Shown here in pieces: positions 1 to 64,000 of a stretch of DNA of 64,000 nucleotides. The position numbers and the translations under genes were made by a program. A model generated the notes under the pieces. That model was given only the letters and a program-made list of their open reading frames with translations. It did not search any database and was not told the origin of the DNA. Every line of letters begins with the position of its first letter. The first letter of the stretch is position 1. The stretch is from positions 62,001 through 126,000 of the forward strand of contig NZ_JAQUVZ010000003.1 in assembly GCF_028693135.1 (NCBI RefSeq). The letters run 5' to 3'. The stretch is from Methanosarcina sp. (GTDB taxonomy: Archaea > Halobacteriota > Methanosarcinia > Methanosarcinales > Methanosarcinaceae).

Positions 1-1
1 G

Positions 2-121
2 TTCAATGCCGATGCGGAATTGAGCGAAAAGGACCGGGAAACAATTCTCAAGATTGCACGCAGAGCACTGGAAAGTTTCCGGCCCGAGTCCAAAACCGAA
101 GTAAAATCCGCGGGAAAATAA
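2..121 (+). CDS. atpA: F-type ATP synthase alpha subunit, C-terminal end (partial)
   Basis: The open frame enters from the left edge and codes about 39 residues (ending ...TEVKSAGK) before TAA at 119-121. The segment is a charged helical tail, as expected at the C-terminus of an F1 alpha subunit. The assignment rests mainly on position: atpG begins 9 nt downstream, and in the extra F-type (N-ATPase) operons of Methanosarcina the alpha gene directly precedes gamma. Too little sequence is present to show catalytic motifs. Confidence 0.7.
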   Translation, partial: FNADAELSEKDRETILKIARRALESFRPESKTEVKSAGK

Positions 122-130
122 GGAGAAGTT

Positions 131-1048
131 ATGAGCGAAACCACGGAAAGTCTGCGCAAAAAGATTGATAGAGCAAACGAGCTTCAATCTGTCGTCCGCA
201 CGATGAAGAACCTGGCGGCTTCGAGCATAGGACAATACGAGAAATCAGTGAGTGCGTTGTCTGACTACTATCGCACAGTGGAACTGGGATTGGAAATCTG
301 CTTTCGGGAAATTGAACCCTCTGCTCCTGCAGAGCGGACAAAGCAAAAAAATGCCGGATCTATTAGTGCGGTCGTGTTCGGTTCGGATCAGGGCCTTGTG
401 GGTCAGTTTAATGATATTGTAGCCGATTATGCGGTCAAGAAACTGGCAGCTTTGCCGGGCAAACCCCAGGTCTGGGCTGTCGGTGAGCGTGTTTCTTCGC
501 GCCTGGAAGATGCGGATTTGCCGTTGATCGGACTCTTCACAGTACCAAATTCCGTCAAAGCCATTACTCCGCTTATAGGGCAGATTCTTGTGGAAAGCGA
601 AAAGTTCCGCAGCCAGGACGAGAATGCTGAACTTTATCTCTTTTACAACCGCCACAAAACCAGAGCTACTTATGAGCCTGTCAGTCAGCGGCTGCTGCCA
701 CTGGACGAAACCTGGCAGCGTGATCTTACCAAACTTCCCTGGCCAACCAGGAATTTGCCTGAGGTAATGGGCAATATCACAGAGACATTGAGGGCACTCA
801 TCCGCGAATATCTTTTCGTTTCGCTTTTCCGGGCATGTGCTGAATCCCTCGCGAGTGAAAATACAAGCCGTCTGGTAGCGATGCAGCACGCCGACAAGAA
901 CATCGATGAATTGCTGGAGGACCTCAATGGAACATTCTACCGTTTACGCCAGAGTGGCATCGATGAAGAACTGTTTGAAATCATCGCCGGTTTTGAAGCG
1001 CTTTCCAGGTCTCGCAGCCCAGGTCACAGTGAAGATAGCAAGGCTTAG
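131..1048 (+). CDS. atpG: F-type ATP synthase gamma subunit
   Basis: 305 aa, the usual gamma length. The N-terminus (SLRKKIDRANELQSVVRTMK) matches the first coiled-coil helix of the gamma rotor shaft, and the C-terminal helix around residues 235-285 (ENTSRLVAMQHADKNIDELL) is the partner helix. Gamma turns inside the alpha3beta3 head and couples ion flow to ATP synthesis or hydrolysis. The start follows an AGGAG site (121-125) next to the atpA stop, so the two are co-transcribed. An F-type gamma in an archaeon marks the horizontally acquired Na+-type N-ATPase operon known in M. acetivorans and M. barkeri, which exists beside the housekeeping A-type enzyme. It appears to be the last gene of that operon, since the next gene is on the other strand. 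Confidence 0.93.
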   Translation: MSETTESLRKKIDRANELQSVVRTMKNLAASSIGQYEKSVSALSDYYRTVELGLEICFREIEPSAPAERTKQKNAGSISAVVFGSDQGLVGQFNDIVADYAVKKLAALPGKPQVWAVGERVSSRLEDADLPLIGLFTVPNSVKAITPLIGQILVESEKFRSQDENAELYLFYNRHKTRATYEPVSQRLLPLDETWQRDLTKLPWPTRNLPEVMGNITETLRALIREYLFVSLFRACAESLASENTSRLVAMQHADKNIDELLEDLNGTFYRLRQSGIDEELFEIIAGFEALSRSRSPGHSEDSKA

Positions 1049-1142
1049 AATCGGCTTCAGGCAGATCGAGAAACTAGACAAAATGAGTTCCATGAGGCCT
1101 AAAAAGGGAAAAAGTTCATGAAATTTTTAAAAATAGTATACT

Positions 1143-1169
1143 GAGTATTTTAAATCTTGGTAAATACTC
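1143..1169. terminator. Hairpin between convergent genes
   Basis: Inverted repeat GAGTATTT (1143-1150) / AAATACTC (1162-1169), an 8-bp perfect stem with an 11-nt loop. It lies between the convergent atpG and Nudix genes and could end transcription from either side. Only the palindrome is seen; the terminator role is inferred. Confidence 0.45.
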
Positions 1170-1175
1170 AAGAGT

Positions 1176-1796
1176 TTAAGATTCAACGAAAGCAAAATAT
1201 TTCATAAGAGCCCCTAAAGTTATGAGGCACTCTATTTTTCCTTCTTTGATCATTTGCTTTACTGCGTCAGGTTCATAAAATCTTATGCCACAAATATCCT
1301 CAGATTCCTGATTCTTACCTATTTCCACATTGTCAACTTTGATCTTTACAAGTTTGACTCCTATAGGAGTTATAAAAAAAGTTGTATTTTGGTACAATTG
1401 CTCCAGATCGATTGTTTCTATAACTTCGAAGTCTCCGACTTCTTCTGCAATTTCTCTCAAAGAGCATTGTAATCTATCTTCGTTTATCTCCGAAAAACCT
1501 CTTGGACAACTTTGGAAATATTTTTCTGGCATTAAACGATATTCAGTCAATAGGCAAATTTCGTCATTTTGATTCAGAACGACTGAAACGCAGTTTTCCT
1601 CTCTTTCCTCAATACCAAAAGTATCATATAGATAATTCCGATCATCGTCAAGGACAGCATAATATCTTAAAGTTACACCCAATTTTTCGTTTTCAAAAAC
1701 TGAGCCCTTACTAAGATCGCTTTTCCAATCAAGTTTAATCTGTTTATTCTTTAATTTTCGTCTTTGTCTTGAATCTAGCAAAACTTTACTTTTCAA
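1176..1796 (-). CDS. Nudix hydrolase, ADP-ribose pyrophosphatase-like
   Basis: 206 aa. A complete Nudix box (G-x5-E-x7-REUxEExG) is present at about residues 98-120: GFSEINEDRLQ, then LREIAEEVGD. Such enzymes hydrolyse nucleoside diphosphates linked to another group (ADP-ribose, NAD derivatives). The preceding beta-rich part and the length fit the ADP-ribose pyrophosphatase type, but the substrate cannot be read from sequence. The start is a TTG (1794-1796) preceded by an AGGTGA site about 6 nt upstream; no ATG gives as good a fit. It is the last gene of an AT-rich operon behind a CHAT protease gene and a small helical protein, with 28 nt to its upstream neighbour, so it may act on NAD-derived metabolites in a defence or stress response (inference). 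Confidence 0.85.
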   Translation of the reverse strand: MKSKVLLDSRQRRKLKNKQIKLDWKSDLSKGSVFENEKLGVTLRYYAVLDDDRNYLYDTFGIEEREENCVSVVLNQNDEICLLTEYRLMPEKYFQSCPRGFSEINEDRLQCSLREIAEEVGDFEVIETIDLEQLYQNTTFFITPIGVKLVKIKVDNVEIGKNQESEDICGIRFYEPDAVKQMIKEGKIECLITLGALMKYFAFVES

Positions 1797-1824
1797 GTTT
1801 CGTCACCTGAACTATTTTTTGAAT

Positions 1825-2268
1825 TCATAGGAAAATTTCATCTAATGCCTTCTCTATTATCTCTAATACATCATCTATTGCTTCTAACGCATCTGGATGA
1901 GTTGCAATTATCTGCACAATCCCTAGATCAAAAAGCATATTAATGATTTTCATCCTGATTAGCTCATCAGGATATAATGCAAAGATGAGAGAAAGACAGA
2001 ATATAATGAGATCGACGGTACTTGCCTTATGGTTACCACTTTCTACATCCAGTACTTGTAACTCAGTGTTTCTCCTGTAGAATTCATTCCAAATAGTGTA
2101 TAAATCTTCAGATGAGATATTTTTGTTAATATTTATTTCTTCTATAGCGGCTATATCTTTAATACACTTTATTGCATCCTTAATTTCCGGATCCGCTTCT
2201 ATTTTTCCTTCTTTGAGCTTTCTTTGATAAAAAAGCATCTTTTTCTTCAATTTTTCTTCCTTGTCCAT
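1825..2268 (-). CDS. Small helical protein between CHAT protease and Nudix genes
   Basis: 147 aa, family not recognised. The first ~60 residues are highly charged and helical (rich in K and E). A hydrophobic stretch at about residues 84-98 (TVDLIIFCLSLIFALYP) could be a single membrane segment or buried helix, followed by an amphipathic acidic tail. The start lies 4 nt after the CHAT stop codon, so the two are translationally linked. Small hydrophobic proteins beside caspase-like proteases are sometimes cleavage substrates or membrane effectors; that is inference from position only. Confidence 0.75.
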   Translation of the reverse strand: MDKEEKLKKKMLFYQRKLKEGKIEADPEIKDAIKCIKDIAAIEEININKNISSEDLYTIWNEFYRRNTELQVLDVESGNHKASTVDLIIFCLSLIFALYPDELIRMKIINMLFDLGIVQIIATHPDALEAIDDVLEIIEKALDEIFL

Positions 2269-2272
2269 GAAA

Positions 2273-5176
2273 TCATCTTCTCTTTTTCTCTACAATATCT
2301 AAACTAGCGTATTGAATAAAAGGAACAAAATAAACAAATTTGTTCTTTTTCTTTTTTAGGACTTCAAATATGTTATCTGTATTCAAGTTCCAACTTTGCG
2401 AAGTATACAGCGTATTACTCTTATTTATTAGCTCAATAAATGAATTATGTATATATCCAGATATAGAACATAAAGGAGCAATTACCGAATCAGCGCCTTT
2501 TGATAGAAACGCGGTAACAAGTCCAACCGCCTCATTATCATCTGTGATTTTAGTTAAACCACCACAGCAGGCACCTATGAAAATAGTTTCAACATCTTTT
2601 AAATCCAAAAATAACAGAATATCATAAGTAGTCAAAAATGAATCATGAAATCGAAGGAGGGATACATAAGCAGTAACAACATTATTGTGAAAAGCTGAAT
2701 GTGTGGAAAAACCAATGTTTGTGTATTTAGTAGGAGGTTTAAATGCCCTATAGAATTCTTCAAGGGTTCCGTCAGCGCATTCGAGAAGCGTGATTTTTTT
2801 ACCCTCATCTCTTGGTTTATAAAGACATGGAATATTTTGAGTTGTGTATAGGTCTTTTGTTGGGGAACATATCCATAAATAATTATTTTCCTTTTTTGAG
2901 AAAGGTTGCTTGTTGATACCCAATCTCATTAAATGAGTCAAAGTCGGAGCATAATACACAGAGTAATTAGCTCTTAAATCAGTTCCTTCATTACCTAACA
3001 GATGAAGAGGAACTTGAAATAATTCTCCATCCGGTACAAAAAAAATGTTCTTAACGCCATTTAATTTATCATACAACTTAAATGCTTCAGCTAGCTCAGC
3101 CATCGTATATGGAACTTCAGATTTTAAATACTCAACTTCTGAACTCTTTTTTTTGTAAATCTCAAGAGCAACATTCACTTTGGAGATCCAGTCATTATAA
3201 ATTTCTTTTGGATACTTTACTTCAACTGGCTTACCTCTTATACCCCCTCGGTCTAACAAAAACATCCTTATGATAACATTTTCTTCAAAATTGTGAATTA
3301 AAAACTTAACAACTACTGTATCCTCACTTTCTGGAATATTACCAAGTCTTTTCACAAGATATTTTTTAACATCTTCAAAGTAAATTCCTTTAATGAAGTC
3401 TAAGGGGAATTCACTGTTATAATTTTTTGTTTTTATTTCATCGCGGTTTATTTCTACAGCTTTTATAATATCTTCATATTCAAGCACTAGCTTCAGGAAA
3501 ACTTCATTAGTGTTACTTGTTTCTCCTAAAATTATATCTCCAATATCTTTCTTTTCGGCCACTTCTTTTTCCAACAAGATATTTACATCACGCTTTAATT
3601 CCTCGATACTTCTTCTTTTCTGGTTAAATCTTATTAACTCATCATTTTTTCTAATTGTAGAAATATCAATTAAACCACGGTTTGTGTAAAAATCATTAAA
3701 ATTCAAAGCTTTTGAATACTCTTTCTTTTCAATACACTCATTAATCACAAGCGATATATCTTCACGAATTTGCTTCATAACTTGTCTTTTGTATAAAATA
3801 GAGGAAAAAACAACTCTTAATTCATTAGCAATTTTTATTTTAGCACAAGAAACATCTAAAGGCGTAAATTCCTTTCCACCGATATTTATCGTAGGGCGAG
3901 AAATGCCTAAAGGTGTAGAATCATTTCCATTACTAACAGTTTGATACGACTCCTTTTTCGACTTCTTTTTCAAAACTGCTTGTATAGAATTTAAATTGTG
4001 CAGTATACCGATTTTGTCGGCCGATCCTTCTATTCTGAAATATTTTTTTGTAATCCCTTCATTAATTCTTTCTTGAGCATCATCTATATATTGTTCCGCC
4101 TTTATTTTGTCTTGGTAAACCATCAATTTACCTCTTTCCCATCCACCTTCTAAAATGTCGTTTTCATATTCTTTCACATTGCAACCAAGCCTTCTCAATG
4201 CATTTTTTGATTGGAGTTGACGGTATATATCCATATATTTTTCCACATAGCCATAACCATTCAGTGAAGTCTCATTTGCTCTTATAGCATAATCTTTAAA
4301 AATTACTATTAAATTGTCAGTATCTAGACGGTTTTCTAATGAAACATCACCTACATTTTTTGCATATTCTTTAAAAATAACCTTCAATGAAGGAGAATCA
4401 TTGACACCTTTGTTGACCACAAAGCTATAGGCTTCAGCAAGATTATGATACAAACTTGCCATTCCATGCCCATAGATCCAATTTACTATTTCTCCATCTT
4501 GCTCAAAGTTGCAGTCTTTCCGTTTATTTATTTCTTTTTGATAAGAATCTATAAAGTCAATGAGGTTTTTCCCATAAATTGAAACGTAGTCCTCGGGGAT
4601 TTGACCCGGAAGGACTTGTGAGAAAAACTCAAATTCAGTTCTTATGCGATTACTCGTTGTATCAGGAATAAAATAAGATGAGGACGAATTTGGATTACGA
4701 GCAATGTATTCTGCTAATTTGAAAAAATATAGTGCTTTTGAATAATCGCCAGATCTATAAGATATTAGGCCGCATGTGTTAACATATCTAATAACTTCAT
4801 AAATTTTGTTTTGATGATATTTGACAATATTTTGAGCGACTTTTTTGGGGTCAGTTAACTGATCATCATTATGACTTAATAACTCTTTGAATAAATTAAA
4901 AGATTCTGCAAAAACTTTTAGTCCTTCTTCCAAATCTAGTTCTCTGTCACAAATAATCATCCGTCGGCAAGAAGCCGAAATTCTATCCCACCCACTTTCA
5001 TTTAGTATTAACTCGCCTAATAAGTCCTTCAGATTTTTTTCTTCTTCGTAATTTTGGTCAGGGCCATGAAAACAAATACTTTTATCAAAATCCAGATTAC
5101 GCTCAAGGTTTTGGTCAAAATAGTCAATCAATTTTTGTACTTTTTGATTTTGATCAGTCAAGTCAATTTCAACCAT
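2273..5176 (-). CDS. CHAT-domain (caspase-like) protein with helical N-terminal part
   Basis: About 967 aa from the ATG at 5176; a GGAG site 10 nt upstream supports this start over an upstream in-frame TTG. The C-terminal ~300 residues carry a CHAT peptidase: FVPDGELFQVPLHLL, a candidate catalytic His in GFSTHSAFHNN and a candidate catalytic Cys in FIGACCGG, followed by VGLVTAFLSKGADSVIAPL, typical of the strand-helix after the CHAT cysteine. The N-terminal two thirds is mostly helical, with TPR-like segments such as YRSGDYSKALYFFKLAEYIA. CHAT proteins act as proteases in bacterial defence (for example TPR-CHAT with type III-E CRISPR) and in regulated death. First gene of a three-gene operon, much richer in A+T than atpG or ileS, suggesting acquisition. 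Confidence 0.85.
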   Translation of the reverse strand: MVEIDLTDQNQKVQKLIDYFDQNLERNLDFDKSICFHGPDQNYEEEKNLKDLLGELILNESGWDRISASCRRMIICDRELDLEEGLKVFAESFNLFKELLSHNDDQLTDPKKVAQNIVKYHQNKIYEVIRYVNTCGLISYRSGDYSKALYFFKLAEYIARNPNSSSSYFIPDTTSNRIRTEFEFFSQVLPGQIPEDYVSIYGKNLIDFIDSYQKEINKRKDCNFEQDGEIVNWIYGHGMASLYHNLAEAYSFVVNKGVNDSPSLKVIFKEYAKNVGDVSLENRLDTDNLIVIFKDYAIRANETSLNGYGYVEKYMDIYRQLQSKNALRRLGCNVKEYENDILEGGWERGKLMVYQDKIKAEQYIDDAQERINEGITKKYFRIEGSADKIGILHNLNSIQAVLKKKSKKESYQTVSNGNDSTPLGISRPTINIGGKEFTPLDVSCAKIKIANELRVVFSSILYKRQVMKQIREDISLVINECIEKKEYSKALNFNDFYTNRGLIDISTIRKNDELIRFNQKRRSIEELKRDVNILLEKEVAEKKDIGDIILGETSNTNEVFLKLVLEYEDIIKAVEINRDEIKTKNYNSEFPLDFIKGIYFEDVKKYLVKRLGNIPESEDTVVVKFLIHNFEENVIIRMFLLDRGGIRGKPVEVKYPKEIYNDWISKVNVALEIYKKKSSEVEYLKSEVPYTMAELAEAFKLYDKLNGVKNIFFVPDGELFQVPLHLLGNEGTDLRANYSVYYAPTLTHLMRLGINKQPFSKKENNYLWICSPTKDLYTTQNIPCLYKPRDEGKKITLLECADGTLEEFYRAFKPPTKYTNIGFSTHSAFHNNVVTAYVSLLRFHDSFLTTYDILLFLDLKDVETIFIGACCGGLTKITDDNEAVGLVTAFLSKGADSVIAPLCSISGYIHNSFIELINKSNTLYTSQSWNLNTDNIFEVLKKKKNKFVYFVPFIQYASLDIVEKKRR

Positions 5177-5203
5177 GAAGAAGTTCTCCGTAAAATATTT
5201 CAA

Positions 5204-5629
5204 ACTTATCTAAATTTTGAGGGGTTATATAAAAATATGTTTAAATTATTACATAAAAATATATTTCAACTGAAATTATAATTTATTTAGCTATAATCAT
5301 ACAGATTTAGCTTTCAGAATGATATTGGGTTATTACCTTGTATCTTGAGGCAAAAAGCTCTATACTTTAAAGCTGGGTGAGTCTAAAAGCTCATCACGTA
5401 ATCATATCTAAATGTGTCAGTTTGTTGGCCACATGCGGGTTTTTAAAAGAGAACAATCCGGTTTATGGAAGGATTTCCTTCCTGAAAAAATGCAGGGGAA
5501 AGCAGGTCGGCAAACCTGTGGTAAGAGACTTCGGGAAAAGCTGTTGAACTGGATGCAGGAGAGGTTCATATTCACGCACATATTTTACTCTCTGGATACT
5601 TATTTATCATCTGAGTAAAATTCAGTATT
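5204..5629. other. AT-rich divergent intergenic region
   Basis: No convincing gene. A-T-rich runs at 5225-5290 contain TATA-like stretches on the minus strand suited to driving the CHAT operon. A 68-codon frame at 5412-5618 (+) lacks a ribosome-binding site and resembles no family known to me. Confidence 0.4.
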
Positions 5630-6988
5630 ATGAGCTGGTACGGAATAGATGCAATAGATAAAGCTGTTTCAAGGACAAAAACAGCCCTTTTCGAGCCTTT
5701 TGATTTCTGGAAATGGGTAAAACTCGCAATCATCATCTTTTTGCTTGGGGGTATCGGGTCCAATTACGGAGGCTCGGGCACCAACTATCGGATGGACTCC
5801 GAAGATTTCGGGAACAATTTCCCAAACATCGAACCGGGCAGGATGCCTGACTTTCTTTCTGGCGTATCCTGGATTGGCTTTGACCATATTCAGTCTATAC
5901 CACCCATGGCAATTATAGCTGCAATAATAGCCTTTCTTTTTCTTTTAGCTTTGATTTTTTCCTACATCTCCAGCGTCATGGAGTTTGTTTTTGTAGAAGC
6001 CCTGGTAAGGAACAAGGTTCATTTCTGGGCTTATTCAAAAAAATTTCTGGGAAAGGGGTTCAACCTCCTGCTGATACGTTTAGCCCTGGGGATTGTTTTT
6101 TTTGTACTCTTTGTACTGGCTTTTCTGCCTTTTATCCCGGTATTCCTTAAAGAGTCCCCTGATTTTTCCTTTCCTGCCATCATAGGCGGAGTGTTCTGGT
6201 TTTTTGGCGTAATTATTATGCTTGCCCTGCTCGGGGCAGTCGTAAGCTCCTTCTTAAGCCTTGCAATTCCCCTTGCCATTTACAGAGAATCAGGAATTCT
6301 TTCGGCTTTCCGCACGGTCTACAGGAATTTCAGGAAAAGCTGGAAAGAAGTCCTGGTTTACTGGCTTATCAGGTTCCTGCTGGGAATCGGGATAGCTATC
6401 CTTGCAGTGGTCCTATTCGGGTTGCTGATGCTGGCGCTAGGAATTGTTTTTCTTATTATTGATGTGGTTCTTTATTTCCTCTTCTCGACTTCCGTATCAG
6501 AGTCCCTGGTCTGGATACTCCTGATTCCCTTCGTCATTATAGAACTGCTGCTGATCTTCGGAACTCTGTTGTTGCTGAGCGTGCCTCTTGCAGTTTTCCT
6601 GAAGTACCATTTGCTGAGTTTCCTTGAAGCCTGGTTTGCCGGGGCAGACATTCCCTTCTTCGATAAGCTTTCCGGAGAACCGGAAATAGGGTTCGGGACA
6701 GAATTGAGTGGATCGGAACAGAGTGCATCAGAACAGGATGTATCGGAACAGAGTGCATCAGAACAGGATGTATCAGAACAGAATGCATCAGAACAGAGTG
6801 CATCAGAACAGGATGTATCAGAAAAGAGTGCATCAGAACAGGATGTATCAGAACAGAGTGCATCAGAACAGAGTGCATCAGAACAGAACGCATCAGAACA
6901 GGATGTATCAGAAAAGAGTGCATCAGAACAGGATGTATCAGAACAGGGCGAATTGGAAAAAAACAGATCGGACCCAGATAGATCATAA
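5630..6988 (+). CDS. Multi-pass membrane protein with pentapeptide-repeat tail
   Basis: 452 aa. It begins MSWYGIDAIDKAVSRTKTAL, then shows about six to seven hydrophobic segments between residues 25 and 345, for example WVKLAIIIFLLGGIG, MAIIAAIIAFLFLLALIF and LLLIFGTLLLLSVPLAVFL. The arrangement resembles hypothetical membrane proteins common in Methanosarcina and haloarchaea; function unknown. After about residue 358 the protein becomes a hydrophilic run of five-residue repeats (SASEQ/DVSEQ), probably outside the membrane core. The ribosome-binding site is weak. The repeat tail is likely variable between strains. Confidence 0.8.
   Translation: MSWYGIDAIDKAVSRTKTALFEPFDFWKWVKLAIIIFLLGGIGSNYGGSGTNYRMDSEDFGNNFPNIEPGRMPDFLSGVSWIGFDHIQSIPPMAIIAAIIAFLFLLALIFSYISSVMEFVFVEALVRNKVHFWAYSKKFLGKGFNLLLIRLALGIVFFVLFVLAFLPFIPVFLKESPDFSFPAIIGGVFWFFGVIIMLALLGAVVSSFLSLAIPLAIYRESGILSAFRTVYRNFRKSWKEVLVYWLIRFLLGIGIAILAVVLFGLLMLALGIVFLIIDVVLYFLFSTSVSESLVWILLIPFVIIELLLIFGTLLLLSVPLAVFLKYHLLSFLEAWFAGADIPFFDKLSGEPEIGFGTELSGSEQSASEQDVSEQSASEQDVSEQNASEQSASEQDVSEKSASEQDVSEQSASEQSASEQNASEQDVSEKSASEQDVSEQGELEKNRSDPDRS
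6707..6961 (+). repeat. In-frame 15-bp minisatellite (17 units)
   Basis: Seventeen 15-bp units inside the preceding gene, coding SGSEQ, SASEQ, DVSEQ, NASEQ or DVSEK and ending in a degenerate GELEK. The unit length is a multiple of three, so copy-number changes would lengthen or shorten the tail without frameshift. Units alternate between two main types (AGTGCATCAGAACAG and GATGTATCAGAACAG), indicating spread as a 30-bp dimer. Confidence 0.95.
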
Positions 6989-7165
6989 CCGGCTGCATGA
7001 GCTGGATTTCAACCTTTTTTTACGTAATCCTGATCTATGTTCAGAATCTCTGTTTTTCAAGTTATAATATACTTTCCTGATACTAATTAGATATTAACTA
7101 TAATCTAGCAAACACCTGCGGGTTTTTCTGTATCCGGAAGGGTAAAAATATGGGAGTTGATAATC

Positions 7166-7360
7166 GTGAAACAGGAATTCATTGAAAAGTACTACATGGG
7201 CAAAGACGTAGAAATTGATATTGGAGGAGGTACCACATACAGGGGAGTTGTTGCAGAATGTAATGACGGAGTCCTGAGCCTTAAATGGACCATAAAAGAA
7301 GAAGGATACACGCATATTGATATAGAGAGAATTGCCGCAATGTGGAGAACCCTGAAGTAA
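7166..7360 (+). CDS. Small conserved protein, DUF6897-like
   Basis: About 64 aa from GTG at 7166: MKQEFIEKYYMGKDVEIDIG, then a compact beta-rich core (TTYRGVVAECNDGVLSLKW) reminiscent of small SH3/LSm-like barrels. GTG is preferred because GGGAG (7152-7156) sits 9 nt upstream, whereas an in-frame TTG at 7157 touches that site. Small proteins of this type recur in Methanosarcina; their function is not known. It ends before a strong hairpin terminator, so it is probably monocistronic. Confidence 0.75.
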   Translation: MKQEFIEKYYMGKDVEIDIGGGTTYRGVVAECNDGVLSLKWTIKEEGYTHIDIERIAAMWRTLK

Positions 7361-7532
7361 AAGAAAAAAAGATGATACAGGAAAACTGTGTCGTAAAATG
7401 GTATTGTAACAGGCGCAGTAAAATAATATACTTTAAAATTTGCTTTGTATGCTAAGAATTCACTTCGCAGTAGGGGTAGTAAGTCTTTTTACTTCCTCTA
7501 AGGCTAAGCTTTATTTCTACATTTAGGCCTTT

Positions 7533-7561
7533 AAGGAGGGGAAAGAACCCTCTCCTTTTTT
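7533..7561 (+). terminator. Hairpin plus T-run terminator
   Basis: AAGGAGGGG and CCCTCTCCTT form a stem with a one-base bulge around a 6-nt loop and run into TTTTTT. It lies about 170 nt downstream of the small DUF6897-like gene. Confidence 0.6.
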
Positions 7562-7599
7562 GTCCCACGTTTTTTTCAATCTTCAAGTAGTTTCTTTTT

Positions 7600-7920
7600 T
7601 TGTATCTCTTTTAATTTCTGCCTTTTGTCTGTCGCTTATCGTTCTTCTCTTTCTCTTTTTTGTATTTTTTGTCTTAAAGCCGCTCTCCTGCGTCGAGCGT
7701 GACAGGAACGGCATGATAAGGCGAATGACGTTGTACGGGTCAGAACTATCTAATTTCGTCCTCTTGAACGCAGTCTTTAGTATTAACATCCATAAACATC
7801 CATAATTTAGTCCCCTGAGCAAAGTTCACTGCTAAAATCCATCAAGTAGTCCTCTTGAGCGCAGCGAAAAGGACCGCGTACTCCCGAGGCGCAATTCGGG
7901 TGGCGCAACTCTGCTAAGAA
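7600..7920 (+). repeat. Dispersed repeat, copy A (partial)
   Basis: Shares two blocks with copies at 13.7-14.4 kb and (inverted) 19.7-20.5 kb: one around AAGCCGCTCTCCTGC plus TCGAGCGTGACA (about 7675-7710), and one around GTCCTCTTGAGCGCAGCG, AAAAGGACCGCG and ACTCCCGAGGCGCAATTCGG (about 7850-7910). This copy lacks the outer flanks seen in the other two. No open frame is conserved between copies. The 246-nt frame across it is an artefact. Confidence 0.8.
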
Positions 7921-8098
7921 AACAATGGACTGGTTTTTCTGCTGTTACAATAAAGCTTAAATTAAGTACAGTAATTACTGAATAAACTGATTGGCATGCA
8001 GTAGATCCTTTTATCCGTCGGAAAGGTGCATATCTGCTTTCCCGGGTAAGGATATTTTGTACGTAAGATATTTGTCTGAAGTACAGTATATAAACGGT

Positions 8099-8125
8099 CG
8101 GTAAAGGGCATTATATACTTTACCG
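8099..8125 (+). promoter_or_regulatory. Palindrome over a TATA-like sequence upstream of ileS
   Basis: CGGTAAAG and CTTTACCG arms (8-bp class, with one interrupting base at the left edge) surround a TATATA sequence, about 260 nt before ileS. This could be an operator over the ileS promoter, leaving a long leader. Between here and the ATG are loose repeats of GTCAGTATTAGT (8225-8280). Regulation of ileS is inferred, not shown. Confidence 0.4.
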
Positions 8126-8385
8126 TAAATTCGGTACCTTGCCGGTCAGAGGTTTGTTATAGTATGTTGACCAGTAATTTATCCTGAAATCAGCGCTTAC
8201 TGGTTATCCGTGCCAGCAGCAGCTTGTTAGTATTAACATAGTCAGTATTAGTCTTGTCAGTATTAGTAGTAGTATTGTCACCACTTACTGGATAGCAATT
8301 TATTAAGAGTTGTCTGTCAGCCGCAGGAAAGGGCTTGAATCGACGACCTTTACTTTAGTTTATTTTTCATCAGGGAGACTCCCAT

Positions 8386-11300
8386 ATGATAAAGGAAATC
8401 ACTGCCAAATACAATGCAGAACAAATAGAAAAAAAAGTAACGCAGTTCTGGGAAGACAGCGATGCCTACCGGAAAACCCGGGAGCACCGCAAAACCGGAA
8501 AAAGGCTTTTTTTTGTTGACGGGCCCCCATACACTACAGGCCATATCCACCTGGGGACTGCCTGGAATAAGATCATTAAAGATTCTATTCTCCGCTATTA
8601 CTCCATGAATAACCGCAACATCCTTGAGCGTCCTGGCTGGGATATGCACGGTCTGCCTATCGAGGTCAGGGTCGAAGGCTTGCTTGGTTTCAAGTCCAAG
8701 AAGGATATCGAGAGTTTCGGAGTAGAGAATTTCATTGAGAAATGCAAAGAATTTGCCCTCACGCAGAAACAGGCAATGACTGAGCAGTTCCAGAAGCTTG
8801 GGGTCTGGATGCAGTGGGAAGAACCCTATATGACCCTAAAAGATGACTACATCGAGGCTGCCTGGTGGACCCTCAAACAGGCTCAGGAAAAGGACCTGCT
8901 TGACGTGGGCAAGCGTGTAGTCAACTGGTGTCCCCGCTGTGAAACCGCGATTGCCGACTCCGAAGTCGAGTACGCAGACAGGACCGATCCGTCCATCTAT
9001 GTCAAGTTCAAGGTTAAGGGAGAGGAAAACACCTTCATAGTGATCTGGACCACAACCCCCTGGACCATCCCCTCAAACATCGCCGTTGCGGTCCACCCGT
9101 CCTTCGAATATGCGAAGTTCAGGGCAATTCGTCAGGACGGAAAAGAAGAAATCCTGATCGCAGCCACAACCCTCATTGAGAACGTGATCCGGAAGGGCAG
9201 GTACACGAACTACGAAATTCTTGAGACCATGCTCGGGGAAGACGTCGCAGGCCTGGAATACGAGAGCCCCCTTGCGGACCTTATCCCACGCCAGGCTGAA
9301 TTCAAGCACAATGTCTACGAGGCCGAATACGTAACCGCAGAAAACACCGGCTGTGTGCACATTGCCCCGGGGCACGGGATGGACGACTTTAATGTAGGAG
9401 TCAAAAACAGCCTGCCGATTTTCTGTCCCGTAGGCCCTAACGGTTCCTACACCGAGGAAGCCGGCAAGTATGCAGGCATGAACATAAGGGACGCAAACGC
9501 TGTTGTCATCGAGGACCTCCTGGAGCGCGACAGGCTCCTTGCCGAGGGGACCGTGACCCACCGTTACGGGCACTGCTGGCGCTGCAAGACCCCCATCATC
9601 TACCTGGCAACCGAACAGTGGTTCCTCAAAATTACCGATCTCAAAGAAAAAATGCTCGAGGAAATCGATTCAGTCGACTGGTACCCTGATTGGGCAGGCT
9701 CAGCCCGCTTCAGGACCTGGGTGGAAGGCGCAAGGGACTGGTGTATCTCCAGGCAGCGTTACTGGGGAATTCCTATCCCTGTTTGGAAATGCCGGAAGTG
9801 TGGAAAGCTTGAGGTAATAGGGACAAAAGCCGAACTGCTGGAAAAGGCTGGAATAGAAAACGATATCGAACTGCACCGCCCCTACGTGGATAAAGTCACT
9901 ATTCCATGTGAGTGCGGAGGGGAGAAAAAGCGTGTAGAAGACGTTTTTGACGTCTGGTTTGACTCGGCTGTTGCTTCCTGGGCAACCCTGAAGTACCCGC
10001 AGACGCAGGACCAGTTTGATGAATGGTGGCCTGCCGACTTCATTACCGAAGGGCATGACCAGACCCGCGGCTGGTTCTATTCCCAGCTCGGAGCAAGCAT
10101 GGTTGGCTTTGGACGGGCGCCTTATAAGAGTGTGCTCATGCACGGCTTTACTCTTGATGCCGGCGGAAAGAAGATGTCAAAGAGCCTTGGAAATGTAATT
10201 TCCCCGCTGGAAATCATCGACAGGTTCGGGGCAGATACCCTGCGTGCCTACGTGCTTTCCGCAAGTGCGCCCTGGGATGACCTGAAGTTCAACTTAGAAG
10301 AGATAGAAACTGTCCACCGCTCAATTAACATCCTCTGGAACGTTTTCAGGTTCCCGCTTCCGTATATGGCGCTTGACAAATTTGACCCGATGAAGGTCAG
10401 CCTGGACTCTGTTAAAGATGCTCTGCGGGAAGAAGACAGGTGGATTCTTTCAAGAGCCCAGTCCGTGGTAAAAGCTGTAGATGAAGCCATGAGCGGGTAC
10501 CTGCTGCATAAAGCAGTCCGTGAGATCCTGGAGTTTGCCCTCGAAGACCTCTCGCGCTGGTATATCCAGCTTATCCGCCCAAGGACCTGGACCGAAGCTG
10601 ACGATCCGGACAAGCTTGCAGCTTACTGTGTGCTTTACGAGGTCTACGTAACCATCACAAAACTGATCTCCCCCTTCATGCCTTACCTGGCTGAGGAGAT
10701 GTACCAGAACCTGATCCGGAACGTGGACCCAAAAGCTAACGAATCCGTGCACATGAGCGACTGGCCGAAGGTTAACGAGACCTATCTTGACCCTGAGCTT
10801 GAAGCAGCCATGAGTACCGCCCGTTCCATCGTGGAAGCTGCCTCAAACGCTCGCCAGAAGGCAGGAAGAAAACTCAGGTGGCCCATTTCCAGAATTGTTG
10901 TCTCCCCTGAAAGCGAAGCCGCAGCAAAGGCAGTTGACAGGCTGCGTTCCGTACTTATGGACCAGACCAATTCCAAAGCCATTGTGCTTACCGGGGTTGG
11001 CCAGAGCTGGGACGAACTCGGGCTTGAGGTTATCCCTGACCCGGGAAAGATCGGGCCTGTCTTCAAGAAGGATGCCGGAAAAGTTATCCCTGCCCTGCAG
11101 AAAGTCGAGGGTTTTGCTTTAAAGAAAGCCTTTGCTGAAAACGGGGAATTCGAGCTCCTCCTTGCCGACGGGACCACTGTCACAGTCACTCCGGGTATGG
11201 CAAACTACAAAGAAACTCTGCCCGAAGGCACAGCCAGCGCAGAGTCCGATGCAGGCCTTGTTTATGTGGATGCGAACCTTACTCCTGAACTCGAAGCTGA

Positions 11301-11562
11301 AGGATACTCAAGGGAAGTAATCCGCAGGCTGCAGGACATGCGGAAGGAACTCGACCTTATTGTGGATGAAAACATCCGCGCCTCTGTCTGGATCGAAGAC
11401 AAAAGGGTCTTAGCGCTTGTTGAAACTCTGAAGGATCTTATTGCAGAAGAGGTTAGAGCCGATGTCTTTAACATAGGCAGCGGTACCGAGGTTTCCGGAG
11501 CCCTTGTAAAGGACTGGGATGTCGAAGGCATTGCCATGAAGATGGGAATTGCGAAGAAATAA
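8386..11562 (+). CDS. ileS: Isoleucyl-tRNA synthetase
   Basis: 1058 aa, full length for an archaeal/eukaryotic-type IleRS. The class I signatures are clear: [11 protein letters not shown] (HIGH, residues ~47-57) and KKMSKSLGN (KMSKS, ~595-603). The CP1 editing domain ([11 protein letters not shown], ~225; [10 protein letters not shown], ~324) hydrolyses Val-tRNA(Ile), and zinc-type CxxC pairs are present (CPRCETA; CRKCGK). It charges tRNA(Ile) with isoleucine in the cytoplasm. The ATG at 8386 follows a GGGAGA site. GC content is higher than in the surrounding intergenic DNA, as for a core gene. mptE follows 70 nt later on the same strand. Confidence 0.98.
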
Positions 11563-11632
11563 CTCTGTAATTAAGTTTAAGAATGAAACTCGATAAGAAA
11601 ATCTAAGTTCATAAACGAAAAACAGGAAAGGA

Positions 11633-12283
11633 GTGATTTATACGAATTTTGCTGCCTGGGAGCCTATCTACGAACGAATTCTTGAAGACTTCGGGTTCGA
11701 CCGCACAGGTGATGAAGAGGCAGCTCGCCTCCTTTCCCAAAAACTGACTGAGAAAAACACTGCCAGTCTTTCCGAACTCAAAGATACGGTCTCAGGAAAG
11801 CCTGTCCTGGTCTGCGGAAATGCTCCCGGACTCAGAAACGAGCTTTTGAAAATCGACCTTTCTACTTTTGTGATAATTGCAGCCGATGGAGCCGCTGCCG
11901 TCCTTATGGATATTGGCCGCGTGCCTGAAGTTATCTGTACCGACCTTGACGGCAATTCCGAAACTGACATCGAAAAAGAGATCCTTGCCTGTTCGAGGGG
12001 CTCAATAGTCCTCATCCATGCCCACGGGGACAACATGGATAAGCTGGAAAAATATGTGCCCCGATTCAGGCGCTTTATTGCAACTACCCAGGCCCGGCCT
12101 TTTGATCAAGTATACAACTTCGGCGGATTCAGTGATGGAGACCGCTGCGTTTTTGTAGCCAGGGAATTCGAGGCTAAAAGTATCAGGCTCGCAGGATTTG
12201 ACTTTGAAGACCCCTTAGTGAATCCGATTAAGAAAAAGAAGCTTAATTGGGCGAAAGAATTAATCGGGATGTGCGGGAATTGA
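11633..12283 (+). CDS. mptE: 6-hydroxymethyl-7,8-dihydropterin pyrophosphokinase, MptE type (DUF115)
   Basis: 216 aa. Contains the DUF115 core: KPVLVCGNAPGLRNEL (~residues 54-69), IAADGAAAVLMDIG, ICTDLDGN (~100) and IHAHGDNMDKLEKYVPRF (~125-145), close to the archaeal enzyme that diphosphorylates 6-hydroxymethyl-7,8-dihydropterin in methanopterin synthesis. Tetrahydrosarcinapterin is the C1 carrier of Methanosarcina, so the gene is expected to be essential. GTG start directly behind AAGGAG; the tight spacing leaves some doubt. Degenerate copies of its central region occur at 26.1 and 27.5-27.7 kb. Confidence 0.9.
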   Translation: MIYTNFAAWEPIYERILEDFGFDRTGDEEAARLLSQKLTEKNTASLSELKDTVSGKPVLVCGNAPGLRNELLKIDLSTFVIIAADGAAAVLMDIGRVPEVICTDLDGNSETDIEKEILACSRGSIVLIHAHGDNMDKLEKYVPRFRRFIATTQARPFDQVYNFGGFSDGDRCVFVAREFEAKSIRLAGFDFEDPLVNPIKKKKLNWAKELIGMCGN

Positions 12284-12988
12284 GGGCTAAACGGACATGT
12301 GAATGGTCAGAGTGCAGGGAATTGACTAATTAAAATATTTCGTCTAATATAATAATTTAAATTTTTTTCCTGGAAAACAAGCATAAAACAAGCATACTTA
12401 TAATGAAAAATCTGTAATTTATATAGTTTATAAATAGAAAGTGTTATTCGTATTTTCATTCATATTCGCAGGCTTTAAAGCTTTATATTAATTTTTATTA
12501 TGCCTTTTGCCCTTCATTTTTCCTGAACTGTCTTACTTTTCCCTTATTTGCAGAAAAGAGGGATAAAAGCTTTATTCTACCGGTACACTTACAAATTTAT
12601 AACCTATAATTTAAATTTATAAGTTGACCCCTTTATTCCTACGGGATTCTTCCAGTTTTTCAAGCACTATTTAATGGTAAGTATTGTTAATTCTGTTGAT
12701 TTTATATATTTTATGAATATATTTTTATTTATACTCTTAAGCAATTAAAATTCAGTCTGTTAGCCTTCAAATAGGAATTAGCCGCCAGGCTAGTTTCTAA
12801 AAATAATTGCTATGAGTATAATCTTGATGTTGGGGGTTGATAGAGAGTTTGACTGAAGTTGTATACACCATTAGAAAGTTAATCAAATTTCAAAAAAACT
12901 TCATTCTTTTCAAATAATGCACCGAATATACAAGAAAAATGTCTAAACTAAATAAAGAAGAACACATTAACATCTGGAGGAAAATATA

Positions 12989-13069
12989 ATGGGATACTTT
13001 AGCTTTTATTACAAAAACGTAATATGCTTTTATCAGGAAACAATTTTCAAAATCAAGTTCTGCTTCTGA
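12989..13069 (+). CDS. 26-aa aromatic-rich peptide with two Cys
   Basis: ATG at 12989 follows GGAGG (12976-12980) with 8-nt spacing; TGA at 13067. The peptide starts MGYFSFYYKNVICFYQ and ends KIKFCF: about ten aromatic residues, two Cys and basic residues. It matches the 37-aa peptide at 15312 in length of the shared part, aromatic/Cys pattern and ribosome-binding-site spacing. No family recognised. It could be a secreted or membrane-active peptide, a metal binder or a leader peptide. Too short for coding statistics; support comes from conservation between the two loci. Confidence 0.55.
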   Translation: MGYFSFYYKNVICFYQETIFKIKFCF

Positions 13070-13121
13070 TAACTCTTTAAGCAGATTGATAATAACCATT
13101 TAAACTGATAAAAAATTGTTT

Positions 13122-13192
13122 CCATAGCCATCTTTTCGAGATATAATGGAGACATTCTCTAAATTCGTTTTATCTTGAATTGATGGCTATTG
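13122..13192 (+). ncRNA. Covarying hairpin downstream of the small ORF (locus 1)
   Basis: ATAGCCATC (13124-13132) pairs with GATGGCTAT (13182-13190). After a 2x2 internal loop, TTCGAGATA (13135-13143) pairs with TATCTTGAA (13171-13179) with one G-U pair. The equivalent stem at locus 2 has ATAGTCATC/GATGACTAT, a compensatory C-G to U-A change, and an A-U for the G-U. Covariation argues for a selected RNA structure: a 3' UTR element, a terminator, or the end of a small RNA. Confidence 0.6.
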
Positions 13193-13218
13193 ATCCTTAC
13201 TTTTTTATGATTTAGCAG

Positions 13219-13524
13219 CTACAGATTCTTTTTCAGGGCTCCCAATGTGATTATCTGGGTAATCTGGGTATACACTGTAGCTTGAACCGTATTCTCTTCA
13301 AAATAAACGGTAAATTTTCCAGCAAGGCGACACTTAAACGTTACATTCATGAAGTTTGTAACTTGAATAGGTCGTATGGGTGTGATTCTATGGGTGTGAT
13401 TCTATGGGTGTGATTCTATGGGTGTGATTCTATGGGTGTGATTCTATGGGTGTGATTCTATGGGTGTGATTCTATGGGTGTGATTCTATGGGTGTGATTC
13501 TATGGGTGTGATTCCTCCACTCAT
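13219..13524 (-). pseudogene. Small ORF split by a 14-bp minisatellite
   Basis: On the minus strand, ATG at 13524 opens MSGGITPI, then a 14-bp unit repeats ten times, then the frame continues as RPIQVTNFMNVTFKCRLAGK and on to ITLGALKKNL before TAG at 13219. Nine extra units add 126 nt (42 codons), so the two ends share one frame, but every third unit reads TAG. With a single unit the gene would code an intact 59-aa, beta-rich protein. No family recognised and no clear ribosome-binding site. Either a gene silenced by repeat expansion or a chance frame; translation could instead begin at the internal Met after QVTNF. Confidence 0.4.
13375..13514. repeat. 14-bp tandem repeat, 10 perfect copies
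   Basis: Ten identical copies of TATGGGTGTGATTC. Perfect identity indicates recent expansion by slippage or unequal crossing-over. The unit is not a multiple of three, so single-unit changes would shift the frame of the overlapping minus-strand ORF. Confidence 0.97.
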
Positions 13525-13704
13525 AAAATTAATTAAATTTCACTCAAATTCGTGGAATTCATATTTCGATCCCGAAGAGGATACTTTGAACCTTTATTTT
13601 CCGTTTTTCGTCCTGTTTTTCCAGATTTAATCTATAACTCAATCAAAACTCACGGGCACGATCTAATATCAATTTCTTAACTATATTTCCGTTTATATTA
13701 TACC

Positions 13705-14450
13705 TAATGGATATTAATAGGTGGTTCCTACTTAATCGGTTGGTATTATTCAGAATATCCTGAGATGAAATCTTTTTTCTCTTCTGCGCCTTATAGGGTT
13801 GAAACCGTCTCGCCTGCCCGCAAAAAAATAACAGGCAAATTCCTGCTGGTATTGAGAAAAAACGAGAATTATAGTGAAATGCCTTCCTGGTTCGAAGAAT
13901 ACTTCCCTTGACCCCTTCCTTTGACCCCGAAAACCGCTTTTTAATTCACAGGTAATATCGGACGTATCCGCCAGCTTGCCTGGCGGCCCTTCAAAAAAAG
14001 AAGAAAAAAGAAGAAATATAATAAGAGAAGGAAAAAATAAAGAGGCTGAAATCGCCAGTAAAAATCAATAAAAACAGACATGGAAAAGAGTATTTTTCAG
14101 GTATATTTTTATCCTGTTCGGACGACATCCCCCTACTTTTTACTTCACTTTTTACTCACTTTTTACTTCAATTTTAATTTATAAATTTATTTATGGTCTT
14201 TTTCGTTCTCTTTTTTGTCTGAAAGCCGCTCTCCTGCATCGAGCGTGACAAAAATGACACAATACGGCAAATAAGGTTGCACGGGCTATAAATATTTAAG
14301 TCGTCCTCTTGAGCGCAGCGAAAAGGACCGCGTACTCCCGAGGCGCAATTCGGGCGAGGCGCAATTCGGGCAGCGAAAAGAACCGCGGGCTCCCTAATCG
14401 CAATTCGGTTTTTTCAAAAATATCAACCATATAACAGTGGACGACCTAAT
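13705..14450 (+). repeat. Dispersed repeat, copy B (~740 bp)
   Basis: Collinear with the reverse complement of 19725-20500. Shared blocks in order: TTAATCGGTTGGTATTATTC (or close), GAAACCRTCTC, CCCTTGACCCC, CCGCCAGCTTGCCTGGCGGC, AAGCCGCTCTCCTGC with TCGAGCGTGACA, GTCCTCTTGAGCGCAGCG with AAAAGGACCGCG, and AATATCAACC near the end. No conserved ORF is seen. It looks like an old non-coding element or decayed insertion that moved as a unit. Confidence 0.8.
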
Positions 14451-14818
14451 AATGTCTTATGGATACAATATGAAATCACGTTCAGTAGCACATAATATGA
14501 GGAGAGGCTTTATCCATAGTCTAGTTTTTTAGAACCGAATCTGGATTTATCGGTAAGTAATTCATTTATCTGCCGACTGAAAATATATCCAAACAGGAAA
14601 CTCTAATTATCCGCGGTAATTGTCGGACAGTCTCTTTAGTGGTGGGATACAGCCTTTCAACTTTTTCAGAAACGTTTCTAACATATGGATAAATTTACTT
14701 GCCGATTTGCCCAGTATCATTCCTTAAAGGCGGGATGAACATTTAAACTACCGCCGTATTGAGAAAACTTGTGGCATTTTTGTGTACTTCTGCGGAAGTT
14801 GGGATTAAATACTAAATA
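14451..14818. other. No recognisable gene
   Basis: Nothing with coding character, ribosome-binding sites or repeats was found between repeat copy B and the 63-bp tandem duplication. Confidence 0.5.
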
Positions 14819-14945
14819 TCCTGCACTATTTAGAGTTTTTAAGAATTATAACTTATAAGTTAAGAAAAAAAGCAAACATATTCCTGCACGATTTAGAGTT
14901 TTTAAGAATTATAACTTATAAGTTAAGAAAAAAAGCAAACATATA
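14819..14945. repeat. 63-bp tandem duplication
   Basis: Two copies with period 63 differ at about one base (CTGCACTATTTAG versus CTGCACGATTTAG), followed by identical AATTATAACTTATAAG and AAAGCAAACATA. The duplication lies at the upstream edge of small-peptide locus 2, so it may double a promoter-proximal element. Confidence 0.9.
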
Positions 14946-15311
14946 ATTTCAGCCGGATATTTGTCAGGATTTTCAAAGACTATTAAATGATTCGAATCAT
15001 TAATTCTATCAATTTTATATAATTTCATATTATTATTTAATTTATACTTTCTGGCAATTAAATAACATCTGCTCCTCTCCAAGTGAAATCAGTATCAAGA
15101 AACGTTTCAAAAATTAATTGCCGTGAGTATAATACTTTGGGGGTTGATAAAGGGTTTAACCTGAAATGTACACATCATTAGAAGGAAATGCACCTAATGC
15201 TTGAAAAGTACACACCATTAGAAGAAGATGCGCCTAATTTTAAAGGGTTCATATTCTCCAATGTATAAAAGCAAACGTAATAAGAATAAACTAAGAATGG
15301 AGGAACATATA

Positions 15312-15425
15312 ATGTGTGGATGTTTTACTTTCTTTAACTTCAACTATAGAATTTGCTATATGAAGATTTATTACAAGATAGTTTGTAGTCATGGTCATGG
15401 TCGTGGCTGTGGCTGTGGCTGCTGA
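15312..15425 (+). CDS. 37-aa aromatic- and Cys-rich peptide with His-Gly-Cys tail
   Basis: ATG at 15312 follows GGAGG (15299-15303) with 8-nt spacing, exactly as in locus 1, which decides this start over an in-frame ATG at 15228. The first part (MCGCFTFFNFNYRICYMK, then IYYKIVC) is aromatic and Cys-rich like the 26-aa peptide. The end, SHGHGRGCGCGC, has two His and three alternating Cys, suiting metal binding. Eight Cys in 37 residues. No family recognised. Candidate metal-binding, redox or secreted peptide. Confidence 0.65.
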   Translation: MCGCFTFFNFNYRICYMKIYYKIVCSHGHGRGCGCGC

Positions 15426-15478
15426 TAATGATAACTATTGAGCCTGAAATAACTACTGAACCTTAAAAGAAACAGAAT

Positions 15479-15549
15479 CCATAGTCATCTCTTCAAGGTG
15501 TAAAGGACAACTTATGAGAATTCGTCCTTTTTTTGAATTGATGACTATT
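15479..15549 (+). ncRNA. Covarying hairpin downstream of the small ORF (locus 2)
   Basis: ATAGTCATC (15481-15489) pairs with GATGACTAT (15540-15548), TTCAA (15492-15496) with TTGAA (15533-15537), and AAAGGAC (15502-15508) with GTCCTTT (15524-15530): 21 pairs in three helices. It starts 54 nt after the peptide stop, the same spacing class as locus 1. The right arm passes through a T-run, so terminator function is possible. Confidence 0.65.
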
Positions 15550-15705
15550 ATCTTTATTATTTTTGAAAATCAGTTTTCATGTCCAATGGAACTATTTCTT
15601 GGACCAGATGGTATTTTTCCCACACTATTCATTTTTTCTTCATTCCGGCACTTCCGGGCTTATTATGGGTAATCTGAATAAAGTGGATAATATTACCGGA
15701 TAATA

Positions 15706-16305
15706 TTACTTTTTCTTCCCTGTGCACACAAATGCTCCTATCACTGCCACAACTACCCATAGAATGCCTGTGAAAGGAGTGCTTTCCGGATCTGAGGGTG
15801 AGTTTGAATCTACTGGCTGTTTACCTGTTGTTCCGGTCTTATTTGTCTCGTTTTCGGTCTGTTTTTTTTCCTGCCATTTTTCCTGAACTTTCAGTTCCTC
15901 AATTACCGCATCCCTGTCTGATACAGGGTGTTTTCCGGGAAAGCCTACAGACACGCTGAAAAGCTGCTTATCGGGTTCTTCGTCCCTCAGCATGAGGAGC
16001 ACGGACTCTTTCAGGGTGAACTCTGCCTGGTCTTCAGTCCAGACATTTCTGCCGGTCTCGGTTCTTACCTTTATGGTTTCGGTGGGCAGGGAGTTATACA
16101 GCCATTCCTCAACTGTAATTGTAAAGATTGTATGGTCATAGTGCTCTTGGATGTCACTAACCGTGCCAATCACTATACGATCAGAATTGCTTATTTGATA
16201 TGGAATTTCAGCAGACTCTTGAATCAATTCTGCTGCTGCAGGACCTGGAGCCAAAAAGAGCAGGATTAATGCAAATAGTATCAAAGGCGAATACATTAGT
16301 TTCAT
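15706..16305 (-). CDS. Secreted, membrane-anchored protein of unknown function
   Basis: 199 aa. An N-terminal signal peptide (MKLMYSPLILFALILLFLAP, cleavage probably after PAAA) is followed by a ~110-residue beta-rich domain (SDRIVIGTVSDIQEHYDHT; IKVRTETGRNVW; ESVLLMLRDEE), a Thr/Asn/Lys-rich hydrophilic linker (about 140-172), and a C-terminal hydrophobic anchor (FTGILWVVVAVIGAFVC) ending in KKK. This is the layout of archaeal surface proteins held by a C-terminal transmembrane segment. The domain resembles small extracellular domains found in methanogens and bacteria; no enzymatic motif is visible. Confidence 0.75.
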   Translation of the reverse strand: MKLMYSPLILFALILLFLAPGPAAAELIQESAEIPYQISNSDRIVIGTVSDIQEHYDHTIFTITVEEWLYNSLPTETIKVRTETGRNVWTEDQAEFTLKESVLLMLRDEEPDKQLFSVSVGFPGKHPVSDRDAVIEELKVQEKWQEKKQTENETNKTGTTGKQPVDSNSPSDPESTPFTGILWVVVAVIGAFVCTGKKK

Positions 16306-16881
16306 CGAATTCTCATTCCTTGCTTTAGGGATTATCTAGAGTTCTCGTCTTACTTATTTACTTTTTTGATTTTGATTGTATTTATGGTTTGTTTAAGCTG
16401 CGGATTCATTTGAACCTTTTATTTGCTCTATTTGAACCATTAAAGGAAAGAACAGGCTCTGCAAGAATCGGGAAGATGGCCTGAGGAGTAAGCAAAGACT
16501 AAAAGGGTTGAAAGAAGCTGCTTTTCAGCTTCCAGAATTGTCTGGGGATGCTAATGGAATGGGATCGGATGCATTTTAGAGTTGTAGCTGAGGGGTCTAA
16601 AAAAACATGGAGTATGGAGGAAGAAGTAGCCTGATGAAAAGCTATAAGCCTGAAGAAAAGCTGCAAAAAACTGGATTGAAACCCAATTTTTGGCTATGTC
16701 AGACTGATCTCAACAAATTTAATATACTTATTCGATGACATTATGAAATGCTCAATCATTTTTGTGGGGGCAAAAAATGATGGGTAGTTCACAATCAGAT
16801 TTTTGTATCCTTTTTCGTAAAAAGTACTTCGAGGATTTCTACAAGGCCAGAATCTCAATGATGAAGTGGGGTTAATACAAA
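16306..16881. other. No recognisable gene
   Basis: Purine-rich DNA (AAGCTGC and GAAGAAAAGCTG recur at 16510-16670) with no frame having a ribosome-binding site. It holds the upstream region of the surface-protein gene and the promoter of the zinc-ribbon gene. Confidence 0.5.
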
Positions 16882-17082
16882 ATGAAAAAGAGAAAATGTC
16901 CAAAATGTGGCAGCGAAAATCTCGATGCAGGTCACATAATTGGAGAACGTATCGGTTATGAATCTGATAGCGAATGCTATTTTTCTGGCCCGATGCGCGA
17001 ATTTAAAGTGCATGTTTGTTTAGATTGTGGGTATACTGAATTGTATTTGGATGTAGAAAATCGAGACAATGTTGAAAATTGA
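16882..17082 (+). CDS. Small zinc-ribbon protein
   Basis: 66 aa. Two CxxC knuckles, KCPKCGSENL at residues ~5-14 and VCLDCGYTEL at ~45-54, form a classic zinc ribbon separated by ~37 residues. Such small ribbons are common in archaea and usually bind nucleic acid or protein partners; the specific role is unknown. The ATG at 16882 follows a GTGGGG site at about 12 nt. Stands alone between intergenic stretches. Confidence 0.75.
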   Translation: MKKRKCPKCGSENLDAGHIIGERIGYESDSECYFSGPMREFKVHVCLDCGYTELYLDVENRDNVEN

Positions 17083-17312
17083 ACAAAAATATCAACGCTT
17101 GTTGTGGATAGCATAAGTTGTCCATTCTTCCAAATAAACTGGAATAATTATTATAACACAAAATAAATCTGAATGATAAAGAATATAAAAATTTATAAAA
17201 AACCGCTATTAGTTAAGATATTTACAAAGATAATTTTTCATGCATGGGTTTGAACTTTCAGGTAATAGAGTTTCATTGATTAGAGTTTCATTGATAATGC
17301 AGGAGTGATTAC

Positions 17313-17501
17313 TTGGCTTACAGGGCTCCATCCAGAGTTTCCGGAAAACCTCTACAGCGGAGCATTTTGTGTTTTATAGGGTTTCATAAATGGAAAAGAA
17401 GTGGAGGTTTGAGTATCTATGCTTCAAATGTAAGAGAAAAGTATTTTGTGTGTACAAGATGTGGTAGACAGAAAACGATCTATGAGCCTAAAAAGGATTG
17501 A
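17313..17501 (+). CDS. Small Cys/His protein, DUF1660-like
   Basis: 62 aa from a TTG start (17313) about 10 nt behind AGGAG. A Cys-x4-His pair (LCFIGFHKWKR, ~20-30) and a CTRCGRQ knuckle (~48-54) make a four-ligand zinc site, the pattern of prophage-associated DUF1660 proteins. The match is by motif only. No phage genes are adjacent. Confidence 0.6.
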   Translation: MAYRAPSRVSGKPLQRSILCFIGFHKWKRSGGLSIYASNVREKYFVCTRCGRQKTIYEPKKD

Positions 17502-17967
17502 CAGTCCCGGATAGGTGTTGGATAAATTTATAAAACTATATATTTTTCCCCATAACGACATCGTGTGTATTATATTGAAGTTTAATCACCTTCGATCGAA
17601 CTGGTCTGGCCAGGTACTCTATTAAAAAATATTTATATTTATCCTCTGACACCTAACTTTTTGTTCTTATGATGCAAGATCCTTTCTCTAGCTTTAAGAC
17701 ATTAAATTAAAACTTGTTTTCCAGAGGGACGTTAATAGAACTGATAATTTGAAAATAAGCAGTAATTTGGAGTAATTTCAATTGGTTTGAAGCCAATAAC
17801 TCATTTTCCAGTATATGCACAATGAAATCACATGACAGCACCCGTTAAATTAGAAATACTACTTTATTTTCTCCTTTTTAAGAATCAGTAAGTATTCATT
17901 TTTTTTAAAAGAGAAGGTCTGTGCCAGAATAACTATATAGTTTTACGTCCAAAAGTATCGTGATCAC
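17502..17967. other. No recognisable gene
   Basis: AT-rich DNA without a credible frame or repeat. A stretch AACTATATAGTTTTA about 35 nt before the ATPase gene is a plausible TATA region for it. Confidence 0.45.
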
Positions 17968-19296
17968 ATGCAAAGACCCGAACTTCTCCCTCTGGTTCTT
18001 GACCACAAAACCTTCTTCCAGAGCCCCTTTGATATAATCCCACGTAACATCCCAGTCCCCCCCTGTCTGGATGGACATGAGATCAATTTGATCTATGGCC
18101 CACTCCATGCAGGCAAGACGTCCTTCCTGAAGCAGGTCGCAAGCCTTCTGCAGGGTACAAAGGTTTACATTAATTTTGAAGACAGCAGGTTTAAAGAATT
18201 AGAACCCGAAGATTTTCAGGAAATTGAGAAAATTGCGGCTGAAGTTTACATAAAAGAGAATGAAAATGAAGAAATACCTGATGAAGACCCGGATGCAGAA
18301 GGAGCTGTCCACTATTTCCTTGATGAGATTCATAATGTCCCCGGCTGGGAGAACTGGGTTGACAGGCTTAACAGAGAAGGAGCAGGAGTTTTTATAACCT
18401 CTTCTTCCACAAGTCTCCTGAGTCCGGACGTTTCTTCACTCTTTGCAGACAGGACCAGGGTTCTCAAACTTTTGCCATTTTCCTTTAAAGAATATCTAAC
18501 TCTGAGAAAGCTCAGGGTCCCAAGGCCTAACTTACTCACACCTTCCCGATGCGATGAAATGCTGTGCCTTTTTCTACATTATTTTGATAACGGAGGCTTT
18601 CCCGGCGTAATAAAAAATGGAAATTCCATGCTCTCCCGGAAGTATTTTGAGGAAACTCTGCAGACAGAGGTTATTGCCAGGCACGATATTCAGGACGCTG
18701 AAGGGCTGAAGAGACTTGCAGTTTTTCTCATCTCGAACATGGCATCGGAATACTCAATTGATACCCTGAAAAAAGTGAGTGGGATCAATAACGAGGATAT
18801 TATCCGCGACTACCTTGACTATCTGGAAGAAGCTTTTTTGCTGTACCGGACCCCTATGTTTAACAACGTATCCGAAAACGGAAAAGAAAAAGATGCCCCA
18901 TGTAAAGTTTACGCCGGAGATACGGGTTTCTTCAAGACGGTATATCCCAATTATCCGGACAGCCTGGGATTAAGATTTGAAAACCTTGTGTTTCTTGAAC
19001 TGCTCAGGCAGGGCAAGCAGGTCTCATACTTCCGGGACAGGAAAGAATGTGATTTTATTATAACCGAAAAAGATAGCCAGGCTGTCACGGCTGCGGTTCA
19101 GGTCTCAGTCTACTTCGGAAGCCCGGCAGCAAGGGAACGGGAGGTCCTCGGGCTTATGGCAGCGATGGAAGAATACGGGCTTAATGAGGGGCTTATCCTT
19201 ACCCTGGACGATGAAGAAGTCATGGAGATAGCAGACAGGGATGGGGAAAAGAGAAAAATAATCGTTAACTCGGTATGGAAGTGGATGCTGGAATAA
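17968..19296 (+). CDS. AAA (AAA_14) ATPase with DUF4143
   Basis: 442 aa. Walker A YGPLHAGKTSFLKQ at residues ~47-60; Walker B YFLDEIHNVPGWENW at ~112-126; sensor-like FITSSSTSLLS at ~145. The C-terminal half matches DUF4143: a winged-helix part (MASEYSIDTLKKVSGINNED) followed by a PD-(D/E)XK-like core (FRDRKECDFII, ~357-367, then AAVQVS). Members are widespread, horizontally mobile NTPases of unknown cellular role. The gene stands alone and is followed by a 17-bp minisatellite. Confidence 0.88.
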   Translation: MQRPELLPLVLDHKTFFQSPFDIIPRNIPVPPCLDGHEINLIYGPLHAGKTSFLKQVASLLQGTKVYINFEDSRFKELEPEDFQEIEKIAAEVYIKENENEEIPDEDPDAEGAVHYFLDEIHNVPGWENWVDRLNREGAGVFITSSSTSLLSPDVSSLFADRTRVLKLLPFSFKEYLTLRKLRVPRPNLLTPSRCDEMLCLFLHYFDNGGFPGVIKNGNSMLSRKYFEETLQTEVIARHDIQDAEGLKRLAVFLISNMASEYSIDTLKKVSGINNEDIIRDYLDYLEEAFLLYRTPMFNNVSENGKEKDAPCKVYAGDTGFFKTVYPNYPDSLGLRFENLVFLELLRQGKQVSYFRDRKECDFIITEKDSQAVTAAVQVSVYFGSPAAREREVLGLMAAMEEYGLNEGLILTLDDEEVMEIADRDGEKRKIIVNSVWKWMLE

Positions 19297-19330
19297 TCAT
19301 TATATTCTCCTTCGTCCTGATTTTTCACTC

Positions 19331-19474
19331 CTTACTTTTCTTCGATTCTTACTTTTCTTCGATTCTTACTTTCCTTCGATTCTTACTTTCCTTCGATTCT
19401 TACTTTTCTTCGATTCTTACTTTTCTTCGATTCTTACTTTTCTTCGATTCTTACTTTTCTTCAATTCTTACTTT
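19331..19474. repeat. 17-bp tandem repeat, about 8 copies
   Basis: Units of CTTACTTTTCTTCGATT at 17-bp steps (19331, 19348, 19365 ... 19450) with a partial ninth. Two copies have CTTACTTTCCTTCGATT and the eighth has TTCAATT. It begins 35 nt after the ATPase stop. Confidence 0.95.
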
Positions 19475-19724
19475 TCTGCTGCTTTATTTTCTGCTACTCT
19501 TATTTTTCTTTAGTTTCTATTCTCTGTTATTCAGGACTGACTACTGGTAGAATAAATAAAATCAGGAGCTGAAAATAGATTTCCTCCGGCTCCATGGTTG
19601 ATATTTTGGTACTAGAAACCCCATCCCGGCTATTGAGTTCGTTTATATTTACGTACGAAGGCGGGTTCAAGCGAAGCGCGGCGCGTGAAAATAAAGAACA
19701 AGAGATGCTATTTGCGGTCATTTT

Positions 19725-20500
19725 GGAGTAATACCAACCAATTAATCAGGTCATCCACCATTAAAAGGTTGATATTTTCGAATAAAAAGAAAATAATGCC
19801 AGCTCGAAATTTAGAACTCTGACCTGCACATCGTCATTTGCTCTACCACCCGAGTTGCGATTCGGGAGCTTGCGGTCCTTTTCGCTGCCCGAATTGCGCC
19901 TCGGGAGTACGCGGTCCTTTTCGCTACGCTCAAGAGGACTACTTTGTAGATGTATCTGACCAGTACAACATTATTAGCTATACAGGGTCGTTCTTGTCAC
20001 GCTCGACGCAGGAGAGCGGCTTTCAGACAAAAAAGAGAACGAAAAAGACCATTACTAAAATTTATAAAGTAAAATTGAAGTAAAAAGTCTGTGAAAACGC
20101 AATCAAAACAGAATTAAATTATACCTGAAAATAATCCATTACACATCTGATTCTATCGATTTTTACTACTTCCTCAAACATCTTCCCTTCTTTCTTCTTT
20201 CTTCTATTCTACGTCTTTCTTCTTTTTGGGAAGGGCCGCCAGACAAGCTGGCGGAGGCTCCCTATGAAAAGTGGATTAAAATGTGGTTTTGGGGTCAAGG
20301 GACGCATTTTCGGGTCAGGAATACTTTTCTGCATTCAGTTTCTCTTTAAATTCCAGCATGAATTAACCTGTTACTATTTTTCTTGTGGGGCAAAAGAGAT
20401 GGTTTCAGCTCCAAAAAGCTCGTAAGAAAAAAACAAAAGATTCCAGCTTTGGATATTCTGAATAATATCAACCGAGTAATCAAAGAACACCATTAATCAG
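19725..20500 (-). repeat. Dispersed repeat, copy C (inverted)
   Basis: Reverse-complement match to copy B over nearly its full length. Its two ends carry similar direct motifs, TAATACCAACC-N-ATTAATCA ... CACCATTAA at 19731-19770 and TAATATCAACC-N-GTAATCA ... CACCATTAATCAG at 20463-20500, suggesting element boundaries. The inner GAGCGTGACAAGAACGACC and CCGCCAGCTTGTCTGGCGGC stems are retained. No ORF. Confidence 0.8.
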
Positions 20501-20505
20501 GGAGA

Positions 20506-20569
20506 ACCTGAAAATAAGAGTACCTGAAAATAAGAGAACCTGAAAATAAGAGCACCTGAAAATAAGAGA
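20506..20569. repeat. 16-bp tandem repeat, 4 copies
   Basis: ACCTGAAAATAAGAG plus one variable base, four times in a row, immediately after the end of repeat copy C. Confidence 0.9.
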
Positions 20570-20677
20570 ACCCGGAACAGGAATGTTCCGGTTGAATTTG
20601 CGGTCCGAAACTGCTACCTGGGATCGCGAAATCTCCATGGAACAGTCCCGGATATTTTCATGTTGAAGTTTCAGTTT

Positions 20678-22210
20678 TCATGCAGAACTTTCGGCTAAAA
20701 CCGCTTCCTTTTCTGCAGTTTTTGTTTCTTTTGCTTCAGTTGATTTTTTTGCCTCTCTCTGGGAATAGAACCAGAGCGGGACATAGAGACAGAGCACGGA
20801 AAAGCCGATTCCGGTTGTAGCCCATCCGAGTTCGAGGCTGTTGAGGTATATGATGCCTACAAGGAAGAAGGGGATATTCAAAATGGCAGTTGCCATTGCT
20901 ATGTTTTTCCAGCCGTTCGGGGCTTTAAAGGGCCTGTCCAGTTTTGAGAGTTCCGGGTCATTTCTTACCTTTACGTAGGTATAGAGGCTTATCCCGTTTG
21001 CGACTATATAACCTATAGCAGAGGCTGCCAGGATTGCTGTCGGAGTCCCGAGCAGGATAAGGCCCATGTTAAACAGGGCATCGGCAATCATTGCGTTCAT
21101 AGGGTGCCCGTGGGAGTTCAATTTGCTCAGGAATGCGGGCAGGTTGCCTTCAACTGACATCGAGTAGATTGACCTTGCCGAGGAGAGGAAGGCAGTCTGG
21201 ATGATAAGGAGCATTGCCCCTACAAGCATGATAATTGCAATTGAGGCTCCAAGTGTGCCAAGCGTGAGGTTGGCAATAGGAAGCATTGGAGATACGGGTT
21301 CGGAAAGCACACCTTCAACTCCGAGCGTGCCTATAACCGAGGTCTGTACAAGCACATAGAGCACAAGGCAGATTCCTCCACAGACCATCAGCGCTTTTGG
21401 AGTGTCAGTGTTTGGGTTCTTATATTCGGGCCCGTAGATGGCTGCAGTTTCCCAGGCACAGGCGCTCCATTCAGCCATTGCGAAAATCCCGAAGAGGATA
21501 AGGATGTGTTTCAGATCCCAGGTCCAGTCCGTTGGGAACCAGGAGCCTGTGATGTTAACAAGGTGGAAGTCCCCCGTAATGAATGGGGCAATGGTAATAA
21601 CGATAAGAGGAATCAGGGAAACAACAGCTAGAATATATCCGGCTCTTGCTCCGTTCTTGAGCCCTTTTGCGTTTATAACGGCAAGAGACCCGAAAATCAC
21701 GGCTCCGACCATTAAGGAGAGCAGGGTCTCGGGGATGGCTGAAAAGGCAGGGATAAGGCCTTTTAGGTAACTTCCGATAAGGATTGCATAGATTGCGAGC
21801 ACCGGGCTCCAGCCGAACCAGTAACTCCAGGCACTGAAACCGCCAATGAATTTCCCTAGCTTAAACTTTCCTTTATTGTTTTTGTTTGAATTCGAGCCAA
21901 AAACGGTCTGTGTGTAGCCGGGCAGGCCTGAAGCCTTCGGAAAGACCGTTGCAAGCTCTCCGAATGCAAGGTTCTGGAAGAAGCCCAGGAAAATGGTCAG
22001 GCCCCATACAGCTATTGAAAAAGCCCAGACGTAACCTGTAAAATAGCCTATTGAGGGTAGGATCAGTAAAGGGACACCGAGGGCAATTGCAAGTCCCTGT
22101 TTCCAGTCAATGGACCTTTCAAGTCCTTTAAAGTCACAGCTTGCTCTGTCGCATTCCTCTGCATACTGCCAGTCGATTTGAGATTTAGATGGAGGGGTAT
22201 TATCTGTCAT
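20678..22210 (-). CDS. mtbP: APC-family amino acid/amine permease, probable dimethylamine transporter
   Basis: About 510 aa from ATG at 22210, chosen because an AGGTGA site lies 8 nt upstream. Roughly twelve hydrophobic segments, for example LAIALGVPLLILPSIGYFTG, AGYILAVVSLIPLIVITIAP and ASIAIIMLVGAMLLIIQTAF, with the APC pattern of a broken first helix. Highly charged C-terminal tail. It follows mtbB by 41 nt on the same strand, and Methanosarcina methylamine operons usually include such a permease, so dimethylamine import is the likely role; specificity is inferred from context. Confidence 0.85.
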   Translation of the reverse strand: MTDNTPPSKSQIDWQYAEECDRASCDFKGLERSIDWKQGLAIALGVPLLILPSIGYFTGYVWAFSIAVWGLTIFLGFFQNLAFGELATVFPKASGLPGYTQTVFGSNSNKNNKGKFKLGKFIGGFSAWSYWFGWSPVLAIYAILIGSYLKGLIPAFSAIPETLLSLMVGAVIFGSLAVINAKGLKNGARAGYILAVVSLIPLIVITIAPFITGDFHLVNITGSWFPTDWTWDLKHILILFGIFAMAEWSACAWETAAIYGPEYKNPNTDTPKALMVCGGICLVLYVLVQTSVIGTLGVEGVLSEPVSPMLPIANLTLGTLGASIAIIMLVGAMLLIIQTAFLSSARSIYSMSVEGNLPAFLSKLNSHGHPMNAMIADALFNMGLILLGTPTAILAASAIGYIVANGISLYTYVKVRNDPELSKLDRPFKAPNGWKNIAMATAILNIPFFLVGIIYLNSLELGWATTGIGFSVLCLYVPLWFYSQREAKKSTEAKETKTAEKEAVLAESSA

Positions 22211-22251
22211 AAGATTCACCTTTTTTCAAAAATTCTCTTTAAGGACCCGTT

Positions 22252-23655
22252 TCAGGCAATCTGTGCCCTGAAAGTTTCGCAGGAGTTGATCTTTATATCG
22301 AGCAGTTTTTCGATGTTCATCTTTGCAGCAATGCCCTTTGCAGCTCCTGGCACGGAGGTGATGACACCAATGTCAAGTTCTTCACGGAGTTCTCTCATGA
22401 TATGTTCGTCTGAGAGGTCCATTGTATCGACATTGAGCTTTTTTGCCACGTACTCTTTTGCCTCCCCGATTCGCATGTTCTTTGAGAACTCCATCCTTGC
22501 AACGAGATCGCCTGCAGCCCTGATCCCGGTCATCCCCGACGCCATGATGTGGGAAATCGGCATACCCAGCGGGTCGCCGACCCCGATCTATATGCCGTCT
22601 ACGCCGGCAATCTCAACCATTGCCTTGCTTGCTCTTGTAACCGCATCTACCGGGGGAGTTTCAAGCATGGGGATTCCGCCTACACCCATACCCATGTTCA
22701 CGTGACAGGGAATTGAAGACGCTTCTACTGCCGCCTTTATGAATGTGACAGCCCGTGCCAGGTTCCAGGCTGAGGTCTTGCTTGTGTTGGTGTTGACCAC
22801 GGGGCCAAAGACGTTTGCTCCGGCTGTTGCTGCCAGAGGTGCCTGTTCATGCGGCCAGAGTCCGGCAAGACGCACTCCATCGTACTCCAGTTCCCCGTGC
22901 ATCCCGAGCACCATTTCTCCTGCCATGCCCATTTCGATATACATTTCCGGGTACAGGGCTCTCAGGGTTTTTACGGCGTTGAGTGTGCCGTACATATCCG
23001 CATCTCCGGCTGCTGCAGTTGTATCAAAGTTGACCCCGTCTGCCCCTGAGGCAAAGAGCTTCTGCATAACCCAAACCGTATCTCTTGTCAGGTGTTCGGC
23101 TGCATGTTCCATGGAATCTTTTGCCTTATCGATTTTGAAGGCCTTCATGAGGTCCCCGGGGTTTTCGAAGGGTCCGTCAGGAGTATAATAAAGCCCCATG
23201 TTCGGCATTGCCCCATAAAAAAGCGGGATGATCATGTTCTGCTGGCAGACTTCCATTGCCTGGCACTCGTTTGCGACTACGGGCTTGACCGGCTTGAAAC
23301 TGTAATCGATGTGTCCGAGTTCCATTGTGTCAGCTCCAAAAGCCCTCTCATGCGTCATGCAGCTGACAAGCCGACTGGAAGGAATTCCAACTCCACTGTT
23401 GCCCTGGTCCCCATCAAGCCTGATTGTACCTATATCGTGGGTAACAGGCACTTCCATACCCTGCTCCACACTTACGGCTTTTCCGGGCATCATCAGGATT
23501 TCTGCAAGCCTGTCGATTTCATCAGCACTGAGATCGGGGATTTCTCCAAGGTCTGCAGCGTTTCCAGAGCCGGCTTCGATCTCGCTTAGAATTTTTTCTC
23601 TGGTAAGGAAGACACGTTTCCCATCTCCCATCCTCAGAGCATATTCAGTTACCAT
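22252..23655 (-). CDS. mtbB: Dimethylamine:corrinoid methyltransferase (pyrrolysine-containing)
   Basis: Reads as 467 aa when the in-frame TAG at 22588-22590 is decoded as pyrrolysine (residue 356), exactly the position and length known for MtbB. Before it: [20 protein letters not shown], then MEIAGVDGI; after it: [20 protein letters not shown]. The enzyme moves a methyl group from dimethylamine to the Co(I) corrinoid of MtbC; pyrrolysine in the TIM-barrel site binds and orients the amine. ATG behind GGAGG. Middle gene of mtbC-mtbB-permease, a substrate-induced operon type. Plain translation would split it into two ORFs of 355 and ~103 aa. Confidence 0.97.
22588..22590 (-). other. In-frame UAG read as pyrrolysine
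   Basis: CTA on the plus strand (TAG in mtbB). Coding continues in the same frame for 111 codons with family-conserved sequence on both sides. Decoding needs PylS/tRNA-Pyl, which lie outside the window. Confidence 0.95.
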
Positions 23656-23711
23656 TTTTTATCCTCCTTTTTTGAATAAAACCTGTTAAATTTAAACTGA
23701 AAATTAGGGGT

Positions 23712-24356
23712 TCAGAGCAGGAGTTCCTTTGCCTTGGAAACGGCTTCGCTTGCATTTTCTGCGTAGCAGTCCGCTCCTATTTTGTCAGCCCAGGCCTGGG
23801 TTGCGGGAGCCCCTCCTACCATTATCTTGACGCGGCTGCGCAGCCCCTCCTCTTTCAGGAGTTCGATAACCTCTCTCTGCCCCTGGAGAGTTGTGGTCAT
23901 AAGGGCAGAGATCCCTATCATATCGGCGTCAGTTTCCTTTGCCTTCTGGACAAAATTCCGGATAGGAACGTCTCTGCCTATGTCGTGGACTTCAAAACCA
24001 GCAGACTGCAGCATGGTTGAGACTATTGACTTGCCTATGTCGTGAACATCGCCTTCGACAGTCCCGTTTACAATGGTTCCGAGCTTCTTTTCCCGGGAAC
24101 CTGCCGGCATGCCCTCTTCAAGCAGTTTCACGCCTGCAGTCATTGCATCAGCTGCCATCATCACATGCGGCAGGAAGAGTTTTCCTCTCTCAAAAAGAAC
24201 TCCTACCTGGTTCATGCCTGCTGAAAGCCCTTTATCAATGATTTCTTCAGGCGGAAGCTCAGCCTTTGCTTTTTCAACCGCTTCGAGCACTTTTTCCTTT
24301 TTACAGGAGATTACCGCATCGGCAACTTCGTGGAGCGATCCTTCAAAATCTGCCAT
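23712..24356 (-). CDS. mtbC: Dimethylamine corrinoid protein
   Basis: 214 aa. An N-terminal helical cap (to ~85) precedes a B12-binding Rossmann domain: GDVHDIGKSI at ~100-109 supplies the lower-axial His (DxHxxG), followed by MIGISALMTTTLQG (~146) and VKIMVGGAPATQAWA (~177). It carries the methyl group from dimethylamine (via MtbB) to the coenzyme M methyltransferase MtbA. First gene of the operon, 56 nt before mtbB, with a ~330-nt AT-rich upstream region. Confidence 0.96.
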   Translation of the reverse strand: MADFEGSLHEVADAVISCKKEKVLEAVEKAKAELPPEEIIDKGLSAGMNQVGVLFERGKLFLPHVMMAADAMTAGVKLLEEGMPAGSREKKLGTIVNGTVEGDVHDIGKSIVSTMLQSAGFEVHDIGRDVPIRNFVQKAKETDADMIGISALMTTTLQGQREVIELLKEEGLRSRVKIMVGGAPATQAWADKIGADCYAENASEAVSKAKELLL

Positions 24357-24689
24357 TTTATTCTGTCCTTTTTTTCATCTCAAAATAAATGTGAATGGTC
24401 TCTCGGCTTTTATCGGAAGACGGTAAGTTGTTTCCTATTTAATATATTTAAAATTTTCCCTTATATAAATAATAATATTATAATGTTAGGAGTGGTTTAG
24501 AAAAGTAAGACAGTTCTTAGTTCTCCCCGAGAAGGAGAAAATTTTACAGCTATAAAGGAGGAACCCGGTTAGAATTTAGGGAAGCTATCAGGTTTCTCCG
24601 ATCAGGTTTCTCCGATCAGGGTTCTCTATACTACCCAGGCGCAGCATTTATGGAAAAAAGGATTTATGCAGCAAGCTGCTCCCCTTTAT
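24357..24689 (-). promoter_or_regulatory. Upstream region of the mtbC operon
   Basis: No gene. An AT-rich stretch at 24440-24485 holds TATA-like TTTATATAA (minus strand, ~24461-24469), about 100 nt before mtbC, consistent with a long 5' leader. A duplicated ATCAGGTTTCTCCG (24589-24618) lies further upstream. Confidence 0.45.
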
Positions 24690-26057
24690 TCACTTCACGT
24701 TTCCGGTTTCTTCCTGTTCTTCCCTGTATCTTTTTCTGATTTCCCTCGACGAAGTCCCATCGTCTTCGTATTCGTCAACCGGGATTATCTCGCAAAAATC
24801 AAGGACCTCAGGTTTGATGGACATTTCGACGGATTTCCTGTGAAACACCATGAACCGGATATTCTTTTCCTTAAAGTGCCTTAAAATGGCGGGTGTATCT
24901 ACTGTGCCGTCATAGTATTTTGCGTCAAATAGCCTGTTGAAGGTATCTGCCCCAATGATGAAGGTGCTGTTCGGAAAAAGGTCGGCTTTTTGCAGGAAGA
25001 GCGGTGCGTTGGTCAGGCAAACCCCGCCCATGAAGGCTTCGTCTTTGTATTTCCTCAATGAATCAAGCCTTTGGCTCAGTGAGATAAAATCTATGGGGGG
25101 CTTGTCAACGTTCGTCAAAGAGATTTCGAAGTGGACGGGCGAATTATATTCCTTCGAAGCACACATCGCCATAAAGACATGGTTCTTGTGGCAGGGGTCA
25201 AAAGAGCCTGAAAATACGAGTTTTATTTCTTCAGGTTTTTTGGGTTTTGTCTCTTCAGGTTTTTTGGGTTTTATTTCTTCAGGTTTTTCGGGTTTAGTCT
25301 CTTCAGGTTTTATCTCTTCGGGAGCTTTTACTTCATTAAGATTGATCCTTGCCATTCCAGCCGTTTTGCAGGAACTCTCCGGGGTGCAGCTCTGCTGTTT
25401 CAGGAGATTTCCTACCACCCCGGAAACAGAAGCATATTTTTCAATAACTTCTTCTCTTTCCTCTTCTCCCTCTTTTCCTATCCTTTTCCTTCTCTCTTCC
25501 GCGGCCCCGATCCCGTCCGGCAAATCGATTTCAGGAACGCCGCAGTGACGGGAGAGTACATTGAAAATAAGGAGTGCAGCAATCTTTTCTTCTTTTTCCC
25601 TTGTCCTGTCCGCTGCCAGTTCAAGGGTGCAGACCCCGGTTTCACGGGCTGCCTGAATGGCAACGTGGATTTCGTGTTTCCTGCCTTCCCGCTCATTTGC
25701 AGCCTTAAGCTTGCAGGTTGCTCCGATTCCGATTACGTCCGGGTCTGCAAGCCCGCCAGAGCCTGTCGACAGTCCCAGGGCTCGCTGGTAAGCAACCATC
25801 GCCATCAGCCTTGCGGTTTTTTCCGAGCAGTACTTCTCAGGTTTCCTGCCGAGGAACCGGTCCATTGCAGCCATACCATATGGAACAACTGCATCCAGCA
25901 CTGTTGCAGAACCACTGCCGTGGCGAAGCAATTCCCCGATGATCTCAGCCCCACCGCCGGTTATTGCCAGAACTACTTTGCAGGGGGATTTGTGGACCTG
26001 GAAAATACGCTCAAGAAGTACAGTGTTTTCATCTGAAGCCAGGTTATCTACCATCAT
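24690..26057 (-). CDS. CinA-like domain fused to a NadD-like nucleotidyltransferase
   Basis: About 455 aa. Residues ~10-160 match the CinA C-terminal (PncC, NMN deamidase) fold: CKVVLAITGGGAEIIGEL, VLDAVVPYGMAAMD, LGLSTGSGG, IGIGATCKL. After a charged linker with repeated KPEEIKPKKPEE comes an adenylyltransferase-type domain: VFSGSFDPCHKNHVFMA (HxGH-like) and GTSSREIRKRY (ISSTxIR-like). Fusion of NMN salvage and NMN/NaMN adenylylation suggests NAD metabolism, but the substrate is inferred. A GTG at 26105 would extend the N-terminus into an mptE-like fragment; the double ATG at 26057/26054 is preferred. Confidence 0.75.
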   Translation of the reverse strand: MMVDNLASDENTVLLERIFQVHKSPCKVVLAITGGGAEIIGELLRHGSGSATVLDAVVPYGMAAMDRFLGRKPEKYCSEKTARLMAMVAYQRALGLSTGSGGLADPDVIGIGATCKLKAANEREGRKHEIHVAIQAARETGVCTLELAADRTREKEEKIAALLIFNVLSRHCGVPEIDLPDGIGAAEERRKRIGKEGEEEREEVIEKYASVSGVVGNLLKQQSCTPESSCKTAGMARINLNEVKAPEEIKPEETKPEKPEEIKPKKPEETKPKKPEEIKLVFSGSFDPCHKNHVFMAMCASKEYNSPVHFEISLTNVDKPPIDFISLSQRLDSLRKYKDEAFMGGVCLTNAPLFLQKADLFPNSTFIIGADTFNRLFDAKYYDGTVDTPAILRHFKEKNIRFMVFHRKSVEMSIKPEVLDFCEIIPVDEYEDDGTSSREIRKRYREEQEETGNVK

Positions 26058-26097
26058 CGAGTGGATACTCTTGATGGGATTATAAATATTATTATTC

Positions 26098-26145
26098 GTG
26101 GCCACGGCTACAACATCGATAAGCTTGAAAAATACATCTCTTAAA
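26098..26145 (+). pseudogene. Short mptE-derived fragment
   Basis: CCACGGCTACAACATCGATA followed by AGCTTGAAAAATACAT reads GHGYNIDKLEKYI, matching the HAHGDNMDKLEKYV part of MptE and nearly identical in DNA to part of the longer fragment at 27.5-27.7 kb. It overlaps the extreme upstream end of the minus-strand CinA-NadD frame. Confidence 0.6.
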
Positions 26146-26235
26146 AAAGTATACTATTATCTACCCTAAAAGCCGATGATAGAGGCACTTCAGAAATAAC
26201 GCTTGCCATACATAGATTTACGGCTTCATTTTACT

Positions 26236-26982
26236 TTAAGGGTGTACGTCCAGATTGTAAGTCATTTCAGTTTCGAAGTCAGAGCCGTCCGGCATCACTC
26301 CTTCCACCTTGTCGTAAATGCAAACCACGTGTTTTCCTTTAGAAAGGGGTGCCAGCATTATCCAGTAGCCATCAGATACTGTTGGACTGGATCTGGTCCC
26401 TCTAAAGTCTGGTATAATATAATCGAATTCCTCAAGAACGTTATCACTCGGAAGTTTAAATACAAAGAGCTTTGATTCTACCCTATAGCACTTCAACTCT
26501 TTGCCATCAACGGTCACCTTTGTTTCCGTTATAGTATCCATCTGGCTTTTAGCACTACTACAGAAATCTTGTTCAGTTTTTCCATACCCTTCTATTTTTG
26601 AGCACTCGGTATTAATTATTGGGAAAAAGAGTGCTTTTCCGGCAGGCACTTCGCATTTGAGTTCCTCGGTTCCTACCCAGCTACCAGCCAGGAACCATAC
26701 TTTTCCCGACTGTCCTTCGGCACAGAATTCTCCTGATCCGTCATCTGAGAGAGGGTTCCTGTCGGAAGGTATTGAAAGTATCCACTTCCACCATTCTTCA
26801 CTCCATTCCTTATACGTCTTCCCAAAAGGCGTGGATTCCATCGGCAAGACACCCGAATTTGGTTTTTCCGCTGTCGCAACCATTGGTGCCAGCACCATTT
26901 TTTCCAGGATTATTTCAATAAGATTTAGCCGTAATCCTTTCCCATAAATAAATTCTTTTAAAGATTTTATTCCCTTGAACAT
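26236..26982 (-). CDS. Conserved hypothetical protein with Trp-rich N-terminal motif
   Basis: 248 aa from ATG at 26982, which has a GGAG site at 8 nt; an upstream in-frame TTG lacks one. The N-terminus (MFKGIKSLKEFIYGK) is basic with a hydrophobic helix (LNLIEIILEKMVLAPMVATA), possibly a poor signal or membrane segment. Then comes GKTYKEWSEEWWKWILSIP, a motif seen in hypothetical proteins of methanogens and cyanobacteria, and a beta-rich region (SGKVWFLAGSW; AGKALFFPIIN; KHVVCIYDKVEG). Five Cys. No enzyme family recognised; probably an extracytoplasmic or carbohydrate-binding-like fold. Confidence 0.65.
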   Translation of the reverse strand: MFKGIKSLKEFIYGKGLRLNLIEIILEKMVLAPMVATAEKPNSGVLPMESTPFGKTYKEWSEEWWKWILSIPSDRNPLSDDGSGEFCAEGQSGKVWFLAGSWVGTEELKCEVPAGKALFFPIINTECSKIEGYGKTEQDFCSSAKSQMDTITETKVTVDGKELKCYRVESKLFVFKLPSDNVLEEFDYIIPDFRGTRSSPTVSDGYWIMLAPLSKGKHVVCIYDKVEGVMPDGSDFETEMTYNLDVHP

Positions 26983-27006
26983 GGATTTTTCTCCATTTTT
27001 TACCAA

Positions 27007-27438
27007 ATTTCCCTCTTAACTAAAAAATTTTCATTCCCCTATTCATTTTTTTGTAAATTTGGTTCCTCATAAAATTATTATTTAATAACATCAAATATAA
27101 TTTTCATATATAAAATTACCAGAGAATATATATTTCGAAACTAAACTGATGTTGTCCCTTTTTACTTTTCACATCTGCCATGAAGACAATTGTGTAATTA
27201 TGAATCCTGCGTCGTGAAACCTGTCTTAAGCAGATGTTTTTCAGAAAGGAACATCTTTTCTGTCTGCTGTTTTCTGGAAAAAAAGATATAAATAAAAACG
27301 GTGAAATCTCCGTCCCATATTCTACCTTTTAGACTCTCTAAACAGTGTTGAGACTTTTTCAGCGGAGAGAGCGGCGAAGAAGGCTCTAATGTTTCTGACA
27401 TATCGTTTCTACCACGTTCAGGCAGAAGACAGGTAGAT
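27007..27438. other. No recognisable gene
   Basis: AT-rich upstream region of the Trp-motif gene, then a mixed-composition stretch. An 86-codon minus frame at 27198-27458 runs into the palindrome and resembles nothing known. Confidence 0.45.
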
Positions 27439-27463
27439 TGTGCAGCAGGCTGCTGCACAATTT
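27439..27463. repeat. 25-bp palindrome, isolated copy
   Basis: ATTGTGCAGCA-GGC-TGCTGCACAAT: 11-bp perfect arms and a 3-nt centre. It has the size and ATTGT/ACAAT ends of the cluster at 29.6-30.0 kb. Confidence 0.85.
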
Positions 27464-27532
27464 TGGGCGTATTCTTTCCCCGGCAGAGATATGTTAAGAC
27501 AGTTTGCTGTTCACTTGGTTAAGTCAAAAAGA

Positions 27533-27712
27533 CTTACATTGACGGCAATTCCGAATCGGACATCGAAAAAGAGAGCCTCGCCTGCGCCAGGGGCTCAATT
27601 GTTTTTATCCAAGCCCACGGCTAAAACATCGATAAGCTTGAAAAATACGTGCTCCACTTAAAGTACTTTGAGCCACGATCCAGGCCGGACCCTTTGATAA
27701 GGTGTATTTTCC
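27533..27712 (+). pseudogene. mptE (DUF115) pseudogene fragment
   Basis: Translation from 27533 gives TYIDGNSESDIEKESLACAR, GSIVFIQAHG, a stop (TAA), then NIDKLEKYVL and further degenerate sequence to SRPDPLI. This aligns with MptE residues ~102-160 (DLDGNSETDIEKEILACSRG ... ARPFDQV). The in-frame stop and loss of both ends show it is a dead fragment, from mptE or a lost paralogue. Confidence 0.85.
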
Positions 27713-27786
27713 AGTAAAATGCGAATCCTTTAATGTTTTTCTCATTTCGCTGGAAATGCTGGGTGCCATAAATCTGTTTTATTGGT

Positions 27787-27840
27787 TTATGTGGAATTTT
27801 CGCCACATAATATATATATCATGTGAACATTTTTCCACAT
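27787..27840. promoter_or_regulatory. Nested inverted repeats TTATGTGG/CCACATAA
   Basis: TTATGTGG (27787-27794) and CCACATAA (27803-27810) form a perfect 8-bp stem; 10 nt further on, ATGTG ... CCACAT repeats the theme (27821-27840). It lies just 3' of the nucleotidyltransferase gene and could be a terminator or a protein-binding site. Confidence 0.5.
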
Positions 27841-27867
27841 AATGCCGAAGCCGACTGATATTTCTTT

Positions 27868-28539
27868 TTAACTCGGGTATTTTCTTAATTCGTTCTCATA
27901 ATATTCTTCGCTCAACTTTTCCACTTCTTCAAGTATTGGGATATAGAGTCCTTCGTCTGCAAGTATGCCAAGCCTTTCTCCTACCCACGTTATCCAGACA
28001 TTCTGTCCACTTAATTTGATCTGGTTTTTAAGTTCGTCAAGAATTATTTCCCATTCAACGCCTCTTTTTGCAAGAGAAATGCAGTCTTCAATGTCTCCAC
28101 TCCTTTCGGTCATTGTCTTGAACAGGAAAACATCCTCGTTGGAGCAAAGATAAACAGCAAGGCTGTCCAGGATTAAGTATTCTCTACCCCTTTCGACCAT
28201 TGAATCTGTGACTGAAAACTTCCCGCAGACACTTGTATGGAAAAGGTCTACTCTGAAGTCTTCTCTCTCCAGGACCTGGCTGATATTCATATGAACGTAT
28301 CCGGGGGTTGGTTTTGTACTTTTGAAACCAAGGGTGTTGAGAGTATTTTCAAACAGTTTAAAGTCATGCAAATTTAGGACTACGAGGTCTATATCCTTTG
28401 TTGCAGGCTTAAGGCCCTGTTCCAGAAGCACGGTCCCACCGATAACAAAAATTTCAAGTTTTTCAGGTTCTGGAGTACCGGCCAATAAATCACCAATTTC
28501 TTTAAAAAGTCTCTGGACTTCCACTACACTCTCTATCAT
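27868..28539 (-). CDS. Nucleotidyltransferase-fold protein (DUF6036/AbiEii-like)
   Basis: 223 aa. The nucleotidyltransferase signature is at ~30-52: IFVIGGTVLLEQGLKPATKD followed by IDLVVLN, giving the GG and D-x-D triad expected of MNT/AbiEii-like enzymes. Further on, FRVDLFHTSVCG may supply the third acidic residue. Its start overlaps the upstream HTH gene's stop by one base (TAATG), showing tight coupling. Paired HTH and nucleotidyltransferase genes are typical of AbiE-type toxin-antitoxin or abortive-infection modules, where the transferase is the toxin. Toxicity here is inferred. Confidence 0.75.
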   Translation of the reverse strand: MIESVVEVQRLFKEIGDLLAGTPEPEKLEIFVIGGTVLLEQGLKPATKDIDLVVLNLHDFKLFENTLNTLGFKSTKPTPGYVHMNISQVLEREDFRVDLFHTSVCGKFSVTDSMVERGREYLILDSLAVYLCSNEDVFLFKTMTERSGDIEDCISLAKRGVEWEIILDELKNQIKLSGQNVWITWVGERLGILADEGLYIPILEEVEKLSEEYYENELRKYPS

Positions 28540-29435
28540 TATTGCTGACCTTCCTTTATCTCAATCCCATACATATCCGCCTTTTCCTTAATTTCTTCAA
28601 AAGCAGGATACCCCCTGATCCTTTCTCCCTGCAAAACAAGCTTCAGGTTCTCAACTATGTTGTGTCTCACACCTTTCAATTCGTCCTCGAACTTACAGTA
28701 GAAAAGTGCAAGGAATATGAAATGTCTGACAGAAGCTTCTTTCTCTGCAACATAAAGCGCATGCCGGAAAATATCTTCTTTTGTAAGCTCTTTTTCCGGT
28801 TCTTTATCCGAATAATAGTAATAGGTGGTTGGCAAAAGGAGTTTGATCCCTTCTTTTTCGAAGACCGAAAACCCAGTCTTTTCTCCAGAATCCCCGCCAT
28901 ACTTATTGGAATAAATGACCTCCCCCTGGTCCCGGTAGTATATTACCGAATTATAGGGCACTCGCGGGTCAAGCAACCTTTTGATATCCCTTATTTCCCT
29001 AAGCAGGTCTGGCACCTCTCTCCAGATCCTTTCATTGAGTACATAACGTTCCCCGTCTCTTTTTATCAGGCTTATCTTTAAGGCTTTTTTCAGAAAAGCA
29101 TAGGCTGTACTCTTTTTCACATCCGTCTCTTCAGTGATTTCATCCACAGTTTTTGCTTCAAGCAGAGAGACGAGTATAGAGATTCCGGAATCTGCCAGAA
29201 CAGATATCAAATTCGGGTACGAATCGAGAATCCGGGTCAACCTGACCATCAAGGTGCTTTTCCTGGGGACAATTTCTCCAGAGGAGAGGGTTGCAAGGTC
29301 TTTTTCTTCAAGTTTTTGCACAATTCGGTAGACGTGCTTTTCGCTTTTATTGAGAGCTTCGGCTATGGTGCTTATTGAGGTGTTGCCTTTTGCGAGTTCT
29401 GCGATTGTTTGAAGTTCAGTTCTGGAAAAATGCAT
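28539..29435 (-). CDS. Winged-helix regulator paired with the nucleotidyltransferase
   Basis: 298 aa from ATG at 29435. Residues 1-50 form an HTH (ELQTIAELAKGNTSISTIAE, then ALNKSEKHVYRIVQKLEEKD); a second wHTH-like segment is at ~100-140 (TVDEITEETDVKKSTAYAFL). The C-terminal half has a YYRDQGEVIYSNKYGG segment and a helical end. Layout (N-terminal wHTH plus larger domain) is like AbiEi antitoxin/regulators. Likely represses its own operon and neutralises the partner (inference). Confidence 0.75.
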   Translation of the reverse strand: MHFSRTELQTIAELAKGNTSISTIAEALNKSEKHVYRIVQKLEEKDLATLSSGEIVPRKSTLMVRLTRILDSYPNLISVLADSGISILVSLLEAKTVDEITEETDVKKSTAYAFLKKALKISLIKRDGERYVLNERIWREVPDLLREIRDIKRLLDPRVPYNSVIYYRDQGEVIYSNKYGGDSGEKTGFSVFEKEGIKLLLPTTYYYYSDKEPEKELTKEDIFRHALYVAEKEASVRHFIFLALFYCKFEDELKGVRHNIVENLKLVLQGERIRGYPAFEEIKEKADMYGIEIKEGQQ

Positions 29436-29577
29436 TAATTCCAATAATATGCGAATAGAATATAAATTTTCGCGTTTAGATGGAAAATATTAGAGTAGAG
29501 GGTAGAGTTTGTTCTCCAGGTTAGAAAATCAGTTCGTTAATAATTGAGGGAAAAAAGTCAGAGATTGAACCAGCTCA

Positions 29578-30028
29578 ATTGTCGTGACAGTGTCACGACA
29601 ATCTCTTCTTCCGGGAGCACTTCGGAGAAATTGATCCTCCTTCGCAGGTGTAAACAGAGTTTGTGCAAGAGGTTCTTGCACAATTCTCTCTCAGCCAGAC
29701 CAAAGACCCTAGATTTTTTGAGTATTTCTAGCATATGAGCTTCCGGAAGTATAGCAGGACCAATTGTCTCCGCAGTGCGGAGACAATTTCTTGTTTGTAT
29801 TGCAACTTTTTTCCTTGAGTTTTCCCTATCAATTTTCGTCATCGGGTAAACTTTTAGATCAATTGTCTACGCAGTGCGTAGACAATTAGCTCATCGAATT
29901 GTCGTATCAGTGATACGACAATTTCCTGCCCGGATTACCCCTTTTTCTTCAAGCTTCATCTTGTAATTTTCATATGCGGCCAATAAGCAGGAGTTTCAAC
30001 TCAATTGTCGCCTCACTGCGGCGACAAT
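29578..30028. repeat. Cluster of six 25-bp palindromes with covarying stems
   Basis: Copies at 29578-29602, 29660-29684, 29763-29787, 29862-29886, 29898-29922 and 30004-30028. Five share ATTGTC-N5-AGT (or ACT)-N5-GACAAT, with the N5 arms differing between copies (GTGAC, TCCGC, TACGC, GTATC, GCCTC) yet complementary within each (the last with one G-U). The sixth is TTGTGCAAGA-GGT-TCTTGCACAA. Ends and centre are fixed; the arms vary in compensation. All lie between the AbiE-like pair and hsdR. No spacer regularity, so not CRISPR. Confidence 0.93.
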
Positions 30029-30063
30029 TCCTTTATGAATTCTCTTAAGCAGTTCAAAAACCC

Positions 30064-33000
30064 TCAAGCAATGATTTGTTGCGAAACCGGAGATGCCAGT
30101 GCTGTTGCCTTGATCTGCTCCAGTGCGGATATCAGCTCATCTATCTGGGTTGAGGTGAAGAGTCCGTCAGGCCCTTGCGTCGTAAGGTCGGTGAATGGTG
30201 ATTCGTAAAGCAGGGCAGCATCCATCACGCCGTGTTCTGCAAGATGGTTTATGACCAGGTTTATGAATTCGATCTGGTTTGCGCTAAAAGTCTTGCCTAA
30301 GAGGAATGTGGCAAGCGCCTGTTTTGCAGCCTCCCTATCCAACCCCACCAGTGAACGTACGAAAAGGCCGAGACCATGCGATTCTTCTCTGGCACGGGCA
30401 ATTACTGCCGGGCCTCCAAGCCCGCTTTCAGAGAGTATCTTCTCCAGCTCATCAAGGTCAGATGCGGTCAATGGCTCGTTCATCCTGAGCTTATGGATGA
30501 CGGTCTGGTCCTGATGTTCCAGGAGGAAAGCCCGGGTCTTGGCACGAAACTTTTCGAAATCTCCGGCTGCAGCAAAGCCCGGCAATTCAACATTGTTTTC
30601 ACTGCCCATTTCGTCTTCGAAGTCGGTATAAATCGGCTTTCTGCGGTGTTTTTCTATTAGTTTTACGAGATCACGGAGGCGCCGCCGAAGCGTTTCCAGC
30701 ATGGGAGTTGTGACATTCTCCCACCATTCATCAGTCTGCACATCCAGAATCAGAGCCATCTGGTCGCGTACCATCGGGATGGCTGATTTTTCTTCAAGGA
30801 GACCTGCAATGTCTCTCGCCTGGTTACGCAAACGTTCAAAGGCGGGCTCGGCACGCAGTAAAGCCAGCTGCAGGTTCAGGACCAGGAGGTCAAAGCGCTT
30901 TGCCTCTTCTGCTTCCGGTGGCAACTCCGAGGGCAGACCTGCGACTTCATGGGAAAGCTCGGAGAGCCCCTCACTGGATAACTTTACCCAGGTTTCGGGC
31001 CTGGAGTATTTCTCTACCAGCCGCCGCCTGGGGCGCACGACGAAGTTATCCAGGTTCATCGAGGCAATTTCGCTGTGCAGCATTTTGGCAATCGAGTGGC
31101 GAACTTCAGCTTCTGTTTTTGGTTCACCATATATTTCCGATGTCTCCGCGCTGGCTTCACAATCGCTGTCCGCTTCAAGTTTCCCGTCCAGCTCGGAGAT
31201 TAATTCAAGCCGTGATTTGAACAGCCGTGTACCCAGCGAGTCCCCCAGTGAACCATCGGTGGTTTCTGGGTTCTGGCTGAAGAACTCCAGGTTCTGGCAG
31301 TAATCGAAAAGATAAAAGAATTGTTTGTCCTTTCCCGGTTCAAAAAGGTCCGGACACAGCCTGGTACCGCGTCCCACCATCTGCCAGAACTTTGTCTTGG
31401 AACGTACCATTTTAAAGAAGACCAGATTCACGACCTCTGGTACATCAATTCCGGTGTCAAGCATGTCCACTGAGAGAGCAATATGCGGGGCTTTTTCTTT
31501 GGTCGAGAAAGTGTCTATCAGGCTCTGGGCGTACTCGACCTTGAAAGTGATGGCACAGGCAAACTCACCCTTGAAATGTGGATAGTTGGCATTGAACCGT
31601 TCGGCAATAAACTCTGCATGCGCCTGGTTTTTGGCAAAGAGTATGGTCTTTCCCAGGCGGTCACCGCCAGCGACTTTCAACCCCCGGGTCATCAGGTGTG
31701 CTAGCACTTTGTCTACGGTATCTTTGTTAAACAGCCACTTATTGACAGCTTCAGCTTCTACCCTGTCAGGGATTTCGCCGTCCTCGTCGTCCCACTCAAG
31801 AGTGTCCCACTGTTCTTTATCTTCATCTGAGAGCTCGTTATAATTGATCCCCTGGCGCTGGAATTTCAGGGGCACTGAAACTGCTTTTGGAGGGACTAAA
31901 AAACCGTCTTTTACAGCTTCTTCCAGATGGTAGGCATCGGTGGGAACACCGGTTTCAAGGTCAAAGAGGCTGTATGTATTACGTTCAATTTCATTTTTGG
32001 GCGTTGCTGTAAGGCCCACAAGCAGTGAATCAAAGTAGTCGAAAATTGCTTTGTATTTCTTGAAGACCGAGCGGTGAGCTTCATCAATAATCACAAGGTC
32101 GAAATGCCCAACTCCAAAGCGGCGCTGTCCGTTACTCATCTCTTCTATCTGTTTCATCATCGTCGGATAGGTCGAAACGAACACTCGCCCTTCTGTATCC
32201 TTTTCCGTGACAAGGTTCACAGGGACGGAGTCGGGAAGGTACTGCTTGAAGGCATTTACCGCTTGATTGACCAGCGCTACCCGGTCGGCCAGGAACAGCA
32301 CACGTTTGACCCAGTTACAGCGCATAAGCAGATCGGAGAGTGCGATGACCGTGCGGGTCTTGCCGGCGCCTGTTGCCATTACTACCAGAGCTTTTCGGTC
32401 ATTGTCCTGTTCAAAAGCTTCTCCGATGCGACGGATGGCCCGGGTCTGATAGTAGCGTTCGACAATGGCGGAATTTATCTCTGCCGTGGCGAGAGGTCTG
32501 CGGCTGCTGCGCCGCTGGATTAGCAGTTCAAGTTCAGGTTTTTTATAGAAGCCCTGCACCTGCCTCGGGGGATAGCTGGAATCATCCCAGATCCAGTGTT
32601 CATACCCGTTTGAATAGAAGATCACCGGTCTCTGCCCGAATTGTTTATCCAGGCAGTCGGCGTAGAGTTTTGCCTGCTGCTGGCCAACCCGAGGGTCGCG
32701 TTTGGTTCTTTTTGCTTCCACCAGGGCAAGGGGTTTTCCGTCGTCGCCCCAGAGCACATAATCTACAAAGCCGACCCCGCTCTCGTTGGGCATGCCTGAG
32801 ACTTCAAATTCCCTGTCCCGGGCTTTGTCCAGAGCCCAGCCAGCCTCTTTAAGCAGCAGATCAATGAAGAAGTCCCGGGTCTCGGCTTCGGAATAATCGT
32901 GGGTATCCGGCAGTAAAGCTGAAGCTTCTTTTGCCTTTGCAACCTCGGCCCGCAGACGTTTGAGTTCTTCGTCCAGTGAGGATTTGTCGGCCAGAAGTTC

Positions 33001-33504
33001 AGAGAGTTTTTCGTCCTTTTCCCGCAGACTGGCTTCAAGGTTCTGGAGCTGTTCTATCGTCTGCTTCGGGATGGTTGTTTTTGGAAGGTTTTCGGGGTTA
33101 AAGCTCAGTCCCGGTTCAGGTTTTCCTTCTCTTGCATAGGTGCGTGCCAGCCAGTAGCTGATGTGGAAAAGTTCACGCACTGCTGTTATTGAATCGTCCA
33201 CCAGGACTGAACTGTTGCTGTGCACAGCCTGATTTCCAAGCCGGATAATGACCCGTGCTTTGTTGAAGATTGCCTCTCCCGCAGCTTTCTTGAATGTAGG
33301 CTCATGAATAAGAGCACTCAAATTATCCTGATACGGCAGGAGCAGGGAATAATCGTGCTTATACATCCACTGCACAGCCAGTTCCAGAGCCCTGCGAGCG
33401 TAAAAACAGGCAGTGCGCGGGTCAGGATAAACTGCATTTGAGGTTTTTATGGCAGCCTCATACAGAGAAGGCCACTCGGCTTCGAGAAAGGCAAAATTGG
33501 TCAT
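30064..33504 (-). CDS. hsdR: Type I restriction endonuclease, R subunit
   Basis: 1146 aa. An N-terminal DUF4145-like helical domain (YARRALELAVQWMYKHD, ~35-51) is followed by a coiled coil (~150-195), an HSDR_N nuclease region (VDYVLWGDDGKPLALVEAKR, ~247-266), and an SF2 helicase: VMATGAGKTRTVIAL (~373), VIIDEAHRSVF (~465), GLTATP (~490), QMVGRGTRLCPD (~680). The C-terminal part resembles EcoEI-type R subunits. It translocates and cuts DNA lacking the HsdM/HsdS methylation. Its ATG overlaps the upstream stop by one base (TAATG), with GGAGG before it. Last gene of a five-gene operon. Confidence 0.95.
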   Translation of the reverse strand: MTNFAFLEAEWPSLYEAAIKTSNAVYPDPRTACFYARRALELAVQWMYKHDYSLLLPYQDNLSALIHEPTFKKAAGEAIFNKARVIIRLGNQAVHSNSSVLVDDSITAVRELFHISYWLARTYAREGKPEPGLSFNPENLPKTTIPKQTIEQLQNLEASLREKDEKLSELLADKSSLDEELKRLRAEVAKAKEASALLPDTHDYSEAETRDFFIDLLLKEAGWALDKARDREFEVSGMPNESGVGFVDYVLWGDDGKPLALVEAKRTKRDPRVGQQQAKLYADCLDKQFGQRPVIFYSNGYEHWIWDDSSYPPRQVQGFYKKPELELLIQRRSSRRPLATAEINSAIVERYYQTRAIRRIGEAFEQDNDRKALVVMATGAGKTRTVIALSDLLMRCNWVKRVLFLADRVALVNQAVNAFKQYLPDSVPVNLVTEKDTEGRVFVSTYPTMMKQIEEMSNGQRRFGVGHFDLVIIDEAHRSVFKKYKAIFDYFDSLLVGLTATPKNEIERNTYSLFDLETGVPTDAYHLEEAVKDGFLVPPKAVSVPLKFQRQGINYNELSDEDKEQWDTLEWDDEDGEIPDRVEAEAVNKWLFNKDTVDKVLAHLMTRGLKVAGGDRLGKTILFAKNQAHAEFIAERFNANYPHFKGEFACAITFKVEYAQSLIDTFSTKEKAPHIALSVDMLDTGIDVPEVVNLVFFKMVRSKTKFWQMVGRGTRLCPDLFEPGKDKQFFYLFDYCQNLEFFSQNPETTDGSLGDSLGTRLFKSRLELISELDGKLEADSDCEASAETSEIYGEPKTEAEVRHSIAKMLHSEIASMNLDNFVVRPRRRLVEKYSRPETWVKLSSEGLSELSHEVAGLPSELPPEAEEAKRFDLLVLNLQLALLRAEPAFERLRNQARDIAGLLEEKSAIPMVRDQMALILDVQTDEWWENVTTPMLETLRRRLRDLVKLIEKHRRKPIYTDFEDEMGSENNVELPGFAAAGDFEKFRAKTRAFLLEHQDQTVIHKLRMNEPLTASDLDELEKILSESGLGGPAVIARAREESHGLGLFVRSLVGLDREAAKQALATFLLGKTFSANQIEFINLVINHLAEHGVMDAALLYESPFTDLTTQGPDGLFTSTQIDELISALEQIKATALASPVSQQIIA

Positions 33505-35612
33505 TAATTTCCTCCGTTCCCCATTTGTCTCTCGAAGGATTGTCGCACCAGACCCATAACATAGGGTAGCTCATCCAGCGATCTCAAGCCTACTTTTACA
33601 TCGCCGTTGCCCCAACACCCGATGTCTGAAACGTCCTTGCAGAGTCCTTTGGGATCGTTTATGCCAGAAAAAGGCAGATTGAGTGACAGGATCAGCCGCT
33701 TAGCTTGTGGCACCACATCCACAAAGTTAGTCTCAGCTTTGTAGGCGACATAAAGCTTGAGAAACTCCTCAGTTACACAGGGATCGAGGGCTAACACTTG
33801 CTTACGGAAGGCCTCGAACAGCTCATGCATGGTTCCAGTTAGCAGGTGTGGATGGTTTTCAATTGTGTAACCAGATGCGGCAGCCTTTGGCTTGTACGCC
33901 TCAATGATATCGGTAGCCAGCTTTGGCATTGTCCATACATCAAGAGCTATTTCTGCCAGCCTACCTGCCCTTTCTTTGATAGTGTCTTCGTTCCACTGGT
34001 CGAGCTGACCAAGTCCTCTATTGAGTTTGAGCGGACTTTCCTTGAAGCCGCCCGGCATATCACATTTCTCAGTGAAAGATCGGTCACTGTACTCAGAGTT
34101 GTAGCCAGTGAGTGTGAGGTTTCCAAGAGTATGCAGCCATGTCTCATGAATTCGTTTCCACTCCAAGCCAAGTTCCGTTTTCCAGGCTGTGGAGAGATTC
34201 TCATTCTGTGGCATGATATGCTCGATGGTGTACTCATCTACCAGCACACGTTCTTTATGTCCGTAGTTTTCCAATCGTCTTATCCAATAACTACGGCTTC
34301 GGAAGTTGTAGAGGTCACGGATTTGCAATTCACGCCGGAATTCCTCGTCATTTGGGAAGCGGCGATACGAAGGCAACTGAAGAAGGTATACCTGGATGCT
34401 TTTGAGGTAACGATCCTTTTTGAGTGCTCTGGAAAAGGTTGCAAAGGTCTTGTTCATTGAATTTGTGGGGATAGAGCAGATAGCGCGCCGGAACACGTAG
34501 GCTTCCACCAGCCGAACTGCTGCAACAAAATCTTCCCTGGACAGCACTCCGGTTGCGTAGTCGTGATACAGTTCGAGCAGGAATGGATAGGCCACATCTA
34601 CCCTAAGCTCGCGTAAGTCATGGAAGGCCAGTTTCAGACCGGGATCTGTCTCTGTTCCCAGTGCCATAGCGCAGAAGTATCGAGAATATGTCCGGATATC
34701 GGCTACAAGTGCTTCTACTCCTGCCTGTGCTGTTTTTTGGGAACTGGCGTGAACCTTAAACGCATCATAGACTTCCCCAATTCTGGGAATCTCCCCGGTT
34801 TTTACAGTCAAATAATGGCGCATGAATCCATCGAACTGCTCACTGTAGGCTTCCTGCCCGAAATCCACTTCCATTGGCCGCCAGAACTGTTCATAAAGCC
34901 TTGTCTGTAACTTAGGCTCCAGCCCCATCAGGATGTAGTTGCGAATCAGGTCGGCCTGGCTGAGTTCTTTGCCGGTTGAGTTCATGCTTTCAAAAATGAG
35001 CTGAGGGTTGTCCTGATCGCGATTGAGTGCAATATCAACCACTATAAGTTTGGCCAACCCTTTACACAGAGGCATGAGATTGTCTTTATACCCAGCAATC
35101 CACGATTCAAAAAGTTTGAAATTCTCCATCACCCGTAGAGAATATTCTTTTGGCTGCTCTCTGTTGCCGACAATAGAGGTAAGCGAATCCTTATCCGTCT
35201 GCGAAAGGATAAGTTTGTAATACTTTTCTCCTTCTTCCTCCGGGTTAAGCAGATAATAATTGCGCAGTTTGCGCGGAGAAAAACCATCCAGAGGCTCACG
35301 TTTTTCTTCATCTAATTGGTCAAGTGTTCTGGAAAGGGCAGCTATCAGCAGGGTTACTGTGGTCAGACGCTGTTGTCCGTCGATTACGAGCAGGGGAGAC
35401 TGGCTGGATACCTGATAAATCCCTTTTTCTATGTAAACGATAGAGCCGACGAAGTGAGCTGAGATATCATCGTTGCTGCCTGTCCGCAGAATATCATCCC
35501 ACAACTGCCAACACTCTTTCTCAGTCCATGAGTAGGTGCGCTGGTATATCGGAATTACAAACTGGGGGGATTTCCTAAGGAAATCAAGTAATTTAGCTTC
35601 AGTAGCTTTCAT
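33504..35612 (-). CDS. DUF262/DUF1524 nuclease (GmrSD-like)
   Basis: About 702 aa from ATG at 35612, with GAGGAG 10 nt upstream. DUF262 (ParB-like NTP-binding/nuclease) at the N-terminus: QFVIPIYQRTYSWTEKECWQ, LLVIDGQQRLTTVTLLIAAL. DUF1524 (HNH) at ~480-560: YTIEHIMPQNENL, WLHTLGNLTLTGYNSEYSD. A DUF5655-like C-terminal piece (LRSLDELPYVMGLVRQSFE). Single-chain GmrSD-type proteins cut modified DNA (type IV restriction) using NTP. Its place between hsd genes suggests a combined attack on both unmodified and modified phage DNA (inference). Confidence 0.9.
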   Translation of the reverse strand: MKATEAKLLDFLRKSPQFVIPIYQRTYSWTEKECWQLWDDILRTGSNDDISAHFVGSIVYIEKGIYQVSSQSPLLVIDGQQRLTTVTLLIAALSRTLDQLDEEKREPLDGFSPRKLRNYYLLNPEEEGEKYYKLILSQTDKDSLTSIVGNREQPKEYSLRVMENFKLFESWIAGYKDNLMPLCKGLAKLIVVDIALNRDQDNPQLIFESMNSTGKELSQADLIRNYILMGLEPKLQTRLYEQFWRPMEVDFGQEAYSEQFDGFMRHYLTVKTGEIPRIGEVYDAFKVHASSQKTAQAGVEALVADIRTYSRYFCAMALGTETDPGLKLAFHDLRELRVDVAYPFLLELYHDYATGVLSREDFVAAVRLVEAYVFRRAICSIPTNSMNKTFATFSRALKKDRYLKSIQVYLLQLPSYRRFPNDEEFRRELQIRDLYNFRSRSYWIRRLENYGHKERVLVDEYTIEHIMPQNENLSTAWKTELGLEWKRIHETWLHTLGNLTLTGYNSEYSDRSFTEKCDMPGGFKESPLKLNRGLGQLDQWNEDTIKERAGRLAEIALDVWTMPKLATDIIEAYKPKAAASGYTIENHPHLLTGTMHELFEAFRKQVLALDPCVTEEFLKLYVAYKAETNFVDVVPQAKRLILSLNLPFSGINDPKGLCKDVSDIGCWGNGDVKVGLRSLDELPYVMGLVRQSFERQMGNGGN

Positions 35613-35617
35613 AAAAA

Positions 35618-36421
35618 TCAGTCTCCTCTGAGTCCTGTCACGGTACACTCGTCCAGCTTTCTATGCAGAAGTGAAATTAGGGATAGGTAATCCGCTGCAT
35701 CATCTTCACCCTGCCAGAGTATCTTTGGTCCGTGAGCTAACGGATTGCGGACAGCTGCAAAGCAGCCTTTCAAAAGTAAAGCAAAACCCTTATGTTCTGA
35801 CCTCTCGGTCTCAGTTTGCAGTGAATTAATCGCCAGGATCGGCTTCTCTATTGAAAAAACCTTATCGATGAGAGCAGCTCCATCTGCCTGCACTCCAGAA
35901 AGATCACGTATCCGCTGAGCCAGACCCTTGGAAGCCTCGAATACAGCATGGAAATAATTATCCTGCAGAAGCTCGGGTCGGCAATACTTCAAGACTTCTG
36001 GATGTATTTGTCTTCCCTGAAACTTTGCTCGGATAGTTCGTGCCTTTTTTTCAGCCTCATCAAGAGTTTTTGCAATCTTACACTGCCGGAACTTTCCATC
36101 CTTACCGTATTCCAAACCTGAAAAAGAAAGAATAGTGTTTAGATGCTGGCGATTCGCTTCGAACTCGTCATTGCGTTCAGCGAAACGAGCAGGAGCCAAA
36201 AAAGATTGAATAAAGTTAATTATCTGATTTGCACAGTTATTCTGTTGCTGACAATCAAGAAAGACCCAATAAAGACGTTTCCATTTTGTAGATTGACGTG
36301 ATTTATCCACCAAACCCCGATTGCTTAGAACTCGGGAAATATCATCACCACTGCCGCATTCTCCAAGCAATCGTGCAATTGCTTCGATTTGGCCTTCTGA
36401 GAATGGTGGAACGGCAATCAT
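35618..36421 (-). CDS. TIGR02391 (Ymh) family protein
   Basis: 267 aa from ATG at 36421, one base after the hsdS stop. The C-terminal half has the Ymh pattern: NYFHAVFEASKGLAQRIRDL (~155), GAALIDKVFS, then LLLKGCFAAVRNPLAHGPK (~225). The N-terminal part has an HTH-like region (SGDDISRVLSNRGLV). The family appears often within type I restriction loci and other defence islands, probably as a nucleic-acid-linked accessory; its biochemical role is not established. Confidence 0.8.
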   Translation of the reverse strand: MIAVPPFSEGQIEAIARLLGECGSGDDISRVLSNRGLVDKSRQSTKWKRLYWVFLDCQQQNNCANQIINFIQSFLAPARFAERNDEFEANRQHLNTILSFSGLEYGKDGKFRQCKIAKTLDEAEKKARTIRAKFQGRQIHPEVLKYCRPELLQDNYFHAVFEASKGLAQRIRDLSGVQADGAALIDKVFSIEKPILAINSLQTETERSEHKGFALLLKGCFAAVRNPLAHGPKILWQGEDDAADYLSLISLLHRKLDECTVTGLRGD

Positions 36422-36422
36422 C

Positions 36423-37616
36423 TTACAGTTCCCCTCCGAAAGCCCGGTACTGGAGAGAGGCAAAAAGCTCGTCCAGTTCTGCTAGTGAGGCTTTATGCAC
36501 AGCTTTCAGCTTTTCCACGGCTGTGACGCGGCGGGAAAATTCTTGTTGAAGGGGAAGAGGTGGGTGGAAGATTTTGATTTTTACCATCCTTGTCAAGCCC
36601 AGATCTCGATTCGCAATTCCGTGTGTCAGCACCTGTGACTGTCGGTAGCAGAACTCGTTATTGAGCATTGATTCTAACCATATAGAATCGACCTTCTCCG
36701 GGTCAGGCTTCAAGAGTGATACGTGGACCCAGATGGCGAATGGTTGATCCGTCTTTACAGTCGCTGCAAGTCCTGTAGTTCCACCCTTCGTGTAGAGGAT
36801 GTCACCTCTTTCAGGTTTACACTTTCTCCACTGAATTTCGGCGTCCTCTTTACTAATAAATTTCAAATCCTCCCAAGTAATTTCTCCCGCTCGCACATGT
36901 CGCGTTGAAAGGAACGGCACTCCATTTTCTGTATATTTTGGGCTGACATGAGGACCATCCGAGGCACTGAATATTACGTCCCCAAGCTTGGTGCGTAGCC
37001 ATTCTTTTGGATTCACTGCGGGGTCGCCAAACATATCAATGAAAATAGCTTGAGTGAGCTCCTCGAGCTGGGCAAGGGCAGCTCGGCGTTTGGCTCGGAG
37101 AGCCTCCGCACGGTCAAGAATATCTGCAATTCTTTTTTGTTCTGGTAGAGGAGGAAGGGGAATTTCAATATCAACTAGCTTGGCTTTGTTGAGAGTCAGC
37201 CCCTTTGCTGCACGATCAAGACCACATTTGAGATCAATAGATTGAAGTGCCCAATAGAGATAATCACTAGACAGTTTGTTGCTGTCGCTTATGGGCAAGG
37301 CGGCAATAGCTTCGTTAGTGAATAGTGGAATACGCGATATTCCAACTTTACCTATACTTAGTTTGAAACTCAACAAGACAGTACCTACTGGGACAAGCCG
37401 ACAGTTACATTCCCTCACTGCCAAGTCTGTGATATTTTCCTTCGTGATTTCAAGATAGCGACCTTGATTCATGTCGGCAATTGATAGCCACGGATAACCC
37501 AATCCCCAATACTCTGAACGGTCTCTGGATGGTGTCCTCCCTATGTTGATCCCACATAATTTTCCTAGTGGGAAAACAGGCCAATCATTTTGAAGTTTGG
37601 ATGATGCGACACTCAT
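36423..37616 (-). CDS. hsdS: Type I restriction-modification specificity subunit
   Basis: 397 aa with two target-recognition domains, each followed by a conserved helix: TRD1 (WPVFPLGKLCGINIGRTPSR ...) then LPPLPEQKRIADILDRAEAL (~155-175); TRD2 (WLRTKLGDVIFSASDGPHVS ...) then HPPLPLQQEFSRRVTAVEKL (~352-371). The spacer helices set the distance of a bipartite recognition site. ATG overlaps the hsdM stop (ATGA). A variable subunit, expected to differ between strains. Confidence 0.95.
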   Translation of the reverse strand: MSVASSKLQNDWPVFPLGKLCGINIGRTPSRDRSEYWGLGYPWLSIADMNQGRYLEITKENITDLAVRECNCRLVPVGTVLLSFKLSIGKVGISRIPLFTNEAIAALPISDSNKLSSDYLYWALQSIDLKCGLDRAAKGLTLNKAKLVDIEIPLPPLPEQKRIADILDRAEALRAKRRAALAQLEELTQAIFIDMFGDPAVNPKEWLRTKLGDVIFSASDGPHVSPKYTENGVPFLSTRHVRAGEITWEDLKFISKEDAEIQWRKCKPERGDILYTKGGTTGLAATVKTDQPFAIWVHVSLLKPDPEKVDSIWLESMLNNEFCYRQSQVLTHGIANRDLGLTRMVKIKIFHPPLPLQQEFSRRVTAVEKLKAVHKASLAELDELFASLQYRAFGGEL

Positions 37617-39151
37617 CCCAACATCTCCTCTAGCTCCTTCATTCCCTTCTCAATCTCCGCCTCCAGTTTGGAGAGGTTTTCAAAGATTTCCTTTGGTGAT
37701 CGGTGTTCCACTTCTTCATGCACCACTTCCTTGTAGCGGTTGAGGGAAAGGTCATAGCCCTGGGCGGCGATGTCGCCTTTTGGTACGCAGAAGCTCTGTT
37801 CGGTTCGGGAGCGTTTGAGTTCGTTCTTATTGCGTTCCTGCCAGCGGGCCAGCACATCAGGCAGGTTGTTTTTGGCGTGCTCTTCCTCAGTAAGTTCGGT
37901 CGAAGGTACAGGACCAAGTTTTTCCTCGTCCAGGAGCGGGCTGCGTTTGTCATCAAGGCTCCAGCCGTCGGCCTGCATGTCATAGAACCAGACATTGTCA
38001 GTGCCTCCTGAATTTGTTTTGGTGAAAAGGAGGATGGCAGTGGAAACTCCGGCATAGGGCTTGAAAACGCCGCCTGGTAGTGAAACAATTGCATCAAGCT
38101 TCTGCTCCTCGACAAGCATGCGGCGAAGTTCCTTGTGGGCTTTGCTGGAGCCGAAGAGCACACCATCTGGAACGATAACAGCCGCCCGTCCACCTGGCTT
38201 CAACAGGCGCATGAAAAGAGCAACGAAAAGCAGTTCTGTTTTCTTGGTCTTGACGATCTGCAGAAGGTCTTTTGCAGTATTTTCATAGTCCAGCGAACCT
38301 GCAAATGGAGGATTAGCCAGCACCAGAGTATAGGCTTCTTCGTCACTGGAGTTTTCCTGGGCCAGAGAGTCACGGTAGCGGATGTCCGGGTTTTCCACGC
38401 CGTGCAAGAGCATGTTCATACTGCCTATGCGGAGCATGACGTTATCAAAATCAAAGCCGTGGAACATCCCGTAGTGGAAGTGCTGTTTCAGCCTCTCATC
38501 GTGCAGGATGTTCGGATGGTACTCTCGAAGGTATTCGCCCGCAGCTACGAGAAATCCGGCTGTCCCGCATGCAGGATCGCATATAATGTCTGTTGGCTGT
38601 GGGGCGGTTAGTTCCACCATCAGGCGGATAATGTGGCGCGGGGTACGGAACTGGCCGTTCTGGCCGGCGCTTGCGATCTTGCCAAGCATATATTCGTATA
38701 GGTCTCCCTTGGTATCGCGGTTTTCCATGGGCACGCTGTCCAGAAGGTCAACTGCCTTTGATAGCATCGAAGGCGTGGGAATAGTGAAACGAGCACCCTC
38801 CATGTGCTTTGCGTAGGTAGAATCGTCACCGCCCAGGGTGCGCAGGAAGGGGAAGACGTGCTCATCGACAACTGTGAACATCTCGGCAGGGGTGAAGTTT
38901 TTGAAGTGAGACCAGCGCAGATCCTCATAGGGACGGCCCTTTGGGTCATTGCCTTCAGGGAAAACACGGCGTTCCATAGGGTGCTTGAGCCGTGCGGATT
39001 TGTTCTCTTCCAGCGTGTGCAGGTCATCCAATCGCCTTAAAAACAGCAGGTAGGTAATTTGCTCGATAACTTCGAGAGGGTTGGAGATTCCTCCAGACCA
39101 GAAAACGTTCCAGATGCCATCAATTTTGTTTTTCAGTTCACCATTGATCAT
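37613..39151 (-). CDS. hsdM: Type I restriction-modification DNA methyltransferase
   Basis: 512 aa. The SAM-binding motif is at ~195-210 (DPACGTAGFLVAAGEYL) and the catalytic NPPF in LVLANPPFAGSLDY at ~280. The N-terminal HsdM_N helical bundle (EQITYLLFLRRLDDLHTLEE) contacts HsdS. It makes N6-methyladenine in the sequence read by HsdS, protecting host DNA. First full gene of hsdM-hsdS-ymh-DUF262/1524-hsdR. Confidence 0.97.
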   Translation of the reverse strand: MINGELKNKIDGIWNVFWSGGISNPLEVIEQITYLLFLRRLDDLHTLEENKSARLKHPMERRVFPEGNDPKGRPYEDLRWSHFKNFTPAEMFTVVDEHVFPFLRTLGGDDSTYAKHMEGARFTIPTPSMLSKAVDLLDSVPMENRDTKGDLYEYMLGKIASAGQNGQFRTPRHIIRLMVELTAPQPTDIICDPACGTAGFLVAAGEYLREYHPNILHDERLKQHFHYGMFHGFDFDNVMLRIGSMNMLLHGVENPDIRYRDSLAQENSSDEEAYTLVLANPPFAGSLDYENTAKDLLQIVKTKKTELLFVALFMRLLKPGGRAAVIVPDGVLFGSSKAHKELRRMLVEEQKLDAIVSLPGGVFKPYAGVSTAILLFTKTNSGGTDNVWFYDMQADGWSLDDKRSPLLDEEKLGPVPSTELTEEEHAKNNLPDVLARWQERNKNELKRSRTEQSFCVPKGDIAAQGYDLSLNRYKEVVHEEVEHRSPKEIFENLSKLEAEIEKGMKELEEMLG

Positions 39152-39153
39152 TT

Positions 39154-39231
39154 TTATTCCTCTATAATCCCAGTTTGCAGTCTTGTATACTGCTCATCAA
39201 TTACGGTCAAATTAACGTTGTTTTCACTCAT
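39154..39231 (-). CDS. 25-aa ORF directly upstream of hsdM
   Basis: ATG at 39231, TAA at 39154-39156, 2 nt before the hsdM ATG. The peptide begins MSENNVNLTVIDEQYTRLQT and ends GIIEE; its last codons double as the hsdM ribosome-binding site (GAGGAA). It could couple translation into hsdM, or be the remnant of a lost upstream gene. Confidence 0.4.
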   Translation of the reverse strand: MSENNVNLTVIDEQYTRLQTGIIEE

Positions 39232-39564
39232 TTTTTATCCTGACATCTGTTCACAATTAGTATCAATAATGAGGGTTTCGATTAGCTTCGATTGTTCTTC
39301 TTTGAGGATTTTTCTGTTTTGGTATATCCGTTAATCTTTTTAACTCTTGCTCTTTTTCACAATTTTTTCAAATTTAAGGATATATTCCACTATCATAAAT
39401 CATCTTTTTCTTTTCAGTTTCCTTTTTGAGGTAAAATATCGAAAATCGTAATAACAGCTCTTTAAAATAAAAGCTGCATCCGGGCGATTATTTTCTGAGA
39501 CCTGAAGTTAAACGGCTCGGTCTTTATGGCTCGATCTTTATACTTCTGTCTATGCATTTTTGCG

Positions 39565-39610
39565 GAAAAGCCGGCTGCTTCGCACCCGGTGAGAGCCCTG
39601 GGTCCTGTTA
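39565..39610 (+). repeat. Short dispersed repeat, copy 1 of 3
   Basis: CCGGCTGCTTCGCACCCGGT followed by a GAGAGCCCTGGGTCC-like part and TATGTGAAGAA. Related copies at about 41398-41450 (ACCTTCGGCACCCGGTGGAA) and 42143-42200 (GGCTGCTTCGCACCCGGTGG), each with a GTGAAAAAYAA end. Confidence 0.75.
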
Positions 39611-39670
39611 TGTGAAGAATACTAAGGTCGGTTTGTTATTTTAGGGAGCATATACTTCTGGGACCTATGA

Positions 39671-39695
39671 TTTGTGCAAGAGGCTCCTGCACAAG
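39671..39695. repeat. 25-bp palindrome, isolated copy
   Basis: TTGTGCAAGA-GGC-TCCTGCACAA with one internal mismatch, closely related to the copy at 29660-29684 on the other flank of the hsd operon. Confidence 0.8.
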
Positions 39696-39837
39696 TTCAA
39701 GGTCGCAGGGGTTAGAGGGCCGGCCTGGTTTTGAGGATCGCGTCTCCGAAAGCTCTGGACTAAAAAAAGGACAAATTGGCCGGGAGGGTTTTTACCGGTC
39801 AGTTCTAAATTCATTTATTTCCTGTGTGTTTCTTCTG

Positions 39838-41277
39838 TTATTTTGTTCTCCGGGTCGTTAAAAAAAGAGCTGAAAAGATGGAAATGGCTGGTATGGAAAT
39901 ATTTAGCGGGGATTTTTCACTTTCAGGGTGTTCTTCTTGTTCTTCTTTTTGTTCTTCTTCGATTATCCCTTTAGTTCCATATTTATCCTCGCTTGCCTCA
40001 TCCGTTACCTCGTTTCCTTCCAGCTTAACCAGCCAGGCATTTTTGCCTTTTTCCCCGAATGATTTGGTGGAACCGACGACAGCGTATCCGCCGTCACTGG
40101 TAAGTTTTAGGTCATTCACCCGGTCATCTTCTTCTCCGCCGAAGGTCAGTTTCCAGATTTCGTTTCCGTCCTTATCGGTCCTGACGAGGAAACCGTCATA
40201 AGAATCTATGGCAAAAGAAGCTTTTATCGTTGAGTCTTCGGGGATTTCTCCGGTGTATCCGGCAAATATGTATCCCCCATCCGGAGTTTGCTGGACAGAT
40301 CTAACGTAATCGTCGCTTTCCGCTTCAAATACCCTGTCCCATTCTTTAGTTCCTTCGGGGTCGGTCTTTATCAGCCAGGCATTAAAAACGATTCCGTCCA
40401 GGTTCTTTTTCTGGCCTCCAATAATGTATCCCCCGTCTGCCGTCTGCCGGACCGAATTTGTCCAATCGTAGCCTTCGCCTCCGAAAGTCCTGTTCCATTC
40501 CTCATTTCCTTCGCCGTCCATTTTTATCAGCCAGATGTCTTCGAAATTGGAACCCCTAGTTTCTTTATTTGCCATGCCGTAGGTGGTCGTCTCGCCTGTG
40601 GCTATATATCCGCCGTCCTCAGTCTGCCGGACGCAATGTATGCTGTCATATGTAATATAATTGCCAAGAGTTCTATTCCACTCTTCGTTTCCTTCAGAGT
40701 CCGTTTTAAGCAGAAATGCGTTTGGGTTTGTAATTATGTAGTTATAGGTACAGCCTGAAATTATGTATCCGCCGTCATCGGTCTGCTGCCCGAAGATTCC
40801 GTGAGTTGCCGTATTCAGGCTAAAAGTCCGGTTCCATTCTTCGTTTCCTTCCGAGTCTGTTTTAACCAGCCAGGCTGAGTATCTGTCGTCGGTTAAAGAG
40901 TCGGTTGTGCCTGTTAGTATATATCCGCCGTCCCCGGTCTCCTGAATTGTGTAAAATCTATCTTCATGGCGCTTACTGAAGGTTTTCTCCCACAGCACAT
41001 TCCCTTCAGGGTCGGTTCTTATTAATACTGCATTACCTTTGACCCGAATAGTATCAAAATCGGCGGTAGCTGCTATTATATATCCTCCTTCAGAAGTCTG
41101 CAGAACGGAGGTTGCGGAATCATCAAGCTCTCCCCCAAATGTTTTGTTCCACTGTTCTCTGGGTGTGAACCCGTTTTCAGCAGCTGCGATACCTGTTAAA
41201 ATTATTGCAACGCACAAAATTGAAATCAAGTGTTTTATGCATTTCACTTTTATGCATTTCATTTTAGCCAGTTCCAT
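39838..41277 (-). CDS. Secreted repeat protein, probable beta-propeller
   Basis: About 479 aa from ATG at 41277. Signal peptide (CIKHLISILCVAIILTGIAAA), then about seven ~50-residue repeats built on W-[ND]-[RK]-[TV]-F-[GS], then [ST]-V-x-Q-T-x-DGGYI-x-[AT]-G-x-T and WL[IV]KTDxEGNEEW, for example FGGEGYDWTNSVRQTADGGY. Seven such blades suggest a propeller. The C-terminal region is charged (EEEQKEEQEEHPE) and then has a short hydrophobic segment (ISIPAISIFSALFLTTRRTK), a likely anchor. Related proteins are abundant in Methanosarcina cell envelopes; ligand unknown. Confidence 0.8.
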   Translation of the reverse strand: MELAKMKCIKVKCIKHLISILCVAIILTGIAAAENGFTPREQWNKTFGGELDDSATSVLQTSEGGYIIAATADFDTIRVKGNAVLIRTDPEGNVLWEKTFSKRHEDRFYTIQETGDGGYILTGTTDSLTDDRYSAWLVKTDSEGNEEWNRTFSLNTATHGIFGQQTDDGGYIISGCTYNYIITNPNAFLLKTDSEGNEEWNRTLGNYITYDSIHCVRQTEDGGYIATGETTTYGMANKETRGSNFEDIWLIKMDGEGNEEWNRTFGGEGYDWTNSVRQTADGGYIIGGQKKNLDGIVFNAWLIKTDPEGTKEWDRVFEAESDDYVRSVQQTPDGGYIFAGYTGEIPEDSTIKASFAIDSYDGFLVRTDKDGNEIWKLTFGGEEDDRVNDLKLTSDGGYAVVGSTKSFGEKGKNAWLVKLEGNEVTDEASEDKYGTKGIIEEEQKEEQEEHPESEKSPLNISIPAISIFSALFLTTRRTK

Positions 41278-42266
41278 AAAAATCTCTCTTTGATAATGAA
41301 TAGTTGGATAAATTAAGGAAGTCGACACTTATAATATTTTCTAAATGTGGGGGATGTATCCTGATCCTTGAAGACTCTTTGTATATTTTCAAAAGACCTG
41401 CGACCTTCGGCACCCGGTGGAAGTCCGGGGTTCTATGAAGTGAAAAATAAAACGGGGTGTCAGAAAGAGTTCTGGAATAAATTCACGGCCTTTAAGAGTA
41501 AATCCTCTCAAAAACAAAAGTTGAAACTTTTCTTTGTGGATTGATTCTGCTGAAATAGGAATATTACGGCGGAAAATCGGAATATTACGACGGAAAATTG
41601 GAAGATTATCGGAAGATTTCAGGTATCGAACTTTCGGATGTTAAAGGCATGGAGTGACCAATACAGGATGTCCCTTGTTTTCATAATGCAACTTTGACTT
41701 TACGGTTTGACTTTACGATTAATGGATTCCGGTTTACGATTTCTTAACGATTAGCCATTTCATCGGAAGATTCTGGCGGGAAATCGGAAGATTATCGGAA
41801 GATTTCAGGAATTGAACTTTTGGGGGCTGGGGCTCCGAAGTGATAGATTAGGGTGTTTTGGGTGATAGATAAGTGATAGATTAATTCCTCATGTCTACTT
41901 CTGTCTTTTTTGCAGATCGGTTTTCCCGATCTCAAAAAGATCTGGAAGGAAATCAAAAGAATCATAAAATTTAAGAAAATAAATCCGAAGAAAGTTGGAG
42001 CTGAGGTGATAGATTAGAGCGTTTTGGTGAGAGACAAGTGATAAATTAAATATGCATAACCCAGAATCACAGTATTGAATAATGTAAATATTAATACGGC
42101 TTTCGCTTTTAGCCTATCTCTTTTTCTTTTTCATTTTGGGAAGGCCGGCTGCTTCGCACCCGGTGGAAGCCCCGGTTTCGATGACGTGAAAAACAACTCG
42201 AGGTGCCGGAAAATAAGAAAATCCAATCCAAAAAAAATTTGGGGTGGTAAAATTAAACAGAGTAAT
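41278..42266. repeat. Repeat-rich intergenic region
   Basis: No gene. Two copies of the CTTCGCACCCGGTGG-type repeat (41398-41450, 42143-42200). A pair of related blocks with AATCGGAAGATTATCGGAAG and ATTTCAGG at 41590-41640 and 41768-41820, and another pair with GTGATAGATTAGRGYGTTTT at 41839-41885 and 42007-42055. It looks like successive local duplications. Confidence 0.65.
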
Positions 42267-43940
42267 TTATGAGGGAGTTGTCACGATTTTCCTAGCTTCA
42301 TCTATGTATTTTTTAATTGTATCTTTGGAAACATCTTCTTTGCAGACTCCCAATTTGTTATAGACATCCTCAACCTCGCTGGTACTCAGATCTTTAACCG
42401 ATTTTATATCGGCAAAGTGGAATATTTTGAATGCCAGCTCTCTGGTCATATTGAGTTTTGTGACCAGTTCTGATTTATCAATGTCCATGTATTCCATGGC
42501 CATATCTATAAACTCTTTAATTGTTTTTTCTGCGACCTCTTCATTGCAGGTCTTCAATCTGTTATGAATATACTTCTCATTGCGGGTACTTAGATCTTCA
42601 ATAGTTCTTATATTGGCAAAATTGTAAATTTTGGAGGCCAGCTCTTTGTCCATTTTCAATATTGTGATCAATTCGGATTTATCGATGCCCAAATACTCCT
42701 GGGCTTTATTTATATATCTTTGAATTTGATCTATGGAATAGTCACCAAGTCTTTCTTCCTGCTTTTTGACCGGGCATCCCATTTCTTCTCCCAGGTTTCG
42801 AGTATCAAGGTTTATTTTCTTTCTAATTTCCTCAGCACTGCAGCCTGCCAGTTCTTCTATTGTCCTTATCTTTGCATTGTACAGCATATATGCCAGATCT
42901 TCATGCATCCCAAGTTTTGTGATAAAGTACGCTTTTTCAACACCATATTTTTCATTCCTGGATTTGAACTCCTCCTTGGATGCATCGGGTAACAATTTTT
43001 GAACCCCTACGTAAACCCATTCTTCTGTTGCTTTCGTAAAGAAACCCGCAATAAAGGAAAAAAAGAAGACGGAAATTTCATATGTCAGAGTATCTGAATT
43101 AGTGAATGGAAGAATATAAACAACTATTAACGCGATAAAGGGTGCAATAAGAATTCTCCTGATATATGACCAGGCAATGCTCATCTTTTTATATTCAGGA
43201 ATAAGCTGGCCAAAAATTTCTTCAATACTTAACAGGAGGTAAGAAAGAACTCCAATAGACGATGCAGCTATTATAACTGGAAACTCCACTTCCTCTATCC
43301 CATAAAATGTAACACTTTCGATATCATTCTTATAAAAATAAAGGAGCATCAGGGGCCAGATTAAAATTGCAGAAATCACAATAAAATTTCTTATTATATC
43401 GTGAAGATTCATTATTGGATTGCTTTCATTCTCTTTTTTCCTTTTAGAAAACACCTCATAATAAATGATGTAAACTAGGATGGAAAATAATACAAAAGCA
43501 AACAGATAACGGATTTCTTTCAGGAACAAATCGAATGAGAGAAGCCACAATAATAATGTTGCAAGTATCAAGCTAACAAAACAAAAGTTCATTCTATCAA
43601 AAAACCGGCACATCCAGCATAAAAAAAGGAGAGATCCAATAAAAACTGGTAACAAAAGAACCCATTGAAACGGATCTATTTTGCTTCTCGTACTGCTTAT
43701 TGTTCCATTTACTGTGCCATTCAATGTGCTATTTATGGTGCCAATCACTGTTCCATTATCGGCATCATTTATCGTGCCGTTTATGGTTCCAATTATTGTT
43801 CCGTTTAGCGTATCGTTTATTGTGTAATTCAAATTCGCATCTGTTTCATTACTTTCTTCTGCTGCATAACTCCCCTGAATTAGCAGGCTAAGAATAAAGA
43901 CCATTCCCAAAAATTTGCAGACTCCGCTTACCCTCCCCAT
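42267..43940 (-). CDS. Membrane protein with sequon-rich ectodomain and helix-hairpin repeats
   Basis: 557 aa. Signal peptide (FLGMVFILSLLIQGSYAAEE), then a ~50-residue stretch with about nine N-x-T sequons (NYTINDTLNGTIIGTINGT ...), an apparent N-glycosylation zone. About six to eight membrane segments lie between residues 85 and 300. The cytoplasmic C-terminus (~330-557) holds three ~60-residue helical repeats (DKSELITILKMDKELASKIY; DKSELVTKLNMTRELAFKIF) resembling DUF4332 helix-hairpin-helix modules. Function unknown; the layout suits a surface sensor or scaffold. Confidence 0.75.
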   Translation of the reverse strand: MGRVSGVCKFLGMVFILSLLIQGSYAAEESNETDANLNYTINDTLNGTIIGTINGTINDADNGTVIGTINSTLNGTVNGTISSTRSKIDPFQWVLLLPVFIGSLLFLCWMCRFFDRMNFCFVSLILATLLLWLLSFDLFLKEIRYLFAFVLFSILVYIIYYEVFSKRKKENESNPIMNLHDIIRNFIVISAILIWPLMLLYFYKNDIESVTFYGIEEVEFPVIIAASSIGVLSYLLLSIEEIFGQLIPEYKKMSIAWSYIRRILIAPFIALIVVYILPFTNSDTLTYEISVFFFSFIAGFFTKATEEWVYVGVQKLLPDASKEEFKSRNEKYGVEKAYFITKLGMHEDLAYMLYNAKIRTIEELAGCSAEEIRKKINLDTRNLGEEMGCPVKKQEERLGDYSIDQIQRYINKAQEYLGIDKSELITILKMDKELASKIYNFANIRTIEDLSTRNEKYIHNRLKTCNEEVAEKTIKEFIDMAMEYMDIDKSELVTKLNMTRELAFKIFHFADIKSVKDLSTSEVEDVYNKLGVCKEDVSKDTIKKYIDEARKIVTTPS

Positions 43941-44090
43941 AAATAATTATTTTGCGACCATATTATATAAACCCAATTTTATATATCAATGGTTAAATAT
44001 TATTTTTAAAAAAATTCTTTGCCCTACCTTATCAGCAGTAGCCCGGTCCTTTTGCATTTTTTGCGTTTAATACTCAAACCAGTGTAATAC

Positions 44091-45176
44091 TCAGATCAGC
44101 AAATCTTCAATCCCCGCCCTTCTCACGATATCTATCGCATCAGTCTCTTCTTCAAGAGTCAGGTGCCTGCCGAGGTCAGGGTATTCCATTGCCCGGTAGC
44201 AGGGCCTGTACTGAAACATCAGGTTTAACCTGATTTGCGGGATGTGTCCTGCAACCCATTCGGCAATTGGACGTGTGCAGCACTCCAGGTGGCCGGGGAG
44301 GACGAGGTGGCGGAGAAGGATTTCGGCGGTCTCGTAGGCGAATTCAAAATTGGGCTGAACGACTTCCAGGTAGTTTTCCACTTTGGAGTACTTGAGGGCG
44401 CATTCGTTGTTTCCGTACTTGAAGTCCCCAAGGTAGACGTCAACAACGCCTTCCAGGATTTCGGCGATTTCCCTTGAGTGATACATGTTCGAGTTCCAGA
44501 CCACAGGGGTGTTTACCGACATTTCCCGCACGATTTTCAGGACGGTGTGCGGGTGCGGGGTCGGAGTTACGAAGTTTACGTTCTTTGCGCCGTGGAGCCT
44601 CCTGATGTCTACAAGCTTTGCAAGTTTTCGGGGATCGACTTCAGTGCCGCCTTCCGGGCAGGAGATGTCCCAGTTCTGGCAGTAGACGCAGGCAAAAACA
44701 CAGCCCGTAAAAAAGATTGTATGGGAAGGGATGAGTTCGGGCTCTTCTCCCATGTGCAGGAACTCCGAAGCATAACGTGAGACGTCGGTCAGCTTGCAGA
44801 AACCTTTCTCGCCTTCTTTTCGGTTAATCCCGCATCGACGTTCGCAGCAGTGGCAGTTTTCAAGTATCCGGTCCACAATTGCAACTTTGAGGTCAAGAAG
44901 GGAAGGGCTGGCTTTCGGGATTTCCAGGAAGCTTTCAGTATACAGCCTCAAAATTTCCGAACTATCTGAGAAAGCAAGGGCTTCTGCAGCTTCGATTTCA
45001 AGGCTTTCCCGCAATTTCCTGTATTCTTTAATGCTTGTTTTATGGATATTCCGGAGCTCTTCAAGTTCCATTTCCGGGTTAAATTCTACTGAAATTCTCT
45101 CTGTTATCCTGGAGAGGGCAGGCATTTCATCTCCCTGCACCATAAGATAGCGTTTCAGGTACTTTGGGGCTGCCAT
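44091..45176 (-). CDS. Radical SAM protein, PflX/COG1313-like
   Basis: 361 aa. The radical SAM cluster motif is FTGCVFACVYCQNWDIS (CxxxCxxC, ~150-166). An upstream Cys-rich segment, CHCCERRCGINRKEGEKGFC (~112-131), probably binds an additional Fe-S cluster or zinc. Then VNFVTPTPHPHTVLKIV (~198), as in pyruvate-formate-lyase-activating-enzyme relatives. The enzyme would cleave SAM to a 5'-deoxyadenosyl radical; its target protein is unknown. The N-terminal ~100 residues are helical and family-specific. Monocistronic. Confidence 0.88.
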   Translation of the reverse strand: MAAPKYLKRYLMVQGDEMPALSRITERISVEFNPEMELEELRNIHKTSIKEYRKLRESLEIEAAEALAFSDSSEILRLYTESFLEIPKASPSLLDLKVAIVDRILENCHCCERRCGINRKEGEKGFCKLTDVSRYASEFLHMGEEPELIPSHTIFFTGCVFACVYCQNWDISCPEGGTEVDPRKLAKLVDIRRLHGAKNVNFVTPTPHPHTVLKIVREMSVNTPVVWNSNMYHSREIAEILEGVVDVYLGDFKYGNNECALKYSKVENYLEVVQPNFEFAYETAEILLRHLVLPGHLECCTRPIAEWVAGHIPQIRLNLMFQYRPCYRAMEYPDLGRHLTLEEETDAIDIVRRAGIEDLLI

Positions 45177-45228
45177 ATTGAACTATTCGCCTGCATTGGT
45201 TATAGGCTTATGTTAACTGGAGTGGGTT

Positions 45229-45361
45229 TTACTTCTAATCTTTACTTCTAACCTTTACTTCTAACCTTTACTTCTAATTTTTACTTCTAAACTTTACTTC
45301 TAACCTTTACTTCTAATCTTTACTTCTAATTTTTACTTCTGATTTTTATTTCTAATCTTTC
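45229..45361. repeat. 13-bp tandem repeat, about 10 copies
   Basis: Imperfect units TTTACTTCTAAYY in a row, just upstream of the radical SAM gene start (minus strand), so it lies in that gene's promoter region. Confidence 0.9.
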
Positions 45362-45540
45362 AAATGGGCTAATAATTAATAGCTGGCAGGACAATGTTAT
45401 AAAGGGATTAATCCCGGGGGTTTGAATCGCATCTTCTGGTTAGATTTATCTGTGCCCGCGGGAAGTTTAAGGGGGCAGTTTTTCTGGCTACCGTTGACAG
45501 CACAACAATCAGTCTCTGGGATTTTGCTTTTCTGTTTTTC

Positions 45541-46347
45541 GTGGTTTTCTTTCTTTACACCGTAATTTACCCGCAGTCGCAACTTAAAAGGGTCCGGATG
45601 AAGCGCATAGCAAAACTGAAAGCTATGGAAAAGCGCCGGGGCTGCAAGGTGCTCACCATGATCCACAGGCGGGAGGGAATTTCGCTTTTCGGGCTGCCTG
45701 CCTACCAGTTCATAGACGAGGAGGATGCCGAACAGATTTTGCGCTGGATAAGGAAATACGGGGACTATCCCCTTGATCTGATCCTGCACACGCCTGGCGG
45801 ACAGCTCCATGCCAGCATCCAGATCGCCCGTGCCCTCAGGAAGCACCCCAAAAAGACCCGCGTGTTCATTCCCCACTACTCCATGTCAGGAGGCACAATT
45901 ATCGCCCTTGCAGCAGATGAAATCTTTATGGACAAAGATGCTGTAATCGGGCCCATCGACCCCCAGATAGGAGATTTCGTGCGCGGGCTCTTCCCTGCCC
46001 CTTCCTGGATCTATGCTGCAGAAACGAAAAAAGAAAATGCAGGAGACGTCACTCTTGTCATAAGCGACATTTCCAGAAAAGCCCTCAAACTTACCAGAAA
46101 CGTTGCAAAGGAACTTCTAGAAGGCAAAATCGCACCTGGGCCCGGCGGTGAAGACCGGCTCGATGAAGTGGTCGAAAAGCTGGTCAGTGGAGAAATGATC
46201 CACAGCACTCCCCTTTCAGCCGCAGAAGCTAAAGAGATCGGGCTTTCGGTAAGCACGGAGTTTCCTGAAGACGTGCATGAGTTCATGAAACTCTTCCGGC
46301 CTGTGAAAAGGAATGTGGAATACGTGGAGTCAACCTCTCCTCGCTAA
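45541..46347 (+). CDS. SDH/ClpP-like membrane serine protease
   Basis: 268 aa or more. Crotonase/ClpP-type core: LDLILHTPGGQLHASIQIA (~80-98), then the Ser nucleophile in HYSMSGGTIIALAADEIFM (~122-140), then IGPIDPQIGDF; typical of the SDH protease family (PF01972) found in archaea. A hydrophobic N-terminus (FLYTVIY) is the end of a membrane segment whose beginning (LWDFAFLFFVVFF) lies in frame upstream of the GTG at 45541. The frame stays open back to ~45412, so the true start, perhaps a non-ATG codon near 45484 after AAGGGGG, is probably upstream. Likely degrades membrane proteins. Confidence 0.82.
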   Translation: MVFFLYTVIYPQSQLKRVRMKRIAKLKAMEKRRGCKVLTMIHRREGISLFGLPAYQFIDEEDAEQILRWIRKYGDYPLDLILHTPGGQLHASIQIARALRKHPKKTRVFIPHYSMSGGTIIALAADEIFMDKDAVIGPIDPQIGDFVRGLFPAPSWIYAAETKKENAGDVTLVISDISRKALKLTRNVAKELLEGKIAPGPGGEDRLDEVVEKLVSGEMIHSTPLSAAEAKEIGLSVSTEFPEDVHEFMKLFRPVKRNVEYVESTSPR

Positions 46348-46369
46348 AGCACCGTAGCTTGCGTTTCCA

Positions 46370-46560
46370 GGTCATATTTTCCTTCGCAGAACACACAACA
46401 GGCAGGTTGACAACTACCCTAAAAGCAACATTTTTTGCAGTATTAAAATCGGTATTTTCAGTATGTCCACATGCAAGGCAGGCAAATGAAGCCTGTGTTT
46501 TTCGGTTCTTTTTACGGTATAATCACACAGAACACCTTTTTGAAGTATTTCCAGGATCTA
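46370..46560 (-). pseudogene. TnpB (IS200/IS605 OrfB) C-terminal remnant
   Basis: Minus-strand translation gives DPGNTSKRCSV, a TGA, then LYRKKNRKTQASFACLACGH and TENTDFNTAKNV. This is the TnpB zinc finger (TSxxCxxCG ... F.C..CG...D.NAA.N) with the second Cys-Gly of the first knuckle replaced by a stop. The rest of the transposon is gone. It sits just behind the SDH protease stop. Confidence 0.8.
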
Positions 46561-46583
46561 AAAGCATAACCAATAGTTTCTAA

Positions 46584-47171
46584 AATATTTTATTCAAAAG
46601 TAAAAAATTGTTGAGTTTTAAGATACCCCGTTTTCCATTTTTTATTCACATTTTTTTAAAATAGTGAACCTCTCTACTAATCTATATTTTTTATTACATT
46701 ATAAATTTCAAAAAAATACTAATATTTAAACATATACCGCAAATTCTATTTAAATAAGGGCATTTGATTCCTTTTTTTAGACAGATTAATTATTTATACA
46801 ATTATATCGGTTATACTATTGGTAAAATATAATACCATTGGAAAACTGGAACAATGGTTATTGTGGGGTAATATGATATTTAGAATCAAAAGAAAATTTC
46901 AATTGATAGTACAGCTTTCGCAGCAAGTACTGGATACGATCGTATGGGGAAAAAGGACACAGGTCGCAGGTCACGAAATTTATACCTGTTCATGATTGAG
47001 ATAAATATTTGAATCTCCTAACGAATTCATAAAAAATCCGGTCTAAATTAAGACAAGAGCGACTATGTAATAGTGCTGAAAAAGTGCTGAAAATAGTGCT
47101 GAAAATAGTGTTGAGATTGAGACAACGTTGAAATCAGTCTAAAAAAATATATTTTTGGGGAGTGGTGCTAA
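46584..47171. other. AT-rich intergenic region
   Basis: Very AT-rich. Contains one possible 40-aa ORF (46873-46995) and a short imperfect direct repeat AGTGCTGAAAAT (47070-47115). Confidence 0.4.
46873..46995 (+). CDS. Possible 40-aa basic peptide
   Basis: ATG preceded at 5 nt by GTGGGG; reads MIFRIKRKFQLIVQLSQQVL ... to a TGA. Basic and amphipathic. No homologue recognised; could be chance. Confidence 0.25.
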   Translation: MIFRIKRKFQLIVQLSQQVLDTIVWGKRTQVAGHEIYTCS

Positions 47172-47363
47172 ATGATTTTTTCTAACCTGACTGAGGCTGA
47201 AAAAACAATATTAAAGGATGAAACCGTTTCGGATTTTAAACATTCTTTAGAAGTAGTCATTAAAAATTTACTCGCAGAATATGAGAGGGATCTTGAATCT
47301 AACCTTAATATTTCGAAAGTTGAGATAAACTTTATAGTAAAAATGGATGGAATTGAAGTATAA
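47172..47363 (+). CDS. Small acidic protein, unknown
   Basis: 63 aa, beginning MIFSNLTEAEKTILKDETVS and ending NFIVKMDGIEV. Predominantly helical and charged. The ATG is preceded by GGGGAGTGGTG, a good ribosome-binding site at ~9 nt. No family recognised. A plausible single-gene unit within a gene-poor stretch. Confidence 0.55.
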   Translation: MIFSNLTEAEKTILKDETVSDFKHSLEVVIKNLLAEYERDLESNLNISKVEINFIVKMDGIEV

Positions 47364-47695
47364 AGTTTATTTAATTGTAGATATGGAAGGTTTATTACCT
47401 TCTCAATTTTATTTATAGATGCCCATTTTATGGATAAAATGTGTATTTTTTGGATATAATATGGATCTCTTAGGTATACCTCTATTTTTCAGGTTCACAG
47501 TGTATTTTTAAAGGAAAATCTTTTTGCAGGCAAAGCGAATTTTCAGAATAGCTATATAAGTTATTAAATGCATATTATTGTATGCTATTGTGTAATATAC
47601 ACAATCTCAAAAACATTGGTCAGACTGGTATTATTGTTAAATTGTAAAAATAACGCAAGCAAAACCAGACAACCACATCAAGGGGTGGAATGCCA
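47364..47695. other. No recognisable gene
   Basis: AT-rich spacer with a TGCATATTATTGTATGC near-palindrome at 47567-47583, about 110 nt before the small membrane protein gene; a possible operator. Confidence 0.35.
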
Positions 47696-47890
47696 ATGAA
47701 AAATATGAAACAGTTTGTAGGTGAATCTGTGATAGCAGCCATCGCAGTTTATTGCCTGCTGTTGATAATGTTTCCTGTGGGTTGGGTAGTTCTGCTCGGG
47801 CTTACGATCACAGATCCGGGTATATACAAAAGATATTACAAAAGATATGTAGAATCGAGAACTCTTGGGGTAGACTCTAAGTATTTGTAA
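47696..47890 (+). CDS. Small single-pass membrane protein
   Basis: 64 aa from ATG at 47696; AAGGGGTGG lies ~8 nt upstream, whereas the ATG at 47690 is too close to it. One long hydrophobic segment (VIAAIAVYCLLLIMFPVGWV, extending to LLGLTI) followed by a basic, Tyr-rich tail (YKRYYKRYVESR). Function unknown. Confidence 0.6.
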   Translation: MKNMKQFVGESVIAAIAVYCLLLIMFPVGWVVLLGLTITDPGIYKRYYKRYVESRTLGVDSKYL

Positions 47891-48139
47891 CGAAATAACT
47901 TCGGCAAAGAATAATTAATTTGAAGCTAAATCAGCCATTTCGATATTGAAAGTTATTTAATTATTCCTAAATTTTGCCTGTGTTATTTTGCTGCATATTT
48001 TAAGTCTGAACTCCCGAGCAATGGAAACAAGAAACCAATATCTTCCCATAAAACTTCTACCAGAACGCTTTGCCTGAAAAATCGACCAAAAACGAATATT
48101 TGTTGGGTATGGGAGTATTTTTTTGGGTAAAAATATATT

Positions 48140-50056
48140 TTAGGCAAAGCTCATTTTTTTAACCTTTGCGTTCTCTTCACTGAGCCCGGTCCAGCTAACT
48201 TTATACCCAAGGTGTTCGAGTACAGGGTAATAGAGGCTGCTGTCAAGCCCAAAGCCTTCAAACACCTTTACTGCGTCTGCATATGTCTCTGCAGTTCCTG
48301 GTTTTTCAAGTTCAAGTTCGATCCTCTCAAGGAACTGCCTGTGGAGCACATAATTCTCAAGGAGCACATAGTTCCTGTACTTCTCGAATTCTTCAGATTC
48401 TCCAGATTTTCCGGATTCTTCAGATTCTCCAGATTTTCCGGATTCTTCAGATTCTCCGGATTTTTCAGATTCTCCGGATTTTTCAGATTCTCCAGATTCT
48501 CCGGATTTTTTGGCTTCTGCGGCTTCCCTTGAGTTTGTAAGTCTGCCTGCAATCTCATTTTTTAAAGCATCAAGCACGACTCCCTTCTCAGTTGCGATTT
48601 CTTCAAGGCTGATCAGTTCCCCGGAAAGAGGAATCTCCGTTTCCTGAAGTTTTGACAGGTCTTCTTCAAGCCTTATTCTTTCATATTTTCTAAGCACCTG
48701 CGTTACTTCATTTGCCGGAATCTTCCTGTCAAAGAAAATCACGTCCTGTGCAGGGAAATCTTTTTCTGAGCACTTTAGTTTCCTATTAATCAGGAGAATA
48801 ACAGGTTCCTTTACTTCCTTCAGTTTCTCGGTCTTCTTTTTAAGGTATTCCGGTGTCCAGAAACCGACAACCTCGACGTACACTTTCATTCCGTCTTTCT
48901 GAAGGGAAAAATCCGGAATAAATGCGTACCTGCCTGCTTTCAGGATCGTTGGTTCTCTTTTTGCTTTCCAACCTCCTAAACTTAAGCTGGCAAACTGTTG
49001 TTCATAAGTGCTGTCATAGGCTGCACTTTCAGTATCTGCTTCTGATTCCTTAATTCCAGTTCCTTTAATTCCAGTTTCCTTAATTCCAGTTTCCTTAATT
49101 TCGTTTTCCTCTCCCTCAACCCCGGTTTCATTCCCGGCTCCTGTTCCGTATCTTTCCTGTCCTTCCGCAAGCTGTAAGTTGGAAGAGACTCTTTCTGGTA
49201 TTCTTTCAGAATATCTGGCTGCTTCCGGTATGGGTTTGAAAGCCTCTTCCGAGCTGTCAAGGGCAAAATCAAGGATGCGTTTCCCCTGGTAGCCTTTATG
49301 GAGAATTCCTGCCTTCAGGCTCCAGCCCTTTGATTTCAGGAGGATAGGGAAGAGTTTTGCAAAAGAATTTCCATATCGTTCCGACATCCTGAACAGAGAT
49401 GCCGGTCCATCAAGGTGGAGGTGAACGCTTTTTAACCCTTCAGTTTCTTCTTTTTCGCCTGCTTTCTCCTCGGTGTCTTCCAGGGAATACATAAGCCCGG
49501 ATCTGACAATCTTCCAGAGGACTTGCTGGAAATCCCCTGTTATCCATATGTTCAGGTCAACAGCCCGGAAAAGGAGGGTTTGTGTCAGGGATATGTTGTA
49601 CTGCCTGAGGAGTTCTGCAGGGGAAAGGGGGTTGAATTCTTTTAAGATCTGGTTTTCCTCAAGGTCTGCCCAGAGAGATTTTTCAAGCTCGGGAATTGAA
49701 TTCGAGAGTTTTTTTGCGGCTTTTTGAAGTGCCTCTTTTCTTTCGGCAGGAGAAAGCGCCATCCCGGCACAGGCTTCAAAAACCGCTTCCCTTGCTTTAG
49801 AAGGGTCAACAGCCGAAGAGGTTTCAACCACAGCCCGTCTTCCAAGGAGCTGGGAAAGCCCCCGGATAAAGCGGTAATTCATCTCTTCATAACCTTCAAG
49901 TTCGGAAAGGAGGTCGCCGTATGTTTTTCCGACATGCTGCTCGAAGGTCTCTATAAGTAGCCCTGCAAGCTCAAGGTTTTCGGAATTAAAAGCTGCATAT
50001 GCCGGTTTGATCTTTCCCTTTGAAATGCGGGTTACAAGCAGGTCAGAAGTTAGCAT
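48140..50056 (-). CDS. bax1: Bax1 nuclease (DUF790), partner of XPB
   Basis: About 638 aa from ATG at 50056 (MLTSDLLVTRISKGKIKPAY), which overlaps the XPB stop by 14 nt; translational coupling fits the known Bax1-XPB complex. The N-terminal DUF790 region is followed by a nuclease core (FIPDFSLQKDGMKVYVEVVG, ~380-399, with the D/E residues of a PD-(D/E)XK-like site). Bax1 nicks DNA at bubbles opened by XPB in archaeal excision repair. Longer than typical because of two low-complexity insertions: ETGIKETGIKGTGIKE (~330) and a run of SGESEKSGESEESGK (~525-560). Confidence 0.88.
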   Translation of the reverse strand: MLTSDLLVTRISKGKIKPAYAAFNSENLELAGLLIETFEQHVGKTYGDLLSELEGYEEMNYRFIRGLSQLLGRRAVVETSSAVDPSKAREAVFEACAGMALSPAERKEALQKAAKKLSNSIPELEKSLWADLEENQILKEFNPLSPAELLRQYNISLTQTLLFRAVDLNIWITGDFQQVLWKIVRSGLMYSLEDTEEKAGEKEETEGLKSVHLHLDGPASLFRMSERYGNSFAKLFPILLKSKGWSLKAGILHKGYQGKRILDFALDSSEEAFKPIPEAARYSERIPERVSSNLQLAEGQERYGTGAGNETGVEGEENEIKETGIKETGIKGTGIKESEADTESAAYDSTYEQQFASLSLGGWKAKREPTILKAGRYAFIPDFSLQKDGMKVYVEVVGFWTPEYLKKKTEKLKEVKEPVILLINRKLKCSEKDFPAQDVIFFDRKIPANEVTQVLRKYERIRLEEDLSKLQETEIPLSGELISLEEIATEKGVVLDALKNEIAGRLTNSREAAEAKKSGESGESEKSGESEKSGESEESGKSGESEESGKSGESEEFEKYRNYVLLENYVLHRQFLERIELELEKPGTAETYADAVKVFEGFGLDSSLYYPVLEHLGYKVSWTGLSEENAKVKKMSFA

Positions 50057-51452
50057 GAGAACCACCTTTCTGGTTTTCAGGGTTTTTTTCGGAAGATAAA
50101 GCCCCTTTTCTCCTTTGTGCGGTTCCGGTCTCCGAGGTTTCCGAGGCTATGATTTCGTAGAGCACGGCTTCTTTTCCTTCTTTTTTCCTGAGGATCCTTC
50201 CAAGGCGCTGGACATATGCCCGCTTGCTGCCTGTCCCGCTTGCTATGATCCCTATGTTTGCTTCAGGGACGTCAATTCCCTCATCCAGGACCTTTGAGGT
50301 AACAACAGCCCTGTAACTGCCTGCCCTGAACTTTTCGAGGATGGAGTTCCTTTCTTTTGAAGGAGTTCTGTAGGTGATCGCCGGGATAAAGAATGTATTG
50401 GAAATCCGGTGCACAAGCCGGTTATGTTCCGTGAAGATGAACACCCTGTCCCCTCTGTGCTGCTCCAGGATTTCCCTCAGTTTTTCAATTTTTGAATCAC
50501 TATTGAAGGCAAGGTCTCTTGCTGCATTTCTTGCAAGGAGGGCTTTTCTGGCTTCAGGGTCTCTGCCGCTTTTCATGACCAGTTTCTGGAAGTCCTGTGC
50601 TCCCCTCATTACCAGCCCTGTTTTTTTGAGGTAATTAAGGAATACAGAATATTTCTGGTCGTATTCTTTCTGCTCCCCGGTAGTGAGCGTCACAGAAACC
50701 CGTTTTATCGTATAAGGGGCAAGGTGCCCGCCGGCAAGTTCCGAGACCTTTTTCTCGTAGACTTTTCCCCCTACAAGCCGGTTGAGTTCCGTATGCAGCC
50801 CATCTTCCCTTTCGTATGTGGCAGTCAGTCCGAGCCTGCATGAGGCTGCGGAAAATTCGGCAATGCTCCTGTACCCTGCTGCAGGCAGGTGGTGCACTTC
50901 GTCAAAAATCAGGAGCTCGAACCTGTTCCCCAGGGTTTCGGCATGAATATAGGCAGAGTCATATGTGGAAACGGTTATGGGAAGGATTTTTTTCTCGCCG
51001 CCCCCAAGCTTTCCTATTTCCATGGAAAAGGCTGCTTCAAGCTGGGTTTTCCACTGTTCCAGCAGGTCAAGGGTCGGGACAATTATAAGAGCCGGGATGT
51101 TGCACCCTGCAATTGCCCGGATACCGGCAAGGGTTTTTCCGCTTCCTGTCGGCAGGACCAGGACTCCCCATTTTTCATTCTCACTCCAGGAAACAAGAGC
51201 TTCGGCCTGGTAGTCCCTTAAATTCAGCTTATTTCCCGAAGCCTCATAAGCTTCTGCAAGGTCCGGACAGGGAAGGAGGTCAAGGACGCTGTCTTCAAAC
51301 TCAATTCCGGAATTTTCCAGGTAACTGATGATATCCCTGTAATACATGGCAAGGGCCCTGAAGCTCCCGCTTCTTTCGTCCCAGGTTGAATTGGGGACCC
51401 GGACGTTGCCCTGTATGAGGAGAGTTCCCTGCTTGAAGCTGATTTTGATCAT
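50043..51452 (-). CDS. xpb: XPB-type DNA repair helicase
   Basis: 469 aa. Superfamily 2 helicase: LRDYQAEALVSW (Q-motif region), LVLPTGSGKTLAGIRAI (Walker A, ~97-113), LIFDEVHHLPAAGY (Walker B, ~183), LTATYERED (~215), FIFTEHNRLVHRI (~345), and VLDEGIDVPEANIGI with QRLGRILRKKEGKEAV (motif VI, ~420). The N-terminal ~75 residues form the damage-recognition-like domain. Opens DNA for repair; followed by and overlapping bax1. Confidence 0.93.
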   Translation of the reverse strand: MIKISFKQGTLLIQGNVRVPNSTWDERSGSFRALAMYYRDIISYLENSGIEFEDSVLDLLPCPDLAEAYEASGNKLNLRDYQAEALVSWSENEKWGVLVLPTGSGKTLAGIRAIAGCNIPALIIVPTLDLLEQWKTQLEAAFSMEIGKLGGGEKKILPITVSTYDSAYIHAETLGNRFELLIFDEVHHLPAAGYRSIAEFSAASCRLGLTATYEREDGLHTELNRLVGGKVYEKKVSELAGGHLAPYTIKRVSVTLTTGEQKEYDQKYSVFLNYLKKTGLVMRGAQDFQKLVMKSGRDPEARKALLARNAARDLAFNSDSKIEKLREILEQHRGDRVFIFTEHNRLVHRISNTFFIPAITYRTPSKERNSILEKFRAGSYRAVVTSKVLDEGIDVPEANIGIIASGTGSKRAYVQRLGRILRKKEGKEAVLYEIIASETSETGTAQRRKGALSSEKNPENQKGGSHANF

Positions 51453-51862
51453 TGTTTACTAAGAGTCGGGACATGATATATAATAATTAAGTTATCAGCA
51501 GACTAAGGCTGGAGTTTATTGCATGAGTTAATTCTTTTATATCTTTTCCGCTCGAGGGGGGGAATTTTTCAGTTTCCACTCCCTGCGCCGCGCGAGAACG
51601 GGGCCACCCCGTCATGTAAGAAAAATTAACTTTCAAACCGACACCACAATTGAGAGAGACAATAAACTGAAAAAATATCCCCCTGAGAGAATACTTTCCT
51701 TTTCCTCGAAAACCAATTTTCTATTAATAAGTAAATATAAGTGCCTCCAACGGTTTTTCTGGCGGTCCTGCAATAAAAGAAGAAAAAAGCAGAAAGAAAA
51801 CTGGGAAATAACTTCAGGTCAATTTCAATAATAGAAAGGAAATTAAAAGAAGGAAATTTTGC
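51453..51862. other. Divergent promoter region
   Basis: No gene. Contains a GC-rich patch CTGCGCCGCGCGAGAACGGG (51581-51600) unlike its surroundings; otherwise AT-rich promoter DNA for xpb-bax1 and the HD gene. Confidence 0.4.
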
Positions 51863-52507
51863 ATGAGCTCTAATGCCAGACCATTGAGGGATGACGGATC
51901 GGGGGGAGATTTCTCGCCCGAACCTCTGTCCCTTGAAGACCTTTTCCACAAATACGGAATTGAACGCAGCCATGCCGATAATGTGGCCCGGAATGCCCTC
52001 GAACTTTTTGAGATCCTTGCTCCTGTCCACGGGCTGGGCTCCGAGTTCCAACAACTTGTGGAAATGGCTGCCCTTGTGCATGATGCCGGGGTAGCTACGG
52101 ACTTTGAGAACCACCACAGAGCAGGGAGGGATATCCTGCTCCGCCACCCGCCTTCCGAATTGCCTGAAAGGCTGTGGCCGGTTGTTGCCTGGACGGCTTT
52201 CCTGCACAAAAAAAAGGTAGGAAATAAGAAAATTGAGGGACTTAAAGGAAAGGCTTTCGGGAACATGCCCGAAGACCTTCAGGATGTAACCCTGAAAGTG
52301 GCTGCCCTTATCCGGCTTGCCGATGCCCTCGACTACAGCCGGATGGGAAGCAGGCTCGGAAAGGTCACTTTCAAAGCCCGGCAAATCAGGTTTGAAATAA
52401 TAGGGCAGGGGGCTGCAGTTGATGCGGAAAGGATGTACAAAAAAGGTGACCTCTGGCACCTGCTCTACGATACGGAACTTGAGTTTAAGCCGCAATTGCA
52501 AAAATAA
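51863..52507 (+). CDS. HD-domain phosphohydrolase
   Basis: 214 aa. HD motif in MAALVHDAGVATDFENHHRA (~68-87), plus H at RDILLRHPPSELP (~95) and a later DALDYSRMG (~157), the metal ligands of the HD superfamily. Closest in style to the C-terminal HD domain of Ppx/GppA phosphatases, here free-standing. It may hydrolyse a polyphosphate or nucleotide; the substrate is not readable. Confidence 0.78.
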   Translation: MSSNARPLRDDGSGGDFSPEPLSLEDLFHKYGIERSHADNVARNALELFEILAPVHGLGSEFQQLVEMAALVHDAGVATDFENHHRAGRDILLRHPPSELPERLWPVVAWTAFLHKKKVGNKKIEGLKGKAFGNMPEDLQDVTLKVAALIRLADALDYSRMGSRLGKVTFKARQIRFEIIGQGAAVDAERMYKKGDLWHLLYDTELEFKPQLQK

Positions 52508-52529
52508 TGAAGGTTTAAATCAAAAAAAT

Positions 52530-52720
52530 ATATCTTAAAGTCATGTCTTAAAGCCATACTTAAAGCCATACTTAAAGCCATACTTTAAAGCCATAATTTA
52601 TGGTTACTTAAAGTCATGTTTTAAAGCCATACTTAAAGCCATAATTTATGGTTATACTTTGAAGTTACACTTTAAACCCACACTTTAAACCCACACTTTA
52701 TAAACCATCATTTAAACATA
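52530..52720. repeat. Imperfect CTTAAAGCCATA tandem array
   Basis: Units of ~14 bp (ACTTAAAGCCAT, CTTTAAAGCCATAATTTATG, CTTTAAACCCACA) repeat irregularly between the HD and phosphatase genes. Confidence 0.8.
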
Positions 52721-52775
52721 CTTTAAAACCACTTTTTAAAAAACAAGCATTAAGGCTTGGGATTGGAAGATCTGG

Positions 52776-53522
52776 ATGAGCTATCTGATACTTGTACGAC
52801 ACGGGGAATCCGGCTGGAACGTTGACGGCAGATTTGGAGGCTGGGTGGACGTCCCGCTGACTGGGAAGGGGGTCGAAGAAGCCCTGTTCTGTGCTTCCGA
52901 ACTTGAGGGGATCGGGTTGGACCTTGCTTTTACTTCAAAGCTAGTCCGGGCGCAGGAAACCCTTTTTCTGATCCTTTCTAAGCAGAAAAAGATAGGGGTC
53001 TTTGTCCACGAAGCAGCCGGTTCAGGGGAAAGCGGGACCGAAAGCGGAGATGAAGTCGGGTCGGACAATAAAGAAAACCGGTATTCATATCCCCCAAAAA
53101 TCGAAAAGAGCCTTATCCCTATCTATTCCAGTGAAGCCTTAAACGAGCGCTATTACGGGATATTGCAGGGCAGGAAAAAGGACAAAATGAAAGAGAAATA
53201 CGGGGAAGAACAGATTCTTCACTGGTGTCGGAGCTTTGACGAAGGGCCTCCTGAAGGGGAAAGCCTCAAAGATATTTATAGACGTTCAGTTCCATATCTC
53301 GAAAAGGAGATTGTCCCTGCTCTTCAGGATGGAAAAAATGTAATAGTATGCGCCCACCAGAACAGCTTGAGGGCGCTGATTAAGCATATCGAAGGAATTT
53401 CTAATGAAGACATTCGCAAAATCAGACTGGCCAATGCAAGACCCGTAATCTACACACTTTCCGGAGGCATCTTAGTTAGGGAAAATGCTGAAATGGATCT
53501 GGCGGTGAAAAGGAACCTCTGA
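52776..53522 (+). CDS. Histidine phosphatase / phosphoglycerate mutase-like
   Basis: 248 aa. LVRHGESGWNVDGRFGGWVD at ~6-25 contains the phospho-accepting His (RHGE). ERYYGILQGRKKDKM and WCRSFDEGPPEGES match dPGM-type (GpmA) segments, and VIVCAHQNSLRALIKHIEG (~189) has the second His. About 30 residues of acidic low-complexity insert (~75-107). Interconverts 3- and 2-phosphoglycerate or acts as a phosphatase. Confidence 0.85.
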   Translation: MSYLILVRHGESGWNVDGRFGGWVDVPLTGKGVEEALFCASELEGIGLDLAFTSKLVRAQETLFLILSKQKKIGVFVHEAAGSGESGTESGDEVGSDNKENRYSYPPKIEKSLIPIYSSEALNERYYGILQGRKKDKMKEKYGEEQILHWCRSFDEGPPEGESLKDIYRRSVPYLEKEIVPALQDGKNVIVCAHQNSLRALIKHIEGISNEDIRKIRLANARPVIYTLSGGILVRENAEMDLAVKRNL

Positions 53523-53827
53523 ATTCTTTTTTTGGGTCCACACTGATTTATCTGTGGCCGGAAAAGTATTTTCAGGCATTTTAAAGCAGAAAAGCATTTT
53601 CATGGTATCCTCTTCAAATTGTATGGAAAAAAGTAAATTTCACACATGTGCTGAAAATTTAAGAATTTTTCCAGGTTGGAAACACACTCATGAGGTCTAG
53701 TTAACTTCATACATGTATGATAAAATTGTTTCATATTTTTCTAGTTGGAAAATTCTCCTTTGGATTTGAAGAGGATACCCTTTTCCCTTTTTTTAGATTA
53801 ATTTCTTCAATTTTATTTATATTTGTT
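53523..53827. other. No recognisable gene
   Basis: AT-rich intergenic DNA; a TTTTTCYAGTTGGAAA motif occurs twice (53666-53682, 53735-53750). From ~53793 it is similar to the DNA after cassette copy 2 (57375-57411). Confidence 0.4.
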
Positions 53828-54469
53828 TCACAGTATCCAGCTATAGATGGCTGTTAATCCCGTGACATAAACCCCGAGAGCATAAAACCACCTTCCGGTA
53901 AACTTGGGCGTTCGGATTGGTGCTAAATTAAATACAGCCATAAACATAAATATTGTATATATAAGGACTGTAAAAATTGTATGGCTGAATAAACCGTTAA
54001 ACAGAAAGACAAAAGCAAGGATAATGACATTGTTGTCAAGTGCCAATCCCATGTATGTTGAATCATCGACCAGGCCGAAAACATTGAAATAGCTCAACCG
54101 TATTGCACTGGTAGCGACAATCACGAATGCTCCAGGTAAAAACCATGGACTGAATTCTCCATAGCTCAAGAGAAAAACAGCGGGACAAATTCCAAAACTT
54201 ACAATATCTATCAATGAGTCAAGCTGTCCTCCGACAGCTCGATATTCATCAGTTCGCCCCTTCATCCGACGGGCAATGATTCCGTCTCCCCAGTCAAAAA
54301 AAACAGCCCAAATCATTCCAATTATCGCAACCGGGAAATTGCCTAATATAGCAAAGTATATACTAAGGACCGCACAGAACAGCCCTGCAAGCGAACAGAT
54401 ATTTGGAAGATCTCGGGCGAAAGTAAGCATTCCTGTCTTATGTGATTGTTGATGTTGCGAATCATTCAT
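53828..54469 (-). CDS. CDP-alcohol phosphatidyltransferase (cassette copy 1)
   Basis: 213 aa with about six hydrophobic segments. The family motif D-G-x2-A-R-x8-G-x3-D-x3-D lies at ~60-92: DWGDGIIARRMKG, then GGQLDSLIDIVSF. It moves a phosphoalcohol from a CDP-alcohol to a lipid or similar acceptor in the membrane. Start overlaps the aminotransferase stop (ATGA). Differs from copy 2 by several substitutions (for example RAVGG versus RAFGG). Confidence 0.88.
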   Translation of the reverse strand: MNDSQHQQSHKTGMLTFARDLPNICSLAGLFCAVLSIYFAILGNFPVAIIGMIWAVFFDWGDGIIARRMKGRTDEYRAVGGQLDSLIDIVSFGICPAVFLLSYGEFSPWFLPGAFVIVATSAIRLSYFNVFGLVDDSTYMGLALDNNVIILAFVFLFNGLFSHTIFTVLIYTIFMFMAVFNLAPIRTPKFTGRWFYALGVYVTGLTAIYSWIL

Positions 54470-55587
54470 TGGGATACTTCCACTTTATTCAAATCAATGA
54501 TATCTGCCAATGCTTCAACTAATTTGCAATTTTCGTTTTCAGTACGGCTGGCAATACGAATATAACGATCAGAATCAGGTAAAGTTTTGTCCTGGCAGTG
54601 TTTTATGTACATGTTATGTTCAATAAACAATTTCCGCGTGATTTCAGGACCACTTTGTGCATAATCTGGGAGGCGGCAGAAAACAAAGTTTGCATCAGGT
54701 TTGTAAACAGTCATTCCCGGGATAGCACACAGGTTTTTATATAGATTGTCCCTGTCGGTCCGTACCTGTTTGCAGCTTTCGACAAACTCCTGTCTGTAAT
54801 CGGGCAAAAGCCGCAGAAACTCTTCGGCAAATCCGTTAATATTCCAGATATGTACGCCTTTCCTTACAGCTTCAGCAAATGCTGAATTTGCAGTTAGCAT
54901 ATAACCTATTCTGAGACCGCAGATACCATAGGCTTTGCTCATGCTTTTAAGGATTGCCACATTTGGGTAACGTTCTATTTCATTTTCCAGGCTTGTTTGA
55001 TCCGGATTAGATACAAAATCCATGAAGGATTCATCGACGATCAGCATACAGTCATGATTTGCAAGTTTTTGTGCAAGAGATATTAAATCGGACCTGGGAA
55101 CCAGCATAGATGTTGGATTATTAGGTGTTACCACAACAGCAATATCTGCTTTAACCTTGATCGCTTCAGTAGCAAACTTATCTACATCCAATTGAAAAGA
55201 TGGACATTCAAGGGGGAATTCAACTACCTGGCCTTCCGGTGCTGCATTCGCATATTCATTAAAAGAGGGCACTGGAACAATTAACTTGCTGGATATGTGG
55301 CCTGATATAATTTTGATCAGTTCGGCAGCGCCGTTTCCTACAACGATTCTTTCAGCAGGTTGATGGATCAGATTACCTATAAGACCGGCAAGAGCATCCT
55401 GTGCAATCGGGTAGTTAAGGACAATGTCGTGAATTTGATTTTTAAAGCTTGTAAAAACTGCCTCTGGGGGGAAATATAGATTGTAAAGATAAGCATGATC
55501 TATAAATCCATGATGATAGTAACCACCATGCTGTCCGGAAACGAATTCGTATTTTTCAGTTTGAGTCTTATAATTATACTGCATCAT
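54466..55587 (-). CDS. PLP-dependent aminotransferase/decarboxylase, CobD/HisC-like (cassette copy 1)
   Basis: 373 aa from ATG at 55587, with GAAGGA 6-9 nt upstream; a longer frame would overlap the previous gene. Fold type I: VVGNGAAELIKII (PLP phosphate), VVVTPNNPTS (~147), LIVDESFMDF (Asp ligand), LKSMSKAYGICGLRIGYM (Schiff-base Lys, ~222). Similar to HisC and threonine-phosphate decarboxylase CobD. In this setting it may decarboxylate or transaminate a phospho-amino acid to give an amino alcohol phosphate. Protein identical to copy 2. Confidence 0.85.
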   Translation of the reverse strand: MMQYNYKTQTEKYEFVSGQHGGYYHHGFIDHAYLYNLYFPPEAVFTSFKNQIHDIVLNYPIAQDALAGLIGNLIHQPAERIVVGNGAAELIKIISGHISSKLIVPVPSFNEYANAAPEGQVVEFPLECPSFQLDVDKFATEAIKVKADIAVVVTPNNPTSMLVPRSDLISLAQKLANHDCMLIVDESFMDFVSNPDQTSLENEIERYPNVAILKSMSKAYGICGLRIGYMLTANSAFAEAVRKGVHIWNINGFAEEFLRLLPDYRQEFVESCKQVRTDRDNLYKNLCAIPGMTVYKPDANFVFCRLPDYAQSGPEITRKLFIEHNMYIKHCQDKTLPDSDRYIRIASRTENENCKLVEALADIIDLNKVEVSQ

Positions 55588-55600
55588 GTATTTTCCTTCT

Positions 55601-56557
55601 TTATTTGTTTTTAGGTGGCACTTCTGTTTTTGGAGTCTTAGCCTCAAGAATTGGTTTTAAATTTAAATAATTGGACGGAGGGAATGACCTTAAACCGGAA
55701 ATTGAACGAGTAATCGTTTCCTTCTCCCTTCTTTTTGTTTGTTGAAAATGCGGCCTTGATATTCCGGAGGTATATGGCATGATATTGTTAGGAATTATTG
55801 TTTCAGATTTGTCTGCCGAAAATAGTTTCTCAGCTTCTGCCAGGTCCTTAACTGTATCTATTTCATACCATCGCTTGCTGTCAAAAGAGACTGTTTTAAG
55901 AGAGAGGCTACCATCAACCACCATTTCCGCAAATACGGTTTCATAATAGTCGTTTACTCTGCCGGCTGAAATGTACTGATCCAGTCTTTTTGCAATACTA
56001 TGCCATGAAGAGAGCGAAAAACTGTAAATATTAACAGTCTTGTATCTGATCTCATCAAAAGGCCTGACAGTACCACATTGGAATCTCTTAACATGTTGGG
56101 ATTTATTGACTGTGACAGTGGAACCATTCATCCACGGCTGCATGCGTGCAACGGCAATTCTGTCAGGAAAACACATGTCATCCAGAAGAGATACGTCAAA
56201 AACAAGATCACTTTCAATCAGGAGAAAAGGCTCATTAATAATTTTGCGGGCCATCCAGAGTGAATATATGTTATTGGTGGTCTCATAAAGCGGGCTGAAA
56301 ATATATTCTATTTTCATTCCGCCAGCTTGCGTTCCCAGAAACTCACGAATACATTTTTCCTGGTACCCTGTGACCACAACAAGACGTTTGAAGCCTTGCT
56401 TTTTCAAATTGATGATAAGTCGTTCAAGTATGGACGCCTCATGAACCATTGTGAGGCATTTTGGTGTATTGCGTGTAAGAGGATAAAGACGACTACCCTT
56501 ACCAGCTGCCAATAGTAATGCTGTAGTTATAACTCCAGCATCACGATTGCTTCTCAT
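55601..56557 (-). CDS. Nucleotidyltransferase, LicC/PntC-like (cassette copy 1)
   Basis: 318-321 aa. TALLLAAGKGSRLYPLTRNT at ~14-33 is the NTP-binding loop; LIESDLVFDVSLLDD (~116) has the metal-binding Asp; FDSKRWYEIDTVKDLAEAEK closes the domain. This matches cytidylyltransferases for phosphocholine or phosphonates. The C-terminal ~70 residues are a basic tail. Start ATG 56557 or TTG 56566 (GGGGGGAG favours TTG). N-terminal third diverges from copy 2; the rest is identical. Confidence 0.82.
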   Translation of the reverse strand: MRSNRDAGVITTALLLAAGKGSRLYPLTRNTPKCLTMVHEASILERLIINLKKQGFKRLVVVTGYQEKCIREFLGTQAGGMKIEYIFSPLYETTNNIYSLWMARKIINEPFLLIESDLVFDVSLLDDMCFPDRIAVARMQPWMNGSTVTVNKSQHVKRFQCGTVRPFDEIRYKTVNIYSFSLSSWHSIAKRLDQYISAGRVNDYYETVFAEMVVDGSLSLKTVSFDSKRWYEIDTVKDLAEAEKLFSADKSETIIPNNIMPYTSGISRPHFQQTKRREKETITRSISGLRSFPPSNYLNLKPILEAKTPKTEVPPKNK

Positions 56558-57027
56558 CAAAATCAACAGATCTCCCCCCTGTGGAGTTTTATATAGTCAA
56601 GAACAGCCTTTGGATTAGAGTGACATAGAAATAGAATTTCATTATGTTTCATACTAAACACGAAATTAATGATTTTTATATTAGTCTATATGAAAATAAT
56701 AAGCATTGAGTGTAGCAGAAATATAAGTTAGGAGCAAAGGTAGCTGAATAATTACAAAAAAAGAAGAGCTGAAACTATGGGGTCAAAATGAGGTTGGATT
56801 TTTGGCTCACAAAAATCCCACCATAGCAGCCCATTCTACTTTTACGTGCCTAATATGGCGTTTTTTACTGCAGACTGGTATATATATTGTAGTGGAACCA
56901 TCGCACAACAACATGAGTTACATACAAAAACTACGCGGCGTAACAAAAACGATAGCTTGAAGACGAATACTCAGTTGAAAATTGGCTCTCCAAACTCAAC
57001 ATTTCCAACCCCATAATGACGCCATAG

Positions 57028-57159
57028 ATTCAACAACATAATCTTATCCAGGACCATGAGAGCGCAGCCATTTATGATACGTGTGGTCCAGCTTTCCGCG
57101 TAGAACTACCAGATCATCCCGGCGTACTACCGGAAGCGCTCTGTCACATTTTGAATTAA
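57028..57159 (+). pseudogene. Coding-like remnant between the cassettes
   Basis: A 43-codon stretch with coding character (IQQHNLIQDHESAAIYDTCG, then PAFRVELPDHPGVLPEALCH) opens right after a stop and ends at TAA. The rest of 56567-57411 has no frame. GC content is above its surroundings. Family not recognised; perhaps debris of a gene or insertion lost between the duplicated cassettes. A TATATATATTG sequence at ~56879 precedes it. Confidence 0.3.
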
Positions 57160-57411
57160 CAGATGAATCACGGCGCGAGAACTGTGTAAAACATCGGCTC
57201 CGTAAATTATTAACTCATTGCCATTATTAGAGATACATTTCCTGAGTGATTGATAGCCATACATATTCTTTATCCCTTGGCTCCTCGTTATTTTGTGTGT
57301 GAAACCCTCACAAAAAAAGATACGGTCTTGAATTGAAACTTATCTTACACACGATAAATGGTGAAGAGCCCTTTTTTTATATTGATTTCTTCAATTTCAC
57401 GGTTATTTGCT

Positions 57412-58053
57412 TCACAGTATCCAGCTATAGATGGCTGTTAATCCCGTGACATAAACCCCGAGAGCATAAAACCACCTTCCGGTAAACTTGGGCGTTCGGA
57501 CCGGTGCTAAATTAAATACAGCCATAACCATAAACATTGTATATATAATGACTGTAAAAATTGTATGGCCAAATAAACCGTTAAACAGAAAGACAAAAGC
57601 AAGAATAATGACATTGTTGTCAAGTGCCAATCCCATGTATGTTGAATCATCGACGAGGCCGAAAACATTGAAATAACTCAACCGTATTGCACTGGTAGCG
57701 ACAATCACGAATGCTCCAGGTAAGAACCATGGACTGAATTCTCCATAGCTCAAGAGAAAAACAGCGGGACAAATTCCAAAACTTACAATATCTATCAATG
57801 AGTCAAGCTGTCCCCCGAAAGCTCGATATTCATCAGTTCGTCCCTTCATCCGACGGGCAATGATTCCATCTCCCCAGTCAAAAAAAACAGCCCAAATCAT
57901 TCCAATTATCGCAATCGGAAAATTACCTAATATAGCAAAGTATATACTAAGGACCGCACAGAACAGCCCTGCAAGCGAACATATATTTGGAAGATCTCGG
58001 GCGAAAGTAAGCATTCCTGTCTTATGTGATTGTTGATGTTGCGAATCATTCAT
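57412..58053 (-). CDS. CDP-alcohol phosphatidyltransferase (cassette copy 2)
   Basis: 213 aa, same length and motif (DWGDGIIARRMKG, GGQLDSLIDIV) as copy 1, with about ten conservative differences (FPIAIIG for FPVAIIG, FGHTIFTVIIYTMFMVMAVF near the end). All catalytic Asp residues are kept, so both copies look functional. Confidence 0.88.
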   Translation of the reverse strand: MNDSQHQQSHKTGMLTFARDLPNICSLAGLFCAVLSIYFAILGNFPIAIIGMIWAVFFDWGDGIIARRMKGRTDEYRAFGGQLDSLIDIVSFGICPAVFLLSYGEFSPWFLPGAFVIVATSAIRLSYFNVFGLVDDSTYMGLALDNNVIILAFVFLFNGLFGHTIFTVIIYTMFMVMAVFNLAPVRTPKFTGRWFYALGVYVTGLTAIYSWIL

Positions 58054-59171
58054 TGGGATACTTCCACTTTATTCAAATCAATGATATCTGCCAATGCTTC
58101 AACTAATTTGCAATTTTCGTTTTCAGTACGGCTGGCAATACGAATATAACGATCAGAATCAGGTAAAGTTTTGTCCTGGCAGTGTTTTATGTACATGTTA
58201 TGTTCAATAAACAATTTCCGCGTGATTTCAGGACCACTTTGTGCATAATCTGGGAGGCGGCAGAAAACAAAGTTTGCATCAGGTTTGTAAACAGTCATTC
58301 CCGGGATAGCACACAGGTTTTTATATAGATTGTCCCTGTCGGTCCGTACCTGTTTGCAGCTTTCGACAAACTCCTGTCTGTAATCGGGCAAAAGCCGCAG
58401 AAACTCTTCGGCAAATCCGTTAATATTCCAGATATGTACGCCTTTCCTTACAGCTTCAGCAAATGCTGAATTTGCAGTTAGCATATAACCTATTCTGAGA
58501 CCGCAGATACCATAGGCTTTGCTCATGCTTTTAAGGATTGCCACATTTGGGTAACGTTCTATTTCATTTTCCAGGCTTGTTTGATCCGGATTAGATACAA
58601 AATCCATGAAGGATTCATCGACGATCAGCATACAGTCATGATTTGCAAGTTTTTGTGCAAGAGATATTAAATCGGACCTGGGAACCAGCATAGATGTTGG
58701 ATTATTAGGTGTTACCACAACAGCAATATCTGCTTTAACCTTGATCGCTTCAGTAGCAAACTTATCTACATCCAATTGAAAAGATGGACATTCAAGGGGG
58801 AATTCAACTACCTGGCCTTCCGGTGCTGCATTCGCATATTCATTAAAAGAGGGCACTGGAACAATTAACTTGCTGGATATGTGGCCTGATATAATTTTGA
58901 TCAGTTCGGCAGCGCCGTTTCCTACAACGATTCTTTCAGCAGGTTGATGGATCAGATTACCTATAAGACCGGCAAGAGCATCCTGTGCAATCGGGTAGTT
59001 AAGGACAATGTCGTGAATTTGATTTTTAAAGCTTGTAAAAACTGCCTCTGGGGGGAAATATAGATTGTAAAGATAAGCATGATCTATAAATCCATGATGA
59101 TAGTAACCACCATGCTGTCCGGAAACGAATTCGTATTTTTCAGTTTGAGTCTTATAATTATACTGCATCAT
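58050..59171 (-). CDS. PLP-dependent aminotransferase/decarboxylase (cassette copy 2)
   Basis: 373 aa, identical in protein sequence to copy 1 and with no nucleotide difference seen. Same ATGA overlap with the next gene and same ribosome-binding site. The active-site Lys in SMSKAYGICG is retained. Confidence 0.85.
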   Translation of the reverse strand: MMQYNYKTQTEKYEFVSGQHGGYYHHGFIDHAYLYNLYFPPEAVFTSFKNQIHDIVLNYPIAQDALAGLIGNLIHQPAERIVVGNGAAELIKIISGHISSKLIVPVPSFNEYANAAPEGQVVEFPLECPSFQLDVDKFATEAIKVKADIAVVVTPNNPTSMLVPRSDLISLAQKLANHDCMLIVDESFMDFVSNPDQTSLENEIERYPNVAILKSMSKAYGICGLRIGYMLTANSAFAEAVRKGVHIWNINGFAEEFLRLLPDYRQEFVESCKQVRTDRDNLYKNLCAIPGMTVYKPDANFVFCRLPDYAQSGPEITRKLFIEHNMYIKHCQDKTLPDSDRYIRIASRTENENCKLVEALADIIDLNKVEVSQ

Positions 59172-59184
59172 GTATTTTCCTTCT

Positions 59185-60150
59185 TTATTTGTTTTTAGGT
59201 GGCACTTCTGTTTTTGGAGTCTTAGCCTCAAGAATTGGTTTTAAATTTAAATAATTGGACGGAGGGAATGACCTTAAACCGGAAATTGAACGAGTAATCG
59301 TTTCCTTCTCCCTTCTTTTTGTTTGTTGAAAATGCGGCCTTGATATTCCGGAGGTATATGGCATGATATTGTTAGGAATTATTGTTTCAGATTTGTCTGC
59401 CGAAAATAGTTTCTCAGCTTCTGCCAGGTCCTTAACTGTATCTATTTCATACCATCGCTTGCTGTCAAAAGAGACTGTTTTAAGAGAGAGGCTACCATCA
59501 ACCACCATTTCCGCAAATACGGTTTCATAATAGTCGTTTACTCTGCCGGCTGAAATGTACTGATCCAGTCTTTTTGCAATACTATGCCATGAAGAGAGCG
59601 AAAAACTGTAAATATTAACAGTCTTGTATCTGATCTCATCAAAAGGCCTGACAGTACCACATTGGAATCTCTTAACATGTTGGGATTTATTGACTGTGAC
59701 AGTGGAACCATTCATCCACGGCTGCATGCGTGCAACGGCAATTTTGTCAGGAAAACACATGTCATCCAGAAGAGATACGTCAAAAATAAGATCACTTTCA
59801 ATCAGGAGAAAAGGCTCATTAATAATTTTACGGGCCATCCAGAGTGAATATATGTTATTGGTGGTCGCATAAAGGGGGCTGAAAATATATTCGATTTTCA
59901 TTCCACCAGCCCGCGTTCCAAGAAACTCACGAATACATTTTTCCTGGAACCCTGTGACCACAACAAGACGTTTGAAGCCTTGTTTTTTCAAATTGATGAC
60001 AAGTCGTTCAAGCATAGATGCTTTATGAACCATTGTAAGGCATTTTGGTGTGTCGCGTGTCAAAGGATAAAGACGACTACCCTTACCAGCTGCCAATAGT
60101 AATGCTGTAGTTATGACTCCAGTATCACTATTGCAGTGATTCGAATTCAT
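59185..60150 (-). CDS. Nucleotidyltransferase, LicC/PntC-like (cassette copy 2)
   Basis: 321 aa starting MNSNHCNSDTGVITT; the NTP loop LLLAAGKGSRLYPLTRDTPK is intact. Substitutions relative to copy 1 are confined to the first ~135 residues (RDT/RNT, HKASMLERLV/HEASILERLI, ATTNN/ETTNN). Its upstream DNA is unrelated to that of copy 1, implying separate expression control. Confidence 0.82.
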   Translation of the reverse strand: MNSNHCNSDTGVITTALLLAAGKGSRLYPLTRDTPKCLTMVHKASMLERLVINLKKQGFKRLVVVTGFQEKCIREFLGTRAGGMKIEYIFSPLYATTNNIYSLWMARKIINEPFLLIESDLIFDVSLLDDMCFPDKIAVARMQPWMNGSTVTVNKSQHVKRFQCGTVRPFDEIRYKTVNIYSFSLSSWHSIAKRLDQYISAGRVNDYYETVFAEMVVDGSLSLKTVSFDSKRWYEIDTVKDLAEAEKLFSADKSETIIPNNIMPYTSGISRPHFQQTKRREKETITRSISGLRSFPPSNYLNLKPILEAKTPKTEVPPKNK

Positions 60151-60300
60151 TGTAAATCCAATTGGCTATTGTTCATCGTTTATATATTGGTTGTTACCTG
60201 TGTTAAATAGGTTGTAAAGAAGTTGTGATTATATTGACCAATTTCACTTAAGCCGCTAATTTTCTTTTAATATTTGGGGTGAATTATTTTATATAGATCT

Positions 60301-60350
60301 TAGCAATTTTGAATGTTAATAGCAATTTTGAATGTTAAATTATATATAAA
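60301..60350 (+). promoter_or_regulatory. Direct repeat and TATA box before the ferredoxin gene
   Basis: TAGCAATTTTGAATGTTAA occurs twice head-to-tail (60301-60319, 60320-60338) immediately before TATATATAAA (60341-60350), about 55 nt upstream of the ATG. A candidate activator or repressor site abutting the TATA/BRE region. Confidence 0.6.
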
Positions 60351-60402
60351 AATCCTCTTATTTACTCTTATTGTGATAGAAACACAATAGGGGAAGTGAA
60401 AT

Positions 60403-60633
60403 ATGGCTGATAAGACAGATAAAGTTGCGGAAAATGTTCCAGGACCTTATTATGTAGATTATGACTGTATCGCATGTAACTTATGTGTGGATACATCACC
60501 AGAGAACTTTAAAATGACTGAAGATGACTCTAACGCTTATGTATATAAACAGCCGGACACTGATGAGGAAAAGGAAGCCTGTAAGGAGGCATTGGCAGAC
60601 TGCCCGGTTGAGGCAATAGGAAACGACGGCTAA
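60403..60633 (+). CDS. Ferredoxin, single Fe-S cluster
   Basis: 76 aa. Cluster ligands CIACNLC (~24-30) and a distal CPVEAIG (~67-73); the position of the usual fourth Cys of the first motif (CxxCxxCxxxC) is replaced within DTSPENF, so one [4Fe-4S] or [3Fe-4S] cluster is expected. Acidic overall, as for an electron carrier. GGGG ribosome-binding site at ~10 nt. Stands alone with its own promoter. Confidence 0.9.
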   Translation: MADKTDKVAENVPGPYYVDYDCIACNLCVDTSPENFKMTEDDSNAYVYKQPDTDEEKEACKEALADCPVEAIGNDG

Positions 60634-60756
60634 AATGGCCTGTTCGATTTAAGCTAGTTTCCTTAATTTTTTTGATCATCTATTTTTCATTAGACTCACA
60701 TTTCAAATTCTGGCATTTCTGTACAAATCCATGGTACAAATGTGCCAATTAGTTAA

Positions 60757-60964
60757 GATAATATTTCATTGGTCTTCGGTTAAGGAATTTTCTTGCCTGA
60801 AAGTATCGATTTTGCATTAGAAGTCTACCTTAAATTTTGGCCTGATTACATGAAATCGATACCGTGTCCAGTCCTCAATTTCTAAAAATATTTGATAACT
60901 GTTGTGGGAATGGAGGTAATTTATCACGATTCCTCACTTAACCGAAGACGCATGGATAATATTT
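60757..60964. mobile_element. MITE-like nested inverted repeat
   Basis: GTCTTCGGTTAAG (60772-60784) and CTTAACCGAAGAC (60937-60949) are perfect 13-bp inverted repeats, flanked outside by related GATAATATTT/AAATATTATC sequences. Inside, GTATCGATTT (60803-60812) and AAATCGATAC (60853-60862) form a second 10-bp inverted pair. About 200 bp, non-coding. Fits a miniature transposable element or a structured RNA. Confidence 0.55.
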
Positions 60965-61105
60965 ATTAAATGACCAATATATAGGAATTATTTACCCCTG
61001 TCGGCAGGGGGTCGAAATGTGGATTAGAGCAATTTCTCTGGTTATTTAAAGGTTTTCTACAGTTTTTATCGTTTTTACCGTTTTCATGCAGGGATTTTCT
61101 ATCCA

Positions 61106-61978
61106 TTACTCTAATAACCCGATTTTGGAATAAATTCTGGAGAGCCCCTGAAGGGTGGAATACCCTTTTCTTGTAATGATATAGTCTCCGCGTTCACTTC
61201 GCTGTAAAACCATGCCTGTATCAAGCAGTTTTTGCAGGTGAAATAGCAGGTTTCCACCGCGAAGCCCGGTGAGTTTAGAAAGTTCGGAAAAGGTCTTACT
61301 TTCTCCTGAGAGGGCTTTTAGCATAATGAGACGCTGTTTGTTGGCAATGGGTTCGCAGATTTCTGGGACCATTTTTTCAGGCTTGATTTCGCTGATGTCG
61401 GGCTGCTCTGCATCTTCTGTCCTGTCTTCGTATATCTGGAGGGAACGCATTAGCCTGACCTGTTTTTCAAAAAGGGTAGAAGCTTCCGAAAAACACTTGC
61501 TGCACTTTTCGGTTTTTGCATGCTTTTTCAGTTCTACCAACTTTTCCCTGTATATTTTGACGGTTTCGGAGCCGACATTCTCTTTTCCGACAAGGCCTGC
61601 AGTTTCCTGCAAAAGGTCCCGGAAAGAGATCTCACAGAATTCCCGCATCTGGCAGTCCCGGGTCATCCCGTTTTCCATGCGCTCGCCAGCCTCCTCGCAG
61701 AGGTAGTTTATCATGGGTTTCATGAAGTTTTTCTTCATCTCGGAAATCATGGTCTCTATATGCTGCTGGTTTGCCCGCTGCAGGAAACGGGAAAACTCAT
61801 TGCGAAGGGAAGTAATTTCTTTTTTTATGGAGTGTAGTTCTTCAAAGTAGTTGCTCTCAACATTGTATTTTGAAAAATAGTCAGGAACATTTTCAAGTGA
61901 ACTTACGGGTTCCCCGGTTACTGACTGTGTATTCTTTCCTTTTAAGTTTGGGCTTTCTGTCAGGGTTTCGGAGTTCAT
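61106..61978 (-). CDS. ArsR-type winged-helix regulator with coiled-coil N-terminus
   Basis: 290 aa. The C-terminal ~85 residues are a winged helix: NKQRLIMLKALSGESKTFSE, LRGGNLLFHLQKLLDTGMVL, RGDYIITRKGYSTLQGL. The first ~100 residues are helical/coiled coil. The middle holds several Cys (MTRDCQMREFCEI; KCSKCF), a possible redox or metal site. Transcribed away from the Cys-containing small-protein gene at 62.2 kb, so it is a candidate regulator of it (inference). Confidence 0.8.
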   Translation of the reverse strand: MNSETLTESPNLKGKNTQSVTGEPVSSLENVPDYFSKYNVESNYFEELHSIKKEITSLRNEFSRFLQRANQQHIETMISEMKKNFMKPMINYLCEEAGERMENGMTRDCQMREFCEISFRDLLQETAGLVGKENVGSETVKIYREKLVELKKHAKTEKCSKCFSEASTLFEKQVRLMRSLQIYEDRTEDAEQPDISEIKPEKMVPEICEPIANKQRLIMLKALSGESKTFSELSKLTGLRGGNLLFHLQKLLDTGMVLQRSERGDYIITRKGYSTLQGLSRIYSKIGLLE

Positions 61979-62097
61979 GTCGGGTACCTTCCTGTGCTAC
62001 AGTTTACATTGAAATGGTTTTAACTTTTTCGCAAAATAATTCTACTTTATTATGAACTCTCTTAATTAAGGGTCATTTTTCTGTACTGGGTGTCAAT

Positions 62098-62180
62098 TGT
62101 ACATAATCATGACGCTCATATTTATATGTATATAGTACTTTTTAAAATAAGATATGTATATAGCACTTTTTAAAATAAGT
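62098..62180 (+). promoter_or_regulatory. Shared upstream motif and duplicated promoter
   Basis: TGTACATAATCATGACGCTC (62099-62118 region) is followed by a TATA-rich TTTATATGTATATAG; the same TGTACA-x-AAT-x-ATGACGCTCA order recurs at 63314-63334. Directly downstream a 28-bp unit (TATGTATATAGYACTTTTTA, then AAATAAG) is tandemly duplicated (62125, 62153). Confidence 0.65.
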
Positions 62181-62216
62181 ATACTATATATTAGATAATA
62201 TATGGAGGCCTAGATA

Positions 62217-62567
62217 ATGGATATGATAGAATACCATGCTCCATGGAGGCATTTTTGCCTTTCATCGGCATATGAAAATGTACAGTCCCCACAAAACGAA
62301 GAATACGAAGCACCGAGTTTCGTTGACATGACTGACTATACGCACCCCGTCACTGCTTTTGTTTTGAATGCCAGTGGTGAACAGCTTGAAGCCTTCGGCT
62401 ACCTTAACAAATGGATGCAGCACTACGGAATCAGGTTCTGCAACTCCGACTCTTGTGAGTGCGAGGACACCGAAGCCTTCCAGGGAGCTTTACAGTTTGC
62501 AAGTCAACGCCTTAGTTTGTCAGGTCAACACCTTAGTATGTCAGATCAACGCCCTGACATAAAGTAA
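62217..62567 (+). CDS. Cys-containing small protein, paralogue 1
   Basis: 116 aa; ATG behind GGAGG (62204-62208) at 8 nt. The core (residues ~43-95) aligns with the 66-aa protein at 63.4 kb: VLNASGEQLEAFGYLNKWMQ, RFCNSDSCECEDTEAFQGAL, QFASQRLSL. Three Cys (CxxxxCxC) suit metal or disulfide chemistry. The N-terminal extension is Tyr/His/Trp-rich (MDMIEYHAPWRHFCLSSAYE). C-terminal SLSGQH-like repeats. Function unknown. Confidence 0.65.
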   Translation: MDMIEYHAPWRHFCLSSAYENVQSPQNEEYEAPSFVDMTDYTHPVTAFVLNASGEQLEAFGYLNKWMQHYGIRFCNSDSCECEDTEAFQGALQFASQRLSLSGQHLSMSDQRPDIK

Positions 62568-62654
62568 GTAGATACACACCTATCTTTTCATAGTGCGACA
62601 GACCTTTGCCGCTTTTAATTCACACACCATCATGCGGCAAACGTGTATCTACTT
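62566..62654 (+). terminator. Long hairpin at the 3' end of paralogue 1
   Basis: AAGTAGATACAC (62566-62577) pairs perfectly with GTGTATCTACTT (62643-62654); inside, TTTGCCGC (62605-62612) pairs with GCGGCAAA (62634-62641). It starts at the stop codon. Terminator, mRNA-stabilising end or small RNA. Confidence 0.6.
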
Positions 62655-63185
62655 TATTTACATAGGGCTTATGTAGACTGGGGATAAACTGTCATTTATC
62701 CTTCAGGCAATAAGCCCTAATGTTCTTAAGTATGTTATCTTATCAATATTTTGCTATATCGACCCGCGTTATTATAATAATCAATATTATTTTACTATAT
62801 ATATATATTACGGTTGGGTTTTGCCGGATTAGCCAGGCTTTTATTTCTGGATTTCATATTCTACAGTGCTTATACATATCTTTTCTATCTACTTCACTGT
62901 TCGTTTTCCGGCTTTAAAATTTGTCTGAATAGTCAAGCTGCCGTCTTTCTAAATAATTGGGTTTTTGTCATTTCCCACAAAATACCTTATTTTTCAATAA
63001 TCTTTGATAATAAGGCTTATTTTGTAAAAAAATTTATTTAAATCAATTTAAAATCTATTTAAAGTAATAATATATCAATGATTTTGAATATAGAGATTTT
63101 TAATCAGTTAATCGTGAAAATAACTACGTTTTAATTTTAAACACATAATCAATATGTATACCTTTACGCAAAAATATAAAAAGTC

Positions 63186-63245
63186 GGGGTAAAAAGTAGG
63201 GTGAAAAGAAGGGTAAAAAGTAGGGTAAAAAGTAGGGTAAAAATA
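63186..63245. repeat. 12-bp tandem repeat, about 5 copies
   Basis: GGGTAAAAAGTA units (one variant GGGTGAAAAGAA) about 130-190 nt upstream of the second small-protein gene. The remaining 62655-63185 is AT-rich DNA with no credible gene. Confidence 0.9.
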
Positions 63246-63313
63246 GATATATTTGCCACAAATGTCCCAATTATTAAATTTATAAGGTCATATTTATGTA
63301 CAAAAACAGGGGA

Positions 63314-63346
63314 TGTACAGAATTATGACGCTCAAGTATATAAATA
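63314..63346 (+). promoter_or_regulatory. Shared upstream motif, second copy
   Basis: TGTACAGAATTATGACGCTC plus A, followed by TATATAAATATATA, about 45 nt before the ATG. Same order and spacing to TATA as at 62098-62134. Confidence 0.65.
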
Positions 63347-63377
63347 TATACAGCTTTTTAGAGTCCGGTGATAATGA

Positions 63378-63578
63378 ATGGAATTACAGGACATAAACAA
63401 CTTCGTACAGACTGCTAATGAAGAACAGCTCAAAGCCTTCGGCTTCCTTGGTCAGTGGATGATGGAAAACGTACCAAAGCACTGCAACTGTCCCTCTAAG
63501 TGCAACCAGAACTGTGAGCTCGCAAAAGCACTGGGTGGCGCACTCCAGGCTGCCGGGCAGAGACTTCAGGGACAGTAA
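63378..63578 (+). CDS. Cys-containing small protein, paralogue 2
   Basis: 66 aa: MELQDINNFVQTANEEQLKA, FGFLGQWMMENV, then HCNCPSKCNQNCELAKALGG and a helical end (AAGQRLQGQ). Four Cys in CxCxxxCxxxC form a compact metal-site candidate. Aligns with paralogue 1 through the EQLxAFGxLxxWM helix and the GALQxAxQRL end. A CGGTGA site lies 6 nt before the ATG. Function unknown. Confidence 0.72.
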   Translation: MELQDINNFVQTANEEQLKAFGFLGQWMMENVPKHCNCPSKCNQNCELAKALGGALQAAGQRLQGQ

Positions 63579-63683
63579 CCTGAATTCCTATCCGGCACTG
63601 CTACCCCTTCATTTTTTATTTTTTGTGTTCGGACATTTTTGGTCCTTTTTCCCATACCCCATTCCTGTAAGTTTTGGAGGCGT

Positions 63684-63800
63684 TCCGCCCCTGAAGCTGT
63701 GGGGACCAACCTGCGAAAAGTCCTGGAAAAAGCAGGTGTCGAGCTTGAGTTCTGTAACCCTGAAAAAACTGTGTACGTGGGGATTCTTCTGGTGGAGTGA
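63684..63800 (+). pseudogene. THUMP-like gene fragment
   Basis: A 38-codon frame without a start reads SAPEAVGTNLRKVLEKAGVE, LEFCNPEKTVYVGILLVE and stops. The pattern (SPE ... G..L.....V.L.NP..TV.V.I) resembles the middle of THUMP domains of tRNA-modifying enzymes such as ThiI. No other part of such a gene is present. Match by eye only. Confidence 0.35.
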
Positions 63801-63885
63801 AAAAATAAAACGGAAAGTCCGACGGAAAAACTAAAATTGGAAGTGGAAAAGTGGAAGCGGAAAACCACCGGAAAGAGGTTTTTAC

Positions 63886-64000
63886 ATGCCCGTACTGAGT
63901 ATTATCGCCTGCAGGATGTTTGAGGATGAGCTTGCCCATGTCCTTTCGAGTGATAGGGAACTGGAGCAGTTGATTGTGGTGGAAGGCAGGGATAGTTTCG
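63886..64000 (+). CDS. DUF1638 family protein, N-terminal part
   Basis: ATG at 63886 behind GGAAAGAGG; MPVLSIIACRMFEDELAHVL, then SSDRELEQLIVVEGRDSF to the window edge. The start matches DUF1638 proteins, which in Methanosarcina are often found near methyltransferase or corrinoid-protein genes. Truncated by the window. Confidence 0.7.
   Translation, partial: MPVLSIIACRMFEDELAHVLSSDRELEQLIVVEGRDSF

Follow-up and report, generated by a model that had tools for sequence, protein, structure and literature searches.

A putative Methanosarcina-wide family of micro-operons combining tiny open reading frames with a shared promoter and terminal hairpins

The window analyzed here is a stretch of 64,000 nt from Methanosarcina sp. 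(GCF_028693135.1, contig NZ_JAQUVZ010000003.1, positions 62,001-126,000 of the forward strand), and it carries two small cassettes, both on the plus strand, whose coordinates are given as positions in the window. Cassette 1 opens with a promoter block (12652..12751; nhmmer E 5.6e-18 against a 27-sequence profile, and alignment) in which an aligned upstream element at about 12655-12694 precedes the TATA box TTTTATATAT (12700-12709); transcription is predicted to start at about 12730. The predicted RNA 5' end would fold into a leader hairpin (12730..12820; fold z -5.33; covariation on 19 leaders) with arms TATACTC / GAGTATA (12730-12736 / 12814-12820) and AGCAATTA / TAATTGCT (12740-12747 / 12804-12811). 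A G-rich leader motif, TTGGGGGTTGATAGAGAGTTT (12830..12850), falls in near-invariant alignment columns, and the Shine-Dalgarno (SD) sequence GGAGG (12976..12980) lies 8 nt from the ATG of a 26-aa aromatic-rich ORF of class I (MGYFSFYYKNVICFYQETIFKIKFCF; 12989..13069), supported by the family alignment and a coding test. The cassette closes with a 3' hairpin (13121..13196; fold z -7.45; covariation on 27 hairpins), whose outer arms are ATAGCCATC / GATGGCTAT (13124-13132 / 13182-13190). Cassette 2 repeats this order: a promoter block (14965..15062; nhmmer E 1.8e-16) with the TATA box TTTTATATAA (15013-15022) and a predicted start at about 15043; a leader hairpin (15043..15131; fold z -3.46; covariation) with arms TATACTT / GAGTATA (15043-15049 / 15125-15131) and GGCAATTA / TAATTGCC (15053-15060 / 15115-15122); the aligned G-rich motif TTGGGGGTTGATAAAGGGTTT (15137..15157); GGAGG at 15299..15303, again 8 nt from the ATG and backed by spacing statistics; a 37-aa ORF with an aromatic beginning and a Gly/Cys/His-rich tail (MCGCFTFFNFNYRICYMKIYYKIVCSHGHGRGCGCGC; 15312..15425), of which an orthologue, MCGCGCFNFFNFNYRICYMKVYYRIFSCGCGC, is found at another locus (L041); and a 3' hairpin (15479..15552; fold z -4.06; covariation on 27 hairpins) with outer arms ATAGTCATC / GATGACTAT (15481-15489 / 15540-15548). 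The folding energies of the two 3' hairpins are -30.3 and -23.4 kcal/mol, and the z-scores of all four hairpins place the two-unit layout beyond chance. A preliminary description of this DNA had put two such blocks here, and its reading holds for their placement (gap about 1.77 kb, 2.31 kb from start to start), for the GGAGG 8 nt 5' of each ATG, for the ORFs of 26 and 37 aa, and for the promoter, leader and hairpin, whose arms differ in a compensatory manner between the blocks. What it left out are the 5' hairpin, the shared promoter with its long upstream element, the frequent tandem amplification of ORFs and the many classes to which these belong.

The same layout, with promoter and hairpin both kept, was seen again in other members of a comparison set of 31 Methanosarcina genomes. 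DNA searches gave matches in 14 and 12 of these, and a sequence model of the promoter matches 30 of the 31. A cassette consists of a promoter of about 100 bp, a 5' hairpin, the G-rich leader motif and one to eight tiny ORFs, and in most cassettes of the locus that holds the window units (locus 1) a 3' hairpin. The promoter combines an upstream element, TTTTCAARGACTATTTAATGNTAAG..TTATTCT or in fuller form TTTTCAARGACTATTTAATGNTAAGNA....TTATTCT, with the TATA box TTTTATATAA after it. In some copies the second half of the upstream element resembles an inverted repeat (AGAAT-N5-ATTCT). Since archaeal transcription usually starts about 26 nt from the TATA box, the predicted start falls at TATACTC, and exactly there the leader hairpin has its 5' arm. 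Counts of cassettes refer to regions fetched on a promoter or hairpin match, and related species are not independent in them.

Across 19 leaders, 90.9% of alignment cells in the leader hairpin are paired, and shuffles scored as high in 5 of 500 cases for pairs changed on both sides and in 2 of 500 for the covariation score; sliding the hairpin by one to three columns drops pairing to 30-47%. The near-invariant leader motif TTGGGGGTTGATAAAGGGTTT follows this hairpin in the alignment. In leaders of the Gly/Cys classes, inspection by eye also picked out a candidate pseudoknot, in which the TTGGGGG motif would pair with the leader loop CTCTCCAA. The 3' hairpin is present in 46 cassettes, at a median of 57 nt beyond the last stop codon. 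Among 27 hairpins 94.4% of cells are paired and 15 cells have changed on both sides, a result that none of 500 shuffles equalled; the check for further homologues with compensatory changes, on which the preliminary description had partly staked its reading, came out in its favor. A covariance model built from the 27 matches 27 of the 31 genomes, its weakest matches being ends of insertion-sequence-like elements, and finds no match in other genera of the family sample. Such dispersed weak matches were considered as extra cassettes and rejected, because they are insertion-sequence-like repeat ends with neither promoter nor ORF; those in L052-L056 and L058 were left out of the cassette count. Neither cassette hairpin matches an Rfam family at the gathering score. 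The only Rfam match in the window at that score, PYLIS_2, lies outside the cassettes, and a relaxed threshold added only a snoRNA match that stays below threshold and lies in the interval separating ORF from hairpin.

Are the tiny ORFs real? An ORF with an SD sequence follows 80 of the 96 promoters examined, and in 26 of these 80 cassettes there are two to eight of them. When such ORFs were sought within 700 nt, they occurred downstream of 79/96 promoters, upstream of 16/96, antisense to 1/96 and in 2/96 shuffled sequences; the near-zero antisense and shuffled controls place the downstream ORFs beyond chance, and part of the upstream matches must be real ORFs of a preceding cassette. All 144 family ORFs carry GGAGG (137) or otherwise GGAGT, and the spacer is 8 nt in 116. 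In 38 independent pairs 177.5 synonymous changes were seen against 110.6 expected (P<0.001). The excess holds for class I (P 0.009), class V (P 0.022), and classes VI/VII, class III and the Gly-Trp set of class II (each P <0.001); taken alone, class IV shows no significant excess (P 0.71). Pairwise dN/dS lies between 0.15 and 0.55. This comparative signal indicates that the family ORFs are under selection at the protein level and, together with hairpin covariation, bears out the earlier suggestion that peptide and RNA are both selected. In one cassette (L042) a single promoter precedes four class I ORFs, three of which encode an identical peptide, and a single hairpin stands at the end. The repetition of ORFs behind one promoter and one hairpin argues that peptide dosage is what selection acts on.

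The encoded peptides form several classes that look unrelated, and they comprise an aromatic group of 25-28 aa, a Gly/Cys/Trp/Arg-rich group of 25-81 aa and other hydrophobic peptides of 20-41 aa. Class I reads MGYFxLYYxxxxxYYExTKLYIxAWW (25-28 aa) and is hydrophobic, with about 32% aromatic residues; class II begins MCCG.. or MWFGNCGWGGCGG.. and is of the Gly/Cys/Trp/Arg-rich type; class III reads MGGFPFFKKF..GCGCGG..CCITAVRACKIKGGGWW (60-81 aa), with a conserved block CCITAVRACKIK; classes IV, V, VI and VII are represented by MIFGLDLGILFAIVFEFDLGLLFGW, MFFYLNYIKITFCLQVEKLRIMYISGYGVLNR, MYIENFVILLSQKFKVIFNDWF and MIPIIEWQDFTINITLLLIALSEKFNIIFN, respectively. Clustering merged classes II and III and grouped the 37-aa peptide of the window with class I. 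The Gly-rich sets (47 distinct peptides) average 35% Gly and 13% Cys with a net charge of +3.3, and GCGCG recurs in them. No N-terminal signal peptide was seen on inspection of the family sequences, and no class matched a profile in Pfam, NCBIfam or PADLOC. A PDB search with class I returned matches at chance level only (E 0.47). AlphaFold rendered class V as a single helix (pLDDT 79) and class III as disordered (38), models that are uninformative. A beta-hairpin fold for the peptides was rejected, given that alternation moments of class I are no better than shuffled and that class V is modeled as a helix.

Where do the cassettes reside? Locus 1 lies in many species between ileS/mptE and a gene for an AAA_14/DUF4143 ATPase, and across the species compared its neighborhood contains no conserved exporter or immunity gene; no modifying enzyme was found beside the cassette loci. 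Locus 2 (L127-L132 and L136) encodes classes IV, I and V. In at least seven genomes its neighbor, in divergent orientation, is an ABC operon of the MacB/FtsX type, and several have a gene for a DEAD-box helicase at the opposite flank. ABC operons of this type are common in Methanosarcina, and their adjacency is for that reason weak evidence. Both loci occur in M. mazei (L049 and L132), the species of genome G009, whose PylRS matches the solved PylRS structures of the M. mazei enzyme; there they lie at about 2.136-2.138 Mb and 0.4327-0.4348 Mb, positions that differ between strains. G001 is taken to be M. acetivorans C2A. A recognizable 3' hairpin is absent from the cassettes of locus 2 and from most of those of class III, which nonetheless keep their ORFs. 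At locus 2 the last tandem ORF has another type of hairpin after it (AAAGTTGCCTGCGTTTCAGGCAACTTTATCTTT in the M. acetivorans copy), which looks like a terminator. One promoter type stands before unrelated peptide classes, and it is not confined to them. In M. acetivorans and G007 alpha/beta-hydrolase genes also lie behind the cassette promoter, and in G007 hydrolase promoters are the only matches. Outside Methanosarcina, promoter matches were found in one further genus only; there, and in G023, the gene behind the promoter encodes a protein of 497 aa that apparently has a signal peptide and is not matched by any Pfam family. The leaders of these genes, too, are predicted to fold into a hairpin at their end, with z -4.3 and -3.8. 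The presence of the promoter ahead of hydrolase genes and of genes for apparently secreted proteins suggests that it marks a regulon.

Based on these comparisons, we propose that the cassettes form a Methanosarcina-wide family of micro-operons whose peptides are translated, and we consider this architecture very likely. All support for it is comparative, and we infer translation from the signatures of the ORFs. The conserved promoter would drive a short mRNA that begins with a stem-loop and contains one or more tiny ORFs, every one of them preceded by a strong ribosome-binding site. Most locus-1 transcripts would end in a second conserved stem-loop. A single transcription factor acting on the upstream element might turn on the cassettes and some of the hydrolase genes jointly. 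The stem-loops may shield the ends of the mRNA or terminate transcription, and tandem ORF copies may increase peptide yield. Made in bulk and devoid of a signal peptide, the peptides could insert into membranes or self-assemble at the cell envelope. That they are leaderless membrane-active or self-assembling products made in bulk on demand is the likeliest function in our view, but a tentative guess and the weakest step of the model; peptide composition is the main guide to it. Architecture, regulation and peptide function taken jointly constitute an explanation that we regard as quite possible, if short of probable.

Other readings of the same cassettes can be envisaged. The cassettes might exist mainly for their RNA, and would then yield structured small RNAs bearing two hairpins each, in which the tiny ORFs are secondary. 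Two covarying hairpins do flank the ORFs, and dual-function RNAs such as sRNA154 have been reported for M. mazei (PMC11456600). However, the hairpins remain single while the ORFs multiply in tandem, selection acts on the ORFs at the protein level, and locus 2 and most class III cassettes dispense with a recognizable 3' hairpin, so that we find this reading unlikely. The position of small hydrophobic peptides in tandem in intergenic regions recalls type I-like toxins, whose translation is restrained by RNA; growth slows upon overexpression of certain other sORFs from M. mazei (PMC11456600), and promoter-like elements in the opposite direction lie upstream of some cassettes (L103, L107, L110 and L145). 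No conserved antisense promoter or RNA was found in the remaining loci, the Gly/Cys/Arg-rich classes do not resemble membrane toxins, and the SD sequence is perfect and apparently free, all of which renders a toxin family quite unlikely.

Microcin B17 has a Gly/Cys core. The Gly/Cys-rich classes might by comparison be metallopeptides or precursors of modified peptides, given their 13% Cys and 35% Gly, the recurrent GCGCG and the class III block CCITAVRACKIK, but the loci lack an adjacent modifying enzyme and this proposal leaves the aromatic classes under the same promoter unexplained; we judge it improbable. Finally, the cassettes and hairpins could be miniature inverted-repeat elements with no cellular function, and the 3' hairpin is indeed similar to the end of an insertion-sequence-like repeat starting GTAACTATTCAGCCTGG. 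The constant position between mptE/ileS and the ATPase gene in many species already disfavors a mobile origin; promoter, SD sequence and ORF are constrained, whereas the dispersed repeats have neither promoter nor ORF, and a mobile origin is in our opinion very improbable indeed.

What are the implications of a micro-operon family of this kind? The loci examined add a large hidden gene family, 80 ORF-bearing cassettes with 144 tiny ORFs, to a model archaeal genus. The promoter common to the cassettes would mark an as yet unrecognized regulon, and the RNA ends are of a new design. If the peptides do act on membranes or on neighboring cells, they would represent a chemical or structural behavior new to methanogens. 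We speculate, with more doubt than conviction, that the cassettes supply the whole genus with a jointly regulated arsenal, made up of dozens of leaderless peptides that diverge fast and act outside the cell or at its envelope. Such an arsenal would involve a new regulator as well as a new mRNA design with paired hairpins, and no earlier example would exist in methanogens. These proposals are immediately testable, since cassettes occur in both M. mazei and M. acetivorans, species for which genetics and public transcript data are available.

The preliminary description knew of no Methanosarcina system with this layout; in agreement, a literature search found no description of the cassette family and nothing on the peptide strings. 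The closest relative in kind is a Ribo-seq catalogue of 314 unannotated small ORFs in M. mazei (PMC11456600), which concerns the same genus and includes intergenic unannotated ORFs of up to 30 aa, some on structured small RNAs. No family marked by a common promoter, paired hairpins or tandem copies was found in its main text; the list of 314 ORFs may include single members. To our knowledge the cassette family is undescribed, and we file it under no known family. In the phenol-soluble modulin (PSM) operons of Staphylococcus a single mRNA encodes several tandem peptides, leaderless and 20-45 aa long, which require an ABC exporter and are amphipathic helices with an N-formyl start. The tandem leaderless small ORFs on one mRNA are a shared trait, seen in the 26 of 80 cassettes with two to eight ORFs; there is no relation in sequence, however, and PSMs have neither Gly/Cys-rich partners nor shared terminal hairpins. 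Type I toxin-antitoxin systems share small hydrophobic peptides and tandem intergenic copies with several cassette classes, whereas many members of the cassette family are Gly/Cys/Arg-rich rather than hydrophobic. Leaderless bacteriocins such as aureocin A70 also come as tandem small ORFs with no leader peptide, but are unlike locus 1, which carries no immunity or dedicated transporter gene; we know of no archaeal member of that group. Claiming membership in neither, we suggest that the cassette peptides may work in the manner of PSMs or leaderless bacteriocins.

The promoter of the tiny-peptide cassettes marks a wider regulon. Among the genomic regions retrieved by promoter or hairpin match, a set taken together (L134, L135, L138, L139, L155, L156 and L159) carries this promoter upstream of alpha/beta hydrolase genes and, in another genus, 5' of a gene whose 497-aa product seems to carry a signal peptide. 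At cassettes of class III, which encode Gly/Cys-containing peptides of 60-81 aa, a conserved promoter-like element lies immediately upstream on the opposite strand (L103 5953-5981; L107 3322-3350; L110 5632-5660; L145 6613-6641), from which a divergent or antisense transcript might arise.

Insertion-sequence-like repeat ends (GTAACTATTCAGCCTGG..CAATAGCCAT..) were found in L052-L056 and L058 and at 9697-9802 of contig C89 in genome G000. Their hairpin resembles the cassette 3' hairpin, and the two may possibly share an origin.

Within the window, the leader of cassette 2 contains two copies of a 37-nt repeat (15162-15238) with the motif GTACACACCATTAGAAG, variants included; cassette 1 has a similar motif in one copy. 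Between the two cassettes, at 13375-13514, a 14-bp unit (TATGGGTGTGATTC) is repeated head to tail ten times, and a 63-bp direct duplication, whose copies are 98% identical, immediately precedes cassette 2 on its 5' side (14819-14944). A perfect 14-nt palindrome, TAACTTATAAGTTA, is present inside both of these copies.

Rfam returned the pyrrolysine insertion sequence of mtbB (PYLIS_2) on the minus strand at 22491-22590, with 101.8 bits. A sub-threshold match to the C/D snoRNA RF00476 (13027-13111; 30.9 bits against a gathering threshold of 45) spans the end of the cassette 1 ORF and the spacer preceding its 3' hairpin, and is probably due to chance. The ATPase gene that in many species adjoins locus 1, the site holding the window cassettes, encodes AAA_14 and DUF4143 domains (17968-19293, plus strand); compared with PADLOC, its product matched the candidate defence model PDC-S01 (5e-77).
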